The position numbers and the translations under genes are program-made. A model generated the notes under the pieces. It saw only the letters and a program-made list of their open reading frames with translations. It searched no databases and was not told the DNA's origin. From Candidatus Sumerlaeota bacterium (GTDB lineage: Bacteria; Sumerlaeota; Sumerlaeia; JAFGJS01): a stretch of DNA of 64,000 nucleotides. The DNA lies in NCBI GenBank assembly GCA_016928995.1, contig JAFGJS010000102.1:19682-83681 (forward strand), read 5' to 3'. Below are positions 1 through 64,000 of this stretch, piece after piece. Each line of letters opens with the position of its first letter. The first letter of the stretch is position 1.

Positions 1-48
1 ACGGGCAGTTTTTTTAACAGCGGCCAAGCAATCTCTCGTTAATATCGC

Positions 49-3000
49 TCAGCTGGCAAGCTCCATGTCGGTGAACTGCACGGAGACGATTTCCGTTACG
101 CCTTTTTCTTCCATGGTGACGCCGTAGATCGTATCGGCGAGTTCCATGGAGAGTTTGTTGTGCGTGATCATCACGAATTGAGTTTGAGCGGAGAATTCGG
201 CGATCATGCTCTTGAAGCGTTCGACGTTCGCGTCGTCCAGGGCGTGATCAATCTCGTCGAGCACGCAGAAGGGGCTCGGTTTGTACTTGAAGATGGCGAA
301 AAGCAGCGCCACGGCGACCATCGATTTCTCGCCGCCGGATTGCAGCATGATGTTCTTGACCTGGCTGCCGGGCGGCATGGCCATGATGTCCACCCCGCTG
401 TTGAGAACGTCGTTGGGATCGGTGAGGATCAGGTCGGCCTTGCCGCCGCCGAAGAGCTGGCGGAAGATCTCGTTGAAGTTTCCACGAATGATCTCGAAGG
501 CCTCGATGAACAGCTCGCGCGAGGTTTTGTCGATCTTCTTGATGGTTTTGATCAGGGATTCGCGGGCCGCCTCAAGGTCTTGCACCTGGCGCAGGTATTC
601 TTCGTGCTGCGCGCGGACCTCTTCGTATTCGTCGATGGCGCCGGGATTGATTTCACCGAGCGATTCCTTGCGTTCGCGTAGTTCCGCCAGCCGGATGTTG
701 ATTTCATCCGGGGTGAGCTCCACGGTTTCCTCGGACTGGACCAGTTGCTGCAGGGGCGTGTTGAATTTTTCCAGGGCGCGCTGATCCAGCGTTTGCAACC
801 GCATAGTCATTTCATTCTGCTTCATCCGGGCTTCGGTCAGTTCGTTTTCGGCCTGACGCTCTTCGCGCATGGCGATCTGGCGCTGGTTTTCAAGTTCGCG
901 CGCTTGTTGCTCGCATTCCTGGCGTTTGCGTTGTTCCTCTTCCAGGGCGCGCTCGAATTCCACCGTGGAGGTCTTCATTGCATCGCGGTCGTTGCGCGCA
1001 ACGGTCAGCTGTTTCTCCAGGCGCGCGCCTTGCTCTTCTTTCTCACGGATTTCGTTTTCACGGCGCTGGATGTCGCTGGAGAGCTGGGCCACCAGCGTAT
1101 TGAGCGTCTTCAGCCGCTCTTCCATGTTGCTCACGCGCTCGCGCGTTTCGGTGAGGATGCCGTATGCTTCGGAGTAGGCGTCGTGGATCGATTGGGCGTT
1201 GCCCTCGTCGTCCTGCTGGCTGTCGCTCTCCATCAGTTCGACGTCGCGGTCGGCCTCGGATTGCTTGACACGGGCTTGCTCGATGGCGGCGGCGATTTCC
1301 AGGATGCGGTTGCGATCGCGATCCATCTCGTTATTGAGTTTTTCGCGTTTGGCGCGCAACGCTTCGAGCTGGCGCTGCGCGTCCTCCAGGGCGCGTTTGT
1401 CGCTTTCCAGTTTATTGCGCTGCTGCTCCGCCGCCACTTCGTCGCGATGAGAATCTTCCTTGGCGGCCTCGATGGCCTTTTCGATTTCCGTGGCGCGGCT
1501 TTGCGCTTGAGCGAGCGAGGCGGCGAGTTCGGTTTCGGCTTGCCGGGCCTGTTCGATTTTCTCGCTTAGTTCGCGTATCTCGCGTTCGCGCGTGAGCAGA
1601 CCGGAGTTCTGGATGTGCCCGCCGCTCATCATGCCGCGTTCGGAGAGCGTGTCGCCGTCAAGCGTGACGTAGCGTGTCTTGAGTCCGCTGCGCAGCAGGT
1701 TTTCCGCGGTTTGCAGGTCTTCGACGACCAAGATCGAACCAAGCAGGAAATCCACCGCTGGCTGCGTGCGGCCGTCGCACTGGACCAGTTTCGAGGCGAT
1801 GTTCACCACTCCCGGACGGGTGACCGCCGAGAGGATGTTCAGGTGGGTGCGCTGCACTTCGATCAGATCGAGCGGCAGGAACGTGGCGCGGCCGAGCTGA
1901 TTCTGTTTCAGGTAGGTGATGGCGTCGCGGGCGGATTCCGACGTCTCGGTCACGATGTCCTGCAGGTGGCCGCCCAGCGCCTGCTCGATGGCCTTTTCAT
2001 GTTCGGCGTCGATTTGGATCAGCTGCGCCAGGACGCCGTGGATGTTGTTGAGTTTCTGCTGCTCGGACGCGAGCATGACCTCTTTCACGCCGCGATGAAA
2101 TCCCTGGTAGCTTTCCTCGAGTTTCTTGAAGGTTTCATAACGCGTGTTGAGCTGGCTGATTTCGGAGCGCCGCTCTTCCAATTGCCGTAGATTGCTCTGG
2201 CATTCATCGCGGACTTGCCGGCGGTCTTCGTTCAGCCGGGCCAACTGCTCACGCAGCCGTTGCACGCTTTCCTGCTTCTGATTCAGCTCTTCACGCTGAC
2301 TGTTCAGCGAGGCTTCGCCTTCCGTTATCCGGCGCTCCAGTTCGCTGATGCCTTCGGCTGTTTCCTGCGAGAATTCCTGCGATTGATCGATGCGCATTTC
2401 CACGATGCGCTGCTCGTTTTCGAGCCGGAGCACTTCCTGCCCGGTCTCGCGCGCCTGGATGCGGAGGGCGTTGAGGCGTTCGCGGATCGCGGCCTGTTCG
2501 TTTTTCAGCCGTTCGTAAATCGCTTTGCGCTCTTCGTACGCCGCCTCAACCTCGATCAGTTTGTTGCGCTGCGCGGAAAGCTCCGTGGTCAGGTCTTCCT
2601 GATCGCCCTGGCGGTCATCCAATTCCTTGCGCGCCGTTTCGAGCGTCCGGCGGGCCGCTTCCAACTGGCTGGCATTGGAGGTCTGGCGTTCCTGGTAAAC
2701 CTGAATGCGCCCCTCCAGCGCTTGCAGTTCGGAGCGCATTTCATATTGTTTACGATTGAGCTCGGCGATTCTTTCTTCCCATTCGAGCTGCTTCAGGCCG
2801 TATTCCTCGTGGCTGGCTTCGAGCGAGGCGAGCTGCGCCTGTCGCGCTTCCAGGCGGCTTTGCAGCACGGTCACCTGCTGATCGGCTTCTTTGCTCTGCT
2901 CTTGGGTGCGGCGGTAATCCTCGATCAGCGAATGGGCTTCGAGTTGCACGATTTCAGCCTGGATTTTCTTATAGCGCTCGGCCTTGCCAGCCTGCCGTTT

Positions 3001-3627
3001 CAGGCGGCGCAGTTCGGTTTCGCGAGTGCTCATGATGTCATGATGCCGCACGAGCTCGGCCTCGGTCTGCTCGAGTTTGCGCAACGTGGCTTCGCGCTTG
3101 ACGCGATAACGCGAGACGCCGGCGGCTTCGTCGAACACGATGCGGCGCTCTTTGGGCTTGGAGTCGATAAGTTGCTTGACCTTGTCCTGCTCCATGATCG
3201 AGTAGGCGGATTTGCCGATGCCGGTGTCCATGAAGAGGTCGACCACGTCCTTGCGCAGACAGGCGGCGCCATTGATTTCATATTCGCTGAGGAACTCGCC
3301 ATCGCCCTGGCGGTAGATCTTGCGGGTGATCATGATTTCCGTGAAATCGAGCGGCAGCTGGCGGTCTTTGTTGTCGATCAGCAGCGAAACCGAGGCGAGG
3401 GACTGCTGCTTGTGGGTGCGGCTGCCCTGGAACATCAGATCGCCCATCCGGTCGCCGCGGAGTTTGCGGGCATTGCCTTCGCCGAGCACCCAGCGCATGG
3501 CGTCAAATACGTTGGACTTGCCGCAGCCATTCGGGCCGACGATGACGGTGATGCCGGGGCTCAGGTCGAGGGTTTTCTTGACCGGGAAGGATTTAAAACC
3601 ATTCAGAATCAGCTTTTTAATATACAT
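49..3627 (-). CDS. smc: Chromosome segregation ATPase SMC
   Basis: Condensin ATPase that organises and segregates the chromosome; it acts as a dimer with ScpA/ScpB, which are not in this window. The 1192 residues show the full SMC plan: Walker A GPNGCGKS at residues 31-38, a long first coiled coil rich in Glu/Arg/Gln, a hinge at roughly 515-670, a second coiled coil, and at the C-terminus the ABC signature LQSGGEKS (1095-1102) followed by Walker B FCVLDE and the D-loop. Length is normal for bacterial SMC. The ATG at 3627 has AAGGA about 10 bases upstream. It is transcribed away from the neighbouring membrane protein gene and ends 48 bases from the window edge. Highly confident. Confidence 0.97.
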   Translation of the reverse strand: MYIKKLILNGFKSFPVKKTLDLSPGITVIVGPNGCGKSNVFDAMRWVLGEGNARKLRGDRMGDLMFQGSRTHKQQSLASVSLLIDNKDRQLPLDFTEIMITRKIYRQGDGEFLSEYEINGAACLRKDVVDLFMDTGIGKSAYSIMEQDKVKQLIDSKPKERRIVFDEAAGVSRYRVKREATLRKLEQTEAELVRHHDIMSTRETELRRLKRQAGKAERYKKIQAEIVQLEAHSLIEDYRRTQEQSKEADQQVTVLQSRLEARQAQLASLEASHEEYGLKQLEWEERIAELNRKQYEMRSELQALEGRIQVYQERQTSNASQLEAARRTLETARKELDDRQGDQEDLTTELSAQRNKLIEVEAAYEERKAIYERLKNEQAAIRERLNALRIQARETGQEVLRLENEQRIVEMRIDQSQEFSQETAEGISELERRITEGEASLNSQREELNQKQESVQRLREQLARLNEDRRQVRDECQSNLRQLEERRSEISQLNTRYETFKKLEESYQGFHRGVKEVMLASEQQKLNNIHGVLAQLIQIDAEHEKAIEQALGGHLQDIVTETSESARDAITYLKQNQLGRATFLPLDLIEVQRTHLNILSAVTRPGVVNIASKLVQCDGRTQPAVDFLLGSILVVEDLQTAENLLRSGLKTRYVTLDGDTLSERGMMSGGHIQNSGLLTREREIRELSEKIEQARQAETELAASLAQAQSRATEIEKAIEAAKEDSHRDEVAAEQQRNKLESDKRALEDAQRQLEALRAKREKLNNEMDRDRNRILEIAAAIEQARVKQSEADRDVELMESDSQQDDEGNAQSIHDAYSEAYGILTETRERVSNMEERLKTLNTLVAQLSSDIQRRENEIREKEEQGARLEKQLTVARNDRDAMKTSTVEFERALEEEQRKRQECEQQARELENQRQIAMREERQAENELTEARMKQNEMTMRLQTLDQRALEKFNTPLQQLVQSEETVELTPDEINIRLAELRERKESLGEINPGAIDEYEEVRAQHEEYLRQVQDLEAARESLIKTIKKIDKTSRELFIEAFEIIRGNFNEIFRQLFGGGKADLILTDPNDVLNSGVDIMAMPPGSQVKNIMLQSGGEKSMVAVALLFAIFKYKPSPFCVLDEIDHALDDANVERFKSMIAEFSAQTQFVMITHNKLSMELADTIYGVTMEEKGVTEIVSVQFTDMELAS

Positions 3628-3744
3628 GCTTGGCGTCCTTTGGGTACAGGAATAGTCGCAATTAAACGTATGCTAAGCGTCGAACGGACTTTTTCTAGTT
3701 TGAAACCAGCGGGAACAGCGGTTGAGATCGACTATCGCGCGAGA

Positions 3745-3766
3745 ACAGGTACATTACAGGTACATT
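3745..3766. repeat. Perfect 11-bp tandem duplication upstream of smc
   Basis: ACAGGTACATT occurs twice with no gap. It runs directly into ATTATA, which on the minus strand reads TATAAT (3769-3764). The spacing of one helical turn would suit a protein-binding site in the smc leader, but there is no independent evidence of regulation. Confidence 0.5.
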
Positions 3767-3795
3767 ATATGATGCCGCGTTCGCTACGAGAGTAC

Positions 3796-3825
3796 AGCAT
3801 ATGGCGCCATTTCCAATGTGTGCAA
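3796..3825 (-). promoter_or_regulatory. Candidate sigma-70 promoter for smc
   Basis: On the minus strand TTGCAC (3825-3820) is followed after 18 bases by TATGCT (3801-3796). This is a moderate match to the -35/-10 consensus and would leave a leader of about 160 bases before the smc ATG. The TATAAT at 3769-3764 is an alternative -10 but lacks a good -35. Confidence 0.3.
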
Positions 3826-3919
3826 GTTTAAAATCGCCTCCGGAATAAAAAGTGGAAAACTTGTGAAAATCAGTCCTTTTTGATTGCAAATTGCCCCGTT
3901 TTTGACCACTTTCAAGGCT

Positions 3920-4714
3920 ATGTTCAATCGGACTCGACTGCTTTCACTGCTTCCGGCCTGGCTGCTGACCACCCTGCTCGTGGGATTATGCGCTCAGGCC
4001 CTGGTCGCCGCCCGCCATGTGACCCGGCGGCTGGGCAGCGAATACCCCATCCTGATCGAACTGGAACGGGGCGCGACCATCGCCCAGGCCGAGGAGCTGA
4101 TGGAGCAAATCCGCGAATCCAGCTGGAACCGGCGGCTCCGGCAACTGGAACTGGTTCCGTCGCAGGAGATTGCCGGTTGGCTCGCTGCGCAACAGCCGGA
4201 GTTGAACGGCGAGGTTGAAGCCTCCTGGATCGATCTGCCTAAAATCATTGAAGCGGCGTTTTTCGATCCTGTCGTCCGGCCGGCGGATGTAACAGGCTTC
4301 GAATACTACCTCAAGGACCAGCCGTTAGTCAAGCTTGTGTCGCATGATGCGGAAGGGCTGGAACTCCTGCGCTCTGCGCGCAAGGAGCTTGAGTCGGGCC
4401 TGTTGAAAGGGCTATGCGTGCTGTGGCTGATCGGCCTTTGCGTCAATTTCGCCGTGGCCTGGCTGTCACCCCCAGATGCTCCGCTCGCGCCGGTGCGCCA
4501 TCCTTTATTCAAGAAGCCCTATCAACTGGCAGGCGTCATGCTGCTTGTTTGTCTGGCGGCATGGCTGGCCACGATCGGATTGATGGCGTTCGTCTGGCCG
4601 TCGGTGATCGATCCGCCGGATTTTTTCTCCTTGCTGGCGCCGTTGATCCTCGCTGGTTATGGTCTGAGCAACGCGGCGCTGTTCGCCGTGGCCTGCAAAC
4701 TGCTTTACCGATGA
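3920..4714 (+). CDS. Membrane protein of unknown function
   Basis: I do not recognise this family. The 264-residue protein has an N-terminal hydrophobic segment (about residues 6-26, ending in a basic/polar region), a soluble stretch of about 140 residues, and three further hydrophobic segments in the C-terminal third (starting near residues 170, 207 and 238). This would place the middle domain outside the cytoplasm or in the periplasm. The ATG at 3920 has AAGG only two bases upstream; a TTG at 3884 in frame would add 12 residues. It is divergent from smc and convergent with prmA, so it is probably a single-gene unit. The overall shape, a transmembrane anchor with a periplasmic domain and a terminal membrane bundle, resembles cell-division or permease-like proteins of the FtsX type, but no diagnostic motif was found. 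Confidence 0.6.
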   Translation: MFNRTRLLSLLPAWLLTTLLVGLCAQALVAARHVTRRLGSEYPILIELERGATIAQAEELMEQIRESSWNRRLRQLELVPSQEIAGWLAAQQPELNGEVEASWIDLPKIIEAAFFDPVVRPADVTGFEYYLKDQPLVKLVSHDAEGLELLRSARKELESGLLKGLCVLWLIGLCVNFAVAWLSPPDAPLAPVRHPLFKKPYQLAGVMLLVCLAAWLATIGLMAFVWPSVIDPPDFFSLLAPLILAGYGLSNAALFAVACKLLYR

Positions 4715-4734
4715 TGTAATATTAATACGGGCAT

Positions 4735-4756
4735 CCGGCGGCTTATTGCCGGTTTT
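4735..4756. terminator. Weak bidirectional hairpin between convergent genes
   Basis: CCGGC (4735-4739) can pair with GCCGG (4748-4752) and is followed by TTTT on the plus strand. It lies between the stop codons of the membrane protein gene and prmA. The stem is short, so this is only a possible terminator. Confidence 0.3.
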
Positions 4757-4779
4757 GCGCCGTTATCTTGCATGGGAAA

Positions 4780-5673
4780 TCATGCTTTCCGGGCGTAAAA
4801 GCCGATCCATTCGTTGATCTGTCCGGTGTTTTCCACGATGAAGCCCAGTTCTTCCAGCAATCGAGTCGTTTGATCGCGTTCATTTTCCACGCAGCCGGAC
4901 AAGAGCAACGCTCCGTTCTGTTCCACCATCGCGGACGCGGCGTTCGCAATCGGCCTGAATCGCGACATGAGCATATTGCAAACGACCAGCGGCGCGGTTA
5001 CAGCGCCGGCTTGATCCGCTCCGCCGATATAAACACAGACATTTTTCGTCACGGCGTTGAGCGACAAGTTCAGCCTCAGGTTTTCCTCGGCCTGTGGATC
5101 GATCTCGATCGCCACGGCCTGATGAGCGCCGAGTTTGACGGCGGCGATGCTGAGGATGCCCGAGCCGGCGCCGATGTCGATGACGCGCGCGGCAGGAGCG
5201 ACGCAATCGGGCAGCATCTTCAGGCATAATTGCGTGCTTTCGTGCAAGCCGGTGCCGAAGGCCATGCCGGGTTCGATGATCAGAAGGTGCTCGCCGGTCC
5301 GCAATTCCGCGCGCTCCTGCTCCCACGGCGGCGCCACCCACCAGCAGGGAGCGACGCGTTTGGCGTGAAAGTAGGCCTTGAACGGCTCGGTCCAATCCTG
5401 CTCTTCGATGGCTTGGTAATTGACTTGATCCGGCGGGTGAGGCAATGCCGCGGAGAAGATCTGCGCGTCTTTCATGAGTTCCGAGGCGGATTGTTTTTCG
5501 TCAAAGTAAACCGCCCAATGCGTGGCGCCGAGCATTTCAGTGCGCCGTTCGCCGCTGGCCGCGCCGCGATCTTCCCAGCCGAGAGATTGATTTTCCTGCA
5601 GCCAGTCCGCCAGCAGTTCCAGCGTCAATTCCGACGCTTCATGGCTCCAGATGAAATGAAGTTCGTGATACAT
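4780..5673 (-). CDS. prmA: Ribosomal protein L11 methyltransferase
   Basis: Transfers methyl groups from S-adenosylmethionine to lysines and the N-terminus of ribosomal protein L11 in the cytoplasm. The 297-residue length is normal for PrmA. The N-terminal half is the L11-recognition region; the start of the methyltransferase domain carries the typical PrmA stretch PGMAFGTGLHEST. It is followed by the SAM-binding motif I (DIGAGSGILSI), an acidic residue after the next strand (AIEIDP) and a VCNML segment in place of the usual NIL motif. It begins 26 bases after the penicillin-binding protein gene on the same strand, so it is probably the last gene of that operon. Confidence 0.92.
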   Translation of the reverse strand: MYHELHFIWSHEASELTLELLADWLQENQSLGWEDRGAASGERRTEMLGATHWAVYFDEKQSASELMKDAQIFSAALPHPPDQVNYQAIEEQDWTEPFKAYFHAKRVAPCWWVAPPWEQERAELRTGEHLLIIEPGMAFGTGLHESTQLCLKMLPDCVAPAARVIDIGAGSGILSIAAVKLGAHQAVAIEIDPQAEENLRLNLSLNAVTKNVCVYIGGADQAGAVTAPLVVCNMLMSRFRPIANAASAMVEQNGALLLSGCVENERDQTTRLLEELGFIVENTGQINEWIGFYARKA

Positions 5674-5699
5674 GTCTCGTCCGTTCTTATTGTAAAAGA

Positions 5700-8018
5700 T
5701 CAGTATCCGGCCGATTTTGGCTCCGTGCCCTTGATGAATGCGACGTTGCGCAGGATGTTGCGCGAGGGCGTGCCCGGTCCGGCGAGCAATCCCGTTGTTT
5801 TATCAATGTTGCAGCGGATGATGTTCTCCGGTTCGCTGAATTCCTTTTTGGCGGTCCATTGCGGTTGTTCCAGATGCAACCGCCGCAGGATCCCGGCCCA
5901 GACGGGTCCAGCGACGCGCGATCCGGTCATCTGCGGCCCCATACTGCGATTCCGGTCGAAGCCGACATATACGCCGATGACGAGTTGAGGAGTGTAGCCC
6001 ATAAACCAGGCGTCCACGCAATCATTCGTCGTTCCGGTTTTGCCCGCCATTTGCGGCAGGCCGGTGAGCGACGATAACTCCTCGGCGATGTTGGAGCCTG
6101 TTCCGCGGGTCATCACGCCTTGCAGCATGGTGGTCATCAGGAACGCCGTCTCCGGATTAATCACGCGGCGTTCGACGGGCTTGAACTCCTTCACGATCAC
6201 TCCGGCCGGATCCTCGATTTTCAGCGCCGCCCGGGGCGCCATGCCCACGCCGGCATTGGCGAAAGGCAGATACGCGGCGGCGAGTTCCAGCAGGTTGACG
6301 TTCGTGTTTCCCAGGCAAGTGGGCAATTCCGGCCGCAGTTTCCAGGGATGGATCTCGGACAGCATGTCAAATTTGCGGACGAAATCCAGCGAGCGGTCGA
6401 TGCCGACTTCGCGGAAGAGCATGATCGTCGGCACATTGCGCGAGTGCTCCAGCGCCTCCTCCAGCGCCGTGGGGCCGAAGTAGCGGTTTTCGTAATTCTG
6501 CGGCGTGTAATTATCGCCGAAGGTGATCGGCTCGTCGGGCATGACGCTAGCGGGAGTGTAGCCGTTTTCCAGCGCCGCCGCATAGAAAAACGGTTTGAGG
6601 CATGAGCCGGGCTGGCGCGCCGATTGCACCGCGCGATTCCATTGGCCGTTGTTGTTCGCGTCAAAGAAATCCGCGCCGCCGCTGATCGCCAGCAGGTCGC
6701 CGTTGCTCGCGTCCAGCACGACCACGGCGCCCTGGATGTGCGTTTTATCGTAGAGCGAAGCAGCGAACATTTTACTGGCATGATCGACGCTCTGGACATC
6801 GACGTCCAGCAATTCATCAATGCGCAAAACACTGTCCGGATCGAAATAAGGCGGCTCTTCCGGCCGTTCGAGCGAGGCGCGATAGTCGTCGATCATCACA
6901 TCGATTCGGCCGGCGTCCACCGCTGTGATTCGTGCCAGCCTTGTGGTTCCAGGTCCCAGATGTTCGTAGGTTTGCCGTTCTTCGCGCAGACGTTGGGTTT
7001 TCTGGCGCTGCCAGTTTTGTTCCGCGGCCATCAAGCCGGCCAACAGCTCCTCATCTACAATCCGCTGGATTCCCACGTCGAGCGTGGAGTCGATCGTGTA
7101 GCCTTTTTGCTGCAAATCCTCGCGTTTGAATTCCGGCAGATTGAGCAACGAGCCGCGCAGATACTCTACAAAGTATGGCGCGGTTCGCGAAACGGGCTGC
7201 GGGTGTTTCAGTTCCAGTGGTTCGTTCAGCGCCTCTTTGTATTCGTCAGGGCTGATGTAGCCCACATCACGCATTTTTTCCAGCACCTGGTTGCGCCGTT
7301 TGAGCGCTTCGTCCGGATTGATCCAGGGATTGAAGACGCTTGGCTTCTGCGGCAATCCGGCGATCAGCGACGCCTCGGCGAGTGTCAGTTCGCGCACGGT
7401 CTTGCCGAAATAATTGCGCGCCGCCGCCTGTACGCCGTAGGAGCCGGCGCCCAGATAGACCTGGTTCATGTAGAACTCGAGGATTTGCTCCTTGGAGTAG
7501 CGCCGCTCAATTTGCAGCGCGAGCACACTCTCCTCGAGTTTGCGCTTCAAGGTTTTCTCCCGGCTGACGCGCTCCGGGAGGATGTTGCGCGGCAGTTGCA
7601 ACGTCAGCGTGCTGAAGCCCTGGGCGAAATGCCCGCGTCGCAGGTTGACGAGCACGGCCCGCGCCACGGCCTTGGGATCGATGCCGAAGTGCTGGTAAAA
7701 CCGTTCGTCTTCGATCGCCACGAAGGCCTTGCTGAGATAGCCCGGAGCGTCCTCGCGCGGATTGATCAGTTCACGCTGCTCCTCGGAAAACGCGCCGATG
7801 GCCTGACGTTGCGTCCGGTCCAGGATCGTCGTGGTTTGCTTGGGATTGTAATTCTCCAGTTCCTCGATCGGCGGGAGGCTGTGGATGAAGCCGGCGAAGG
7901 CTCCGAGCAGCAGGGCGCAGAATACCGCGGCCACGCAAAGCAGCGCCATCAGCTGCCGCAGCCATCGCTCCAGCCGCAAAGCCCATCGTGGTTGTTCACG
8001 TGTTGTGCGCATTCCCAT
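5700..8018 (-). CDS. Class A penicillin-binding protein (bifunctional transglycosylase/transpeptidase, PBP1A type)
   Basis: Polymerises and cross-links peptidoglycan at the outer face of the inner membrane. The 772-residue protein has a basic cytoplasmic N-terminus, one transmembrane helix (about residues 23-46), then a GT51 transglycosylase domain whose catalytic motif EDERFYQH begins near residue 103. The second transglycosylase motif reads GFSTLTLQLPRN where the family usually has GGSTITQQLAKN. The transpeptidase domain has all three signature motifs: SCLK (Ser472, Lys475), SRN, and KTGTT (Lys660). An OB-like insert lies between the two catalytic domains. ATG at 8018 is preferred; an ATG at 8012 and a TTG at 8045 are also in frame. 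It sits between the metallo-hydrolase and prmA genes in one minus-strand run. Confidence 0.94.
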   Translation of the reverse strand: MGMRTTREQPRWALRLERWLRQLMALLCVAAVFCALLLGAFAGFIHSLPPIEELENYNPKQTTTILDRTQRQAIGAFSEEQRELINPREDAPGYLSKAFVAIEDERFYQHFGIDPKAVARAVLVNLRRGHFAQGFSTLTLQLPRNILPERVSREKTLKRKLEESVLALQIERRYSKEQILEFYMNQVYLGAGSYGVQAAARNYFGKTVRELTLAEASLIAGLPQKPSVFNPWINPDEALKRRNQVLEKMRDVGYISPDEYKEALNEPLELKHPQPVSRTAPYFVEYLRGSLLNLPEFKREDLQQKGYTIDSTLDVGIQRIVDEELLAGLMAAEQNWQRQKTQRLREERQTYEHLGPGTTRLARITAVDAGRIDVMIDDYRASLERPEEPPYFDPDSVLRIDELLDVDVQSVDHASKMFAASLYDKTHIQGAVVVLDASNGDLLAISGGADFFDANNNGQWNRAVQSARQPGSCLKPFFYAAALENGYTPASVMPDEPITFGDNYTPQNYENRYFGPTALEEALEHSRNVPTIMLFREVGIDRSLDFVRKFDMLSEIHPWKLRPELPTCLGNTNVNLLELAAAYLPFANAGVGMAPRAALKIEDPAGVIVKEFKPVERRVINPETAFLMTTMLQGVMTRGTGSNIAEELSSLTGLPQMAGKTGTTNDCVDAWFMGYTPQLVIGVYVGFDRNRSMGPQMTGSRVAGPVWAGILRRLHLEQPQWTAKKEFSEPENIIRCNIDKTTGLLAGPGTPSRNILRNVAFIKGTEPKSAGY

Positions 8019-8117
8019 CCGTCCGCGATCATCCGCGAAATTCAACGCAGTATAAACGCAAATTGCTCATTGAAATAGATCCATTTCGAAGTTCGAAAAG
8101 CAAAAGGTCAAGTCGTG

Positions 8118-8993
8118 CTAGAAAAATTCAGGCTGCTGGATGTCGATGCCTTCCAGTTCCACGTTCCAGGCCGGCTGCGTGGAACGCGATTCTTCAAGCG
8201 CCAGCTTGGTGCGATACACCGCCGATGGTTCGAAGCGCGGGGCGACTTCCAGCGGCGATTCCAGACGAGCGCCGTGCTGCTTGAGCGTGTTGCGCACGGC
8301 TTTAAGGGCCACATCGGGACGGTTGCGTTCCGTGGAAAGGTGTCCGAGCACGATCGCCCGCGGCGCGTGGTTGCTGGATTGCAGCGCCTGAGCCAACAGC
8401 ATTCCGGTTTTGGGATTGGAGAGATGAAAATGGGAATTGAAGTTTGGATACCGCCGCAGCAGTTCAGGGCAATGATTCGCTTCGACGTAGATAATCCGTG
8501 CATCGACGAAGTGACGCCCGATGTTCTCCCACTCGAAGAAATCGGTCGCGATGACGATCCGCTCCGCCGGATCCTCTTTCCATTGGATCACGAAGCCGCA
8601 ATTGCGCGATTCATCGGCGTGTTCAATTTCAAAGTTCTGCAGGATCAGATCGCCGATTTCCAGCGGTCCTTCGCCGTATTCGCGCAAATCGAGGCCGCGA
8701 AAGGACGCCCCCCGTCCGTGTTTGAATAGCAGACGGCGGCGGTTATCACGATGCACATACACCGGCGTCTGATCGCTTTCCATCACGCGCAGGGCATGGT
8801 AATTGATATGGTCGCTATGCAGGTGGGTGTTGACCAGCGCGGCGAGTTTGGGGATGGCGTGCTGCATGAGCAATACGCGCAGTTGTTTTTGCGAGCGCAC
8901 GCCGCAGTCGATCATCACGCGTGTTTTGTGGCTCCACACCATCAGCACGTTTCCGCTGCTGCCGCTTTGCAGCGTTTGGAAGCACAGTCCCAT
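8118..8993 (-). CDS. MBL-fold metallo-hydrolase (YycJ/WalJ-like)
   Basis: Member of the metallo-beta-lactamase superfamily with the dinuclear zinc motif HLHSDH at His57, His59, Asp61 and His62. The N-terminal SGSSGN stretch and a later VEANH segment are typical of the YycJ group. In Firmicutes that group is linked to cell-wall and cell-division control; the substrate is unknown here. 291 residues, cytoplasmic, with no signal peptide. The ATG at 8993 is preceded by AAGGA. It is the first gene of a likely three-gene unit with a penicillin-binding protein and prmA (72-base gap to the next gene), which fits a link to wall metabolism, though this is inference. Confidence 0.87.
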   Translation of the reverse strand: MGLCFQTLQSGSSGNVLMVWSHKTRVMIDCGVRSQKQLRVLLMQHAIPKLAALVNTHLHSDHINYHALRVMESDQTPVYVHRDNRRRLLFKHGRGASFRGLDLREYGEGPLEIGDLILQNFEIEHADESRNCGFVIQWKEDPAERIVIATDFFEWENIGRHFVDARIIYVEANHCPELLRRYPNFNSHFHLSNPKTGMLLAQALQSSNHAPRAIVLGHLSTERNRPDVALKAVRNTLKQHGARLESPLEVAPRFEPSAVYRTKLALEESRSTQPAWNVELEGIDIQQPEFF

Positions 8994-9379
8994 CTTGATC
9001 CCGATCCTTCGGAGCGATTCACAAGAGCAAAGCTAGATATACTGCTCGCACCCGGATAGTTCAAGTACAAATTGATGCGCCATCGATTCCAGCTCCGCCG
9101 CTGAATCAGCCTTTGCGCATTTGGCAAAGGGCACGATCAGCCATTCAATTCACAGATCTATGCATTGGCTTGCTTTATTACCCGGGAGTCATTCCGGATT
9201 AAATTTATAAGAAATATTATTTTTTTGAGAATTCGAACCGATAAGGAATGAGCGAGAGCGCAATGCTGATAAAAGCGGTCAATTGAGAGTCGTAAAGATT
9301 CGGCTGGATCGCTTTTGAATCCATTTCCTGAATCCGTTTCCGAGTGGAATCATACTGGACCAAGGAGAAATGCCCCGGC
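8994..9379. other. Divergent intergenic region between wall genes and signalling cluster
   Basis: 386 bases without a gene. It holds the minus-strand promoter candidate at 9036-9064 and a 7-bp inverted repeat CCTTTGC/GCAAAGG (9110-9130). There is also an AT-rich stretch around 9200-9230 that could contain the promoter of the kinase cluster, though no clear -35/-10 pair was found there. AAGGAG at 9362-9367 is the ribosome binding site of the next gene. Confidence 0.5.
9036..9064 (-). promoter_or_regulatory. Candidate sigma-70 promoter for the metallo-hydrolase/PBP/prmA unit
   Basis: On the minus strand TTGAAC (9064-9059) is followed after exactly 17 bases by TATATC (9041-9036), placing the start of transcription about 35 bases before the ATG at 8993. 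Confidence 0.45.
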
Positions 9380-11446
9380 ATGGAAAGCATCGAAGCCATC
9401 AATGTGCTTGTCGTGGATGACAATCCAGTGAATCTCAGGATGCTGGAACATCAACTCAAGGCGTTGGGTGTCGCAGTATTCACCGCTCAATCCGGAGCAG
9501 AAGCGTTGAAGATGCTCCCCAAGAAAGGCTTTGCCATCATTCTGCTGGATGTGCAAATGCCTGGTATGAATGGTTTTGAGACCGCGGAGATCATCCGGAA
9601 CAGCAAACATTCACAAAACATCCCGATTATTTTCATCACAGCCGAAGACCGGAATGATGAAACTGTCTTTAAGGGATATGGCAGCGGCGCCGTGGACTTT
9701 TTATTCAAGCCGGTGAACGCCCATATTTTGCGGAGCAAGGTGCGTGTATTTGTCGATCTTTACCGGCAGCGTCTTTTGATTGACCAAGATCGTATCGAGG
9801 CTGAAGCGAATCGTAAAAAAATGACCGAGCAGTTTTACGAATTGCAGGAGCGCATGAAAGAGCAGACCTGCATGTATCGCGTAGCTGAGTCGATCCATTC
9901 ACGTGCAACGCTGGCTGAGATTGTGAACGATATCTTGATGTTGATCCCCCGAGGCTGGGAGCGTTCTGAATTCGTCCGATGCAAGATCTGGATTGATGGC
10001 AAAGAGCATGTCGCGGAGCCGTTTGAAGAGACCGGCTGGAAGCAGCGCGCCGACATCGTCATCAATCATGAGAATCGAGGCGCGATCGAAGTGTTCTATA
10101 CTCAGCAATTGCCGGAAATGGAGAGGATTTTATCACATGAGGAGAAGCAGATCTTGCTCAAAAACATCGCGGAAAATTTAAGCGAGGCGATCAATAAACA
10201 TAATATAGCATCTGAATTGGAGCAAACGGCGAAGTTCCTGCAGGATTCCGAGATGAAATTCCGCACCATCGTCGAAAATATCAACGTCGGCATTTTGCTG
10301 GTTGATTCGAATACGCGGATTCTTGAGATCAACCGGCAAATACGCGATTGGTTTCCCCACATCCGCGTCGAGGAGCATCCCTTTTGCCACGAGGCGGTCA
10401 ATGTCAAACTTCAGGATCTTCCGGCCGGCAAATCTTCAACGCAGAAAGCCCTGAAGGAAGGCGCGATTCAAGAGGCTATGATCGAGATCAAAGTCAACGG
10501 CGCTCCCGCTCAGTACCGGGTGGTGTCAACCCCGATACATGACGCGGGCGGAGAGGTGGTCGCGTCAATCGTCATGATGGAGGATTTGACGGAACGGATG
10601 GCGATGGAGAAGCAGCTGAGTCAATCGCAAAAGCTGGAGTCGATCGGGCAACTGGCCGCGGGCATCGCCCACGAAATCAACACGCCGGCGCAGTTCATCG
10701 GCGATAATACGCGGTTTCTGGAGCAGAGTTTCCGCGACATCATTAAAATACTGGAGAAATACGCCGCGCTCAAGGATGCGGCGGGAGACGGCGCCGTGCC
10801 GCAGGAGCTGATCGATGAATTGGACACTCTGATTGATGAGTACGATTTGGAGTTTTTGTCCGATGAGATTCCCACCGCCATCGAACGTTCACTGGTTGGA
10901 ATCGAGCGTGTGACGAAGATCGTACGCGCGATGAAAGACTTCTCGCATCCCGGCGGCGATGAATCCACTCTATTTGACATCAACAAGGCTATTGAAAGCA
11001 CTGTCACCGTGGCGCGCAATGAGTGGAAATATGTCTCTGATTTGGAATTGGAACTCCAGGAAAATTTGCCGCTGACGCCGTGCTATCCGGGCGTGTTCAA
11101 CCAGGCGATTCTGAACATGATCGTCAACGCGGCGCAGGCGATCGCTGAAAGAAGAGATCGCGAAGAGACTAAGAAAGGGAAGATTCGCATCACCACCAGG
11201 GCGGCCGGCGATTGGGTTGAGATTCGGATATCCGACACAGGCGTGGGAATTCCAGAATCCATTCGAGACAAGATTTTCGATCACTTTTTCACTACGAAAT
11301 CCATCGGCAAGGGAACGGGGCAAGGGTTGTCGATCGCTTATTCGGCGATTGTGGAGCAGCATGAGGGCACTATCGATGTGGAATCGGAGGTCGGCAAAGG
11401 AACGACGTTTATCGTTCGTCTTCCGTTAAAGAAAAATGGGCAGTAG
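9380..11446 (+). CDS. Soluble hybrid protein: receiver domain + PAS + histidine kinase
   Basis: 688-residue cytoplasmic signalling protein in the unusual order receiver first, kinase last. The receiver (about 1-125) has Asp57 in LLDVQMPGMNG, the Thr and Lys switch residues, and an intact acidic pair. It is followed by a coiled coil, a weakly GAF-like segment (about 160-275), a PAS domain (about 295-405), and then the kinase: His431 in GIAHEINTP, an N-box, DTGVGIP and GKGTGQG ATP-lid motifs. The start at 9380 has AAGGAG 12 bases upstream. The kinase half is strongly similar to that of the next gene, evidence of tandem duplication. It heads a five-gene plus-strand cluster and probably receives phosphate from or relays it to the other receivers. 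The input signal is unknown. Confidence 0.9.
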   Translation: MESIEAINVLVVDDNPVNLRMLEHQLKALGVAVFTAQSGAEALKMLPKKGFAIILLDVQMPGMNGFETAEIIRNSKHSQNIPIIFITAEDRNDETVFKGYGSGAVDFLFKPVNAHILRSKVRVFVDLYRQRLLIDQDRIEAEANRKKMTEQFYELQERMKEQTCMYRVAESIHSRATLAEIVNDILMLIPRGWERSEFVRCKIWIDGKEHVAEPFEETGWKQRADIVINHENRGAIEVFYTQQLPEMERILSHEEKQILLKNIAENLSEAINKHNIASELEQTAKFLQDSEMKFRTIVENINVGILLVDSNTRILEINRQIRDWFPHIRVEEHPFCHEAVNVKLQDLPAGKSSTQKALKEGAIQEAMIEIKVNGAPAQYRVVSTPIHDAGGEVVASIVMMEDLTERMAMEKQLSQSQKLESIGQLAAGIAHEINTPAQFIGDNTRFLEQSFRDIIKILEKYAALKDAAGDGAVPQELIDELDTLIDEYDLEFLSDEIPTAIERSLVGIERVTKIVRAMKDFSHPGGDESTLFDINKAIESTVTVARNEWKYVSDLELELQENLPLTPCYPGVFNQAILNMIVNAAQAIAERRDREETKKGKIRITTRAAGDWVEIRISDTGVGIPESIRDKIFDHFFTTKSIGKGTGQGLSIAYSAIVEQHEGTIDVESEVGKGTTFIVRLPLKKNGQ

Positions 11447-11503
11447 GGTTCGATGAGGGGGGGGCTTTTGATGACAAAATAGGTATTTGAGGGCATAAAA
11501 AAA

Positions 11504-14236
11504 ATGAAAATCCGCACTAAATTAATTCTCAGTTTCCTGCCATTCGCGTTTCTGATTGGCGTTGTTGGATTCTATGCCACGGAGATCAGCCGTCAAATCC
11601 TGGAGGATACGATCCGGAAAGACGCGCAGTCGTTGGCGATGGAAACCATGAATGAATTGAATAATCTTATATCATTACAACTAGAAAATTATGGCGCTTA
11701 CACGCTGAGCGGCTCCATTCAAGAGACACTCGAACAATCGAATCTGGAGTTTCAGGCTTTGCCGGATATTGAGGCTCACATTGATCGAATCGACGCTCAA
11801 TGGACGGACCCCTCATCGGAATCAATGAGGATCGTAAAGAGTTTACAGGAGAACGATCTGGCTGAGGATTTTCGGAGGAATATGGATCATTACAAAAAAA
11901 GCTACGGATATGACATCATTGTTGAAATGTTCCTGACGAATAAATATGGCGCGAATGTGGTTCAAACGGGAAAGCCGTCCGATTTCCGGCAAAATGATGA
12001 AGACTGGTGGCGGCAAGCCCATGATAACCGTTTTTTTATTGGAGATGTTGAATATGACGAAAGCGCAGGCTTTTACTCATTATGCCTTGCTGTTCGCGTG
12101 GATGATCTCTCCGGTGAATTCATCGGCGTTCTTAAAGCCGTCGTCAATATTGAATATGTCATCCACCCCCTGAAAGAATTACAGAAAATTGAATTCGATG
12201 TGAATAACCGGCGCCGAGAATTTCACTTGGAGACGAATGATGGAAGATGGATTTATGCTACTCATCCATTTATCTTCATGCAAAGAAGGGCGGATAGTCA
12301 TTACAATCAGGACGGTTCCGTAGCTCACAAGACGGATAATAATATGTTAATGGTCCAGACCGCAGCCAATGATGGCGGCGTGTTGTCCAGTTTGGGTTGG
12401 AAACTGGTCATTGAGGAACCCAAGAGCGATGCGTTTGCCGCCAGCAATCGATTGTCGCGTGATATTTTGCTTGTCACGGCGATCATGACGCTCGTGTCGA
12501 TGTTTGTCGCCTGGGGCGTGTCTTTGACGATTTCTCGGCCGCTGCATGAGCTTCAGCAGGGCGCGAAAAAAATCGCCGCGGGCGACATCAACTATAAGGT
12601 TGCGACGAAGGCAAAAGATGAGATTGGCTCATTGTCCCGGGTTTTTGATTATATGACGAACGAGATCCGGGAATCCGAGCAAAAATCGAAACATATCCTG
12701 GAGCATTTCAATTTGGGCGTCGCTCTGTTCGCGCCGGATATGCGTATTTTAGAAACCAACACAAAAATGCGTGAATTATTTCCCGGTCTTAATGTGGATC
12801 AACAGCAGCAACTCATTTGTTATCATGCGCTTCATGGTCTGGATCAGGAGGAGCCGTGCGCAGATTGTCCAGTTGTCTGGACTTTTCAGGATAGCAAAAC
12901 GCATGAAACGGTCAAAGAGGTTCAAGCCGATGATGAAATTCGTCATTATCGGATCGCATCGGCGCCGATTCTGGATTCTGAGAACCAAGCTGTTTCGTCC
13001 ATCATGATGGTCGAAGATGTCACTGATCGGGTCAAGCGTGATCGTTCTCTCATGCGTTTGGCTACTGCGGTCGATCAGGCAAAAGAAACTATAGTCGTCA
13101 CAGACCTGAGCGGCGATATCCAATACGCCAATCCCGCTTTTGAGAAAATTACGGGTTACACACTGGATGAAGCGATCGGGCAAAATCCCCGCATCCTGAA
13201 AAGTGGAAAACACGACGATTCGTTTTATGCGGAGCTTTGGGATACGATATCTTCCGGCAGGGTATGGTCTGGCGAATTCATCAATAAAAAGAAGGACGGC
13301 TCCCTTTACTCTGAATATGCGACGATCAGTCCCATCACAAATGATGCTGGGGCGATTGAGGGCTATGTGGCAGTCAAGCGCGATATCACGCAGGAGAATC
13401 AGCTGAAGGCCGAGTTGCAGCAGGCGCAAAAACTGGAGTCGATCGGCCAGCTGGCCGCGGGCATCGCTCATGAGATCAATACGCCGACGCAATTCATCGG
13501 CGACAATACGCGTTTTTTGAATGACGGCTTTCGAGACATCGAAAAGATCCTCGACAAATACAACGAACTGAAAGAAGCGGCGAAGAAGGACGGCGTGCCG
13601 CGTGATTTGATCGAGGAGCTGGAGGCGATCATCGAGGATTGCGACCTGGAATTTCTCAAGGAGGAAATCCCCACAGCCATCGAACGCTCGCTGGTTGGGA
13701 TCGAGCGGGTGACCAAGATCGTGCGCGCGATGAAGGATTTCTCTCATCCTGGCAGCGATGAGGCGACTTTGACGGACATCAACAAAGCAATCGACAGCAC
13801 GGTCACCGTCGCGCGCAATGAGTGGAAATATGTCGCGGATTTGGAGACGGATTTTGAGGAAAAGTTGCCATTGACGCCCTGCTTTCCCGGTCCTTTCAAC
13901 CAGGTGATTCTGAATATGATCATCAACGCGTCTCATGCGATCGCGGAGAAGAACAGCGGCGAAAGCGCCGAAAAAGGAAAGATTATCATCAGCACCCGGT
14001 CGGACAACGATTGGGTTGAAATCCGCATCGCGGACACAGGCGCGGGCATCGCGGAAGCCAACCTGGGCAAGATCTTCGACCATTTTTTCACCACCAAACC
14101 CGTGGGCAAGGGAACCGGACAAGGGCTGGCCATCGCTTATGCGACGATTGTGGAACAGCACAAGGGGACGATAGACGTGGAATCGAAGGTCGGCGAAGGC
14201 ACGACGTTCATTATCCGTCTTCCGCTGAAGCAATAA
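11504..14236 (+). CDS. Membrane sensor histidine kinase (Cache-like sensor, HAMP, two PAS, HisKA/HATPase)
   Basis: 910-residue transmembrane kinase. A first membrane helix lies at about residues 7-27. A large extracytoplasmic domain of about 290 residues resembling a double-Cache sensor follows, then a second helix (about 325-348) and a HAMP linker. Next comes a PAS domain with a cysteine cluster (CYHALHG...EPCADCP), then a second PAS near 520-630, and finally the kinase with His656 in GIAHEINTP and intact N, G1 (DTGAGI) and G2 boxes. It lacks its own receiver. It starts 57 bases after the previous kinase gene and shares its kinase module. The cysteine-bearing PAS suggests redox or metal sensing (inference). 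Confidence 0.92.
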   Translation: MKIRTKLILSFLPFAFLIGVVGFYATEISRQILEDTIRKDAQSLAMETMNELNNLISLQLENYGAYTLSGSIQETLEQSNLEFQALPDIEAHIDRIDAQWTDPSSESMRIVKSLQENDLAEDFRRNMDHYKKSYGYDIIVEMFLTNKYGANVVQTGKPSDFRQNDEDWWRQAHDNRFFIGDVEYDESAGFYSLCLAVRVDDLSGEFIGVLKAVVNIEYVIHPLKELQKIEFDVNNRRREFHLETNDGRWIYATHPFIFMQRRADSHYNQDGSVAHKTDNNMLMVQTAANDGGVLSSLGWKLVIEEPKSDAFAASNRLSRDILLVTAIMTLVSMFVAWGVSLTISRPLHELQQGAKKIAAGDINYKVATKAKDEIGSLSRVFDYMTNEIRESEQKSKHILEHFNLGVALFAPDMRILETNTKMRELFPGLNVDQQQQLICYHALHGLDQEEPCADCPVVWTFQDSKTHETVKEVQADDEIRHYRIASAPILDSENQAVSSIMMVEDVTDRVKRDRSLMRLATAVDQAKETIVVTDLSGDIQYANPAFEKITGYTLDEAIGQNPRILKSGKHDDSFYAELWDTISSGRVWSGEFINKKKDGSLYSEYATISPITNDAGAIEGYVAVKRDITQENQLKAELQQAQKLESIGQLAAGIAHEINTPTQFIGDNTRFLNDGFRDIEKILDKYNELKEAAKKDGVPRDLIEELEAIIEDCDLEFLKEEIPTAIERSLVGIERVTKIVRAMKDFSHPGSDEATLTDINKAIDSTVTVARNEWKYVADLETDFEEKLPLTPCFPGPFNQVILNMIINASHAIAEKNSGESAEKGKIIISTRSDNDWVEIRIADTGAGIAEANLGKIFDHFFTTKPVGKGTGQGLAIAYATIVEQHKGTIDVESKVGEGTTFIIRLPLKQ

Positions 14237-14284
14237 GATCGGGCCAGCGAGCGTATGATGAGAATTCATGCTGGAGCATAGAAG

Positions 14285-15502
14285 ATGAAAAATATTATCT
14301 TTGTCGATGATGATATGGATATCTTGACGGGGTTGAAGCGCATGTTTCGCCCGATGCGCCATGAATGGAAGATGTCGTTCGCCTCCAGCGGCAAAGAAGC
14401 TCTTGAGCTCATGGATGGCGAACCCATGGATGTCATCGTCAGCGATATGCGCATGCCGGAAATGAACGGCGCGCAGCTATTGATGGCGGTCAAGGAAAAG
14501 TGGCCGCAAACGGTCAGAATCATCCTTTCCGGCCATTCGGACCAGGAATTGATCCTGCGCTCCGTGGAGATTGCGCATCGTTATCTGGCCAAGCCTTGCG
14601 ATGGGGATGTGATGCGCGAGGCTGTTGAGCGCGGATGCTCATTGCGCAACATGTTGCACAACCCGGAGTTGGAAAGCATCGTATCCGGGCTGGAATCGCT
14701 CCCCAGTCTTCCGCATTTATATACGGAAATCATTGATGTGCTGAAGTCTCCGGATCCTTCCATTAAGAAAATCGGGGAGATCGTGGAGCAGGACATCGGC
14801 ATGACCACAAAGATTCTCCAGTTGGTGAATTCGGCTTTTTTCGGTCTGCCGCGGCATGTCGCCAGTCCGACTCAGGCGATCACGTTGCTGGGCATCGATG
14901 TTGTCAAATCGCTGGTTTTCGCGATTCAGGTGTTTTCGCAGTTCGACGCCAAGCTGCTGCATGAATTGCACTTTGAAAAGGTCTGGTCGCATAGCGTCAA
15001 TGTCGGCAATCTGGCGCGTATGTTAGCAATGGAGGCGCATGCCGATTCGGTCTGCGCCGACCAGGCGTATTTGGCGGGGATCATCCACGATGTGGGTAAA
15101 CTGATTTTGGCGATTAACCTGAGAGATCAATATGCAGGAGCCATACATAATGCCGTTGAAAAAAACGTGCCCTTGTTTATGGTGGAGCGGGATGCGCTGG
15201 GGACGACACATGCGGAGGTGGGCGCGTATTTGCTTGGCCTTTGGGGCATGCCGGACGCGATCGTGGAGGCTGTGGCATATCATCACGCGCCGTTGGAGGC
15301 GCGTGTCAAGTATTTCGTGCCGTTGACCGCGGTTCATGTGGGCAATCTGTACGAACATTACAATCATAACATACCTGAGGAAATCCCCGCCGAGGCTGGC
15401 TGGGACGAACCTTATTTGCAGTCGTTGGATGATCTTGACAGTGCGAAATGGCTCGCGGATTGCCGGGCAAAAATCAAAGAGGTTTCCGATGATGAAGCCT
15501 AA
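14285..15502 (+). CDS. Response regulator with HDOD output domain
   Basis: 405 residues. The N-terminal receiver (1-120) has Asp54 in VSDMRMPEMNG with Ser and Lys switch residues present. From about residue 140 an HDOD domain follows (LPSLPHLYTEI, then IGMTTKILQLVNSAFFGLPR, and a later HDVGKL). HDOD proteins are regulatory relatives of HD hydrolases and often act with chemotaxis, biofilm or c-di-GMP signalling. GGAG lies upstream of the ATG. Its stop overlaps the next start, so the two are probably translationally coupled, which suggests stoichiometric partners. Confidence 0.9.
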   Translation: MKNIIFVDDDMDILTGLKRMFRPMRHEWKMSFASSGKEALELMDGEPMDVIVSDMRMPEMNGAQLLMAVKEKWPQTVRIILSGHSDQELILRSVEIAHRYLAKPCDGDVMREAVERGCSLRNMLHNPELESIVSGLESLPSLPHLYTEIIDVLKSPDPSIKKIGEIVEQDIGMTTKILQLVNSAFFGLPRHVASPTQAITLLGIDVVKSLVFAIQVFSQFDAKLLHELHFEKVWSHSVNVGNLARMLAMEAHADSVCADQAYLAGIIHDVGKLILAINLRDQYAGAIHNAVEKNVPLFMVERDALGTTHAEVGAYLLGLWGMPDAIVEAVAYHHAPLEARVKYFVPLTAVHVGNLYEHYNHNIPEEIPAEAGWDEPYLQSLDDLDSAKWLADCRAKIKEVSDDEA

Positions 15503-16625
15503 AATACTGCTTGTGGATGATGAACAGGACGTCGTCGATGGCTACCGGCGGACGCTCAGGAGAAACTATGAGGTGCTGACGGCATTGAGCGGACGCGAGG
15601 GGCTGGAGTTGATCGACTCGTCCGAACCGCCCTGTGTTGTTGTGTCGGATTACCGCATGCCGGAGATGAACGGCGTGGAGTTTCTGGCGCAAGTGCGGGA
15701 GCGGCGCCGCGACACAGTACGGATCATGCTGACCGGGCAGGCGGACTTCGAGGCGGTGACCCAGGCTGTGAACGAAGGCAATGTGTTCCGGTTTATGACC
15801 AAGCCCTGTTCGGCCGATGCGTTGATGCATGCGTTGGATGCCGGCATCGAACAATACCGCCTTGTCCGGGTGGAAAAAGAGCTGCTCAACAAAACGCTGA
15901 CCGGGGCGGTGAAGGCGATCAATGATATTCTTGCGCTGGTGCATCCTGGCGTTTTCGGGCGCATTGCGCGAATTCGGCGCATCGTTGGCGACCTGGCCAG
16001 GGAGTTCCATGAAGAAAAAGCGTGGCAGTGGGAAATCGCCGCGATGCTGTCGCAAGTCGGCTGCGTGACGTTGTCCGGCGAGATGCTCGCGAAAATGCGC
16101 AAGGGCGAGGAACTGAAGGCGGATGAGCAGAAAATGTTTCTGCATCATCCGAAGATTGGCGCTGAATTGATCTCCAACATTCCGCGTCTTGAGGAAGTGT
16201 CTCGAATTGTCGAATATCAGGAGAAAAACTTCGACGGCAGCGGACCTCCGGCGAATGACATCCGCGGCGAGGATATTCCGCTAGGCGCGCGGGTGCTGCA
16301 TGTCGTTTTAGCCTACGATCGTATGCTGCTGGCGGGCGGCATGGAAGCCCAGGCGCTGTTTCAGATCAAGAAAAAATCAGATATGTATGACTCCTCATTG
16401 GTCGCCGCGCTGGAAAAGGTATTGAATGTCGAAGCGCTGCCCACACAGCGGATATTAATTTCAGATTTGGAAATTGGAATGGTCTTGGCCGAAGATGTAT
16501 TGTCTCCGGAGGGGCTTTTATTATTGGCGAAGGGGCAGGAAGTGACCGCCACCCTGAAACGAAGAATGGAAAATCTTAAGGAATCGCAACAAAAAGAACA
16601 ATATGTGGAAGTGGAATGGAGATGA
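15489..16625 (+). CDS. Response regulator with degenerate HD-GYP domain
   Basis: 378 residues. The receiver (1-125) is intact, with Asp54 in VSDYRMPEMNG. The second half follows the HD-GYP layout but has lost the catalytic residues. The position of the HD pair reads SQ (188-189), HPxxG is kept as HHPKIGAEL (219-227), the HHE motif is reduced to YQE, and GYP is replaced by GPP (252-254). The last 60 residues form the small beta-rich tail often found after such domains (GMVLAEDV...LLLAKG). It is therefore unlikely to cleave c-di-GMP and more likely binds a ligand or partner. ATG 15489 overlaps the end of the HDOD gene by 14 bases; ATG 15492 is equally possible. Confidence 0.85.
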   Translation: MMKPKILLVDDEQDVVDGYRRTLRRNYEVLTALSGREGLELIDSSEPPCVVVSDYRMPEMNGVEFLAQVRERRRDTVRIMLTGQADFEAVTQAVNEGNVFRFMTKPCSADALMHALDAGIEQYRLVRVEKELLNKTLTGAVKAINDILALVHPGVFGRIARIRRIVGDLAREFHEEKAWQWEIAAMLSQVGCVTLSGEMLAKMRKGEELKADEQKMFLHHPKIGAELISNIPRLEEVSRIVEYQEKNFDGSGPPANDIRGEDIPLGARVLHVVLAYDRMLLAGGMEAQALFQIKKKSDMYDSSLVAALEKVLNVEALPTQRILISDLEIGMVLAEDVLSPEGLLLLAKGQEVTATLKRRMENLKESQQKEQYVEVEWR

Positions 16626-16628
16626 GTC

Positions 16629-17261
16629 ATGGCCGACGACATTAAAAATACGAACCCGGTCGAGGAAGCTACTGGAGCGAAGGCCAAGCGGCAGCCGCGG
16701 ATTCTGCTGGTTGACGACGATCCCAATTTGCTGGATGCGCTCCGGCGCACCTTGCATAAGGACCGTTTCAAAATCCAATGCGCCAATTCGGCGGATGAAG
16801 CCCTCCAGCATTTGCGCGAAAAAAAATTCGATGTGATTATCACCGATCAGCAGATGCCTGGTACGAACGGCATCGAACTGCTAGCGCAAATCAGCGCGAA
16901 ATATCCCACGATGATCCGGTTCATCCTGACGGGCAACGCCACGATGGATCTGATCCTTGAAGCGATTAATAAAGGCCATGTCTCGCGCTTTTTCGTCAAA
17001 CCCTGCAACGGCTATGAAATCGCCGCGAGCATCCGGCAGGAGCTCAGCCGCAAAGAACTGATGGAGAAATCGCAGAAGCTGATCGCCAAGTCTAGACAGC
17101 AGGACGATCTTTTGAGCCAGTTGGAGCGGAAGAATCCCGGGATCACCAAGGTTGACCGGGACGAGGACGGGTCGATCATCCTGAAAGAGCCGACCGGCGA
17201 CATCAACGTCATTCTGCGCGAGATGGATTCGCTGCTGTCGAATGATGATGAAGATGATTAG
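16629..17261 (+). CDS. Single-receiver response regulator with coiled-coil tail
   Basis: 210 residues. A receiver domain follows an N-terminal extension of about 22 residues, with Asp73 in ITDQQMPGTNG, the Thr in ILTGN and Lys in FFVKPC. The remaining 65 residues are charged and helical, ending in a run of Asp/Glu, with no recognised output domain. It starts three bases after the previous stop, so it belongs to the same operon. Likely roles are phosphate sink or protein-interaction output. It closes the five-gene signalling cluster. Confidence 0.88.
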   Translation: MADDIKNTNPVEEATGAKAKRQPRILLVDDDPNLLDALRRTLHKDRFKIQCANSADEALQHLREKKFDVIITDQQMPGTNGIELLAQISAKYPTMIRFILTGNATMDLILEAINKGHVSRFFVKPCNGYEIAASIRQELSRKELMEKSQKLIAKSRQQDDLLSQLERKNPGITKVDRDEDGSIILKEPTGDINVILREMDSLLSNDDEDD

Positions 17262-17379
17262 CGGGTATCGTTTGAATCCTATCGTGCCAGAAAACAAGTC
17301 AGGAAAATAAAGAGCTAGGGCGATTGAGCGCAGTTTGATTTTATTCTGCGCTGATGGACTACCCGTGTATTTACACTCA

Positions 17380-17501
17380 CTCTTGCTCTTGCTTTTGCTC
17401 TCAATCGCTAACTGAACATGCCATGTCTCTTTGATTTGGCTCGATTATTTATTTATTTGGAAGAGCAAGAGCAAGAGTGAGAGCAAGAGCAAGAGCAAGA
17501 G
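17380..17501. repeat. Intergenic hexanucleotide inverted-arm element A
   Basis: The left arm (17380-17402) is a run of CTTGCT-type hexamers and the right arm (17461-17501) is a run of AGCAAG-type hexamers, separated by a 58-base spacer. The arms are inverted with respect to each other and could form a long imperfect stem. The sequence CTCTCAATCG at the inner edge of the left arm is shared with element C at 58578. It lies between two plus-strand genes and could also end transcription of the signalling cluster. Confidence 0.75.
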
Positions 17502-17519
17502 TAGGATGGTGATGGTTGA

Positions 17520-18356
17520 ATGGACATTCCAGATGTGACATGGCTGCTGGATTGGGTTTTACGCTTGCCGGGGAGGATGCTGGAGCCGGGGGCGCGGGCG
17601 CGGACGTTGGCATGGGCGACGGTTGTCTGCGCGGCGCTGTATCTTGTCAGCCGGTGGCAGGAACGGCAATTTCCGGGACAGGAGATGATCCTGCCGTCTT
17701 TGCAACATGAGCCGGCGCAGACGCCGACGTCGCGGGAGCCGTTCACGGCGGAGGCGGGCGGGATCGTCTATACGATCAAACCGCTGTTTGAATATGAGCT
17801 TCGCGGCATGGCGGTGTCGTATAGCTCGGCGCGTTCCTTCGCCGATCTTTATCATCGCGAGTGGGAAGATTATTTGAATGCGAAGGACGTGGCGGTGATT
17901 TGGGGAGAGAATCTGGATTCGGGCGTGTATCTTTTGCTGAAGTTTAGCAGCGATAGCTGGATGGCTTATGTGCGGACGAAGCGCGGCGCGCGCGAGGCAT
18001 GGGATAAGTTCCGCATGAATCAGCTGTCGAACAACCACTTGATCTGCGCGGACGAGTCGTTACAGCGGCGATTGCTCAAGATCGGCCGGGGCGATCAGAT
18101 CAGAATCAAGGGCGTGCTGGCGGAATATTCGCATTCGGACGGCAAATTCCGGCGAGGTTCGAGCACGACGCGCGAGGACACCGGCAACGGCGCGTGTGAG
18201 ACGATCTGGGTCGAGGAATATGAGCTTTTGCAGCCGGCCAATGTTTTCTGGCGGCATTTGAAGCGGTTGACGTTCTGGCTGGCGCTGCTGAGCGGCGTCG
18301 CTTGTCTCTGGTTTTATATCCGCGCGCCGGTCGTGGAAAGATATACGCTGGAATAA
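17520..18356 (+). CDS. Membrane-anchored protein of unknown function
   Basis: 278 residues with a hydrophobic helix near residues 30-46, a soluble domain of about 190 residues and a second helix near 244-265. The soluble part carries the motif SSTTREDTGNGACE (about 219-232). I recall this Arg-Asp-Thr-Gly-Asn-Gly-Ala-Cys-Glu pattern from a widespread group of uncharacterised bacterial proteins; the assignment is from memory, not from a search. It is separated from the signalling cluster by repeat element A. The function cannot be stated. Confidence 0.7.
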   Translation: MDIPDVTWLLDWVLRLPGRMLEPGARARTLAWATVVCAALYLVSRWQERQFPGQEMILPSLQHEPAQTPTSREPFTAEAGGIVYTIKPLFEYELRGMAVSYSSARSFADLYHREWEDYLNAKDVAVIWGENLDSGVYLLLKFSSDSWMAYVRTKRGAREAWDKFRMNQLSNNHLICADESLQRRLLKIGRGDQIRIKGVLAEYSHSDGKFRRGSSTTREDTGNGACETIWVEEYELLQPANVFWRHLKRLTFWLALLSGVACLWFYIRAPVVERYTLE

Positions 18357-18418
18357 TTCAATGTGCTCCTTCCCAACTGAAAAAATGAAGCAAAAATGAT
18401 ATAAATGCGACAATTCGC

Positions 18419-18447
18419 TTGCCCCTGTGGTTTTCCAATCCTACACT
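18419..18447 (+). promoter_or_regulatory. Candidate sigma-70 promoter for the secreted coiled-coil protein
   Basis: TTGCCC (18419-18424) and TACACT (18442-18447) are separated by exactly 17 bases, about 45 bases before the ATG at 18491. Confidence 0.4.
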
Positions 18448-18490
18448 GCCCGGTGTGTATTTTCCAATTTTTCCAGCCGAGGAGAGCGAC

Positions 18491-20107
18491 ATGAAACGCA
18501 TCTTGCGTAGTAGCTGTGTCTTGACATTAATGCTGACATTGATGGGTATGCTTCTGGGAAGCCAATCCGCTTGGGCGATGGATATGAAGGAGGCGGGAAA
18601 GCAATATCGAACGGCCGAGCGGGATTTCATGAGCGGCAAAGCGGAAGAGGCAAACAAGCAATTGAAGGAAGTGGAGCAGGCCATCGCCGATGCAAAGGCA
18701 GGGAACGATCCGGCGGAGCTGATGCAGGTGAAATTGCTCGAAGGGCGCGTGACGAGTCTGCGCAAACGCATCGACAGCAAGTTAGGCGTCGAGGCCGCCT
18801 CGGATCAACCGTCCAGCGAAGATGAAGGCGGCGATGAGCCTCAGACCGAAGGCGGAACCAAGCCTCAGGCTGGCGGCGCGGGAGGCAATTTGCCCGCCGG
18901 GGCACAGGGCCGGATCAATGCCGCGAAGCAGGCGGTGGAGAGCGGACTGAAGCAATTGGAGAAAGCCCGCGAAGTGCAAGACAAGCTGGACGATCCGTCG
19001 GCTGAGCTGACTTTCAAGGGCGGAATCCGCAACGCTCGCCGCAGCGCGGAGCAGGCCAAGCAGCAATTAGCCGATCTTGAGAAGCGCTACTCGGGGCAGT
19101 ATCCGGCTGATCATCCGGACGTGGTGTTCGCGCACGAAGGCATCGAAAAACTGGAACGGGGGAGCGCGGAGCTGGAGGCGGCCAGGGATCAAGCCAAGGG
19201 CGGAGCGGCGGCGGACGCCCAGGCCGCAGCCCAGGATTCAGCGCCCTGGATCGAAAAATTGCAACCGTACGTCGCGCCGATGAGCCACCCGAAGCATGAC
19301 AAGGACAAGTACTTCATTGGCGGATACACAGAAGATAAAACGGAGATGGCGCAACGCATGGCGCTTTATGCGCAGGCGTGCACGGATTATGACGCTTATG
19401 AACAATCCGGCGTGGCGGCGAAGGCGACGGAGGAATTGGCGGACATCGCCAAGGAACTCAAGCGTCAGCTGGATGCATTCGCAGATGAATGCAGCCGGAT
19501 GGCGAATCTGCGTCTGGATGAGGCGGAGCAACAGATCGATCATTTGCTGAAACGCATGGAGGAAGAGCAGCAAAAGGGTGAGTCTGGCGAGACGCCCATC
19601 CTGATGAGCAAATTCGCGATTGAAACCGCGCGTCATCCGCTGGATTTGGCCAAGAACGTTCTGGGTGAGGAGAACGAACGCGTGCTGGCGTTGGAGAAGA
19701 AATACGAGCAGTTGCTGAAGACGGATGCAGAGATGCACAAGGCTCGCGTGGCGGACACACGGATGCTTCCCGATAAATTCAACGGTGATGAGTTGGATAG
19801 CCTGAAGGCGAAAGCACAGGAGGTGCTGTTGCGTAACTACAACCGCGCCAAGGCGTTGCGCACGACTGTGATTTCCGGGGATTGGAAAGAGGAAAACGTG
19901 GTTGAATGGACCGACACGTCACGAACGGCGGTGCGGCATCGCATCACGCATTATGTATCCGCACAGGTGGCGGGCAAGGTCGACGGCGAAGTCAAACTCT
20001 ACACGATTTACCTTGCCAAGGATCGCAAGAGCGAAGACTCCTGGGGGGAGTTGTATGGCCATGTGATGTTTGAGGATCCAATGCTCGAGGAAAACGTGGA
20101 TAAATAA
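18491..20107 (+). CDS. Secreted helical protein of unknown function
   Basis: 538 residues with a clear signal peptide (MKR start, hydrophobic core, cleavage probably after SAWA near residue 30). The mature protein is rich in Glu, Lys, Ala and Gln and is predicted to be largely helical or coiled coil over residues 30-440, with a low-complexity Gly/Glu linker around 100-135. The last 80 residues look like a small beta-rich domain (WTDTSRTAVRHRITHYVSAQV). GAGGAGAG precedes the ATG. It has its own promoter candidate and a strong terminator, so it is a single-gene unit. No family recognised; a periplasmic or surface structural role is possible. Confidence 0.75.
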   Translation: MKRILRSSCVLTLMLTLMGMLLGSQSAWAMDMKEAGKQYRTAERDFMSGKAEEANKQLKEVEQAIADAKAGNDPAELMQVKLLEGRVTSLRKRIDSKLGVEAASDQPSSEDEGGDEPQTEGGTKPQAGGAGGNLPAGAQGRINAAKQAVESGLKQLEKAREVQDKLDDPSAELTFKGGIRNARRSAEQAKQQLADLEKRYSGQYPADHPDVVFAHEGIEKLERGSAELEAARDQAKGGAAADAQAAAQDSAPWIEKLQPYVAPMSHPKHDKDKYFIGGYTEDKTEMAQRMALYAQACTDYDAYEQSGVAAKATEELADIAKELKRQLDAFADECSRMANLRLDEAEQQIDHLLKRMEEEQQKGESGETPILMSKFAIETARHPLDLAKNVLGEENERVLALEKKYEQLLKTDAEMHKARVADTRMLPDKFNGDELDSLKAKAQEVLLRNYNRAKALRTTVISGDWKEENVVEWTDTSRTAVRHRITHYVSAQVAGKVDGEVKLYTIYLAKDRKSEDSWGELYGHVMFEDPMLEENVDK

Positions 20108-20144
20108 GCTGTGTTCTTTCAATGACCAGTGAATTAGCATTTCA

Positions 20145-20181
20145 ATCCGCGGAGACAGCGCGTCTCCGCGGATTTTATTTG
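20145..20181 (+). terminator. Rho-independent terminator
   Basis: A perfect 12-bp stem (20145-20156 with 20162-20173) closes a 5-base loop and is followed by TTTATTTG. It lies 37 bases after the stop of the secreted helical protein. Confidence 0.9.
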
Positions 20182-20267
20182 TGCGGCAGACTTTCCTGAC
20201 TTGCCGGTATGTCAATCGAGTTTTTTGAACGTTCCTGAATTCAACGTGGAATGGCGACATTCTATGC

Positions 20268-20299
20268 TTGCCACTTGAGCCGATCAGCTATATGCTGAT
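20268..20299 (+). promoter_or_regulatory. Candidate promoter of the giant surface protein with overlapping palindrome
   Basis: TTGCCA (20268-20273) and TATGCT (20291-20296) are 17 bases apart. The -10 is covered by the inverted repeat ATCAGC-TATAT-GCTGAT (20283-20299), a possible operator. The leader to the start codon at 20431 would be about 130 bases. The rest of the 323-base gap (20108-20430) holds only the upstream terminator. Confidence 0.4.
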
Positions 20300-20430
20300 A
20301 TACGTTTGAATGTATACTGGCGTTTGTGCGCCTGCACATCTTCGCGGTTTTCCGTCCGCGCTGCACAACTTTTTATGTTTCAGTGGATTGCATTGGTATT
20401 GATGCCAGAAAACGAGGGGTGAATGATTGC

Positions 20431-23400
20431 ATGAACACGGACTTCCGGAACGCCGACTCTGTCGCGCATCTGCAGCGCGGCATCGAGGTTCAGAAGAAAA
20501 AAATAACAAATGTTCCATCCGCCAGGACGTGGATCGCCTTGATGACCGGTTTGGGCGAGAGGCGGCGAGGCGCCGTGCGGCTGTTGCCGGCGTTGGCGGC
20601 GCTGGCGTTATTTGCGGCGCTTCAGGCGCATGCCGCGCCGCAGACCTATGATTGGAACAGCGGCGCGGGAGTCTGGTCCGATGCCGCGAATTGGACGCCT
20701 GCCGTTGTGCCGCAGGACAACGCAACGACAAAGAGCAATGTGCTCATCGACAACGGCGAGTCCACTGCTTCTGTGGCGACGGTTGGTTTGAATGTGACGA
20801 TCACGACCGCTACGGTTGACTTTGGGGATGCGTTGGCCGTCACCACCGGACCTTTAACGATTGTATCACTCTTCACGAACAATGGTCAGACGACCGTCGG
20901 CGGATCGCTGACCAGCTCCGTTTTAATCATGGGCAGCGGCTCCGATTTGACTGGCTCGGGATCGGTTGTTTTATCCGGCGGACTGCTCGAATTGACCAGC
21001 GGATCTTTTACACACGGCGCTAGCCACACGATTCAGGGTTCTGGCGCGTTGGTGAATGAAACTGGCGATATTGATAATCTTGGAACAGTCACGGCAAATG
21101 TGCCGGGCGGCAATATTTTGCTGAATACCGATATCATTTCCACCAACAGCGGCATCCTGGGCGCGGAGAATGAAGGCATCCTGTATATCGATGACACTTT
21201 CCTGGCCAATAGCGCGGGTTTGATTCAGGCGTTAACCAGCGGGACGGTTTCCCTGCAGAATCAGGTGACGATTGACGGCGGGGCAATGAGCACCGTTGGC
21301 GGAGGCAGTTTGATCGATATCGCTGGGACGCTCAATTTTTTGCCCAATGTCTCGTTCAGCGGTCAGATGATTTCCGAAATATCATCCTCGGCAAGACTAT
21401 ACAATGTTTTCACCAATAATGGATTATGGCGCGCGTTGCTGAATTCGATCATTTATATCGACACCGACGTGTCGCTGAACGGCGTCGGCGAGATACATTT
21501 GGAAGGCGGCGTGATTGAGGGTTTTGGCGGCGGATCGGATGATATCCTGACCGTCGGCGCGAACCAGACGATCAGCGGTTCCGGCGCGTTTATGAATCAA
21601 ACCGCGAATTTCAACAATCTGGGCTTGGTCACGGCAAATACATCCGGCGGCAACATCCTGGTTGACGATGACACCTACTCCACCAACAGCGGCATTATGA
21701 GGGCGGAGAACAGCGGCATTCTCTACATTGACGATTCGTATATCACCAACACCAGCGGCACAATCCAGGCTTTGACCAGCGGGACTGTCATCGTCGTCAG
21801 TCAAACAACTCTGATCGAAGGCTTGCTCAACACCATCGGCGGCGGCAGCTCGATTTATATCAACGGCACAGGCAATTTATTCGAGGAAAACGCGCTCAGC
21901 GGCCTGATGATTTCCGATGCTGCGTCGTTTGTGCGTCTTGTTGATTCTTTCACCAACAACGGCTTATGGCGAGCGCTGTTGAACTCAATGATCGTTATCG
22001 ATGAAACAGTATCGCTGGATGGCAACGGCGAGATTCAGCTGGAAGGCGGCGTCATTGAAGGATTTGCCGGATCTGTCGCTACTGATATTTTGATCGTTGG
22101 AGCGAACCAGACGATCAGCGGTTTCGGCGCTTTTATGAACCAGACCGCGAATTTCAACAACCTGGGCGTGGTGACGGCCGACGCGTCCGGCAGCAATATT
22201 CTACTTGATGTCGACACATACTCCACCAACAGCGGCATTATGAGGGCGGAGAACAGCGGTATTCTCTATATTGACGATTCTTACATCACCAACACCAGCG
22301 GCACGATCCAGGCTTTAACGAGCGGGACTGTCAACATCGTCAGTCAAACGGCATTGATCGAAGGCTTGCTCAACACCGTCGGCGGCGGAAGTTCGATTCA
22401 TATTAACAGCACTGGCAATTTATTCCGAGCAAACACGCTCGGCAGCGGCTTGTTGATTTCCGATCCTTCATCGTTTGTGCGTCTTGTTGATTCATTCACC
22501 AACAACGGCTTGTGGCGCGCGCTGCTGAATTCAAGCATCTTTATCGATGAGCTTGTCTCGCTGGATGGCAACGGTGAAATTCATCTGGAAGGCGGAGTCA
22601 TTGAGGGATTTTCCGGATCAGTCGATCCCGATATCTTGATTGTCGGGGCGAACCAGACGATCAGCGGTTTTGGCACGTTTATGAATGAGACCGCTCATTT
22701 CGACAACAGAGGCGTCATCACAGCAGATACTTCCGGCTGGAACATTTTTGTTGACGCCGATGCCGCTTCCACCAACACAGGAACTATCGGGGCGGAAAAC
22801 AGCGGAATTTTATATTTTGAAGACACCACTCTGGAGAACACCGGCGGCGTCATTCAAGCGCTGACCAGCGGCACAACGATACTGACCATCAACATGCTGA
22901 TTGGAGGCGGGGATTTTTACTCCGATGGCGCCGGCAGTTCCATCCATATTGCCGGCGGCAATAACACCCTGGCGAACAATACGCTGGATGGCTTGATGAT
23001 TTCTGACGCCGGATCGTCAGTCACCGTGGTGAACGCTTTCGACAACATAGGACTCTGGCGTGTTCTGTCGAACGCCTCATGGTATATCTACAACAGCCTT
23101 GCGCTCAACGGAGCAGGTGAAATTCGTCTGGAAGGCGGCGTGATCGAGGGTTCCGCGGCGGCGATCGGACCCAACATTCTGACTGTCGCTATCGGTCAAG
23201 CCATCACCGGCGCGGGCGCTTTCATGAATCAGACGGCGCGATTCGTTAATTATGGCACAGTCACGGCGGACGTTCCAACATCCGACATGCTTGTGGAAGC
23301 CGATGGCCCTTCCGTCAATAATGGCCGAATCGGAGCGGAGAACAGCGGAATCCTTTACCTGAATAATTTCACACTGGATAACGCCGGCGGCGATATCCAG

Positions 23401-26400
23401 GCGTCAACCAGCGGGACTGTGACGATTGTGGATGACATGATCATCACCGGCGGCGATTTCATCGCCACTGACGCGGGCAGTTCGATCCACATCACTGGCG
23501 CCGGAAACTTTCTGACCAGCAACACGCTGATGGGTTTGATGATTTCCGACAGTCCTTCTACCGTCAGCGTGGCGAATACATTTACTAACAACGGCCTATG
23601 GCGCGCGCTGTTGAACGCCAGCATCGGCGTATATAATGTTCTGTCGCTGGATGGCGTCGGTGAAGTGCATTTGGAGGGCGGCGTGATTGAAGGCTCCGCC
23701 GCCGCCGTCGGTCCGAACATCCTCATCGTCGGCGCCAATCAGAACATCACCGGCTCCGGCGCGTTCATGAATCAGACGGCGAGCTTCGTCAATCTGGGAA
23801 CTGTGGTTGCGAACACATCGGGCGGCAATATCCTGGTGGACGCCGACGCTCCTTCTTTCAACACTGGATTGATGGGCGCGCAAAACGACTCGACGCTCTA
23901 CCTCGATGATCTGACTTTGGATAACACGGGCGGCGATATTCAGGCGTCGACCAGCGGCGTTGTGGAATTATTGGACAATGTCATCATCACCGGGGGCGAT
24001 TTCATCGCCACTGACACGGGCAGTTCGATCAATATCGCCGGCATCGGCAACTTTTTAGCCAACAATACATTGACCGGCGACATGATCTCAGACAGTGCGT
24101 CCGCCGTCCATGTGGTGAATGCATTCACGAATAACGGATTGTGGCGGGCGCTGATCAACTCCAGCATCGGAGTGTATAACAGCCTGTCGCTGGATGGAAC
24201 GGGCGAGGTCCGGCTTGAGGGCGGAGCGCTGGAAGGCTCCGCCGCCGCCATCGGTCCGAATATTCTCACCATCGGCGCCGATCAAAGCATCACCGGCGAA
24301 GGCGCATTCATGAACCAGACGGCGAGTTTCATCAATTTTGGCTCGGTGATCGCGGATGCTGCCGGCGGCAACATTGTGGTGGACGCCGACGCGCTTTCCA
24401 CGAATACAGGTTCGATGGGAGCGCAAAATGAAAGCGTGATGTATATTCGGGACACAGCGATTGAAAACGCAGGCGGCGTCATTTCCGCGCTGACCAGCGG
24501 CGTCGTTGTGCTGGAAGACGACTTTATCATCGCCAACGGCGAATTCAGCGCGGATGCCACGGGGTATTTTGAAATCACCGGCGTCTTTAGCGCTTTGAGC
24601 GAGGTGCTGGTCAATGCGCCGGTAGAGCAGCAGGCCGGTTCCGATGTTCAACTGACCACAGGGATCACCTCCAATGAACTCTGGCGGATGAACGGCGGCC
24701 GGCTTGCCATCAGCGGGTCTGTGTTGTGGGACGGTTCCGCCGCCATCGAAATGCACGCCGGCGCATTGATTGACGGCGATGCAGCGACGCTGACGCCGGA
24801 CATCCTCACAATACCCGCGGGCAAGGAAATCTATGGCGCGGGCGATCTGATGGGCGCGACCGCGGGCATGGTCAACAATGGCCTGATCCGGGCGAATGAC
24901 AGCGCGGGACCGCTTTACCTGAATCCCGATGCGGCTGCCGGTTTTACGAATACAGGGACGTTGCAGGCGGATTCGACCGGCGAGTTGATCCTCGATAACG
25001 GCGCCGCCGGTTTCACGAATTTTAACGCCGGCACAGGCACATTGACCGGCGGAATCTACAACGTTTATGGCCGCATGGAATTCACCGGCCTGAATCTTGA
25101 AGTGAATCAGTCGGAGATATTGATCGATGGAGCTGGCGCGACATTCGAGAACAGCTCGGGCGTGCGGGTCACCAATTTATTCCAGGAAAACGGCGCGAAT
25201 GGCAGTTTCACACTGGATAACAGCGCTGTCATGCACACCAATATGCCGTTGATCAATAACGGAGCATTCACCATCGGCGACGGGGCGCTTTTCCAGGCCA
25301 ATGACACGTATAATCAGGCTGCGTCAACCACCACTCTGAACAATGGCTCGCTGGATGTGTTCAATGGCGCCACGGTGAACGGCGGATTATTCATCGGCGC
25401 AGGCACGGTCATTGGCGACCTGACATCTTCCGGCGGATTGCTCAATCCCGGCAACACTACGGGCACGCTGACGGTGACCGGCGATTTTATCAGCGAGGCA
25501 GGCGGCACGGTCGCTTTCCACCTCGGCGGTTATACGGCCGGAACAGAATTTAATCAGATGAGCGTGGGCGGAGCGATCACGCTGAACGGCGGCACAGTGA
25601 CCGTTGATTGCTTCAACGGCTTCACGCCTGCGCTGCACGATGATTTTCTGCTGATCGCCGGACCGCAGCCCACGGGCATCTTCGACAATCTGATTGTGAC
25701 CGGCGGACCTATCGGCGTGCCGGTGCACCTGTATTGCACACCGAGCGGCGTGCACCTGGGCTTCATGGACATCTACGCTGTGGATGATACGATCTCCACG
25801 CCGGTGCTGGAAGACGAATTGCTGACGATCATTGAGACGGATTATCTCGGCAATGACATTTCCACATCGCCGCCGCTCGTGCTGGTTTCCGTGGACGGGC
25901 GCACAAACTACGGCGCGGAACTCACGCTGGGCGCGGGAAATGTGCTGACTTACGATCCGCGCAATCCCGCCTTGATCCAGATACTGAACGACGGCGACTC
26001 AATCGTTGACACCTTCACTTACACCATTACAGACAACACGGGCACGACCGAAACCGCGACGGTGTCAATTACCGTGCTGGGCGTAGATGAGCGCGCCTTG
26101 ACCGATGCGGCGAACAACCTGACCTTCCCGCTGGATGAGCCGCTGGCGGTCGATTTCATCGGCGAGGGCGTGGACTCCGCGCAGACCATCGGCATGTTCT
26201 TCCTCGATATCGACACGAACGGCGACGGCGTGCCGAACTTCATGCAATCCAGCGACACTGACGACATGGACGGCGACGGCCAGCTCAACGGCGTGGATGC
26301 GGACGACGACAACGACGGCATTCCCGATGTTGACGACAGGGCGGGATATAATGTGCCGGCCGGACCGGCGGCGGGCTGGGCGCCGGAAAGCTACGATACG

Positions 26401-29400
26401 ACGCCGGCCGATGCTTTCACCAGCGGCTTCGAGGCGGCGATGAACGGCCTGCATCCGGGCGATTTCTGGCAGTTCGTGCCGAACAACATCGTCGATTACA
26501 CCGATATCAACAGCAACACCTTCACTGGCGTTTTCGCGCATCCCGGGGCTTATCTGTACGTCGATCAGCTCGACGCCACGGGCGCGATGTACAGCGATGG
26601 CATTCCCGACATCCTGCAGGCGCCGAACGACGTGTTGCCGCCGATGGCGCTGGATCAAGGCTTCATCACGACGGAACTGGACGGCGTCACGACAGCGCCG
26701 GGCTTGCTGGGGCGCTTCGGCGTCAACGCCTGGACCGGTTCGACGGTGTTCTATCATATGGAAGACGACAACGACGCCGCGCTTTCCACGGAGTGGAGCG
26801 CGCTTTCGCCTTATGCGGGCGCTTATACTGATTCCTCCACCGCGACGGAAGGCTGGCCGGACTATCTGCTCTACGGCACGACCGTGGAAGGGGCGGGCGC
26901 GATACCGTGGCCGTTGCAGAACGACGATCCAAACGGCGAGCGCTACTGGCGCTATCGCCTGACGGAGAGCGCGATTCCCGGCGCTCAACGCGAAATGGTG
27001 TTTTTCACAACCGTCTATTGGAATAGCGGCGGCAATGATGTGAACACGTATTACACGAAGGCGCGATTCAATCCCGACGCCGCGGCGAACGCGACGGTCA
27101 ACGCCGCCACGACCGGCGACAATTACGGCGGCACGGGTTTTCCGGATTGGTTCCCGGATTTTGCCGATTCATTCGAGCATGACATGATGACGTCGGTTAT
27201 CTACACGCTTGGATGGACCGATGTGACGGATCCCGATCCGTTCAATGGCGGCTTGCCCACGCAGGCTGTCGCTCCCGCGACACAGGCGGAGATCAATGCG
27301 CTGGAAAATTACACGCAGGATTGGCGTGTGCAGCAGAACGTCGCCGTGGCGGATTGGTTGACCGCGCTGCCGCTCGATGGCAATGCGACGTTGCTCAGCC
27401 GCTATGGGATCGACCTGGCAGCGACAACGGACAACGTCGTATTGCGCGCGTCGCATGGCCGGCAGCCGCATGCGATGGCTTACGTGCCGGCAGGTGAGGT
27501 CGGCGCCGTGATCGCCTTTGAGGAAGAATTCGACGGCGGCGACCGCGACTTCAATGATACGGCGATCCTGCTGCGCAGATTGCAACCGTTCCTCGACGCG
27601 CTCAAGAGCGTATCGTTCGTCAATGACGCGGACGGCGACGGCTATGCGGACTCGGGCGACGTGCTGCAATACGACATTGTGCTGACCAACTACGGAGGCT
27701 CGGTGCTTACGCCCACGACGTTGACTGATGTGCTGGACGTGAACCTGACCTTGGTCGGCGGCAGCCTTACAATCGCCTCTTCGGTTCCGGCGCCATACAC
27801 AGTGTTGAGCGGAAACGGCGCGGGCAATCCGTCCGTAATTATCGAGTGGCCCACTGTGCCACGGCTGAGCGTGACGACGGTCACCTTTACGGCGACGGTT
27901 GACGCGCCACTGACGCCGCCCACGGGCTCAATCGTCATCAGCAACCAGGGATTTTTCACCGGCGGCGAGCCAGATCCGGTGCCGACCGACAATCCGCTGA
28001 CGTTGGCGGTGGACGATCCGACGACGATTCAGGCCGACGCGGAGCCGGACGTTAATCCGGAGTTTTATACCACGGATGAGGACACGCCGTTCTCCGATCC
28101 AGTCGGCGTGCTGGCGAATGACAGCGATTATCCATACACTACCGCCACGCTCAGCGTCGTGGCCTATGACGCGACCAGCGCGAACGGAGCCGCGGTCACG
28201 ATCACTGCGGGCGGCAGTCTCACATACGATCCGACGGTTTCGGCGTCGTTGCAAACCATGCCAGAGGGCGCCGTGACGGTGGACACTTTTAATTACACAG
28301 TGTCGGACAACAACGGCAACACCGCGGTCGGCCTGGTGACGGTCACCGTGGACGGCGTGAATGATTGGCCCACGGACATCACAATCGACAACGACAACAT
28401 TCCTGAAACGTCGCCGATTGGGACCTTGGTCGGCAATTTCAGTACGGCGGATGTGGACCTGGGCGATTCGCATGTCTATTCGCTCGTGCCCGGCGACGGC
28501 GACCGCGACAACGCGGCGTTTGTCACCTCCGGCACTCAATTGATTACGAACACAACGTTCGATTATCCCACGCAGTTCCTCTATCGCATTCGCGTCCGCA
28601 CCACGGACCTGCTTGGTCTGTGGTACGAGGAGGAGATGATCATCTGGATCACGCAGGACTACACGCCTCCGTATGACAACAGCTTGAACCACACGTACAG
28701 CGTGACCGAAGACACTTTCACGTGGCTTGACATCACCACGATCGCAACCCAGCAGTTCGACACGCTGGGAGACGACCAACTGATTGAGATTCCATTGGGC
28801 ATGGACTTTACTTTCTTCGGACAAACGTATACCACGGCGTATATCAGCGGCAACGGCACGCTGTTTTTCGGCGGAGTCGGTCCGGCTAGCTGGATCAACG
28901 GCGCAAATCCGCAGGGCACGCATCCCGAGCAAAACGACGGGCTGATTTATCAGAATTACAACGGGCCTATGATCGCCGCCGCCTGGGATGACTGGGACGT
29001 CTCCGACTACGGCTCGTATTTCGAAGGCAATATTTACACGACGCTGACGACTTTTGAAGGGCGCCAGGTTTTCGTGATTCAGTACGAGGGCGTGCTGCGT
29101 GTGGACGGCACAAATGCGGATTCGTTCCAGATCATGCTTTTCGCCGATCGCGGAGACATCCGCATCAACTATCGGGATATGGACTCCACGCATCGCAATG
29201 GCATGGCGATCGGCATCGAAGGCGACAGCGCGACTTACGTTCAGTACACTTTCGAAGAGGCGCCGGGGCCGGGTCCCACAACGCCCGACGACATCTCGTT
29301 GCTGTTCCGGCTTAATGCGCGGTCTCGGTTGTATTCATACGATGTCGCAGACGGCGGCGAGACGGATATGACGACGCTGACGATGTTCATCCAGTTCGAC

Positions 29401-29970
29401 ATCGCAGTGGATCTTTTCACTGCGGATGATATCATCTGCAGCAATTGTGAAGTGACGACGCTCACGCAGATCACCGATAACCTCTGGAGCTTTGTGGTTC
29501 AGAACCTCGCCCCTGGTTTGGTGACGATCTATGTGCCCGGCGGCGCGGTCGTCTCCAACGGACAGCGCAGTTCTCCGAGCAACATTTTCACGTACACCTA
29601 TAATCCAGGCGCTGTCACCGTGACCTTGAGCAGTCCAGATGTGAGCAATGGCGGCAATTATGGCGGAGAATCGCCGGTGGACATGACCGCCACGTTCAAT
29701 CGCGATGTTACAGGCTTCACGATAGGAGACATCGTGGTGACGAATGCCGCCGTCCAGGGATTTACTGCGGTGTCGGCGCGGGTATATACCTTCCAGGTGA
29801 TTCCAATAGCGCAAGGCGGAGTGACCGTTCTCATTCCTGCTGGAGCGGCGACGGGAGTCGCGCCTCCGACCGATCCCAATGTGGCGTCGTTGGTTTATAG
29901 TTTTAACTTTACTGCTGCGCAAGCGCTGGAAAGCAGTTTGGGCGCACACAATTGGGACATGCTGGAGTGA
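20431..29970 (+). CDS. Giant exported repeat protein (autotransporter-type repeats, DUF4114, cadherin/Ig-like modules)
   Basis: 3179 residues. A long basic N-terminal extension (about 1-45) precedes a hydrophobic segment and a probable cleavage site after AHA (near 69), reminiscent of the extended signal peptides of autotransporters. The mature protein opens with YDWNSGAGVWSDAANW, typical of autotransporter-repeat proteins. Residues about 148-1445 are at least seven units of about 181 residues. Further on are a cadherin-like module (about 1780-1884), a calcium-binding Asp-rich segment (DTNGDGVPN to DADDDNDGIPD, about 1924-1972), a DUF4114-like motif (FDGGDRDFNDTA), a DUF11-like module, two more cadherin-like modules, a nidogen-like region and terminal Ig-like modules. 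No autotransporter barrel, LPXTG, PEP-CTERM or type IX signal is seen at the C-terminus. ATG 20431 with GAGGGG upstream is preferred over an upstream in-frame start at 20326. Confidence 0.85.
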   Translation: MNTDFRNADSVAHLQRGIEVQKKKITNVPSARTWIALMTGLGERRRGAVRLLPALAALALFAALQAHAAPQTYDWNSGAGVWSDAANWTPAVVPQDNATTKSNVLIDNGESTASVATVGLNVTITTATVDFGDALAVTTGPLTIVSLFTNNGQTTVGGSLTSSVLIMGSGSDLTGSGSVVLSGGLLELTSGSFTHGASHTIQGSGALVNETGDIDNLGTVTANVPGGNILLNTDIISTNSGILGAENEGILYIDDTFLANSAGLIQALTSGTVSLQNQVTIDGGAMSTVGGGSLIDIAGTLNFLPNVSFSGQMISEISSSARLYNVFTNNGLWRALLNSIIYIDTDVSLNGVGEIHLEGGVIEGFGGGSDDILTVGANQTISGSGAFMNQTANFNNLGLVTANTSGGNILVDDDTYSTNSGIMRAENSGILYIDDSYITNTSGTIQALTSGTVIVVSQTTLIEGLLNTIGGGSSIYINGTGNLFEENALSGLMISDAASFVRLVDSFTNNGLWRALLNSMIVIDETVSLDGNGEIQLEGGVIEGFAGSVATDILIVGANQTISGFGAFMNQTANFNNLGVVTADASGSNILLDVDTYSTNSGIMRAENSGILYIDDSYITNTSGTIQALTSGTVNIVSQTALIEGLLNTVGGGSSIHINSTGNLFRANTLGSGLLISDPSSFVRLVDSFTNNGLWRALLNSSIFIDELVSLDGNGEIHLEGGVIEGFSGSVDPDILIVGANQTISGFGTFMNETAHFDNRGVITADTSGWNIFVDADAASTNTGTIGAENSGILYFEDTTLENTGGVIQALTSGTTILTINMLIGGGDFYSDGAGSSIHIAGGNNTLANNTLDGLMISDAGSSVTVVNAFDNIGLWRVLSNASWYIYNSLALNGAGEIRLEGGVIEGSAAAIGPNILTVAIGQAITGAGAFMNQTARFVNYGTVTADVPTSDMLVEADGPSVNNGRIGAENSGILYLNNFTLDNAGGDIQASTSGTVTIVDDMIITGGDFIATDAGSSIHITGAGNFLTSNTLMGLMISDSPSTVSVANTFTNNGLWRALLNASIGVYNVLSLDGVGEVHLEGGVIEGSAAAVGPNILIVGANQNITGSGAFMNQTASFVNLGTVVANTSGGNILVDADAPSFNTGLMGAQNDSTLYLDDLTLDNTGGDIQASTSGVVELLDNVIITGGDFIATDTGSSINIAGIGNFLANNTLTGDMISDSASAVHVVNAFTNNGLWRALINSSIGVYNSLSLDGTGEVRLEGGALEGSAAAIGPNILTIGADQSITGEGAFMNQTASFINFGSVIADAAGGNIVVDADALSTNTGSMGAQNESVMYIRDTAIENAGGVISALTSGVVVLEDDFIIANGEFSADATGYFEITGVFSALSEVLVNAPVEQQAGSDVQLTTGITSNELWRMNGGRLAISGSVLWDGSAAIEMHAGALIDGDAATLTPDILTIPAGKEIYGAGDLMGATAGMVNNGLIRANDSAGPLYLNPDAAAGFTNTGTLQADSTGELILDNGAAGFTNFNAGTGTLTGGIYNVYGRMEFTGLNLEVNQSEILIDGAGATFENSSGVRVTNLFQENGANGSFTLDNSAVMHTNMPLINNGAFTIGDGALFQANDTYNQAASTTTLNNGSLDVFNGATVNGGLFIGAGTVIGDLTSSGGLLNPGNTTGTLTVTGDFISEAGGTVAFHLGGYTAGTEFNQMSVGGAITLNGGTVTVDCFNGFTPALHDDFLLIAGPQPTGIFDNLIVTGGPIGVPVHLYCTPSGVHLGFMDIYAVDDTISTPVLEDELLTIIETDYLGNDISTSPPLVLVSVDGRTNYGAELTLGAGNVLTYDPRNPALIQILNDGDSIVDTFTYTITDNTGTTETATVSITVLGVDERALTDAANNLTFPLDEPLAVDFIGEGVDSAQTIGMFFLDIDTNGDGVPNFMQSSDTDDMDGDGQLNGVDADDDNDGIPDVDDRAGYNVPAGPAAGWAPESYDTTPADAFTSGFEAAMNGLHPGDFWQFVPNNIVDYTDINSNTFTGVFAHPGAYLYVDQLDATGAMYSDGIPDILQAPNDVLPPMALDQGFITTELDGVTTAPGLLGRFGVNAWTGSTVFYHMEDDNDAALSTEWSALSPYAGAYTDSSTATEGWPDYLLYGTTVEGAGAIPWPLQNDDPNGERYWRYRLTESAIPGAQREMVFFTTVYWNSGGNDVNTYYTKARFNPDAAANATVNAATTGDNYGGTGFPDWFPDFADSFEHDMMTSVIYTLGWTDVTDPDPFNGGLPTQAVAPATQAEINALENYTQDWRVQQNVAVADWLTALPLDGNATLLSRYGIDLAATTDNVVLRASHGRQPHAMAYVPAGEVGAVIAFEEEFDGGDRDFNDTAILLRRLQPFLDALKSVSFVNDADGDGYADSGDVLQYDIVLTNYGGSVLTPTTLTDVLDVNLTLVGGSLTIASSVPAPYTVLSGNGAGNPSVIIEWPTVPRLSVTTVTFTATVDAPLTPPTGSIVISNQGFFTGGEPDPVPTDNPLTLAVDDPTTIQADAEPDVNPEFYTTDEDTPFSDPVGVLANDSDYPYTTATLSVVAYDATSANGAAVTITAGGSLTYDPTVSASLQTMPEGAVTVDTFNYTVSDNNGNTAVGLVTVTVDGVNDWPTDITIDNDNIPETSPIGTLVGNFSTADVDLGDSHVYSLVPGDGDRDNAAFVTSGTQLITNTTFDYPTQFLYRIRVRTTDLLGLWYEEEMIIWITQDYTPPYDNSLNHTYSVTEDTFTWLDITTIATQQFDTLGDDQLIEIPLGMDFTFFGQTYTTAYISGNGTLFFGGVGPASWINGANPQGTHPEQNDGLIYQNYNGPMIAAAWDDWDVSDYGSYFEGNIYTTLTTFEGRQVFVIQYEGVLRVDGTNADSFQIMLFADRGDIRINYRDMDSTHRNGMAIGIEGDSATYVQYTFEEAPGPGPTTPDDISLLFRLNARSRLYSYDVADGGETDMTTLTMFIQFDIAVDLFTADDIICSNCEVTTLTQITDNLWSFVVQNLAPGLVTIYVPGGAVVSNGQRSSPSNIFTYTYNPGAVTVTLSSPDVSNGGNYGGESPVDMTATFNRDVTGFTIGDIVVTNAAVQGFTAVSARVYTFQVIPIAQGGVTVLIPAGAATGVAPPTDPNVASLVYSFNFTAAQALESSLGAHNWDMLE
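20872..24760 (+). repeat. Seven tandem coding repeats of about 543 bp
   Basis: Successive copies of the FTNNGLWRALLN-type anchor fall at 20872 (degenerate), 21409, 21949, 22495, 23038, 23581, 24124 and 24664 (degenerate). Spacings are 537, 540, 546, 543, 543, 543 and 540 bases, all multiples of three. Each unit holds VGANQTISG, a Met-Asn-Gln-Thr-Ala motif, ALTSGTV and GGGSSI-like motifs. The units around 21670-21780 and 22210-22320 are almost identical at the DNA level, pointing to recent copying. Confidence 0.92.
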
Positions 29971-29995
29971 AGCAAGGGAGTTTTGGGGAAGAAAC

Positions 29996-30139
29996 ATGAT
30001 TCGCTCAAGTGATGAGGCGAGAGCGACGATGAACATATCAACCGGAATGGGCGTCAGCTCTGACGCTGAGGATGATGTTTGTGACAAATCCAGATATGCC
30101 CGGAGGGGTGACAGAAGAGAAGAAAGGCGGAGAAAGTAA
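29996..30139 (+). CDS. Possible 47-residue small protein, coupled to the next gene
   Basis: A short frame with a good ribosome binding site (GGGGAAG six bases before the ATG). Its TAA stop shares its last base with the ATG of the next gene (TAATG), an arrangement typical of translational coupling. The product starts with a polar segment and ends in a strongly basic tail with the pattern RRGDRREERRRK. No family recognised. It may be only a leader that feeds ribosomes to the downstream frame. Confidence 0.35.
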   Translation: MIRSSDEARATMNISTGMGVSSDAEDDVCDKSRYARRGDRREERRRK

Positions 30140-30336
30140 TGGCGACGGTCAACAATCCAGAGGGTTGCGTGCGTGTAGTGTGTGAAATGCGCGATTGTAT
30201 TTTTTTTAATGAGTATCCTCAGAGCAACACCATTGTTTTGTGTGATCATCCAGAGAAGAAACACCACATGGGTCAAATGCCCTGCCCACTGTATAGAATG
30301 GACTGGAATAAAAAAGCTGATATGTTCGATTATTAA
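30139..30336 (+). CDS. Small cysteine-rich protein, probable metal-binding
   Basis: 65 residues with Cys10, Cys15, Cys20, Cys35 and Cys49 plus His37, His42 and His43, enough ligands for one zinc site or a small Fe-S site. The central part reads CDHPEK and the end CPLYRMDW. GGAG lies seven bases before the ATG. A strong terminator follows 15 bases after the stop, supporting a real transcription unit. It sits directly downstream of the giant exported protein, but no signal peptide is present, so it should stay in the cytoplasm. Function unknown. Confidence 0.65.
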   Translation: MATVNNPEGCVRVVCEMRDCIFFNEYPQSNTIVLCDHPEKKHHMGQMPCPLYRMDWNKKADMFDY

Positions 30337-30689
30337 CGGGGGAACAAATATGGCCGCGCCGGACGTGATGTCCGGCGCGGCCTTTAACATCATAACCAGT
30401 CAGCAGTTCCCGCCTGGCAAACCTTGATTCGTTTTATTGAAAGATGCAGTCTGGCAAGATTCTCTCTTGCGAAATAAGTTGCCAATTCAAGACGCCCAGC
30501 CAATGACGTTCATGCCTTTTCACTTTTTTTATCAGGGATTTTGCCGGATGAGAGGCTCTGGGCGAACTGTCGCATTTTGCCCTAGACAAAGCGGCTCCAG
30601 GCGCCTTGAATGCTCACACTCGGCTGGATGACGCGAGGAGCGATTCGCGTCGCTGAAGGTGAAGGCTATTTGATGACAAGGATAATGTG
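30337..30689. other. Gap before the PLP-enzyme gene
   Basis: 353 bases without a convincing gene. After the terminator it contains a small hairpin (GCAAGA/TCTTGC, around 30453-30469) and a 7-bp hairpin GACGCGA/TCGCGTC (30630-30651) about 40 bases before the next start. The latter could influence expression of the PLP enzyme, but no known riboswitch pattern fits. Confidence 0.4.
30352..30388 (+). terminator. Strong hairpin terminator
   Basis: A perfect 13-bp GC-rich stem (30352-30364 with 30370-30382) with loop GTGAT, followed by TTTAAC. It closes the giant-protein/small-protein transcription unit. Confidence 0.8.
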
Positions 30690-31883
30690 ATGACAAAGGA
30701 ACACCGAAAAATGACGCCTCCTGATCCATTGACTCCTTACGGCAACCGTCCGATGGTCACGCCGATTGTCAACGCCGTGAATTACGAATACCTTTCCTTC
30801 GAGGTGTTGCGGCAAATCACGGATGGCGAGATCGACGGCTATACCTATCACCGCGACGACAATCCAACAGTGCGCGAGGTTGAGCGGAAAATCGCAGCCC
30901 TGGAAGGCGCCGAGGACTGCATCGTCTGCACCACCGGCATGGCTGCGTGCACGATGATTTATCTGACCTATTTGCGCTGCGGGGATCAACTGATCATCTT
31001 CCACGACACCTATGGGGCGAACTACAAGGTCTCGCTGATCCTGGAACGGTTGGGCGTGGATGTCCTTTGGCTCGATGCGAACGAGGCGGACCGGATCGGC
31101 GAGCATCTTAAGCCGAACACGCGGATGATCCTGCTCGAAACGCCCAGCAATCCGCTCTGCAAGGTCATCGACATTGAAGCCGTCTGCAAGGCGGCGAAAA
31201 CCGTCGGCGCTATAACCGTGGTGGACAACACCTTCGCGACGCCCTATCATCAGCTTCCGCTCAAATTGGGCGCCGATCTTGTCGTGCACAGCGCCACGAA
31301 GGCGCTGGGCGGTCATAATGATTTGATGGCCGGGGCCATCGCGGCTTCGCGGGAGCGATATAATGAGTTATGGTTCACCCGTCAGGCGATCGGCACGACT
31401 CTGGACGCTTATTCCGCCTTTTTGCTCGATCGCGGATTGAAGACCTTTGAACTGCGCGCCCAGGCGATGGATCGCGGCGCGCGGGCCGTGGCGGAATTTC
31501 TGGATAAACACCCCAAGGTCTCCCGGTTGATGTATCCCGGACTGCCCTCCCATCCCAGCCACGAGGTGGCCGCTCGTCAGATGCATCGTGGCTTCGGCGG
31601 CATGATGGCTTTCGATGTGGGCGTGGAAGAGGAAGACGCGAAGCGGTTCATCATGGCGCTGAAGACGATTTATCATGCTGTCAGCCTCGGCGCCACCGAG
31701 ACGCTGATCTGCATCCCGAACTTGACCACAATGCTCTATCTTCCGCCGGAACGGCGCACGATTTTTGGCGTGCGGAAAAACACTGTCCGGCTCGCGCTGG
31801 GCATTGAGCCGCCTGAAACCCTGGTGGCCGACCTCAAACAAGCGCTGGCTTGCGTCGCGGAACGAGTCGCGACGAAAAGCTGA
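30690..31883 (+). CDS. Cys/Met-metabolism PLP-dependent enzyme (cystathionine gamma-synthase / methionine gamma-lyase type)
   Basis: 397-residue cytoplasmic enzyme of the trans-sulfuration family, which forms or cleaves bonds at the gamma or beta carbon of sulfur amino acids. The PLP lysine is Lys204 in the motif SATKALGGH. The preceding VVDNTFATPYHQ and the later TETLICIPN segments match the family, and the length is normal. An in-frame GTG at 30687 precedes the ATG at 30690; AAGGA seven bases upstream of the ATG favours the latter. Sequence alone does not separate cystathionine gamma-synthase, gamma-lyase, O-acetylhomoserine sulfhydrylase and methionine gamma-lyase. No other methionine gene is adjacent. 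It appears to be a single-gene unit with a hairpin after it. Confidence 0.9.
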   Translation: MTKEHRKMTPPDPLTPYGNRPMVTPIVNAVNYEYLSFEVLRQITDGEIDGYTYHRDDNPTVREVERKIAALEGAEDCIVCTTGMAACTMIYLTYLRCGDQLIIFHDTYGANYKVSLILERLGVDVLWLDANEADRIGEHLKPNTRMILLETPSNPLCKVIDIEAVCKAAKTVGAITVVDNTFATPYHQLPLKLGADLVVHSATKALGGHNDLMAGAIAASRERYNELWFTRQAIGTTLDAYSAFLLDRGLKTFELRAQAMDRGARAVAEFLDKHPKVSRLMYPGLPSHPSHEVAARQMHRGFGGMMAFDVGVEEEDAKRFIMALKTIYHAVSLGATETLICIPNLTTMLYLPPERRTIFGVRKNTVRLALGIEPPETLVADLKQALACVAERVATKS

Positions 31884-31919
31884 TCATCGCGGCGCAACTC
31901 GTGATAGCGAATAATCGAT

Positions 31920-31950
31920 GCCCGGCTGATTTTAAATCAGCCGGGCTTCA
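31920..31950 (+). terminator. Hairpin after the PLP-enzyme gene
   Basis: GCCCGGCTGATTT (31920-31932) is the inverse of 31934-31946, giving a nearly loopless palindrome followed by only two Ts. It is the likely transcript end, although the T tract is poor. Confidence 0.6.
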
Positions 31951-32070
31951 GTAATGCATTGAATTCACAGCGCCGGTTCAGATAGACTGGATCCGGTTTG
32001 ACCGGCTGGGGAGTGGCGGAAGCCTCTTGCTTCGCTCTTGACGGTTGAAATGCCAAGGGAACTCAGCGCA

Positions 32071-33510
32071 ATGGCGGATAACGTAGCGACAACAACGCGG
32101 CGCGGGAAGAATGGCGAGAAGCGGCGGTATTTGATACCGGAAACGCGCGGATTGCGTTATGAGTTCGACACGACGATTCCGCTGTCGAAGCAAGCGGAGC
32201 GGTTGAGCGAACTCCGCGAGCGCGGATATAATCTTCTGGTCGTCAACGGACTGGAGGAAGGGTACACGATCTATCCCAGCGAGGTGATGCACGCGCAGGG
32301 ATTCCCGGCGATTCATCCCTTTCAACGGCGCCATCGGGATATGTTTCAGCAGGTGATCGAGATCGCCTCGCGATTGGATTTTCATATTTACCTGCGCGCC
32401 TCGTTGACCAAATTGCTGGCGCGAAACCGCTTCCGCGCGCATCCTGTCATTTCGAAACAGCCCAGTTGGAGCGTGTGCGATCATGCGGGGCGGCGAATGT
32501 TCGCCGCGCAGCATCCGCAGCTGAATTTTTTGTGTCCGGCGAATCCCGAGGTGCGCCGGCATCTGGGCGCCGTGTTGAGCGAGATGATCGTGGGGCAGCC
32601 CGTTTCGGGGGTCATGCTGGCCGACGTGGGATTCCCCTTGCGTTCGGCTTATCCGGACACCGCGGCGTGTTTTTGCGAGTCGTGCAAGCGGCAGGTGGAT
32701 CAGGAACTGGCGATCAATCTGGCGGAGATCGAATTGGACCCGGCGGATGCGGCTTATCAGCGTTGGACGGAATGGCGCACGGAGCGAGTGGGAGCGTTCG
32801 TCGCCAGTCTGCGTTCGCGCATCCAGAGCGTGCGGCCGGATTTGATCATCGGTTTGCAATTTTACGGCGGCCTGGGTCCGGACAGCAAGCATCCCGGCAC
32901 GTTGCTGGCAGTGCGGGAGTGGCTTGAAGAAGGGCTGCTGGATCTTGCCGCGCCGGTGTATATGCCGCGCATCGCGGACGACTTCTGGCTCGACATGCCG
33001 AATGATGTGGAACGGCTGCCTGCAAACACTCTGATCCTTCCGACATTGCGCGATCTGCCCATGGAAAATGCGCGCGAGATGATCCAGTTGATCAAGGAAT
33101 TGCCGCTCTGCGGATTTCTGCTGGATCCCGGCATGCCGCTGACGGAGGAAGTGAAGGAGCAATTGCGCTCCATGGGCGTGATCGGCCAGGCTCGCGCGGT
33201 TGAATTTGAACTGGACAAGGCGTTGATCGACATTTTGTACGCGGCGATGCAGCTGTTGCCGCGTGACCATAGTTTATATCTGCTGCTCAAGGATATGTCG
33301 CGATTGTTGAATGAGAATTTCCAGGAAGGCGGCAGCCGCGCAGCGTTGAATAACTTGATCTCAAACTTTGCGGGACTGGAAGAGCGGCTGGAAAACGGAC
33401 AGCTGCAATTGCCCATCGATTTGACGCCGGTGGCCAGACATCTGAACCTTGCGCGCCGGATCGTGGAGATGCTGACTTCCGGACGTTCCAACTGCGAGGC
33501 GAACTTCTGA
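32071..33510 (+). CDS. Glycoside hydrolase-like protein (GHL10/UPF0748-like barrel)
   Basis: 479 residues resembling the TIM-barrel hydrolase-like group that acts on, or is related to enzymes acting on, polysaccharides. Supporting segments are FLCPANPEVRRHLGAVLSEM, VMLADVGFPL, the paired cysteines FCESCK, and LIIGLQFYGGLG in the barrel. There is no signal peptide, so a cytoplasmic location is likely. ATG 32071 with AAGGGA 10 bases upstream is chosen; ATG 32050 and TTG 32038 are in frame. Its TGA overlaps the ATG of the following membrane protein, so the two are probably co-translated. Exact substrate unknown; catalytic residues not assigned. Confidence 0.65.
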   Translation: MADNVATTTRRGKNGEKRRYLIPETRGLRYEFDTTIPLSKQAERLSELRERGYNLLVVNGLEEGYTIYPSEVMHAQGFPAIHPFQRRHRDMFQQVIEIASRLDFHIYLRASLTKLLARNRFRAHPVISKQPSWSVCDHAGRRMFAAQHPQLNFLCPANPEVRRHLGAVLSEMIVGQPVSGVMLADVGFPLRSAYPDTAACFCESCKRQVDQELAINLAEIELDPADAAYQRWTEWRTERVGAFVASLRSRIQSVRPDLIIGLQFYGGLGPDSKHPGTLLAVREWLEEGLLDLAAPVYMPRIADDFWLDMPNDVERLPANTLILPTLRDLPMENAREMIQLIKELPLCGFLLDPGMPLTEEVKEQLRSMGVIGQARAVEFELDKALIDILYAAMQLLPRDHSLYLLLKDMSRLLNENFQEGGSRAALNNLISNFAGLEERLENGQLQLPIDLTPVARHLNLARRIVEMLTSGRSNCEANF

Positions 33511-35840
33511 TGGCGGCGGGACTGGGAATTTGCCTGCGGCAATCGAAATTTCTTCGTTATGATCTGCCTGCGCTGTTGATCTATCTTGCGGTCGCTACGG
33601 CCCTATTCGCGCCGGCCTTGAATTTTGACCAGGTCCATCTGTTCGGCACGGACACCGTCACGCAGAAGTATCTTTTTTATCAAACTGGTTTTGATTATCT
33701 GCGCGCCACCGGGCGGTTGCCGTTCTGGAATCCATACGTCCATTGCGGCGTTCCTTTTTTGGGCTCGTTCGCATTGTGCCCGTTCTTTCCCACGACCTGG
33801 CTGATGGCCCTTGCGCCTTTCGCGCTGGGTTTCGCGCTGCATTATCTGCTGAGCAATTTTCTGGCCGGCGCGCTGGGCTATGCCGGGCTGGGCTTGATGG
33901 GGCGCCGCCGTTTCGCCGCGTTTGCCGGCGGATTACTATGGCAATTGAACTGCCATTTTTGCACACTGGTTTATCCCGGACATATCGGCAAGTATCCTGC
34001 CATCGCCTGCGCGCCGCTCGTGATCGGCGGCGTCGTGCATGCCTGCCGTACAAAGCATTGGCGTGGATTCATCCTGGCGGGCGTGGGGCTGGCGTTGCAG
34101 ATCTTCGCCAGCCACGTGCAGATCGCGTATTATATTATCGGGCTGTGCATTGCGTATGCGGTGGCGCATGCACTGTGGGCCGCGCCCAGGCAGCCTCGCG
34201 AGTGGTTGCGGCGCATAGCCGGACTGGCGTTGATGCTGGGCGTCGGCGCGAGCCTTTCAGCGGTGTTTCTTTTCCCTGCGCTGGAAACGAGCGTACGTTC
34301 AGGCCGCGCGGGCGGCGTGGAATTCGAGGAAGCGACGAAGTCCAGCTATCCGCCGGACGAGTTGTGGGAGTTGATCCTGCCGCTTTACACCGGACACAAC
34401 GTGCATGCGCCGGGCGACGAAGAAGAGCCGCCGCGTTACTTCGGGCAGTGGGGTGAACGGCTGGTCAGCGATTATGTGGGTATGGGCGTGCTGCTGTTTG
34501 CGTTGCTGGGGTTGCTGCTGGAACGCCGGATGGAACGATGGTTTTGGCTGGCAGTGATCGGTACGACACTGTTGATGTGTGTGGGCAAATACCATCCACT
34601 TTACCACATCCTATATGATTGGATCCCGGGTTTGGATCACTTCCGCTCACCGGCCACGATCATGTTTCTCATTCCGCTTGCGCTGGCCGGGCTGGTTTCA
34701 ATGGGCGTCGAACGATTGCTCGATGCTGGCGATCTATCGGGCCGCCGTAAGATTTTTTGGATCATATCGGGAACGAGCATCTGGATTTTCCTGATATTGT
34801 TTCTGGCAGGTTATCTGCGTCTTTGCATATTGCCTGATGAAGCTATGCGCGAGTTTTATTTTTTTAATGCGATGGCACGCACGGGCATGGCCGGCCTGGC
34901 GTGCGGCGTGACGATGATCCTGATCGCCGTATTGTTTAGCGGAATGCGTGAGCGACTGATGGCTTTAGCATTGTTCGTGACCATCGCGGCGCTCGACCTC
35001 TGGAGCGTGGACCGCATCTTTGTGCGCACCGCGCCCTTGAAGGATCTGCAGGCGATGCCCGCGCGTTATGCGCCGTTGCGCGACGCCATGCGCATGCGCC
35101 TTCGTTCGGGGCCGCAGGATCGCGTGCTGATCGCCGGAGGCGAGTTGTCCAACTGGCTGATGATGAGCGGGATCCGTTCGCTGCATGGCTATCATCCCGT
35201 GGTCATGCAAAGATGCTCCCGTTTGCTTGACGCGGGCGGCGGCTCGTATGGTCCGCGCGCCTCGCGGCTGCTTAATCTGCGTTTTGTGGTGGGCGATCCG
35301 GGAACACCCGGTTTCGCGCAGGAATTCCGGCCGGTCGCCGGGATCAAGGGTCTATATGAACACCGCGAGCCTTTGCAATACGCCTGGTTTCCGGAGCGCT
35401 TAACGCCAGCGCAGGACGATGAGGATTGGTTGCGACAGACAGCGGCGCTGGACGATTGCTACGCCGCTGCGATCACCGCGCTTGAAACTAACGAAGCCGA
35501 ATTCGGCGCCGCGCAGGATTGCGCCGTTCGTCTGTTGAATTTTCAACCGGATGAAATTTCGCTCCGCGTCAAAGCGGACAAGCCGCGTCCGCTGGTTCTG
35601 TCGGAACTCTACATGCCTGGCTGGCAATGCCGGTTGGAAGACGGCGCGGCGCTTCCCATCGAATGCGCCGACTATGCCCTGCGCATGATCCGCGTTCCTG
35701 CCGGGATGCATCAACTCACCATGCAATACGCGCCGGACTCGTATCGCACTGGCGGATTCCTTTCGCTCGCCACGCTGGCCATGCTTTTCGCCGGTCTGCT
35801 AGCGTGTCGACGAAGCGGCAGTGTGCGTCAATCCGCATAA
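33510..35840 (+). CDS. Multi-spanning YfhO-type membrane protein
   Basis: 776 residues with about a dozen transmembrane helices in the first 500 residues and a soluble C-terminal domain of about 250 residues. The first extracytoplasmic loop has the pattern FGTDTVTQKY and later FWNPYVHCGVPFLG, typical of the YfhO/GT-C-like family, whose members glycosylate lipoteichoic acid or other lipids in some bacteria. A late DHFRSPATIMFLIPLALAGL segment also fits. The last helix is at the extreme C-terminus. It starts on the last base of the preceding stop. The pairing with a glycoside-hydrolase-like protein suggests a shared glycan pathway, unproven. It converges with the DUF1854 gene and their ends overlap by 13 bases. 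Confidence 0.8.
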   Translation: MAAGLGICLRQSKFLRYDLPALLIYLAVATALFAPALNFDQVHLFGTDTVTQKYLFYQTGFDYLRATGRLPFWNPYVHCGVPFLGSFALCPFFPTTWLMALAPFALGFALHYLLSNFLAGALGYAGLGLMGRRRFAAFAGGLLWQLNCHFCTLVYPGHIGKYPAIACAPLVIGGVVHACRTKHWRGFILAGVGLALQIFASHVQIAYYIIGLCIAYAVAHALWAAPRQPREWLRRIAGLALMLGVGASLSAVFLFPALETSVRSGRAGGVEFEEATKSSYPPDELWELILPLYTGHNVHAPGDEEEPPRYFGQWGERLVSDYVGMGVLLFALLGLLLERRMERWFWLAVIGTTLLMCVGKYHPLYHILYDWIPGLDHFRSPATIMFLIPLALAGLVSMGVERLLDAGDLSGRRKIFWIISGTSIWIFLILFLAGYLRLCILPDEAMREFYFFNAMARTGMAGLACGVTMILIAVLFSGMRERLMALALFVTIAALDLWSVDRIFVRTAPLKDLQAMPARYAPLRDAMRMRLRSGPQDRVLIAGGELSNWLMMSGIRSLHGYHPVVMQRCSRLLDAGGGSYGPRASRLLNLRFVVGDPGTPGFAQEFRPVAGIKGLYEHREPLQYAWFPERLTPAQDDEDWLRQTAALDDCYAAAITALETNEAEFGAAQDCAVRLLNFQPDEISLRVKADKPRPLVLSELYMPGWQCRLEDGAALPIECADYALRMIRVPAGMHQLTMQYAPDSYRTGGFLSLATLAMLFAGLLACRRSGSVRQSA

Positions 35841-36292
35841 GCCCATAGGATCTTGCGGCTTTTTTCATCCATGGTTTCTGGCTCCGGGAAGCGCAGCACA
35901 AGGCCTTCGATCCCGCGAATGAGATACCCGCCCTGTTGCAACGGTCGCGGCCATTCGTCGTGCTTGGTTTGGAAAGTGATCGGGCCTTGGCGGGTGCGCA
36001 CCTTCCAGTTGCGGATTTCATACTCGTTGTCGATCTCGTCGATGGCTTCGATGTCCAGGATGAATCCGGCTTCCATCAGGGCCTGTTCGATCAACTGGCG
36101 CTCCTCAGGCTCCAGATCGTCCAGCTGATCAATCATCGCCACCTCGTGATCCTTCTCGTCGCAGAGCGAGATGAAGCGGTCTGGCGCCGACCAGGGAAAG
36201 GCGCGGCGCACCTTGACGGCGACGTCTTCATCGTCTTCGCGAATGAGCCAGAGCATCCCGTCGTTTTTTTGTTCGAGTTTCAATGGATTCAT
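35828..36292 (-). CDS. DUF1854 family protein
   Basis: 154 residues, cytoplasmic, acidic. The sequence matches my memory of the DUF1854 family (DGMLWLI..., VRRAFPWSAPDRFISLCDEKDHEV, then VRTRQGPITF). Such proteins are typically encoded beside an ABC exporter with an N-terminal extension, as here, and in some genomes near cyanophycin genes. ATG 36292 has AAGGG 10 bases upstream; a GTG at 36310 is less likely. It is downstream of the ABC transporter on the same strand, separated by repeat element D. The biochemical role is unknown. Confidence 0.85.
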   Translation of the reverse strand: MNPLKLEQKNDGMLWLIREDDEDVAVKVRRAFPWSAPDRFISLCDEKDHEVAMIDQLDDLEPEERQLIEQALMEAGFILDIEAIDEIDNEYEIRNWKVRTRQGPITFQTKHDEWPRPLQQGGYLIRGIEGLVLRFPEPETMDEKSRKILWAYAD

Positions 36293-36333
36293 CTTTTTAT
36301 ATCCCTTCACGAGACTGTTAGCTTCGAAATACT

Positions 36334-36400
36334 ATCGGGATGGGATCGCATCGTTGTCATTTGGATCGATTACGATTTCGATAGCGATCCCGATCCCGAT
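36334..36400. repeat. Intergenic hexanucleotide inverted-arm element D
   Basis: The left arm (36334-36353) is inverted relative to the right arm (36379-36400). The right side is a run of GATNNC hexamers (GATTAC, GATTTC, GATAGC, GATCCC, GATCCC). The layout is the same as elements A, B, C and E but with a different hexamer. It lies between the ABC transporter and DUF1854 genes, both on the minus strand. Confidence 0.7.
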
Positions 36401-36430
36401 TTTAATTTACACATGAACCGTCGAGGCATA

Positions 36431-38734
36431 TTACACCGCGTACATTTCGTGCAGTTCATGCTGAAGGTTATGCAGTTTTCGATATACGCCGTCTTCCTTG
36501 GCCAGCAGCTCGGCGTGGCGGCCATGCTCCACGATCTGCCCGTCTTCCAGCACAAACAGCCGGTCCGCCCGGCGCAAGGTGGACAGGCGGTGCGCGACGG
36601 CGAACACCGTCCGGCCTTCGATCAAGCGTTCCAGCGCCTCCTGGATTTTGCGCTCCGTTTCCGTGTCCACGCTGCTGGTGGCTTCGTCGAGAATCAGGAT
36701 GCGCGGATTGCAGAGGATCGCACGGGCGATAGACACGCGTTGCCGCTCGCCGCCGGATAGCGTGTGTCCGCGTTCGCCAACGATGGTGTCATAGCCGTTC
36801 GGCAATTTACAGATGAATTCGTGCGCATTGGCCGCCTTTGCCGCAGCCACGACTTCGCTGATGTCCGCATCCGGTTCGCCGTAGCGGATGTTTTCCAGAA
36901 TCGTGCCGTGAAACAAATGCGGATCTTGCAACACCATGCCCACCTGCCTGCGCAGATGACCGGTGTCGAGATCGCGCAAATCCACGCCGTCGATCAAGAT
37001 CCGGCCGGATGACGACTCGTAGAAACGCACGATCAGGTTCGTCACGGTCGTTTTGCCCGCGCCGGAAGGGCCGACCAGCCCGATCATTTCTCCCGGTTCG
37101 ACTTCGAAGGAGATGTCGCGAATCACCGGCCGGATGCCGTCGTAGGCGAATGACACGTTTTCAAACACGACGCGCCCTTGCACCGGCTCCAGACGCACCG
37201 CTTCCTGCTTGTCCGTGATGTCGGGCTCGGTGTCCAAAATCTCGAACACGCGATAGGCCGATGTCGTGGCGCGGTTCATCATGCGCGTGATCATGCCGAT
37301 GGTCTCGATCGGCTGGAAGTACATGCCCATATATAACAGAAAGGCCATGAACGTGCCGATGCTGAGCGCGTTCGGCGCGCCTGCCGGTTGCAGCAGACGC
37401 GGAGTCGCGAAAATCCAGACGATCAGCGTAATGACATGGAGGCCGAAGATCACTCCCGGCCAGAACTTGGTCCATACGCCATGGATCGCGTTGAATTCGA
37501 GCGTGGCGTTTGAGTTGCGGTCGCTGAAACGGTCGATTTCGAAGTTCTCCTGGTTGAACGCCTTGACCACGCGCATGCCTGGGATGGTGTCGGACAGAAC
37601 TTCGGTCAACCGGGTCCATTTGCGCCAGGCCCGCAGGAAGAGCCGGGACATGACTTTGCTGTGCGCAAAGAACGACCACAGCATAACCGGCACCGGCAGG
37701 ATCATCAGCGCGCCGAGCTGCAGATCCATACAAAGCAGCACGGCGCCCAGTCCGAAGAGCATGATCACGGCCAGCGATACCTCCACCATGCCGAAGGCGA
37801 TGAAGTCCCACAGCCGGTCGGTGTCATGGCTCACGCGGCTGATGATGCTGCCAGTCTGCTTGCTGGAGTAAAAATTCAGGCTGAGCCGTTGCAGATGCTC
37901 GTAGAGTTCCTTGCGAAGATCGCGCGCGACCAACTCTCCCAGCACCGCCATCGAGCGCAGGCGCGCATACAGCAGAAATGCGCGCAGGATAAAGGTGACC
38001 GCCAGGGCGCCGATCATGATCCCCGCGAGCCACAGCGCGTCGCTCCGTTCAAATGCGCCGCCCTCAAAGGGCTTGATTATATCATCCACCAGGCGCTTGG
38101 TCAGGTATGGCGGCAGCAGGCTGATCACGGTCATCAGCGCGGCGCAGATCATGCCGATGGCCACGCGTTTCTTATACGGCTTCATGTAGCCGATCAACCG
38201 CCAGACAACCGTCAATTCCTTGCCCGCGACAGCGGCCTGCGCTTCACGCACGGACTGCGACATCGCCTTGGCGTACAGAGCATCCGGATCTTTTTCCTCA
38301 ATCGCGTTTTGTGACGTTTCCGGATCCAGCAGGTACTTGATGTTCTCCATGGCGCGGCGTTGACGATGCGTGTATCGCAGCACGGCCAGCGGCGGTTCGT
38401 TCGGATCGCCCTGGATATGCAAGACTGTGCTGCTGAGTCCTGGAGTCTCTTTGACTGCCTGGATTTTAGCGCGATCAAAGGAATGGACTTCCGGGGCGCC
38501 TTTGCCATTCTTTGCCACGGCGGCGCGGCTGGGGCCGATAGCGATCCAGCGCTGCTCCAGCTGCATGGAGCCATTCAGGTCGGCCATGGCGTAGAGCTGC
38601 ACGGATTCCCCCGCCCAATCTTGCTCGATGCGCATTCGAAGGTCATCCGGGAGTTTGTCCGGCTGATTCGTATAGCGCTTGATGATCTCACGATTGGTGT
38701 TTGGTTTTCCGGGTTTGCTTCGTTTCAAGTGCAT
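36431..38734 (-). CDS. ABC exporter (fused permease and ATPase) linked to DUF1854
   Basis: 767 residues. An N-terminal extension of about 180 residues looks like a PH-like or regulatory domain. It is followed by a six-helix ABC membrane domain (about 190-490) and an ATPase with Walker A GPSGAGKTT, signature LSGGERQR, Walker B ILILDEATSS and the switch histidine in AVAHRL. Fused half-transporters work as homodimers in the inner membrane and usually export lipids, peptides or drugs. The extension and the downstream DUF1854 gene match a known but poorly studied pair. Substrate unknown. The start at 38734 lies about 45 bases from a perfect 14-bp hairpin in its leader. Confidence 0.92.
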   Translation of the reverse strand: MHLKRSKPGKPNTNREIIKRYTNQPDKLPDDLRMRIEQDWAGESVQLYAMADLNGSMQLEQRWIAIGPSRAAVAKNGKGAPEVHSFDRAKIQAVKETPGLSSTVLHIQGDPNEPPLAVLRYTHRQRRAMENIKYLLDPETSQNAIEEKDPDALYAKAMSQSVREAQAAVAGKELTVVWRLIGYMKPYKKRVAIGMICAALMTVISLLPPYLTKRLVDDIIKPFEGGAFERSDALWLAGIMIGALAVTFILRAFLLYARLRSMAVLGELVARDLRKELYEHLQRLSLNFYSSKQTGSIISRVSHDTDRLWDFIAFGMVEVSLAVIMLFGLGAVLLCMDLQLGALMILPVPVMLWSFFAHSKVMSRLFLRAWRKWTRLTEVLSDTIPGMRVVKAFNQENFEIDRFSDRNSNATLEFNAIHGVWTKFWPGVIFGLHVITLIVWIFATPRLLQPAGAPNALSIGTFMAFLLYMGMYFQPIETIGMITRMMNRATTSAYRVFEILDTEPDITDKQEAVRLEPVQGRVVFENVSFAYDGIRPVIRDISFEVEPGEMIGLVGPSGAGKTTVTNLIVRFYESSSGRILIDGVDLRDLDTGHLRRQVGMVLQDPHLFHGTILENIRYGEPDADISEVVAAAKAANAHEFICKLPNGYDTIVGERGHTLSGGERQRVSIARAILCNPRILILDEATSSVDTETERKIQEALERLIEGRTVFAVAHRLSTLRRADRLFVLEDGQIVEHGRHAELLAKEDGVYRKLHNLQHELHEMYAV

Positions 38735-38779
38735 CGTTCAGATCCTTTTAATCGTCATCGGCCGGTTTTTTAAAATGAG

Positions 38780-38816
38780 AACGGGCCTTTAGGGTGAATT
38801 TTCCTAAAGGCCCGTT
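38780..38816. promoter_or_regulatory. Perfect 14-bp hairpin in the leader of the ABC transporter
   Basis: 38780-38793 pairs fully with 38803-38816 across a 9-base loop. On the minus strand it is followed by CTCATTTT, a weak U tract, so it could act as an attenuator in front of the ABC transporter or as the end of an upstream small RNA. Part of it (CCTTTAGGGTG) recurs at about 38835-38845. Confidence 0.6.
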
Positions 38817-38862
38817 GTGAATAAGTTTCTTGAACCTTTAGGGTGGGCTGACGGTTGAGTTG

Positions 38863-38949
38863 TTATGGGCTGCGGTATGCTTATTGGCCTTCTTTCCAGC
38901 AGTAAAGAAGGTCAGTGGCGCCGATACCGTTCGTCGCAGTCGCCCATAA
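38863..38949. ncRNA. Candidate structured RNA: three nested inverted repeats
   Basis: TTATGGGC (38863-38870) pairs with 38942-38949, CGGTAT (38873-38878) with 38924-38929, and GGCCTTCTTT (38886-38895, one wobble) with 38904-38913. Together they form one long hairpin of about 87 bases with internal loops. No open frame explains it. Strand is uncertain; on the minus strand the hairpin at 38780-38816 could terminate it. It does not match 4.5S RNA, tmRNA or RNase P motifs that I know. Confidence 0.4.
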
Positions 38950-39207
38950 GATTGTATTTGTGGAATGAAGATTTTCATCGGATACAGGTTTTCTGGTTTA
39001 AGGTATTAAAAATATTTATGCCCGCCGTGTGATGAAATCAAGTTAAAATTTGAGAATTATCGCGAAGAGGCGAAGACCGGTCGATATGATCAGTATTCTT
39101 TATAATCGGCGCCTTCCGTGAGTCGTACGTTTCAGTCTTTGCTGGACGAAGGTTTTGTTTCATTTTATATTTTCACTTGGCATGCAATCTATCGCGGCGA
39201 GCGGAAT

Positions 39208-42200
39208 ATGACGTTGGCTCTGGAGCGCATACGTGAGTGGATCGAAGCCCTGACGCATAACGACGCGGGACGAGCGGAGGCCGTTTTGCGGGAGTCGCCC
39301 TGGCATGCGATCAACGGCGTGATGAAAATTATCAACGGCGTTGTGCGCGCATGTAATGACGCGGAGGCGGGTGCGCTGCTTTTGCATGAGGCGCAGCGAA
39401 GCTTCGAGCCTGAGATGTGTCTGAATAACTGGAGCCGACTATTCGAGCGCATGCCGCCGGAGAAAAGCCGCGAGTTTCTCGCTTCGCCAGAACGCATCCG
39501 CGTCGCGTCACAGTTGTTTTCGTTCAGCCAGGCTTTTGCGGATCGTGTGACGAACGGCGCCGTGGACCTGATCGCCGCACTGACACCGCAAAACCTGGAA
39601 CGCACATACGGCTTCAATGATTATGACGGGCCATTGAGCGAGGCATTGAGCCGGATTCCATCGGGAGATGATCCGCGTCCGGCCGTGCTTGCGTTTCAGC
39701 AACAGGAGATGCTGCGCATCCTATTGCGAGACATGCTGGGGCTGGCCGATCTGTCTCAAACGGCTGGAGAGATCGCCTTTCTGGCCGGTTCGATCGCGCG
39801 TCAGGCTGTCAAACTCTGCCGCATGGAGCTCGAGGAGCGCTACGGCGAGCCGCAATGGACCGATGAGCACGGCAACCGGCGCTGCGCTCAATACGCCGTG
39901 ATTGGCATGGGCAAACTGGGCGGCAATGAACTCAATGTCTCCAGCGACCTCGATTTGATCTTCGTTTACGATCATGAAGGCGAGACAACCGGCGTGGAAA
40001 GCGCCGGTCAGCAACGCCGGATCAGCAATCATCAGTTTTTTGTCCAGCTCTCCGAGCGATTCATCCGCTTCATGATGGCGCAAGGCGGCAGCGGCAAGCT
40101 GTATCGCGTGGACGCGCGGCTGCGTCCGGAAGGGGCCAGCGGACCGCTGGCGCGCTCATTGGAAAGCTATGAGAACTACCTGTTGACGCAGGCTCGCATC
40201 TGGGAAAAAATGTCGCTGATCAAGGCGCGCGGCATCGCCGGAGAAACCGCGTTGATTCAACGCTGGGAGGCCAGTGTGCGTCAATTCGTCTTCGACGCCA
40301 ATCCGGTTCAACTGCTATTGCGTGAAGTGCTGCATTTGAAGGACAGCATCGACAACGAAGTGTATCATATGGGACTGGAGCGCCGCGAAGTGAAGCGCGG
40401 CTTTGGCGGGATCCGCGAAATCGAGTTTCAGGTCAGCGCGACGCAACTGATTCACGGCAAGCAGAATCTGGATTTCCGCCGCCGCTCGACGCTTGATGCG
40501 CTGGAGGTGCTGTATCGTGCGAAACGCATCCCTCAGGAGAAGTATGATGATTTGCGCACCGCGTACATCTGGCTGCGCACCGTGGAGCACCGGTTGCAGT
40601 ATATGCACGATCGACAGACGCACGTGCTTCCGGAGCCGCCGGGGGAGCTCGAGGCGCTGGCGCGGCGTTGCGGCGTCGAGGCGGAAGGCCGGCACAAAGC
40701 GGGCGAGATTTTCCAGCGTCATCACCGGCATATCATCGAACGGGTGCATGCCTGGTTTGAGGAATTTTTCGGCCCGGCGCAAGAAGAACTGGAGCGCGAA
40801 GCCGATCAGGAATTCTGGCACTTGCTGCATCGTGAAATCGATCCGAAACAGTGCCAGGCGGTGCTGAAGAAATACGGTTTCAGGGACGCCGGATCGGTGA
40901 AGACGATTCGCCGGCTGGCCTATGGCGCGAGCGACCGTTACATCACGGCGGAAGGACAGCAGTTTTTTGAGCGCATTTTTCCGCGGCTGATGCGCGCATG
41001 CAGCGAGGCTCCGATGCCGGACAAGGCGCTGCTGAACTTCGAGGCGTTTCTGTTTAAATCCGGCGGCATCACTCCGTACTACGGCTTTATCGTCGATTAT
41101 CCCCCCGTGCTGACGATGCTGTGCAAAATCTTCGGCTCCTCCGGGCTGCTGTCGAAGATTCTGATTCAGCATCCCGAATACCTGGATTTGCTGGTGCAGG
41201 AGGAGAATCCGGATCGACGCATCGATTCGCCTGAGCGTCGCGCAACGCTGATTAAGAATGTGCTGGCGGCTCGTGTCAGCGAGATTGCGATGAACCGCAT
41301 GCGCCGTTTCTATCAGCAAAATCTGCTGCGGATCGGGATGCGTTTTTTGCTGGGGATCACGAACGCGAACGAGGCGGCGGCCGCGATTTCGGATTTGATG
41401 CGCGTTCTGCTTGATGCGGCGCATCAACGCGCCTTTGCGGAATTGACGGCGCGGCACGGCGCTCCGCGGACGGAAGATGGCCGCGATGCGGAAATCGTCA
41501 CTTTCGGACTGGGCAAGATCGGCGCGAGGCAGATGAGCTTCTATTCCGATCTAGATCTGGTTTACGTGTATGACGGGGACGGATCGACCCATAGCGACGA
41601 GTCGATCTCCAATAATGTGTTTTTTTCGCGTCTGGCCGCTCGCGTGCAGGAGTTGTTTACGCATCCGACCGGCGAGGGCAAAATCGCGCCGATTGATCCG
41701 CGATTGCGCCCGGAAGGAAAATCCGGACCGTTGGTCGTCAGCCGGCAGCGTTTCGAGTCGTATTTCGAGTCGGAAGAAGCTCAGCCGTGGGAGTATCAGG
41801 CTTACTTGCGGAGCGCGTTGCTTTACGGCGATGAGAAACTATACCGGCGTTTGCGCGATACGTATTGGCGGCGGGCGATATCGTTGCGCGAGCGTATCGG
41901 CTTGGCCCGGACCGTGCGGGAAATGCGGGACAAGCTGGAGGAATCGGTCAAACTGCCGTCGTGGGCGGAGAGAGGCTTGAAACGCGGCCCGGGCGGGATT
42001 GTGGACATTGAATTTCTCGCTCAATATCTGCAGCTGCGGCATGGGGCGGAGTGCGGAGAACTGGAAGGATTAGCGACGGATGAAACGCTGCGTTTGTGCG
42101 CGGAGCGCGGCTATCTGCCGCTGGAAGACAGCCTGTTTTTGATTCAGGCGCTGCTTGATCTGCGTATCGTTGAAATGACGAATCGTCTGCTGAATGAATC

Positions 42201-42360
42201 GGCGGACAACTATCTGCCGCAGACCGCGGAACGGCAAAATGCGCTGGAGAAGGCGCTCTCGGACCATCAGCTTACGCTCGATGGCATCCGGAACATTATT
42301 GAAAAAGTACGGTTGATTTTCGACAGGTTCCTACCGCAGTCAGGTCTGGGAGAGCATTGA
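39208..42360 (+). CDS. glnE: Glutamine synthetase adenylyltransferase/adenylyl-removing enzyme
   Basis: Switches glutamine synthetase between active and adenylylated forms in response to nitrogen status, under PII control. The two catalytic nucleotidyltransferase domains are both present with intact metal-binding motifs: SDLDLIFVYD near residue 245 (deadenylylase half) and SDLDLVYVYD near residue 778 (adenylylase half). RxRPEG follows in both halves (LRPEGASG, LRPEGKSG). The 1050-residue length is normal to slightly long. ATG 39208 is chosen; a GTG at 39118 would add 30 residues and has no ribosome binding site. No glnA, glnB or other nitrogen gene lies in the window. It converges with the STAS gene. 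Confidence 0.95.
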   Translation: MTLALERIREWIEALTHNDAGRAEAVLRESPWHAINGVMKIINGVVRACNDAEAGALLLHEAQRSFEPEMCLNNWSRLFERMPPEKSREFLASPERIRVASQLFSFSQAFADRVTNGAVDLIAALTPQNLERTYGFNDYDGPLSEALSRIPSGDDPRPAVLAFQQQEMLRILLRDMLGLADLSQTAGEIAFLAGSIARQAVKLCRMELEERYGEPQWTDEHGNRRCAQYAVIGMGKLGGNELNVSSDLDLIFVYDHEGETTGVESAGQQRRISNHQFFVQLSERFIRFMMAQGGSGKLYRVDARLRPEGASGPLARSLESYENYLLTQARIWEKMSLIKARGIAGETALIQRWEASVRQFVFDANPVQLLLREVLHLKDSIDNEVYHMGLERREVKRGFGGIREIEFQVSATQLIHGKQNLDFRRRSTLDALEVLYRAKRIPQEKYDDLRTAYIWLRTVEHRLQYMHDRQTHVLPEPPGELEALARRCGVEAEGRHKAGEIFQRHHRHIIERVHAWFEEFFGPAQEELEREADQEFWHLLHREIDPKQCQAVLKKYGFRDAGSVKTIRRLAYGASDRYITAEGQQFFERIFPRLMRACSEAPMPDKALLNFEAFLFKSGGITPYYGFIVDYPPVLTMLCKIFGSSGLLSKILIQHPEYLDLLVQEENPDRRIDSPERRATLIKNVLAARVSEIAMNRMRRFYQQNLLRIGMRFLLGITNANEAAAAISDLMRVLLDAAHQRAFAELTARHGAPRTEDGRDAEIVTFGLGKIGARQMSFYSDLDLVYVYDGDGSTHSDESISNNVFFSRLAARVQELFTHPTGEGKIAPIDPRLRPEGKSGPLVVSRQRFESYFESEEAQPWEYQAYLRSALLYGDEKLYRRLRDTYWRRAISLRERIGLARTVREMRDKLEESVKLPSWAERGLKRGPGGIVDIEFLAQYLQLRHGAECGELEGLATDETLRLCAERGYLPLEDSLFLIQALLDLRIVEMTNRLLNESADNYLPQTAERQNALEKALSDHQLTLDGIRNIIEKVRLIFDRFLPQSGLGEH

Positions 42361-42400
42361 AATTCGATCCGCTAAATATCCGCATGCGGAAACGGAAAAA

Positions 42401-42712
42401 TCACATTTCCGTCAGACCGAAGACAATATCAAGGCGCATGTTGCGCATGGTTTTCATCAACTGCGGCTTGAGATTTTTTAAGCGCAACTCGCCGTTATGC
42501 CGTTTCACATGCGCGCGCAACATCACCAGCATCCCCAGACTGGCGGAATCCAGATAATTCAGATATTCCAGATTGAGCGTAATGTTGACCCGGCCGTTCC
42601 GGCAAAGCTCACGCGTCTCTCGCTCAAATTCACCAGCCGAATCACGGTCGAACGCATCTAAAAGATCAATATCGGCGGCGTTTTCCTCAGTGCAGTTGAT
42701 TTGATATTTCAC
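42401..42712 (-). CDS. STAS-domain protein (anti-sigma factor antagonist type)
   Basis: 103 residues matching a stand-alone STAS domain: two beta strands with VNITLNLEYLNYLDSASLGMLVML, where the Asp-Ser pair is the usual phosphorylation site region, then a helix and a terminal segment LDIVFGLTEM. Such proteins pair with anti-sigma kinases or sit in sensory complexes. GTG 42712, with GAGG eight bases upstream and a length normal for the family, is preferred over an ATG at 42787, which would add 25 residues of low similarity. It is divergent from the response regulator next to it, suggesting a shared regulatory region. No partner kinase is in the window. Confidence 0.75.
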   Translation of the reverse strand: MKYQINCTEENAADIDLLDAFDRDSAGEFERETRELCRNGRVNITLNLEYLNYLDSASLGMLVMLRAHVKRHNGELRLKNLKPQLMKTMRNMRLDIVFGLTEM

Positions 42713-42852
42713 TACAAGCGCCTCATATTTCGTAAGATGATATGAATAGCGATAACTGTAGGGTCTTTCGGGCGATATTTCAAACAAAAAGAAAAAAACA
42801 CTGGTGTTTTCTATTATTTCCGTTTAATAATCTATTAAACCCGAAGGCTGTG

Positions 42853-42881
42853 TTGTCTATTCCAACAAGCCGGCATATACT
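42853..42881 (+). promoter_or_regulatory. Candidate sigma-70 promoter for the response regulator
   Basis: TTGTCT (42853-42858) and TATACT (42876-42881) are separated by exactly 17 bases, giving a leader of about 50 bases before the ATG at 42939. Confidence 0.45.
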
Positions 42882-42938
42882 AGCGATCAATACGCGGGTA
42901 GCCGACGACCGGACACACCATCAGACAGAGGACCAACG

Positions 42939-43736
42939 ATGCCCAAGACGATTTGTATTGTCGATGATGAAGACGATATCATTCAGCTCGTTCGAGCCTT
43001 GCTGGAACACAAAAACTTTGAAGTTCATACCGCTCGCAACGGGCTGCTGGGGATGGAGTTGATTCAAGAGGTCAAGCCGGACCTGGCGATTCTCGACCTG
43101 ATGATGCCCGGCATGTCGGGCCTGGAGATGTGCAAGCGTCTGCGCGCATCGGAGGAGTTCCGCGATCTGCCGATTCTGGTGCTTTCCGCCATCGCGCGGG
43201 ATTCGGACAAGCCTGAGGAATACTGGGCCGCCGGGCTGCAATCGGACGATTTCATTCGCAAGCCGTTCGATCCCGCCAACCTGCAGGCGAGAGTGGAGTA
43301 TCTGCTGCGTCGCGCCGAGTATAAATCGACGGTTCCCCGGCCGGGCGCCGCGGGCGGTTCGCAAGGGGCGAATGGCGGCGGGGAAAAGATCAGTCACGAA
43401 GATCTTTCGCCGGAAGATGTGGTGCGTCAGTTCATCCAGTCATGGAACGGCGCTGATTTCGGCTTGGAATTCGACTGCCTGGGCAAAGAGATGCAATACA
43501 ACCTTTCGCGGCAGGAATATGTCTCGCGGCGGATGAGCACCTATAATGAAAACGGCCGCGACCAGGAAGAGCATATCTGTTACGCGTTTCTGCAAAAACA
43601 AATTGATGAGAATGCGGCCAGCATCATTTGCGAACGGCAAGTCAAGCGAGGGATTTCCACAAAACGCACCAGGGAAAGCTACAAGCTCAGCAAAACCGCC
43701 GAGGGCTGGAAGATCGTCCAGGTGCGCAGCGCCTGA
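42939..43736 (+). CDS. Response regulator with NTF2-like C-terminal domain
   Basis: 265 residues. The receiver (1-125) is intact, with Asp53 in ILDLMMPGMSG and Lys in FIRKPF. A Gly/Ala-rich linker (about 132-148) leads to a domain of about 110 residues (SPEDVVRQFIQSWNGADFGLEFDCLG...EYVSRRMSTY) that looks like a SnoaL/NTF2-type alpha+beta cone. This would be an unusual output domain; the assignment is by eye. There is no DNA-binding motif. It ends 11 bases from the end of flgL, which is transcribed towards it, and sits next to the STAS gene, so a role in motility control is possible but not shown. Confidence 0.82.
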   Translation: MPKTICIVDDEDDIIQLVRALLEHKNFEVHTARNGLLGMELIQEVKPDLAILDLMMPGMSGLEMCKRLRASEEFRDLPILVLSAIARDSDKPEEYWAAGLQSDDFIRKPFDPANLQARVEYLLRRAEYKSTVPRPGAAGGSQGANGGGEKISHEDLSPEDVVRQFIQSWNGADFGLEFDCLGKEMQYNLSRQEYVSRRMSTYNENGRDQEEHICYAFLQKQIDENAASIICERQVKRGISTKRTRESYKLSKTAEGWKIVQVRSA

Positions 43737-43747
43737 GCCGCGCGCCG

Positions 43748-44923
43748 TTATCGCAGGAAGTCCAGCAAGGAAATCTGCATCGATTCGCCAGCGGCCTGCA
43801 GGGAAGCTTCGTAAGCCAGTTGAGCCTGATTATATTCGACAATCGCATCCGTGATATCGGCGTCTTCCAGGTCGGACTTCAAGGTCTTGAAGCCCAGTTT
43901 TACATTGGTCAGACGGCTGGATGCGCTGTCTACGGCGCCTTGCCGCGTGCCGACCGTCGCTAGAAACGTCCCTGATTGTGAAATCCCCTGATCAAAACGG
44001 TCCAGCAGCGCGTCGATGGCGATGACATCGCCGTCGCGCAGCGCTTCGACAGCTTCATTGAGCAATGCAAAAATGTCTTCTCCACCGCTCAATCCCGCTC
44101 CCTGAAACACCGCGTCGCCGGTGAAATTCATCGGCACAAAATTATCGGATTCAATCTCCACCTGCTGTGCTTGTGAATTTCCCAGATAGACGCCCGGCAC
44201 AGCCACCTGGATCTGAAACAGGTCGCCTGCCGCCGGCGCCAGCGTGCCGTCTTCAATCACTACTTGCAGCCCGTCGAACGAGATCGAATCGCCGGAAACG
44301 TATGTCTCGCCCGTCAGCACCGTGGCGCCCGTGGCGGTGTTCATCACATCGAAAGTGGCTGGCGCGGTGAAAATAATCTCGTATGTGTCGCCCATGTTCA
44401 TGTCCACCGGATTGGAAACCGTCACTGTGGCTGTGGCGTCGCTGGTGTTGCCCGCATCCGGCGTTATCGCGGCGTCAATCCCTGTGAATGCCGGCAGATT
44501 ATCGAGTGTGCCGGCGAAGATATAACGGCCGTCAAACTTGTAATTCGCCAGTTGAACCATTTCTTGCAGCAACGAGATCAACTCCACGGCCGCCGCTTCG
44601 CGCGTGTCGGTGGTGCTTTGCGCATTGCTTGCCTCTCCCAGCACCAGTTCCTTGGCTTGAGTCAGAATCTCCGTCACCTGGTTCAGCGTTGTGTCATAAA
44701 TATCCAGCAATGATCCGACGCGGTCGATGTTGCGTTCAAATTGCTCCACCTGCCCGATCAGATGATCCAAATCCAGCACACGCAACGCCGACACAGGATC
44801 GTCCGACACGCGGTTGATTTGCTTTTGCGTCGAGACGATTTCCTGTTTTTCCATCAGCCGCTGAGTCGCCAGTTGCACCTGGCGGATCGCTGAGTTATAA
44901 ATCGTGTTTTGAGTGATTCGCAT
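43748..44923 (-). CDS. flgL: Flagellar hook-filament junction protein FlgL
   Basis: Second junction protein between hook and filament, exported by the flagellar type III system. The 391 residues have the flagellin-like N-terminal helix (QKQINRVSDDPVSALRVLDLD) and a C-terminal helix (IVEYNQAQLAYEASLQAAGESM) typical of FlgL. The middle holds an insert (about 170-240) with TFDVMNTATGATVLTG that resembles a segment in FlgK. It is the last gene of the flagellar operon, 27 bases after flgK. Confidence 0.93.
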   Translation of the reverse strand: MRITQNTIYNSAIRQVQLATQRLMEKQEIVSTQKQINRVSDDPVSALRVLDLDHLIGQVEQFERNIDRVGSLLDIYDTTLNQVTEILTQAKELVLGEASNAQSTTDTREAAAVELISLLQEMVQLANYKFDGRYIFAGTLDNLPAFTGIDAAITPDAGNTSDATATVTVSNPVDMNMGDTYEIIFTAPATFDVMNTATGATVLTGETYVSGDSISFDGLQVVIEDGTLAPAAGDLFQIQVAVPGVYLGNSQAQQVEIESDNFVPMNFTGDAVFQGAGLSGGEDIFALLNEAVEALRDGDVIAIDALLDRFDQGISQSGTFLATVGTRQGAVDSASSRLTNVKLGFKTLKSDLEDADITDAIVEYNQAQLAYEASLQAAGESMQISLLDFLR

Positions 44924-44950
44924 GCTTGCCGCTCCTGGGCGTTTACGCCG

Positions 44951-46582
44951 TCACACTATGTTAATCAACGTTTGCAGAATTTCATCCATCGCGGAAATCA
45001 TGCGCGCGGACGCCTGATAGGCGCGTTGAAAGATGATCAGATTCGTCGATTCCTCATCCAGCGACACTCCGCTGATTTCCTCGACGTATCCGCTGATCTG
45101 GTTCACTATGGTATCCTGCGCGATCAATTCGCTTTTGGCCTGGCTTGCCTTCAATCCCACATCGGCCACGTGCGTGTTGATGAAATTTCGCAGGGCCAGG
45201 CCGTCCACAATTCCCGCATCCTCCAGTTCCAACAGCAGCAGCAGGTTCTCATTGTCGCTCGCCGCGTTCGACAATCCCGCCGCGATATTCGACGAAGAAG
45301 CGCGGATATCCGCGCTGACGCTGATGTTTGCCGCAGCGTTGTCGATCGTGTTGACGCTGAACGTGTCGCCCGTCTGCGGACCGCCGCTCAAGTCTCCCAA
45401 CGTGATTTCGATGCCATCGAAACTCACGGTCACGCCTGACGCATATGCCGCGCCGCTGATGACTGTCGCGCCTGTCGAGACGTTGACCACGTCGAAGGTC
45501 GTGGGATCGGTGAACACTACCGCGTAATCGTCGAAGGTGAGGAGCGTCTGATCCAGCACTGTCCCGCTAGAAATTTGCGCTCCCAGACTGTTGCCTGCTT
45601 CGGGGGCGAAGGCGACGCCCACAGGCTCGAAGAAATTGACGCCTGTGTCGCCGTCCAGGTCGATGCCGGTTTGATGCAGGATGTTGAACTCCGTCGCCAA
45701 ATGGGCGGCGGCTTCGTCGATCCAGCGCAGTTGATCCGGGATCAGCGAGTCGCGGATCTCCAGCAATCCTCCCAGCTTCGATGTGGTGATGTAATCCGTG
45801 ACGTTTTGCTCAAGACCAGCGTTATCGCGGACAAATACGTCGTAAAAACCGTCGTTCGTTGCATCAGGATGCACCACCAATTCATTGGCGGTGACGTTGA
45901 TGACGAGCGGCATGCCTGACGCGGCGTAGATAAAAAACTCTCCGTCGCCATTGATGACAGTGGACGGAATCAATTCCTGCAGATCGTTGATCAGTACTTG
46001 ACGCTGATCGAACAGCTCATTGGAGCCTTGGGTGCTCCCCAGCAAGGTTTTGTTGATGTTCGCGATCGCGTCGAGTATTTCATTGACGCTCGATACGATG
46101 CTCGCTACTTCGCGGTTGGCTTCCGCTTGCTCGTTGAGCAGCAGTTGATAAGTGCTTTGCATCGTCTGGCACAATTCCTCCGCTTGCGCCCGCACCAGTT
46201 CGCGCTCTGTTGTCCCGCCCGGATCCAGCGTCAAATCCTGCAGCGCCTGGAAGAAGTCGTCCAGGGCGACTCCAATCCCATCCTGATTCGTTTCATCCAC
46301 GATTGTTTCCACGCGCTCGATAAATGTCTGTTTGATTTCAGCCTTGCCGTAATCCTGCAGCGCATATCCCATCCGCGTGTCCAGGAATGCATCGCGCATC
46401 TGGATGATGTTGGAAATCGTCACGCCGGTGAGGTTGCTTAAGGCTTCATAGACCGCTTCTTGCCGGGAATAGCCTTCCGTGTTGACATTGGCGATATTCT
46501 GACCCGTCACCTGCAGCGATTGCTGCGCGGCGTACAGCCCTTGGTTGGCGATGTTCATGATGGTCATGATTGATGTGGTCAT
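44951..46582 (-). CDS. flgK: Flagellar hook-associated protein FlgK
   Basis: First hook-filament junction protein. The 543 residues start with the hook-protein-type helix (IANQGLYAAQQSLQVTGQNIANVNTEGYSRQEAV) and end with the FlgK-type segment LDEESTNLIIFQRAYQASARMISAMDEIL. The TFDVVNVSTGATVISG segment (about 360-375) is the module shared with FlgL. AAGGAG lies before the ATG. It is located 20 bases downstream of flgN, its export chaperone. Confidence 0.95.
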   Translation of the reverse strand: MTTSIMTIMNIANQGLYAAQQSLQVTGQNIANVNTEGYSRQEAVYEALSNLTGVTISNIIQMRDAFLDTRMGYALQDYGKAEIKQTFIERVETIVDETNQDGIGVALDDFFQALQDLTLDPGGTTERELVRAQAEELCQTMQSTYQLLLNEQAEANREVASIVSSVNEILDAIANINKTLLGSTQGSNELFDQRQVLINDLQELIPSTVINGDGEFFIYAASGMPLVINVTANELVVHPDATNDGFYDVFVRDNAGLEQNVTDYITTSKLGGLLEIRDSLIPDQLRWIDEAAAHLATEFNILHQTGIDLDGDTGVNFFEPVGVAFAPEAGNSLGAQISSGTVLDQTLLTFDDYAVVFTDPTTFDVVNVSTGATVISGAAYASGVTVSFDGIEITLGDLSGGPQTGDTFSVNTIDNAAANISVSADIRASSSNIAAGLSNAASDNENLLLLLELEDAGIVDGLALRNFINTHVADVGLKASQAKSELIAQDTIVNQISGYVEEISGVSLDEESTNLIIFQRAYQASARMISAMDEILQTLINIV

Positions 46583-46602
46583 GAGAGGCTCTCCTTTTCG
46601 CG

Positions 46603-47118
46603 TCAGACCTGCCGTGACAAAACAACGGATTGCACAGTTGACCGGCGGCTGGCGGCCGGCCGCACTTTTCCGGCGTATGAAACATCCGAACGGGCGCCTG
46701 ACTGGCGCGCGATGTATTCCATGGTGTCATGCAGAATCATCATCATGCTATCGGCCGCTTGCTGCGAATTGGCGGTCTGGCGGCGCACTTCTTCCACGCC
46801 ATGCGTCAGGGCGTCGCGCAGTGATTCGAGCAAATCGCGCCCTTTCGCCGGGATATGCGGATACAGCATCGAAAGGCGAAAATCCTCCTCGGCGCAGTCC
46901 AGTTTCATGGCGAGACTGCGGATCAGCTCGTGGCGCTGATGTTCGCATTGCTGGATTTTGATCTGAGCCGTGTCTTTGCGGGCGATGATGTCCGGCAGCG
47001 CGCCAAATCGCACGTGGCGCAGGGCGTCGCTCTCTTCGCGCAGCAACTGCACGAGGGTGTCGTACTGCGAACATTCGTCCTGCAGCAGATCATAGAGTTG
47101 TTTGATGAGTTGATGCAT
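46603..47118 (-). CDS. flgN: FlgN-like flagellar export chaperone
   Basis: 171-residue helical protein in the position expected for FlgN, between flgM and flgK. FlgN chaperones FlgK and FlgL to the export gate. The N-terminal helix (IKQLYDLLQDECSQYDTLVQLLREESDALR) and the central alpha-helical region fit the family, while the last 35 residues are less typical. The sequence is weakly conserved generally, so the call relies partly on gene order. Confidence 0.83.
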   Translation of the reverse strand: MHQLIKQLYDLLQDECSQYDTLVQLLREESDALRHVRFGALPDIIARKDTAQIKIQQCEHQRHELIRSLAMKLDCAEEDFRLSMLYPHIPAKGRDLLESLRDALTHGVEEVRRQTANSQQAADSMMMILHDTMEYIARQSGARSDVSYAGKVRPAASRRSTVQSVVLSRQV

Positions 47119-47166
47119 GGGAACTCCGTCCTCCGGCCGCTGAACCGGGGGGCGGAGCAGGTTGGC

Positions 47167-47484
47167 TTATTTGCGGCGCGCTGCTGATTCGCTCAACGAT
47201 TCATTGACCATTTTTTTCGCGATTTTCTCGCTCTCGACATAATACTGGCCATCGCCGATCTGGAGTTTGATTTCACTCACTTTTTCGATCCGCGTATCCG
47301 GCACATTGGCCACGATTTCTTTCGCGTTCGACAATTGCCGTGAGGTCGTCGAGATGTCGATGCTGTCGCCCTTGCCCGTTCCGGCGGATTGCTCCGCTGG
47401 GGCTTGGGCATCGGATTTTTGAGGATCGACAGCCTTATTGATCGCACCAGTATTGTTCACATTTTTACGGCCCGAGATCTTCAT
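47167..47484 (-). CDS. flgM: Anti-sigma-28 factor FlgM
   Basis: 105 residues. FlgM holds the flagellar sigma factor FliA inactive until the hook is finished and FlgM is exported. The N-terminal half is polar and probably unfolded, followed by DSIDISTTSRQLSNAKE and a C-terminal helical part with VSEIKLQIGDGQYYVESEKIAKKM, the FliA-binding region typical of FlgM. It has its own sigma-28-like promoter directly upstream and ends 48 bases before flgN. Confidence 0.92.
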   Translation of the reverse strand: MKISGRKNVNNTGAINKAVDPQKSDAQAPAEQSAGTGKGDSIDISTTSRQLSNAKEIVANVPDTRIEKVSEIKLQIGDGQYYVESEKIAKKMVNESLSESAARRK

Positions 47485-47516
47485 TCCCGTTTACCCTCCG
47501 TTCTTATCTCCTTGTA

Positions 47517-47544
47517 TTATCGGTATTAACAGAGGGAATCTTTA
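47517..47544 (-). promoter_or_regulatory. Sigma-28-type flagellar promoter in front of flgM
   Basis: On the minus strand TAAAGATT (47544-47537) is followed after 12 bases by ACCGATAA (47524-47517). The enterobacterial FliA consensus is TAAAGTTT, 11 bases, GCCGATAA; this site differs by a few bases and one base of spacing. It lies 33 bases upstream of the flgM ATG, where class III flgM promoters are known in other bacteria. Confidence 0.7.
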
Positions 47545-47608
47545 ACTGCATCTTCACCGGAAATCAAGTTTCGAGCAACCGGCTGTGGATCCGCTTTGAA
47601 TCCAGTTA

Positions 47609-47983
47609 TCAAGCCTCCTTAGGCCCTTCCGATTTTACTGATCCCTGCATTTCGACCAGCTGACGATATAGCGCGCCGGCCAATCCGAGGCGTAAATTGC
47701 CCTTCGCCTGATCCACAAACTGGGAATCGAGCATCTCCTGAAACATTTCACCGCCCATTCCCTTTCCGCCCAGCAGATCTTCGGCCGGGATGGTGTCGCG
47801 CATGGACTTCATCATCTGCGACAGCATCATTTTTTCGAATTCGTACGAGATGCCCAGCAACTTGCTGTCCAGGGCGTCGTCTCCAGTCGTCAATCCTTGA
47901 CGTTGATAGGTTTGCAGCTCCGCCCGATAGCGTGCGGCGTCCTGGCTGTTGACGATCAGAGATGGATTGAGATTCATCTCCAT
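47609..47983 (-). CDS. flgJ: Rod-binding FlgJ-like protein, N-terminal domain only
   Basis: 124 residues corresponding to the rod-capping/rod-binding half of FlgJ (YEFEKMMLSQMMKSMRDTIPAEDLLGGKGMGGEMFQEMLDSQ). The muramidase half present in enteric FlgJ is missing, a common state outside Gammaproteobacteria, so a separate enzyme would have to open the wall. It lies between flgI and flgM in the conserved order. Start at 47983. Confidence 0.9.
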   Translation of the reverse strand: MEMNLNPSLIVNSQDAARYRAELQTYQRQGLTTGDDALDSKLLGISYEFEKMMLSQMMKSMRDTIPAEDLLGGKGMGGEMFQEMLDSQFVDQAKGNLRLGLAGALYRQLVEMQGSVKSEGPKEA

Positions 47984-48060
47984 GGTTTATTCCTCGCTCG
48001 AATCCTCGTTGTTTTCTTCATTCAATCCGCGTTCTTTCAACTCGCATCAAACCGTTATGC

Positions 48061-49185
48061 TTACCGGATCTCGATCTCGGCCTGCAATGCTCCCGCGGCC
48101 TTGAGCGACTGTAAGATCGAAATCAGATCGCGCGCGGTCAAACCAAGTGCGTTCAAGCCTGAAACCACTTCGCTTAGGCTTACGCTCTCGCGCAGCACGG
48201 TAAGGTTCACATTTTCCTCGGTCGCCGAGATCCCACTGTTGACTTCGAGCGCCGTATCGCCCTGGCGTGCAAACGGCTCCGGCTGAACCACGCGTTGGAT
48301 GCTGCTGATCTGGAAGGTCAAATCGCCCTGGGCGATGGCCACCGTGCTGATCCGCACCTCTTCGCTCATAATCACAGTGCCGGTGCGCTCATCCACGATG
48401 ATCCGGGCCGCTTGATCCGGAAACACGGGCACACTTTCGATTTCCGCGATATACGACACCAGCCGCTCCTTTTGCGAGGCGCTGAGCATGACGCGCACCG
48501 TGCCTGCATCGAGCGCCGTAGCCACATCGTTCGCGCCTTCCTGATCCTGGGACATGCGGTTGATCGACTTGGCGATGTTCGACGCTGTGGTAAAGTCGGG
48601 ATTGTGCAGCAGCACATTGATCCAATCCCGGTCGTCAAAGGGCATGTCGATGTTGTCTTCCACGTCCGCGCCGTTCGGAATCCGCGCCACGGTCGGGTGG
48701 TTTTTCTGCACGGCGTTGCCGCCGGACTCCACGCCGAAACCGCCGACAGAGAGCGGTCCCTGGGCCACGGCATAAACCTTGCCATCCGGTCCTTTCAGCG
48801 GCGTCAGGAGCAACGTGCCGCCCTGCAGGTTCGTGGCGTCGCCGATCGAATTGACCAGCGTGTCGATTTTCGAACCAGGCCGCGCAAAGGACGGCAGCGT
48901 GGCCGTGACCATCACCGTCGCCACGTTTTTCGCCTTGATGTCGCTGGAATCGACGGTCAGTCCATGACGTTTGAGCACTGCTTGCACGCTCTGATTGGTG
49001 AAGGCGTTGCTGGAGCCGTCGCCGGTGCCGTTAAGGCCGATCACGATGCCCAGTCCAGTGAGCGGGTTGTCGCGCACTCCTTCAATCTCGGCCACGTCCT
49101 TGAGCCGGATCGCCTGAGCCGGATTCGATTGCAGCGCCGCCAGCGCCAGAACCAAAACCATTGTGATGTGCTTAGACAGATTCAT
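48061..49185 (-). CDS. flgI: Flagellar P-ring protein FlgI
   Basis: Forms the periplasmic peptidoglycan ring of the basal body. The 374 residues begin with a Sec signal peptide (cleavage likely after PAQA, near residue 25), then IRLKDVAEIEGVRDNPLTGLGIVIGLNGTGD, the family hallmark, and include GGTLLLTPLKGPDGKVYAVAQGPLSVGG. Length is normal. It starts 26 bases after flgH. Confidence 0.97.
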   Translation of the reverse strand: MNLSKHITMVLVLALAALQSNPAQAIRLKDVAEIEGVRDNPLTGLGIVIGLNGTGDGSSNAFTNQSVQAVLKRHGLTVDSSDIKAKNVATVMVTATLPSFARPGSKIDTLVNSIGDATNLQGGTLLLTPLKGPDGKVYAVAQGPLSVGGFGVESGGNAVQKNHPTVARIPNGADVEDNIDMPFDDRDWINVLLHNPDFTTASNIAKSINRMSQDQEGANDVATALDAGTVRVMLSASQKERLVSYIAEIESVPVFPDQAARIIVDERTGTVIMSEEVRISTVAIAQGDLTFQISSIQRVVQPEPFARQGDTALEVNSGISATEENVNLTVLRESVSLSEVVSGLNALGLTARDLISILQSLKAAGALQAEIEIR

Positions 49186-49211
49186 TGTTCATTCCTTGAT
49201 CAATTCTCATA

Positions 49212-49970
49212 TCAGAACGGCCAGAATTTATAGAAACCGCGCATGATGATTCCCGGACTCTGGAGATCGCCAGTGTTTGGTCCGCGCGCGCCGTATATAA
49301 TCGTCGCGTTCGCCAGCCGCGTGGAGTCGATTTGGTTTTCGCTGTCCAGATCCTCCGGACGCAACAGCCCTTCGACTGTGATGTAATTCTGCTCGCGGCC
49401 GACGCCGGTGACTTTATAGCCGTAAATCTTCATCACCCCGCCAGGCAGCACGTCCACGACCTGCGCCGATACTTCCGCGATCAGTTTATGGTCCTGCTTC
49501 GCCTCGCCGTCCGACTCGAAAGACGCGGTGCTGTCCGCTTTGATCAGCTTGTCCAGCTGCACGTCGGCATTCTTGCCCGTGGCCAGCCGGCCTGTGCCGT
49601 AATTGGCTTCCTTGCCGAAGAAGTTCTCGATGCCGGCAAGGATCGACGATTTGCGCTGACCTTTGGATTCCACCGTGGATTCGCCTTCCGAGCGGTCGAT
49701 GATGTTCACCGTTAAAAGATCGCCCGGCCGGCAGGCTTTGACGTCGGCGGTCATCGACCAGCGATTGTCATTGCCCGCCCAAAGCGAGCCATTGTGGTTC
49801 TCCGCCTGCCGCGATTCTTGCGGCACGATCACCGGCGGCGCTTCGAAGGTTTTGCGCTGCAGCGAAACGCCCGCGCAGCCGCTGAGCAGAACCATGACGC
49901 CGAAGGCCATGCTGAAAAGCGCAAGGCTCCATGCCGCGCTGAATGTGACTCGTTCGATCGCCTTTTGCAT
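49212..49970 (-). CDS. flgH: Flagellar L-ring lipoprotein FlgH
   Basis: Outer-membrane ring of the basal body. 252 residues with a lipoprotein signal peptide ending in the lipobox LSGC (Cys32). SLWAGNDNRWSMTADVKACRPGDLLTVNIIDRSEGES and VGREQNYITVEGLLRPEDLDSENQI match the family. Its presence with FlgI is the main evidence for an outer membrane in this organism. Confidence 0.96.
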   Translation of the reverse strand: MQKAIERVTFSAAWSLALFSMAFGVMVLLSGCAGVSLQRKTFEAPPVIVPQESRQAENHNGSLWAGNDNRWSMTADVKACRPGDLLTVNIIDRSEGESTVESKGQRKSSILAGIENFFGKEANYGTGRLATGKNADVQLDKLIKADSTASFESDGEAKQDHKLIAEVSAQVVDVLPGGVMKIYGYKVTGVGREQNYITVEGLLRPEDLDSENQIDSTRLANATIIYGARGPNTGDLQSPGIIMRGFYKFWPF

Positions 49971-49984
49971 GGCTCTTTCCTTCC

Positions 49985-51004
49985 TTATAACGAGGTTTCG
50001 ACTGTTTGCGCATTCTTGACGCGCGCGTAAATCACTTTGCCGGAACGTTCATTGCGCACGCGGATCATCTCGTCTTGAGCGCCGTTTTCCAACGCTACGC
50101 CCTTGGTCGTGATGCGCATCGGGCCTTGCTCTAACAGAATAATCACAGGCTGATTGCGCGCGACCAACGTCGGCGCGATCAATTCGCCCATCTTGGGGTA
50201 ATCGCCATAAGAGAGATTACGCCGCGCGCTTTTTCCCAAGACTTGCTCGACGTGCAGAATGGCGTCCTTCGGCATTTCGGAAAGCAGCGCCTCGGCCATC
50301 TGCAAGTCTGTGGATTGAATCGTTTCGCCGCGGCGGATGGCGCGGGCATATTGCAACGCGTTGATCTTTACGTCGGTTTCGATCGTGCCGGAAATGCGCG
50401 CGGCGGATCGACCGTCAACCTGCAAATCCACATTGAAGGGAACGCGGCCAAGTTTCTGCGGCGTCACCGCGACATCCACCTGAAAGCGATACTTGCCGAC
50501 CGGGATCCTGTCGATCCGCCCCATTTGCGCCGGTCGGAACACCATTTGTTCCGGCAGCGCGCCCAGTTTCTCCTGAATCGCCAGTTGCACGGCGCGCTCG
50601 ATTTGGCGCACCGGAGCGTCCGTGCCGACCCGCTCGACCACCGCTGTATTGGGGCATTCAATCGTCATGCCGCGCAAGGACACGCCCGCCGCTCGCAGGC
50701 GGCTGCGCAGCCAGTTTTCCGTGATGCGTTGCGGTTTTTCCACTTCGCTCAGCCGGTCGAGCGCCAACTTCCGCAGATGCCCCGCCAGCGCGTCGCTTTT
50801 CGTCTCGACTTTCGCGATGTCTTCCAGCAGTACCTGCTCGTCACGTACCAGCGACTGCGGATAGACGGTCACCTTCACACTCGCGGCCGGCATCGGAACA
50901 CTCGGCGGATCCGGCAGCAAGGCGAGTTGCATTTCACCCGCCTGCGCTGTCAGCGCCGCGCTGCATATTCCTGCGATCATCAATGTCAGCATCAACCGTT
51001 TCAT
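49985..51004 (-). CDS. flgA: Flagellar P-ring assembly chaperone FlgA
   Basis: 339 residues with a signal peptide (cleavage near TAQA). The C-terminal SAF/FlgA domain has RAIRRGETIQSTDLQMAEA and ARRNLSYGDYPKMGELIAPTLVARNQPV, as in periplasmic FlgA proteins that help FlgI assemble. It is longer than the enteric FlgA by an N-terminal domain of about 100 residues. ATG 51004 is chosen over an in-frame GTG at 51013. It lies 17 bases after flgG. Confidence 0.93.
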   Translation of the reverse strand: MKRLMLTLMIAGICSAALTAQAGEMQLALLPDPPSVPMPAASVKVTVYPQSLVRDEQVLLEDIAKVETKSDALAGHLRKLALDRLSEVEKPQRITENWLRSRLRAAGVSLRGMTIECPNTAVVERVGTDAPVRQIERAVQLAIQEKLGALPEQMVFRPAQMGRIDRIPVGKYRFQVDVAVTPQKLGRVPFNVDLQVDGRSAARISGTIETDVKINALQYARAIRRGETIQSTDLQMAEALLSEMPKDAILHVEQVLGKSARRNLSYGDYPKMGELIAPTLVARNQPVIILLEQGPMRITTKGVALENGAQDEMIRVRNERSGKVIYARVKNAQTVETSL

Positions 51005-51021
51005 GATTCCCACCGCCGTCC

Positions 51022-51813
51022 TTAGCGTTTCAGATTGCTCGCTGTCTGGAGCATCTCTTCCGAGGTCGTGATTGCCTTTGAATTCACTTCATATGCCCGT
51101 TGAGCCGTGATCATGTTGACCAGTTCATCCACAACCTCGACATTAGAAAGTTCGAGGAATCCCTGGCTCAACGAACCCAGGCCGTCTTCACCGGGAGTGC
51201 CCACCAGCGGATCGCCCGAGGCGCCAGTTTCGACGTAGAGGTTGTGTCCCAGCGCTTGCAGGCCGGAGGGATTGGAGAAGCGGACCAATTGAATCTGTCC
51301 CACCTGGGATGTCGCGGTTTGCCCGGCCTGCAACACGGAGACTGTGCCGTCCTGGCCGATTGTGATCGAAATCGCATCAGAGGGGATCGTGATGCCGTCG
51401 GCCAGCGGATCGCCGTCAATCGTGGTCAATTGTCCATCGGCGTCCGTCTCCAGCGCTCCGTCGCGGGTAAAGACTTCCGTGCCGTCGGGCAGATTCACGC
51501 GGAAAAAACCGTCTCCTTCAATCATCACATCGAGCTGACGATCCGTGCTGCGGGCCGAACCTTGAGTGAAGACTCGTTGGATGCCGGCCACTTTGGCGCC
51601 CAGGCCCATTTCAATGCCGCTGGTTTTCGTCGTATTCGACGAAGCTGAGCCGCCCGGCGCCTGAATCGTTTGATACAGCAAATCCTGGAATTCCGCCCGT
51701 TGCTTCTTGTAGCCGGTCGTGTTGACGTTCGCCAGGTTGTGCGCGATCGTTTGCACGTTGTACTCTTGTACTTTCATGCCTGAAGAAGCGGTAAAAAGCG
51801 CTGTAGATGACAT
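51022..51813 (-). CDS. flgG: Flagellar distal rod protein FlgG
   Basis: 263 residues with the rod/hook N-terminal motif (NVQTIAHNLANVNTTGYKKQRAEFQDLLYQ) and the matching C-terminal segment (ELVNMITAQRAYEVNSKAI). Length and IEGDGFFRV motif identify FlgG. The ATG at 51813 has AGGAGCAGGAAAC directly upstream; an ATG at 51834 would add seven residues. It starts 45 bases after flgF. Confidence 0.95.
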   Translation of the reverse strand: MSSTALFTASSGMKVQEYNVQTIAHNLANVNTTGYKKQRAEFQDLLYQTIQAPGGSASSNTTKTSGIEMGLGAKVAGIQRVFTQGSARSTDRQLDVMIEGDGFFRVNLPDGTEVFTRDGALETDADGQLTTIDGDPLADGITIPSDAISITIGQDGTVSVLQAGQTATSQVGQIQLVRFSNPSGLQALGHNLYVETGASGDPLVGTPGEDGLGSLSQGFLELSNVEVVDELVNMITAQRAYEVNSKAITTSEEMLQTASNLKR

Positions 51814-51858
51814 GTTTCCTGCTCCTATCTTCAATCGTTGTCTTGATTTATGCTCAAA

Positions 51859-52671
51859 TTAACTCATCGCGTTCGTGATCAGCCGTGTGCGGGTTTCGTC
51901 CGACGTTTGAATCGACTTGGTCATCGCGTCGAAATTCCGCTGCACCTGGATCATGCGCATCAGTTCGTCAATCACGCTGACGTTGGAACTCTCCTCGTAT
52001 CCTTGCAGCACGACGGTCGTCTCGCCCAGTTCGAGTTCGTGCAGCTCTTTTTCCTCGCCGTCATACGCCAGCGCATTTTCTCCCACGTGCCTCAGCTGCA
52101 CCGTATCGGCCACGGCGACCAGCTTCAATCGTGCGATTTGTTTTCCGTCCTGCCAGACGCCGCCGTCCTTGGTCACTTCAAACGAATCGGAATTCAGCGT
52201 CACAGGATGACCGCCCTGCCCCAGGACAGGCAGTTGCGATCCACTGGCCAGCAGCATTTTTTCGCCGTTCTTCAGACCGATAATGAAATTGCTGCTTCGC
52301 GTCAGGCGTTTGCCCTGCGTGGACTGCAACTCGAAAAATGCATTCCCGCCGATGGCTGGATCGCTCGAACTGATCGCCAGGTCCAGCGGATCGCCCGTGG
52401 GGCTCAGCTCGCCCGGCGTCAAATCGAGCGCGGCAGGCTGCAATACGGGGTAAGCGATCGCTGAACTCGGCAGCACCGCTTTGGAATGATCGACGTTTTG
52501 GACTTGTCCGGGCCAGGCGTCTTGAAATGCAAAATCCGGGCTTTCCGCGACAAATCGCATGGTGTCGCGACGGAAGCCCGAGGTATGCGCATTGGCTAAG
52601 TTGTGAGTGATTCGTCCCAACCGGCGCTCTTGCGCAATTGCGCCCGATACTGCGGTAAACATGTCGTTCAT
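51859..52671 (-). CDS. flgF: Flagellar proximal rod protein FlgF
   Basis: 270 residues with the flagellar rod motif ITHNLANAHTSGFRRDTMRF near the N-terminus and the C-terminal VIDELMRMIQVQRNFDAMTKSIQ. It is the first gene of the operon flgF-G-A-H-I-J-M-N-K-L on the minus strand. GAGGG lies eight bases before the ATG. No clear sigma-54 or sigma-28 promoter was found upstream. Confidence 0.93.
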   Translation of the reverse strand: MNDMFTAVSGAIAQERRLGRITHNLANAHTSGFRRDTMRFVAESPDFAFQDAWPGQVQNVDHSKAVLPSSAIAYPVLQPAALDLTPGELSPTGDPLDLAISSSDPAIGGNAFFELQSTQGKRLTRSSNFIIGLKNGEKMLLASGSQLPVLGQGGHPVTLNSDSFEVTKDGGVWQDGKQIARLKLVAVADTVQLRHVGENALAYDGEEKELHELELGETTVVLQGYEESSNVSVIDELMRMIQVQRNFDAMTKSIQTSDETRTRLITNAMS

Positions 52672-52923
52672 TTTGGCCCTCGCTGGTCAAAAATCCGTTT
52701 GAACACAGTCGCCGAGGTTGTGAAAGCCAGGAAATCTCTTCCCGCATCCATGCTCGCGCCTGATATGTATCAATATCCATTCCATATCCGAAAACCGGAT
52801 TGCCTGAGGGCAGTATAAAATAGCAGGTCTTTGATAAAAAAGAACTTAACTTTGAGCGCTAATGGCGGGTGGATAGAGTGAAGGCTCTTCCCAGCGGAAA
52901 ATCTTGCCTGTGGACCGGAGGAA

Positions 52924-53034
52924 ATGGACAAAAAAGCGAACTGTGAATGTCAGATGTTTGACGCGCAGCGGAATATTAATCGACGGCTCTGTGTCAAATT
53001 AATGCCGATTGGGTGCAGCCGGGACGTATCTTAA
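52924..53034 (+). CDS. Marginal 36-residue frame with four cysteines
   Basis: A strong GGAGG sits before the ATG but only two bases away, which is too close for good initiation. The product has Cys7, Cys9, Cys23 and Cys31. Its last few codons run into repeat element B, whose other copy carries no such frame. More likely not a gene; listed because of the ribosome-binding-site-like sequence. Confidence 0.15.
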   Translation: MDKKANCECQMFDAQRNINRRLCVKLMPIGCSRDVS

Positions 53035-53219
53035 GTTTGTTCGGATTTTATGCTTCTTGTTCTTGCTCCTGCTCTTGCTCGCGCTCTTGCTCTCGCTCGA
53101 AATCGGATTCCGGTTTCCAAGTTCGGAATTTGGATGTAAATAGTAGACGCCGTGGTAAAGAAAAATTCCGGCTGTGTGGCGATTAATCAGAGCAAGAGCA
53201 AGAGCACGAGCAAGAAATG
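53021..53219. repeat. Intergenic hexanucleotide inverted-arm element B
   Basis: The left arm (53053-53099) is a run of TTGCTC-type hexamers; the right arm (53189-53215) is a run of GAGCAA-type hexamers. The sequence outside and between the arms matches element C at 58578 in several blocks, for example CGTATCT, GGATT.TATGCTTCT, AATCGGATTC.GG and AAAAATTCC..CTGTGTG. It lies between divergent genes. Confidence 0.88.
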
Positions 53220-53468
53220 AATACGGCACAACGTCAAGATGCGTCCGTTCAATCGTTGTCGTTATTTTTTATGGTTGGTTTTATTTACGGATGAGCAATC
53301 CATTCCGTTTCATTGAAGTCAATAGTATAAAATCCAATTCAGGATCGCGTAAAAGACCAATTTCGGTTGACTCGCGCTTGACATCCTGTTGATGCCATGC
53401 GCGAGTATACCCAGAATTGATTTAATGCGTATCAAAGTCCAATATCAAAAGGGATGGATACATTGATC

Positions 53469-55424
53469 ATGGGAACAGATTCAACGGCCTGCAAAACAAC
53501 AATCACCGTGCAGGCGGATACGGCGGGCAAGCCGATCAGCCCGCTGCTTTTCGGGATTTTCTTCGAGGATATCAATTATGCCGCGGACGGAGGGCTTTAT
53601 GCCGAGCTGGTGCGGAACCGTTCGTTCGAGTTTCAGGCGATTGAGAATCCTGAGTGGAACCAGTTGACGGGATGGGAATTGACCAAGCGCGGCGAGGGCG
53701 AGGGCTGGATGGGACTCGATGCCGCATGGCCGGTCCATCCGAACAATCCGCATTATGTCACATTGCACGTGGCGAAGGTCGGCGATGGTGTTGGTCTGAT
53801 TAATCCAGGATTTGACGGCATCGCAGTTAAAGAAGGCGAGGATTATGACCTGTCGCTGTTTGCGCGGCAACTGTATATGGGGCGGCGCTGGGGCCAGGGT
53901 TTTTCCGGCAAGGACGGCCCGATGCCGCTGGTTGTGCGGCTGGAAAGCGAGGAGGGCGAAGCGCTAGGGGAGGCGTCGCTGGAAGTCGCCGGACCGGAAT
54001 GGCAGCGTTTATCCGCGTCGATCCGCGCCAGCCGCACGGAAAAAGCGGCTCGACTGGTTTTGCTGGGGATGGACGTGGGCGGCGTCGCGTTGGATGTGAT
54101 TTCGCTGTTTCCGCGCAAGACTTTCCGCAATCGCCCGAATGGATTGCGGGCGGATCTGGCGCAGGCCATCGCGGACCTGCAGCCTAAGTTCGTGCGTTTT
54201 CCGGGCGGATGCCTGGTGCATGGCAACGGTCTGGGCAACGTGTATCGCTGGAAAGACACCATCGGTCCGATCGAACAGCGCCGGGGTCAGGCCAACCTGT
54301 GGGGCTATCATCAGGAAGTCGGACTGGGTTACTTCGAGTATTTTCAGTTTTGCGAGGACATCGGCGCCAAGCCGTTGCCGGTCGTTCCGTCCGGTGTGTG
54401 TTGTCAGAATGCGAGTCACACCAACGGCACGGGGCAGAGAGCGCTGCCGCTGGAGGAGATGCCGGCCTACATCCAGGACGTGCTCGATCTGATCGAATGG
54501 TCGAACGGTCCGGCCACGTCGGAATGGGGCGCCAAGCGCGCCGCCGCTGGTCATCCTGAGCCGTTCTACCTGGAATACCTCGGCGTGGGCAATGAGGAGC
54601 ACATCACGCCTGCCTTCGAGGAGCGTTTCAAGATGATTTACGAAGCCATTCAGGCGAAGCATCCCGAGATAACGGTCATCGGCACAGTCGGTCCGTTCTG
54701 GAAAGGCGATGATTTTGAGAATGGCTGGAAGATTGCTGATGCTTTGCAGCTGCCGATGGTAGATGAGCATTACTACGAATCGCCGGAATGGTTTATGGAC
54801 AATCTTGAGCGTTATGATGGCTATGATCGTAATAAATCAAAGGTTTACCTCGGTGAGTACGCCGCGCATGAGAAGAACCGGGCGACGACGCTGCGTTCGG
54901 CGCTGGCGGAGGCGGCCTATATGGTGGGGCTGGAGCGCAATGGCGATATCGTTGCGATGACCTCGTATGCGCCGTTGCTGGGTAAGGCCGGCCGCACGCA
55001 GTGGAATCCCGATCTGATTTATTTCAACAACACCGAGGTCTTCCCGACGATCAATTACTACGTGCAGCAGATGTTCGGCAATAACGCCGGAGACGTTTGG
55101 CTGCCAGTGGAGGTTGGCGATTCCACGAAACTCGCCGAGCTCGCCGTGTCTTCCGTGAAAGACAGCGCCACCGGCGACCTGATCCTGAAACTGGCGCATA
55201 ACGGCGCGCAGTCCAAGCCGTTGCAGATCAACCTGTCCGGCGCGAAGAGCCTTGTGCCCAGCGCCGTCGTGACGACGCTGACGGGCGATCCGTCGGCCTT
55301 AAACAACGAGGAATCGCCTAAAACTGTCGTGCCATCCACTTCGGAGATCGCCGTGAGTGAATCATTCGAGCACGTCGCGCCGCCGCATTCTTTGATCGTG
55401 ATACGAATCAAGATGAGCAACTAA
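53469..55424 (+). CDS. Alpha-L-arabinofuranosidase, GH51
   Basis: Removes arabinofuranose side chains from arabinan or arabinoxylan. 651 residues with ISPLLFGIFFEDINYAADGGLYAELVRNRSFE near the N-terminus, RFPGGCLVHGNGLGNVYRWKDTIGP in the barrel, the acid/base Glu376 in VGNEEH and the nucleophile Glu463 in YLGEYAAHE, and a C-terminal beta domain. Residues 80-215 look like an inserted carbohydrate-binding module. No signal peptide was found, so the enzyme may act inside the cell. ATG 53469 is preferred; ATG 53454 directly abuts AAGGG. It is followed after 20 bases by a GH43 gene, forming an arabinose/xylose-polymer operon. Confidence 0.93.
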   Translation: MGTDSTACKTTITVQADTAGKPISPLLFGIFFEDINYAADGGLYAELVRNRSFEFQAIENPEWNQLTGWELTKRGEGEGWMGLDAAWPVHPNNPHYVTLHVAKVGDGVGLINPGFDGIAVKEGEDYDLSLFARQLYMGRRWGQGFSGKDGPMPLVVRLESEEGEALGEASLEVAGPEWQRLSASIRASRTEKAARLVLLGMDVGGVALDVISLFPRKTFRNRPNGLRADLAQAIADLQPKFVRFPGGCLVHGNGLGNVYRWKDTIGPIEQRRGQANLWGYHQEVGLGYFEYFQFCEDIGAKPLPVVPSGVCCQNASHTNGTGQRALPLEEMPAYIQDVLDLIEWSNGPATSEWGAKRAAAGHPEPFYLEYLGVGNEEHITPAFEERFKMIYEAIQAKHPEITVIGTVGPFWKGDDFENGWKIADALQLPMVDEHYYESPEWFMDNLERYDGYDRNKSKVYLGEYAAHEKNRATTLRSALAEAAYMVGLERNGDIVAMTSYAPLLGKAGRTQWNPDLIYFNNTEVFPTINYYVQQMFGNNAGDVWLPVEVGDSTKLAELAVSSVKDSATGDLILKLAHNGAQSKPLQINLSGAKSLVPSAVVTTLTGDPSALNNEESPKTVVPSTSEIAVSESFEHVAPPHSLIVIRIKMSN

Positions 55425-55444
55425 AAGATAGAAAGAAAATCATA

Positions 55445-56698
55445 ATGACTGACCGAATTTCATCACAGGCGCCGAATCCGTTGCTTCCGCGTTCGCTGGA
55501 CGCCGATCCCGAGCCGCGCGTGTGGGCGGATGGGCGCATGTATATCTATGGTTCGCGCGATCAGGCGCACGGCCGGGTGTATTGCAGCGAGCACTATCAC
55601 GTGCTTTCGTCCGACGACCTGGTGCACTGGACCGATCACGGCGTTTCGTTTTCGATGAGCGATACGCCGGAGGGCAGCGGGAGGCTGCTCTATGCCTGCG
55701 ACTGCGAATGCAAGGACGGCGTATATTATTTATATTATTGCACGGACAACGGCAGCCTGGGCGTGGCGATGAGCGACTCGCCGACCGGACCGTTTCGTAA
55801 CGCGCAATATATCGGCGGGCTACCCAATCAACCTGGCATCGATCCGGCGGTGTTCATTGATGACGACGGCCAGGCTTACCTCTACTGGGGGCAAACGAAC
55901 AATGTCCGCGCCGCGAAACTGAAACCAAACATGGTCGAGGTGGAAAAGGAGTCGATCATGCAGCCGCTGAGCCTCGCTGAGCACTTCTTCCATGAAGGCA
56001 GCGCGATGATCAAGCGCAACGGCGTTTACTATTTTGTGTATGCGGACGAGAGCCGCGGCCGGCGCCCCAGCTGCCTGGGGTATGCGACGGCGCCGGCGCC
56101 GCTGGGGCCGTTCACCTATCGCGGCGTGATCATCGACAACCTGGGCTGCGATCCCGGCGTGTGGAACAATCATGGGCGCATCATTGAGTTCAAGGGGCAG
56201 TGGTATGTCTTTTATCATCGCTCGATTCAGAATAGCAAATGCCCGCGTCAGGTTTGCGCGGAGCCGATCACGTTCACCGAAGACGGTCTGATTCCCGAAG
56301 TGGAGATGACCTCGCGCGGCGTCGGCGCTCCACTGGATTTGACGCGGCAAACACCGGCCCATGCCGCATGCATCCTGACGGGCAATGCGCGGCTGGAGAT
56401 GGGCGAGGACGCGAGATTATCGCTGCAGCAAATTCACGACGGCGACACGGCGCTGTTTCGGGGCGTATGCTTTGGAAGACAGGCGCGGAACTTCACGGTT
56501 CGATGCTCCACGCCGGCCAAAGACGGCGTGATCGAAGCGCGGATCGACGATTCGGGGAGCGATCCTGTTGCTGTGTTAGACCTTTCTGCGTCATCAGTTC
56601 CGCTGATCACGGACGTTCCGCTTGAGGACGTTCATGATTTGCACCTGACATTCAAAACCAGCGCTCCCATGTCGCTCGACTGGTTCCAATTCGGTTGA
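55445..56698 (+). CDS. GH43 family glycosidase with C-terminal beta-sandwich
   Basis: 417 residues. The five-bladed propeller is marked by SLDADPEPRVWADGRMYIYG (the Asp after Leu-Asp-Ala is the expected catalytic base), GIDPAVFIDDDGQAYLYWG (pKa-tuning Asp) and EGSAMIKRNGVYYFVYA (catalytic acid Glu). The last 120 residues resemble a CBM6-type module. GH43 enzymes release arabinose or xylose. No signal peptide. Pairing with GH51 suggests arabinan or arabinoxylan breakdown, with import of oligosaccharides by genes outside the window. Confidence 0.92.
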   Translation: MTDRISSQAPNPLLPRSLDADPEPRVWADGRMYIYGSRDQAHGRVYCSEHYHVLSSDDLVHWTDHGVSFSMSDTPEGSGRLLYACDCECKDGVYYLYYCTDNGSLGVAMSDSPTGPFRNAQYIGGLPNQPGIDPAVFIDDDGQAYLYWGQTNNVRAAKLKPNMVEVEKESIMQPLSLAEHFFHEGSAMIKRNGVYYFVYADESRGRRPSCLGYATAPAPLGPFTYRGVIIDNLGCDPGVWNNHGRIIEFKGQWYVFYHRSIQNSKCPRQVCAEPITFTEDGLIPEVEMTSRGVGAPLDLTRQTPAHAACILTGNARLEMGEDARLSLQQIHDGDTALFRGVCFGRQARNFTVRCSTPAKDGVIEARIDDSGSDPVAVLDLSASSVPLITDVPLEDVHDLHLTFKTSAPMSLDWFQFG

Positions 56699-56720
56699 TT
56701 TTGAATGCTAGCGGATTGAA

Positions 56721-57650
56721 TCAGGTTGTATGGCGGAAAGGACGCTTGCGTCTGAAATCCGGCAAGTAGCGGTATGGGCTTTCAAGGCCTTGGATGAAGG
56801 CGTTTTCCAGACCGAGCGACAGGGCGTAATCCGTCACTTCGTCATATTCTTCAATTGTCAGCGTACGGTTGATTTCAGGATGGTTGCAGGCATTGTATTG
56901 CGGTGAGTATTGCGACATGACGCTGACGAAGGTCTGCGGCGATAATTCCGCCAGAAAGCGAAGGCATCGGCGGCTATTCTCCACGCAGCCAGGTTGCACC
57001 AGGTGGCGAACAAGCAAGCCTTTTACGGCGACGCCTTGATCATCCAATGTTAAAAGGCCGACCTGATCCTGCATTTCACGGAGCGCTTCCGGTGCGACGT
57101 CCGCATAGTCGTCCGCCGCGGAATAGCGCTGGCTCAGGCTATTATCCATGTACTTGATGTCCGGCATATAAATCTGCACCAGACCGCGAATCTGCCTGAG
57201 CGCGTCCACGGAATCGTAGCCGTTGGAGTTATAGACAATCGGGATCGTCAGCCCTTTGGATCGGGCCGCGATGATGGCGTCGGCCATGGGGAAGATCAGG
57301 TGCGAGGGGGAAACGAAATTGATGTTATGCGCCCCAGCGTCCTGCAGGCGCAGCATTTCGGCCGCCAGTTCGTCCGTGTTCAGCGTGCGGACGCGGCTCT
57401 GCCGATATTCCTGACTGATCTGGTAATTCTGGCAAAAGACGCAGTGCAGATTGCATCCGGCGAAGAAGATGGTCCCGGAGCCTTTGGAGCCGGAGATCGG
57501 CGGCTCCTCGCCAAAGTGCAGTCCGGCGTGCGAAACCGGAATGCCGGAGCCCACGCCGCAGAAACCGGTCTTGCCTTCCAGCCGGTTCACCTTGCATCTG
57601 CGCGGACAGCATTCGCAGCTGGCCAGTTGGTCTGTTAAGGGCCTATTCAT
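56721..57650 (-). CDS. Radical SAM protein of the PflX/pyruvate-formate-lyase-activase-like group (COG1313)
   Basis: 309 residues. The Fe-S cluster motif CxxxCxxC is Cys66, Cys70 and Cys73 in FAGCNLHCVFCQNYQIS. Upstream, a second cysteine set (CECCPRRCKVNRLEGKTGFCG, residues 12-31) is typical of the COG1313 group. VYNSNGYDSVDAL and DIKYMDNSLSQRYS fit the activase-like barrel. Target unknown; no glycyl radical enzyme is nearby. ATG 57650 is chosen; ATG 57668 lies four bases after the stop of the acetyltransferase gene and is equally plausible, so the two genes are probably co-transcribed. Confidence 0.88.
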   Translation of the reverse strand: MNRPLTDQLASCECCPRRCKVNRLEGKTGFCGVGSGIPVSHAGLHFGEEPPISGSKGSGTIFFAGCNLHCVFCQNYQISQEYRQSRVRTLNTDELAAEMLRLQDAGAHNINFVSPSHLIFPMADAIIAARSKGLTIPIVYNSNGYDSVDALRQIRGLVQIYMPDIKYMDNSLSQRYSAADDYADVAPEALREMQDQVGLLTLDDQGVAVKGLLVRHLVQPGCVENSRRCLRFLAELSPQTFVSVMSQYSPQYNACNHPEINRTLTIEEYDEVTDYALSLGLENAFIQGLESPYRYLPDFRRKRPFRHTT

Positions 57651-57672
57651 CTCTCGACCGCCAGTCATGCGT

Positions 57673-58245
57673 TCAGATTTGCCCGTCATCTCGAATTTTC
57701 GCATAGACGCATGTGTCTCGCAGCGTCCCATCGATATGCCGTTCATCCTGCCGCAGCACGCCCTCTAGCATGAAATCCAAGCGTTCGGGCACGCGGCGGC
57801 TCCTGGTGTTTCTCGTGTCCATGCGCATTTCAACCCGGTTCATTTTCAATTGCTCAAACGCGAACCGGGCGATCTCCGCGGCAGCTTCTGTGATATAACC
57901 CTGCCGCGCATAGGAATTGCGAATCCAGTATCCGATTTCACATTTGGGAACCGACCAGTCAACTCGATGCAATCCGCTGCCGCCGATAAAGGTCATCGAA
58001 TCCTTGAGAAAGAGATGCAGGCGATGATCGCGGCCTTCTTTGAATGCGTTTTCCGCATTAACGCAATTGCCTTTGGCTTCAGTCAAGGTTGGCACATGAT
58101 CCGCCCACGGCATCCAGGGCGCCAAGGCGTTGATGCTCTCCTCAATGGCTTCGCGCATCGGCTGTGCATCGGCTTCAGAGGCGGGACGGATGAAAAGTCT
58201 ATCGGTCTCTAATTCAAGCGGAAAGGGAATGCCGTTCATCGCCAT
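57673..58245 (-). CDS. GNAT-family N-acetyltransferase (RimJ/RimL-like)
   Basis: 190 residues: DRLFIRPASEADAQPMREAI at the N-terminus, IGYWIRNSYARQGYITEAAAEIARFAFEQLKMNRVEMRMD in the acetyl-CoA-binding core, RNTRSRRVPERLDFMLEGVLRQ at the end. This is the ribosomal-protein or amino-acid N-acetyltransferase type. Length normal. GGAG lies eight bases before ATG 58245. Substrate not predictable. The likely operon partner is the radical SAM gene just downstream. Confidence 0.9.
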   Translation of the reverse strand: MAMNGIPFPLELETDRLFIRPASEADAQPMREAIEESINALAPWMPWADHVPTLTEAKGNCVNAENAFKEGRDHRLHLFLKDSMTFIGGSGLHRVDWSVPKCEIGYWIRNSYARQGYITEAAAEIARFAFEQLKMNRVEMRMDTRNTRSRRVPERLDFMLEGVLRQDERHIDGTLRDTCVYAKIRDDGQI

Positions 58246-58359
58246 GCGCGCATCTCCAGATAAAAATTCAAGTTTTCACCATAACAATAGGCATAGCGTT
58301 GTGCCATTGTGTTGATGCTGTAACATCATTGGGCTTGCATTGAGCGTATTCGTTGCATT

Positions 58360-58488
58360 GTTGAAAACCTTTTCGTACTCGTAATCAGCGTAGCGGTACT
58401 CGTACTCGATTTTATCGCTATCGCACCCGTTTGAAATACGTTTTGAGAACGAGGACGAGAACGAATGTGATTTCCCATGGTTTTCAAC
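58360..58488. repeat. Intergenic hexanucleotide inverted-arm element E
   Basis: Bounded by a perfect 10-bp inverted repeat GTTGAAAACC (58360-58369) / GGTTTTCAAC (58479-58488). Inside, the left arm is a run of TACTCG-type hexamers (about 58371-58425) and the right arm a run of GAGAAC-type hexamers (about 58445-58465), inverted to each other. Confidence 0.8.
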
Positions 58489-58577
58489 AAAGCACGGATG
58501 AGTCACATTCTGTGATATTCATGATTATCGGTCAATGGCAGACATCATATTCTGCGCTAAAAGCACTGCTTTTTGAT

Positions 58578-58756
58578 GGGCGTATCTCAAAATTGTTCAG
58601 ATTGTATGCTTCTGACTCTTGCTCCCGTTCTTGCTCTTGCTCTCAATCGGATTCTGGCGAACGGATTCAGCATTAGGATTTTAATGGCTGATGCTTTGTA
58701 AAAAATTCCAACTGTGTGAAGTGCATTTTATCAGAGTAAGAGCAAGAGCAAGAAAA
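58578..58756. repeat. Intergenic hexanucleotide inverted-arm element C (copy of B)
   Basis: Left arm 58609-58644 (TTGCTC-type) and right arm 58732-58753 (GAGCAA-type), with outside and spacer sequence shared with element B. It lies upstream of purL in a divergent gap next to element E. Confidence 0.88.
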
Positions 58757-58934
58757 GACGTACGATAAAGCCGAGATAAGCCCTTTTTTGAGGGTAAATC
58801 GAGATTCGTTGTTGATCTTTTGATTTGGATCGCTGATTTTCGGTTTTTCATGCGTGGGATTCGGCTGCAGAGGCGATTTTTCGCGGCTGATACAGCCGGT
58901 CGGCGCAGAGTGGAAAGCCCCGGAGACTAACCTA

Positions 58935-61181
58935 ATGAAAGCCATCGCAATCACCCCTGAAATCGTCGCCGAACACGGACTAACGCCAGAAGAGTACGAG
59001 AAACTGCTCGAAATCTTGGGACGCGAGCCGTCCATCACGGAACTGGGCATTTTTTCCGTGATGTGGAGCGAGCATTGCAGCTATAAAAACTCGCGGCCGG
59101 TGCTGAAGCGATTCCCGACCACGGGTCCGCAGGTGCTGCAAGGTCCGGGCGAGAACGCCGGAGTGATCGACATCGGCAACGGCCTGGCCTGCTGCTTCAA
59201 GATCGAGTCGCATAACCATCCGTCGGCGGTGATGCCTTACGCCGGAGCGGCGACGGGCGTGGGCGGGATTCTGCGCGACATTTTCACGATGGGCGCGCGG
59301 CCCGTGGCGATGCTCAACTCGCTGCGTTTCGGCATGCCGGATTCGCCGCGCATGCAGCACCTGATCGACGGCGTGATCAAGGGCATCGCGGACTACGGCA
59401 ACTGCGTGGGCGTGCCGACCGTGGCCGGCGAGGTGTATTACGAAACGTGCTTTGAGCAGAATATCCTGGTCAACGCGATGTGCGTCGGCCTGATGAAACA
59501 CGAGGAACTCACACTGGCTCAGGCCGAGGGCGCGGGTAACCTGATCATCTACTTCGGCAATGCGACCGGGCGCGACGGAATTCACGGCGCGACGTTCGCC
59601 TCGGAGGAGCTGACCGACGAGACCATCGAGCAACGCAGCGCGGTGCAGGTCGGCGATCCGTTCATGGGCAAGAAAATTCTCGAAGCCACGCTGGAGCTGA
59701 TCCGCGAAAACGCCGTGGTGGGGATTCAGGACATGGGCGCGGCCGGGCTGACCTGCTCGAGCTGCGAAATGGCCGGTCGCGCGGGCACCGGCGTGGAGAT
59801 CGACCTTTCCAAGGTGCCGCAACGCGCGGAAAACATGAGCGCTTACGAGCTGATGCTCAGCGAATCGCAGGAGCGCATGCTGGCGGTTTGCCGGCCGGAT
59901 CAATTCGAGAAGGCCAAGGCGATCCTGGAGCATTGGGAGGTGGGTTGCCATGTGCTGGGCGAGGTGAACGACAGCGGCCTGCTGACAGTGAAGCACAATG
60001 GCGAGGTCGTGGCGCATGTTCCGGCCGACCAAATCTCCATCGAAGCGCCGGTGTATCATCGCGAACAGAGCGATGCGCCGTGGCTCGGTGAGCTGCGCTC
60101 GTGGGATGAGGTGGACATCAGCGGCGACGATCCGCAGGAGCAATTCATCAAGTTGCTGAGTTGGCCGAGCATCGCGAGCAAGCGCTGGGTGTATGAGCAA
60201 TACGACCACATGGTGCAGACCAACACGATGGTGCGTCCGGGGAGCGACGCGGCCGTGATCCGCGTGCGCGGCACAAACACGGCGCTGGCCATGACCACCG
60301 ATTGCAACAGCATGCTCTGCTTCCTCAATCCGGAGATGGGCGGCCGGATCGCCGTGGCTGAAGCGGCGCGGAATATTGTATGCAGCGGAGCTAAGCCTCT
60401 TGGCATCACGGACTGCTTGAACTTCGGCAATCCGATGAAGCCGCACGTGTTCCGGCAATTCGACCGGGCGTGCACCGGCATCTCGGAGGCGTGCGAAGTC
60501 TTCAACACCCCCGTCACCGGGGGCAATGTCAGCTTCTATAATGAGTCCAAGGGCCTGGCGGTTTTCCCCTCGCCCGTGATCGGCATGATCGGCGTGGCCG
60601 AAGATCAGGCGCACGTTACGACGTCATGCTTCAAGAACGAAGGGGATAAGATTTACCTCCTCGGTCCGGGCGCTTCGCATCTCGGCGGCAGCCAGTACCT
60701 GCGCCAGAGGCAACACGAGGCGCAAAAGAACGGCGCGGCGGGCGCCAATGATGCATTGATGTCGTCATGGCCGATCGGGCCGTGTCCGCGGATCGACTTG
60801 CAACTTGAAAAACAAGTTCAGGATTTCCTGTTGGCCGCCATCCGCGAGGGATTGATCGCCTCCGCGCATGACGTCACCGAAGGCGGGCTTGCCGTGGCGC
60901 TGGCGGAAGCTTGCATCAGCGGCGAGCGGAAAATCGGCGCGAAGATCGGTCTCAATGCCTCCGGCCAGGAACTGCTGATCCAGCTATTCAGCGAAGAGCC
61001 TTCCCGCATCGTGGTTTCCGTAAGCTCGGGTCAGGCCAAGGCTTTCGAAGCCAAGGCCGCCGCTGTCCGGGTTTCCGCAATGTCGCTAGGAGAAGTTGGC
61101 GGCGACGCGCTTGAAATCCAGGGCGCAATCAGCATGGGACTCGACGCAATCGTGGATCAGTATGACCGCAAGCCATTCTAA
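58935..61181 (+). CDS. purL: Phosphoribosylformylglycinamidine synthase subunit PurL
   Basis: Fourth step of purine synthesis: converts formylglycinamide ribotide and glutamine-derived ammonia to the amidine, using ATP. 748 residues is the size of the stand-alone PurL that works with PurS and PurQ, neither of which is here. [22 protein letters not shown], the ATP-related [22 protein letters not shown] and [13 protein letters not shown] are all intact. The second half repeats the PurM-like fold. ATG 58935 has GGAG nine bases upstream. It is followed after 90 bases by a GH30 gene with its own start signals. Confidence 0.96.
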
Positions 61182-61271
61182 CAAACGGATTGCATTGGCG
61201 ATTCGTTTCGGAGATTCCTCAACCAGCGATTTTTGCCTGTTAACGAGTAGTATTCCAGCGGGAGTTTGAGC

Positions 61272-62600
61272 ATGCCGTCCTTCGCCTTGATCCAAAGCAC
61301 TTCAGATCGTCTTTGGAATATCGATGAACAGGGAGTCACACCCGGCGGCGCCGGGGCTCCCAATCTCATCGTCACCAATCAGACCGGCCAGACCTGGAAG
61401 GGATTTGGCGGGTGTTTCAATGAATTGGGCTGGCGTATGCTGTCCGGTTTGACGCCCGAGAAGCGCGACGCTGTGTTTCGCGATTTATTCGCTCCGGATG
61501 GCGATTGCCGCTTCACTTTCTGCCGCGTGCCCATCGGCGCCAGCGACTATGCGGAAAGCTGGTACAGCCTTAATGAGCATCCGGATGATTTTGCGATGGA
61601 GCATTTTTCCATCGAGCGGGATCAGAACGCGTTGATTCCGTACATCCGGGAAGCGCAAAAGTGGCAGCCGGACTTGAAGTTTTTTGCCTCGCCGTGGGGT
61701 CCGCCCACCTGGCTGAAACGTCCTGCCGAGTACCATGGCGGGTCGCTAATCACGGAAGAAAAGTATTGCAGTGCGTATGCGCTCTACCTTCTGAAATTCG
61801 CCCAGGCTTACAAGGCGCAGGGGATTCCCATTGCGCAGATCCACGTGCAGAACGAGCCGATGTTCGCGCATAACTTTCCGTCGTGCGTTTGGACCGGAGA
61901 GCAGATGCGGGATTTTATCCGGGATTACATGGGACCGCTGTTTGAGCGGGAGGGCGTGGACACGGAGATTTGGGCGGGCACGATCAATGGACCGCAGGGA
62001 GATCAACTGCATCCCAACTGCAACCATTTCGTCAATCTGATCCTGGAAGATCCGGAAGCGCGAAAGCATGTCTCCGGCGTTGGTTATCAATGGGCGGGCA
62101 AGCTGGCGATCCAGCGCACCCGCCAATCCTGGCCAGATCTGCCGTTGATGCAAACGGAAAACGAATGCGGCGACGGAAGGAACACCTGGGATTACGCCTG
62201 CTATGTCTGGGACTTGTTTTATCATTATATCACGAACGGAGCCGAGGCTTACATCTACTGGAACATGGCGCTGCAGCCTGAAGGCGAGAGCACATGGGGC
62301 TGGAAACAAAACTCGCTGATCACCGTTGATCCGGAGACGGGCGATGTGACCTGCAATCCGGAATACTACGTCATGAAGCATTTCTCGCGCTATATTCGTC
62401 CGGGCGCTCAGCGGCTTAATCTGCTGGGGCGCTGGTCGGGCTATGCCGTGGGATTTCGCGATGACCGCTCCATCGTGCTGGCGGTCCGCAATCCCTTTGC
62501 CGAGGCCAAGGAGCTGCAAATCGAGTTGCCCGGCGCCGCGCGCTACAGCTGCCGGTTGCAGCCGCTTTCGATCAACACTCTGGTGTTGGCGATGGAGTGA
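61272..62600 (+). CDS. GH30 family glycosidase
   Basis: 442 residues. The barrel begins with FGGCFNELGWRMLSGL, the acid/base Glu195 is in VQNEPM, and the nucleophile is most likely Glu296 in TENECG. The C-terminal beta domain is present (ARYSCRLQPLSINTLVL). GH30 enzymes cleave beta-glucosyl, beta-xylosyl or glucuronoxylan bonds; the TENECG pattern suggests the glucosidase-type subfamilies rather than xylanases, by recall. No signal peptide. ATG 61272 has GGAG seven bases upstream. It lies between purL and purF, an odd place for a glycosidase. Confidence 0.92.
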   Translation: MPSFALIQSTSDRLWNIDEQGVTPGGAGAPNLIVTNQTGQTWKGFGGCFNELGWRMLSGLTPEKRDAVFRDLFAPDGDCRFTFCRVPIGASDYAESWYSLNEHPDDFAMEHFSIERDQNALIPYIREAQKWQPDLKFFASPWGPPTWLKRPAEYHGGSLITEEKYCSAYALYLLKFAQAYKAQGIPIAQIHVQNEPMFAHNFPSCVWTGEQMRDFIRDYMGPLFEREGVDTEIWAGTINGPQGDQLHPNCNHFVNLILEDPEARKHVSGVGYQWAGKLAIQRTRQSWPDLPLMQTENECGDGRNTWDYACYVWDLFYHYITNGAEAYIYWNMALQPEGESTWGWKQNSLITVDPETGDVTCNPEYYVMKHFSRYIRPGAQRLNLLGRWSGYAVGFRDDRSIVLAVRNPFAEAKELQIELPGAARYSCRLQPLSINTLVLAME

Positions 62601-62737
62601 CACGGTCAGAGAGCACGCGGTTATCCAGGCAGATCATGCGCAGGCATCCGTGAATAAAGTTTGATTTTAGGTTAGAGCGCTGTTAAAGTTGGTTCATCGC
62701 ACATCACAAAAGGCCAGCATAATGAAAGTGAAAACGC

Positions 62738-64000
<1,263 letters not shown>

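Follow-up and report, generated by a model that had tools for sequence, protein, structure and literature searches.

The dispersed element B/C, found at two intergenic positions of the window (the whole 64,000-nt stretch of DNA that was analysed), is a MITE, a non-autonomous DNA transposon, and the window elements are old copies of it; we place the probability of this reading at about 0.9. The assignment follows from the presence of terminal inverted repeats together with a 9-bp target-site duplication, the latter being the footprint of a transposon insertion with a 9-bp stagger. The original prediction had located both elements correctly, but the limits drawn for them cover only the middle of each, and the true units run from 53022 to 53246 and from 58578 to 58783. 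Its proposal of a non-autonomous repeat family is thereby borne out and made more precise. The copies in the window and the parts of the first are as follows:

53022 to 53246, plus strand: B/C copy 1, full length, 225 nt (profile positions 1-212, 150 bits)
53022 to 53044, plus strand: left terminal inverted repeat of copy 1, GGACGTATCTTAAGTTTGTTCGG (terminal-repeat pattern with 3 mismatches, C147:72703-72725)
53055 to 53098, plus strand: left hexamer arm of copy 1, (NTGCTC)n, about 7 units (period-6 tandem repeat; unit list)
53190 to 53216, plus strand: right hexamer arm of copy 1, (GAGCAA)n, about 4 units (inverted-repeat arm; unit list)
53224 to 53246, minus strand: right terminal inverted repeat of copy 1, GGACGCATCTTGACGTTGTGCCG in the minus-strand reading (terminal-repeat pattern, C147:72905-72927:-)
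58578 to 58783, plus strand: B/C copy 2, full length, 206 nt (profile positions 1-212, 148 bits)
17327 to 17506, plus strand: probable degenerate third B/C copy (profile positions 2-188, 63 bits; sequence read)

In the probable third copy, the left end GAGCGCAGTTTGATTTTATT and both hexamer arms can be recognised, while the right end cannot. When the first window element was used as the query in a genome search, the second was recovered at 70% identity over 176 nt (E=1.4e-17), confirming that the two are copies of one unit and not independent runs. A profile of 212 positions, built from the genome copies and applied with a cut-off of 60 bits, matched approximately 35 sites in the 4.55-Mb genome (161 contigs), at least 27 of them near full length, so that the refuting condition set originally, a family of only two copies, does not apply. 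The unit is about 212 nt long, and any two copies are on average 65% identical. Outside this genome, the 212-nt consensus was absent from 60 other genomes (38 of the same class, 1 more of the same phylum, and 21 from outside the phylum), except for one 34-nt match to an arm; the nearest of these genomes belong only to the same class.

The imperfect terminal inverted repeats, with the consensus GGGCGCATCTYRASTTTRTCC, lie outside the hexamer arms, and the corresponding pattern was found at 35 genome sites with up to 3 mismatches, compared with 0 for the reversed control pattern. Regarding the target-site duplication, the identity between the two flanks of a copy reached 0.543 at a length of 9, compared with 0.251 when flanks were paired between different copies, and none of 2000 permutations was as good; at the remaining tested lengths, from 3 to 14, flank identity stayed near background. 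Perfect 9-bp duplications are retained in two B/C copies (CATTGTATT and AATCGAGAA), and decayed ones are found at both full-length window elements, namely gtgcagccg / gttcaatcg around copy 1 (6 of 9 positions identical) and ctttttgat / ttttttgag around copy 2 (7 of 9).

We used the definition of a MITE as given in PMC3049150 and PMC10969869, into which B/C falls by its small size, its intergenic position, its duplication, and its lack of coding capacity. Against a usual length below about 500 bp, the unit of about 212 nt is short, and it is multi-copy and dispersed, with 35 sites; it bears terminal inverted repeats and a target-site duplication, and it is relatively AT-rich, with a GC content of 47% compared with 56% in a genome sample. 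The location is intergenic, there being no overlap with called genes at 42 of 43 B/C sites. No transposase gene is carried by the element itself, as had been noted; the longest open stretches in the two window copies comprise 74 and 46 codons. The neighbouring genes and their divergent arrangement were also as predicted, with a FlgEFG-type rod protein and a GH51 arabinofuranosidase on either side of copy 1, and a GNAT acetyltransferase and PurL on either side of copy 2.

A mobilising transposase with GGGCGCATCTYRASTTTRTCC ends was sought in one Pfam family, DDE_Tnp_1 (PF01609), and none of the three genes of this family in the draft assembly of 161 contigs had such ends. Likewise, the B/C terminal-repeat pattern gave 0 matches in 84,980 genomes and in IMG/VR. 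Since these searches recovered no transposase bearing the B/C ends, we can only infer the mobilising enzyme, which was most likely of the DDE type. The B/C insertions would have been made in trans, by the transposase of an insertion sequence that shared the B/C ends; this parent has presumably ceased to be recognisable in the assembly, and the B/C copies, given their mean divergence, are probably mostly inactive.

Just inside each end, B/C carries a hexanucleotide array, composed of NTNNTC units on the 5' side and GANNAN units on the 3' side. That these arms are real, as originally proposed, is indicated by the 22 matches of GAGCAAGAGCAAGAGC at up to 3 mismatches, compared with 0.74 expected (none of 100 shuffles reached 22), and by the rank of the inverted arms among the longest inverted repeats of the window. 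All listed units fit NTNNTC (GANNAN on the other strand), in a listing whose regular expression presupposed that rule. The number of units per arm ranges from 2 to 7 and is independent between the left and right arms (r=-0.09), most of the variation falls on bases 1 and 2 of the unit, and a TC dinucleotide is kept at 6-nt spacing in every unit, whichever strand is transcribed. Adjacent duplicates of rare variant units occurred 4 times compared with 0.8 expected (33 of 5000 permutations), which fits slippage. The polarity of the arms is fixed: the Y-then-R order outnumbered the R-then-Y order by 12 to 0 in this genome and by 162 to 3 when summed over nine genomes, overlapping registers being counted in both cases, and the 3 exceptions came from a single contig of the Desulfobacterales genome HSG2.

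The arms are also the best-conserved part of the element. Among 26 copies, a set from which copies with decayed arms may be missing, identity to the consensus was 91% in the arms compared with 77% in the ends and 71% in the core; arms exceeded the core in 24 of the 26 copies and the terminal repeats in 25 (Wilcoxon p ~1e-7). Selection, homogenisation, and the manner of finding the copies could each account for this high conservation, and they cannot be told apart with these data.

The arrays are not particular to B/C, and a second hexamer-armed family, termed D, has a copy in the window:

58354 to 58494, plus strand: family D hexamer-armed MITE copy, terminal inverted repeat TGCTYTGTTGAAAACCT, hexamers GTACTC / GAGAAC (genome matches; terminal-repeat pattern; duplication test)

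This copy, which sits 83 nt from B/C copy 2, has 37 matches in the genome when fragments are counted. The family D ends TGCTYTGTTGAAAACCT, which we take to resemble those of IS903-type elements, were found at 33 sites compared with 0 for the control pattern, and a 9-bp duplication was evident from a flank identity of 0.817 compared with 0.381 (14 copies). The left hexamer stretch is again the most conserved part. A 9-nt interrupter, AGCGTAGCG, located between GTACTC units, is common to the family D copy at 58354-58494 and to Desulfosudis loci (L194, L205) of another lineage. A third family, E, has TTGCTC arms and ends near CCCGCATTTCTCACCACT, and is flanked by CTAA or CTAG in several copies; its 4-bp duplication was read by eye, and the register test, not built for this family, gave no signal. 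The family E loop contains GGTTGGGCA / CACACACTG, and apparent CTAR targets were seen (loci L231, L233, L235, L236, L242, L243, L105, and L074). Since the ends of D and E are different from those of B/C, with a duplication established by statistics for D and by eye for E, hexamer arrays are carried by at least two, probably three, transposition systems of one genome.

When 84,980 genomes were scanned for the arrangement CTTGCTCYTGCTC-N78-108-GAGCARGAGCAAGA, 91 stretches were obtained, most of them from HSG2, while the remaining matches came from two Hydrogenedentes, a Verrucomicrobiales, a Chthoniobacterales, a Gemmatimonadetes, a Brocadiia, and other Desulfobacterota. In HSG2, many arrays lie inside a MITE with the ends CATAAGTGTAAACTTA (191 sites compared with 0 for the control) and a 10-bp duplication (identity 0.850 compared with 0.329), and copies with identical ends carry different arrays. 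This is a recent-looking family (L140-L219) with hypervariable arrays of TTGCTC, TTTATC, and TTAATC and with hexamer palindromes of up to about 440 nt. The HSG2 arms show a weak within-copy concordance of unit type (TTTATC, r=0.36), and no long end pair enclosing a transposase was found among the terminal-repeat sites listed for this genome. Shared ends were seen by eye in the Hydrogenedentes elements, and an automatic terminal-repeat search of the Verrucomicrobiales elements gave mostly noise. Other genomes of the same class as ours contain GTGCTC/GTAATC arrays, some of them as hairpins. In one genome of this class (G001, L278-L297), single GTGCTC-GTAATC arrays without inversion were matched hundreds of times, with no hairpins and no recognised ends, which means that the arrays are not confined to MITEs. 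Arrays of NTNNTC followed by GANNAN are found in three MITE families of our genome, with different ends and with 9-, 9-, and apparent 4-bp duplications, as well as in the HSG2 family with its 10-bp duplication.

The long stem predicted from the hexamer arms could also be taken for a structured RNA gene or a cis-regulatory RNA, a possibility raised in the original prediction, and the predicted fold is indeed far better than that of dinucleotide shuffles (z -3.8 to -6.9, on both strands). Moreover, B/C lies upstream of at least one gene in 31 of 31 placeable cases. The stem nevertheless forms on either strand, as it would for any inverted repeat, the window contains no Rfam match, and the target-site duplications point to insertion. 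Covariation, which had been suggested as a check, was not found: in 26 aligned copies, 0 of 13 consensus pairs had changed on both sides, and arm complementarity was no higher within copies (870) than between copies (856 +- 23). We consider the RNA reading very improbable. An RNA stem under selection is unsupported by the same two results, and arm-to-arm concerted evolution or compensatory pairing was likewise discarded for B/C, given the lack of concordance within copies. The DNA-binding or architectural role also considered originally is possible for the hexamer arms only, which are candidates for it.

Accepting that B/C is a MITE, its arms may be a passive hexamer satellite, made and homogenised by slippage at a palindrome, without function or selection. 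The free variation of unit number between arms and copies, the rare variants present as adjacent duplicates, and the HSG2 arrays that differ between copies with identical terminal repeats all speak for this explanation, to which we give serious weight, somewhat below even odds. Slippage alone, however, predicts neither a fixed polarity nor one unit rule across MITEs with unrelated ends. The arrays might instead provide a putative directional transcript signal, such as a Rho-binding track in which TC recurs every 6 nt, or a nucleoid-protein platform that would make insertions tolerable. This alternative would agree with the spacing of TC on whichever strand is transcribed and with arms that outlast the remainder of the element, but B/C is absent from convergent gene pairs, the setting in which a terminator would be an advantage, although this avoidance is not shared by families D and E; we regard the alternative as unlikely. 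Specifically, the B/C neighbours are divergent in 13 cases, tandem in 18, and convergent in 0 of 31, compared with an intergenic background of about 19% convergent by length in the same sample, and convergent placement was seen in 6 of 16 cases for family D and in 4 of 6 for family E, a contrast that is a lead only, the gene calls having been made with a simple script and the D and E flanks being short. Promoter or terminator signals around the two window elements were at chance level.

The reading that we consider most likely, and plausible, is that the arms are prone to slippage and are held in sequence and direction by recognition, with the passive satellite nearly as likely. The arrays would gain and lose six-base units by slippage during replication, and a further pressure would keep their sequence and polarity. 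A host factor or the transposase could recognise the array directionally, reading it inward from the transposon end; we favour such recognition, at close to even odds, over a requirement for a hairpin, since a fixed polarity would be superfluous for a hairpin alone.

Among known dispersed repeats, ERIC and REP/BIME are intergenic imperfect palindromes, as is B/C; to our knowledge, they have neither a 9-bp duplication nor hexamer arms. In Porphyromonas gingivalis, BrickBuilt is an intergenic MITE that, like B/C, contains a tandem satellite of variable unit number, in its case of 23 nt, and is predicted to form long stem-loops, and the same species has a second satellite-bearing MITE type, 464/PgRS (PMC4596501). 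In contrast to the two inverted 6-nt arrays just inside the ends of B/C, BrickBuilt has one array of 23-nt direct repeats, with a leader on one side and a tail on the other, so that B/C cannot be counted as a BrickBuilt element. The 23- and 41-nt repeats described in that paper had no match outside the species (PMC4596501), and this confinement also differs from the hexamer rule, which recurs across phyla. The BOX element of Streptococcus pneumoniae is, like B/C, a dispersed intergenic composite in which the number of internal tandem modules (boxB) varies, but these are much longer and form a single array between boxA and boxC, without inverted hexamer arms (PMC3049150). Similarly, the Correia element of Neisseria is a short intergenic MITE present in many copies, frequently upstream of genes, and bounded by inverted repeats, but these are 26 bp long and of another sequence, and no hexamer arrays are described for it (PMC3049150, PMC10969869). 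No description of hexamer strings or of hexamer-bearing MITEs was found in the open-licence literature. Satellite-carrying MITEs such as BrickBuilt are already known, while paired inverted hexamer arrays inside the ends, present across unrelated families and phyla, appear to be new as far as that literature extends.

These results indicate that B/C belongs to an ordinary kind of element, and that its arms are not ordinary. We tentatively propose that MITEs belonging to several unrelated transposition systems, in different phyla, have each independently acquired the (NTNNTC)n...(GANNAN)n module with its fixed polarity, because the array aids mobility or tolerance. For those who survey environmental genomes, the finding carries a warning, namely that repeats with hexamer stems can pass for new structured RNAs. 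The recurring rule and polarity also provide a clear test between a shared accessory signal and a mutational process that rebuilds the same satellites. If the proposal is true, the arrays would represent a hitherto undescribed accessory, sequence-directed and shared among small transposons.
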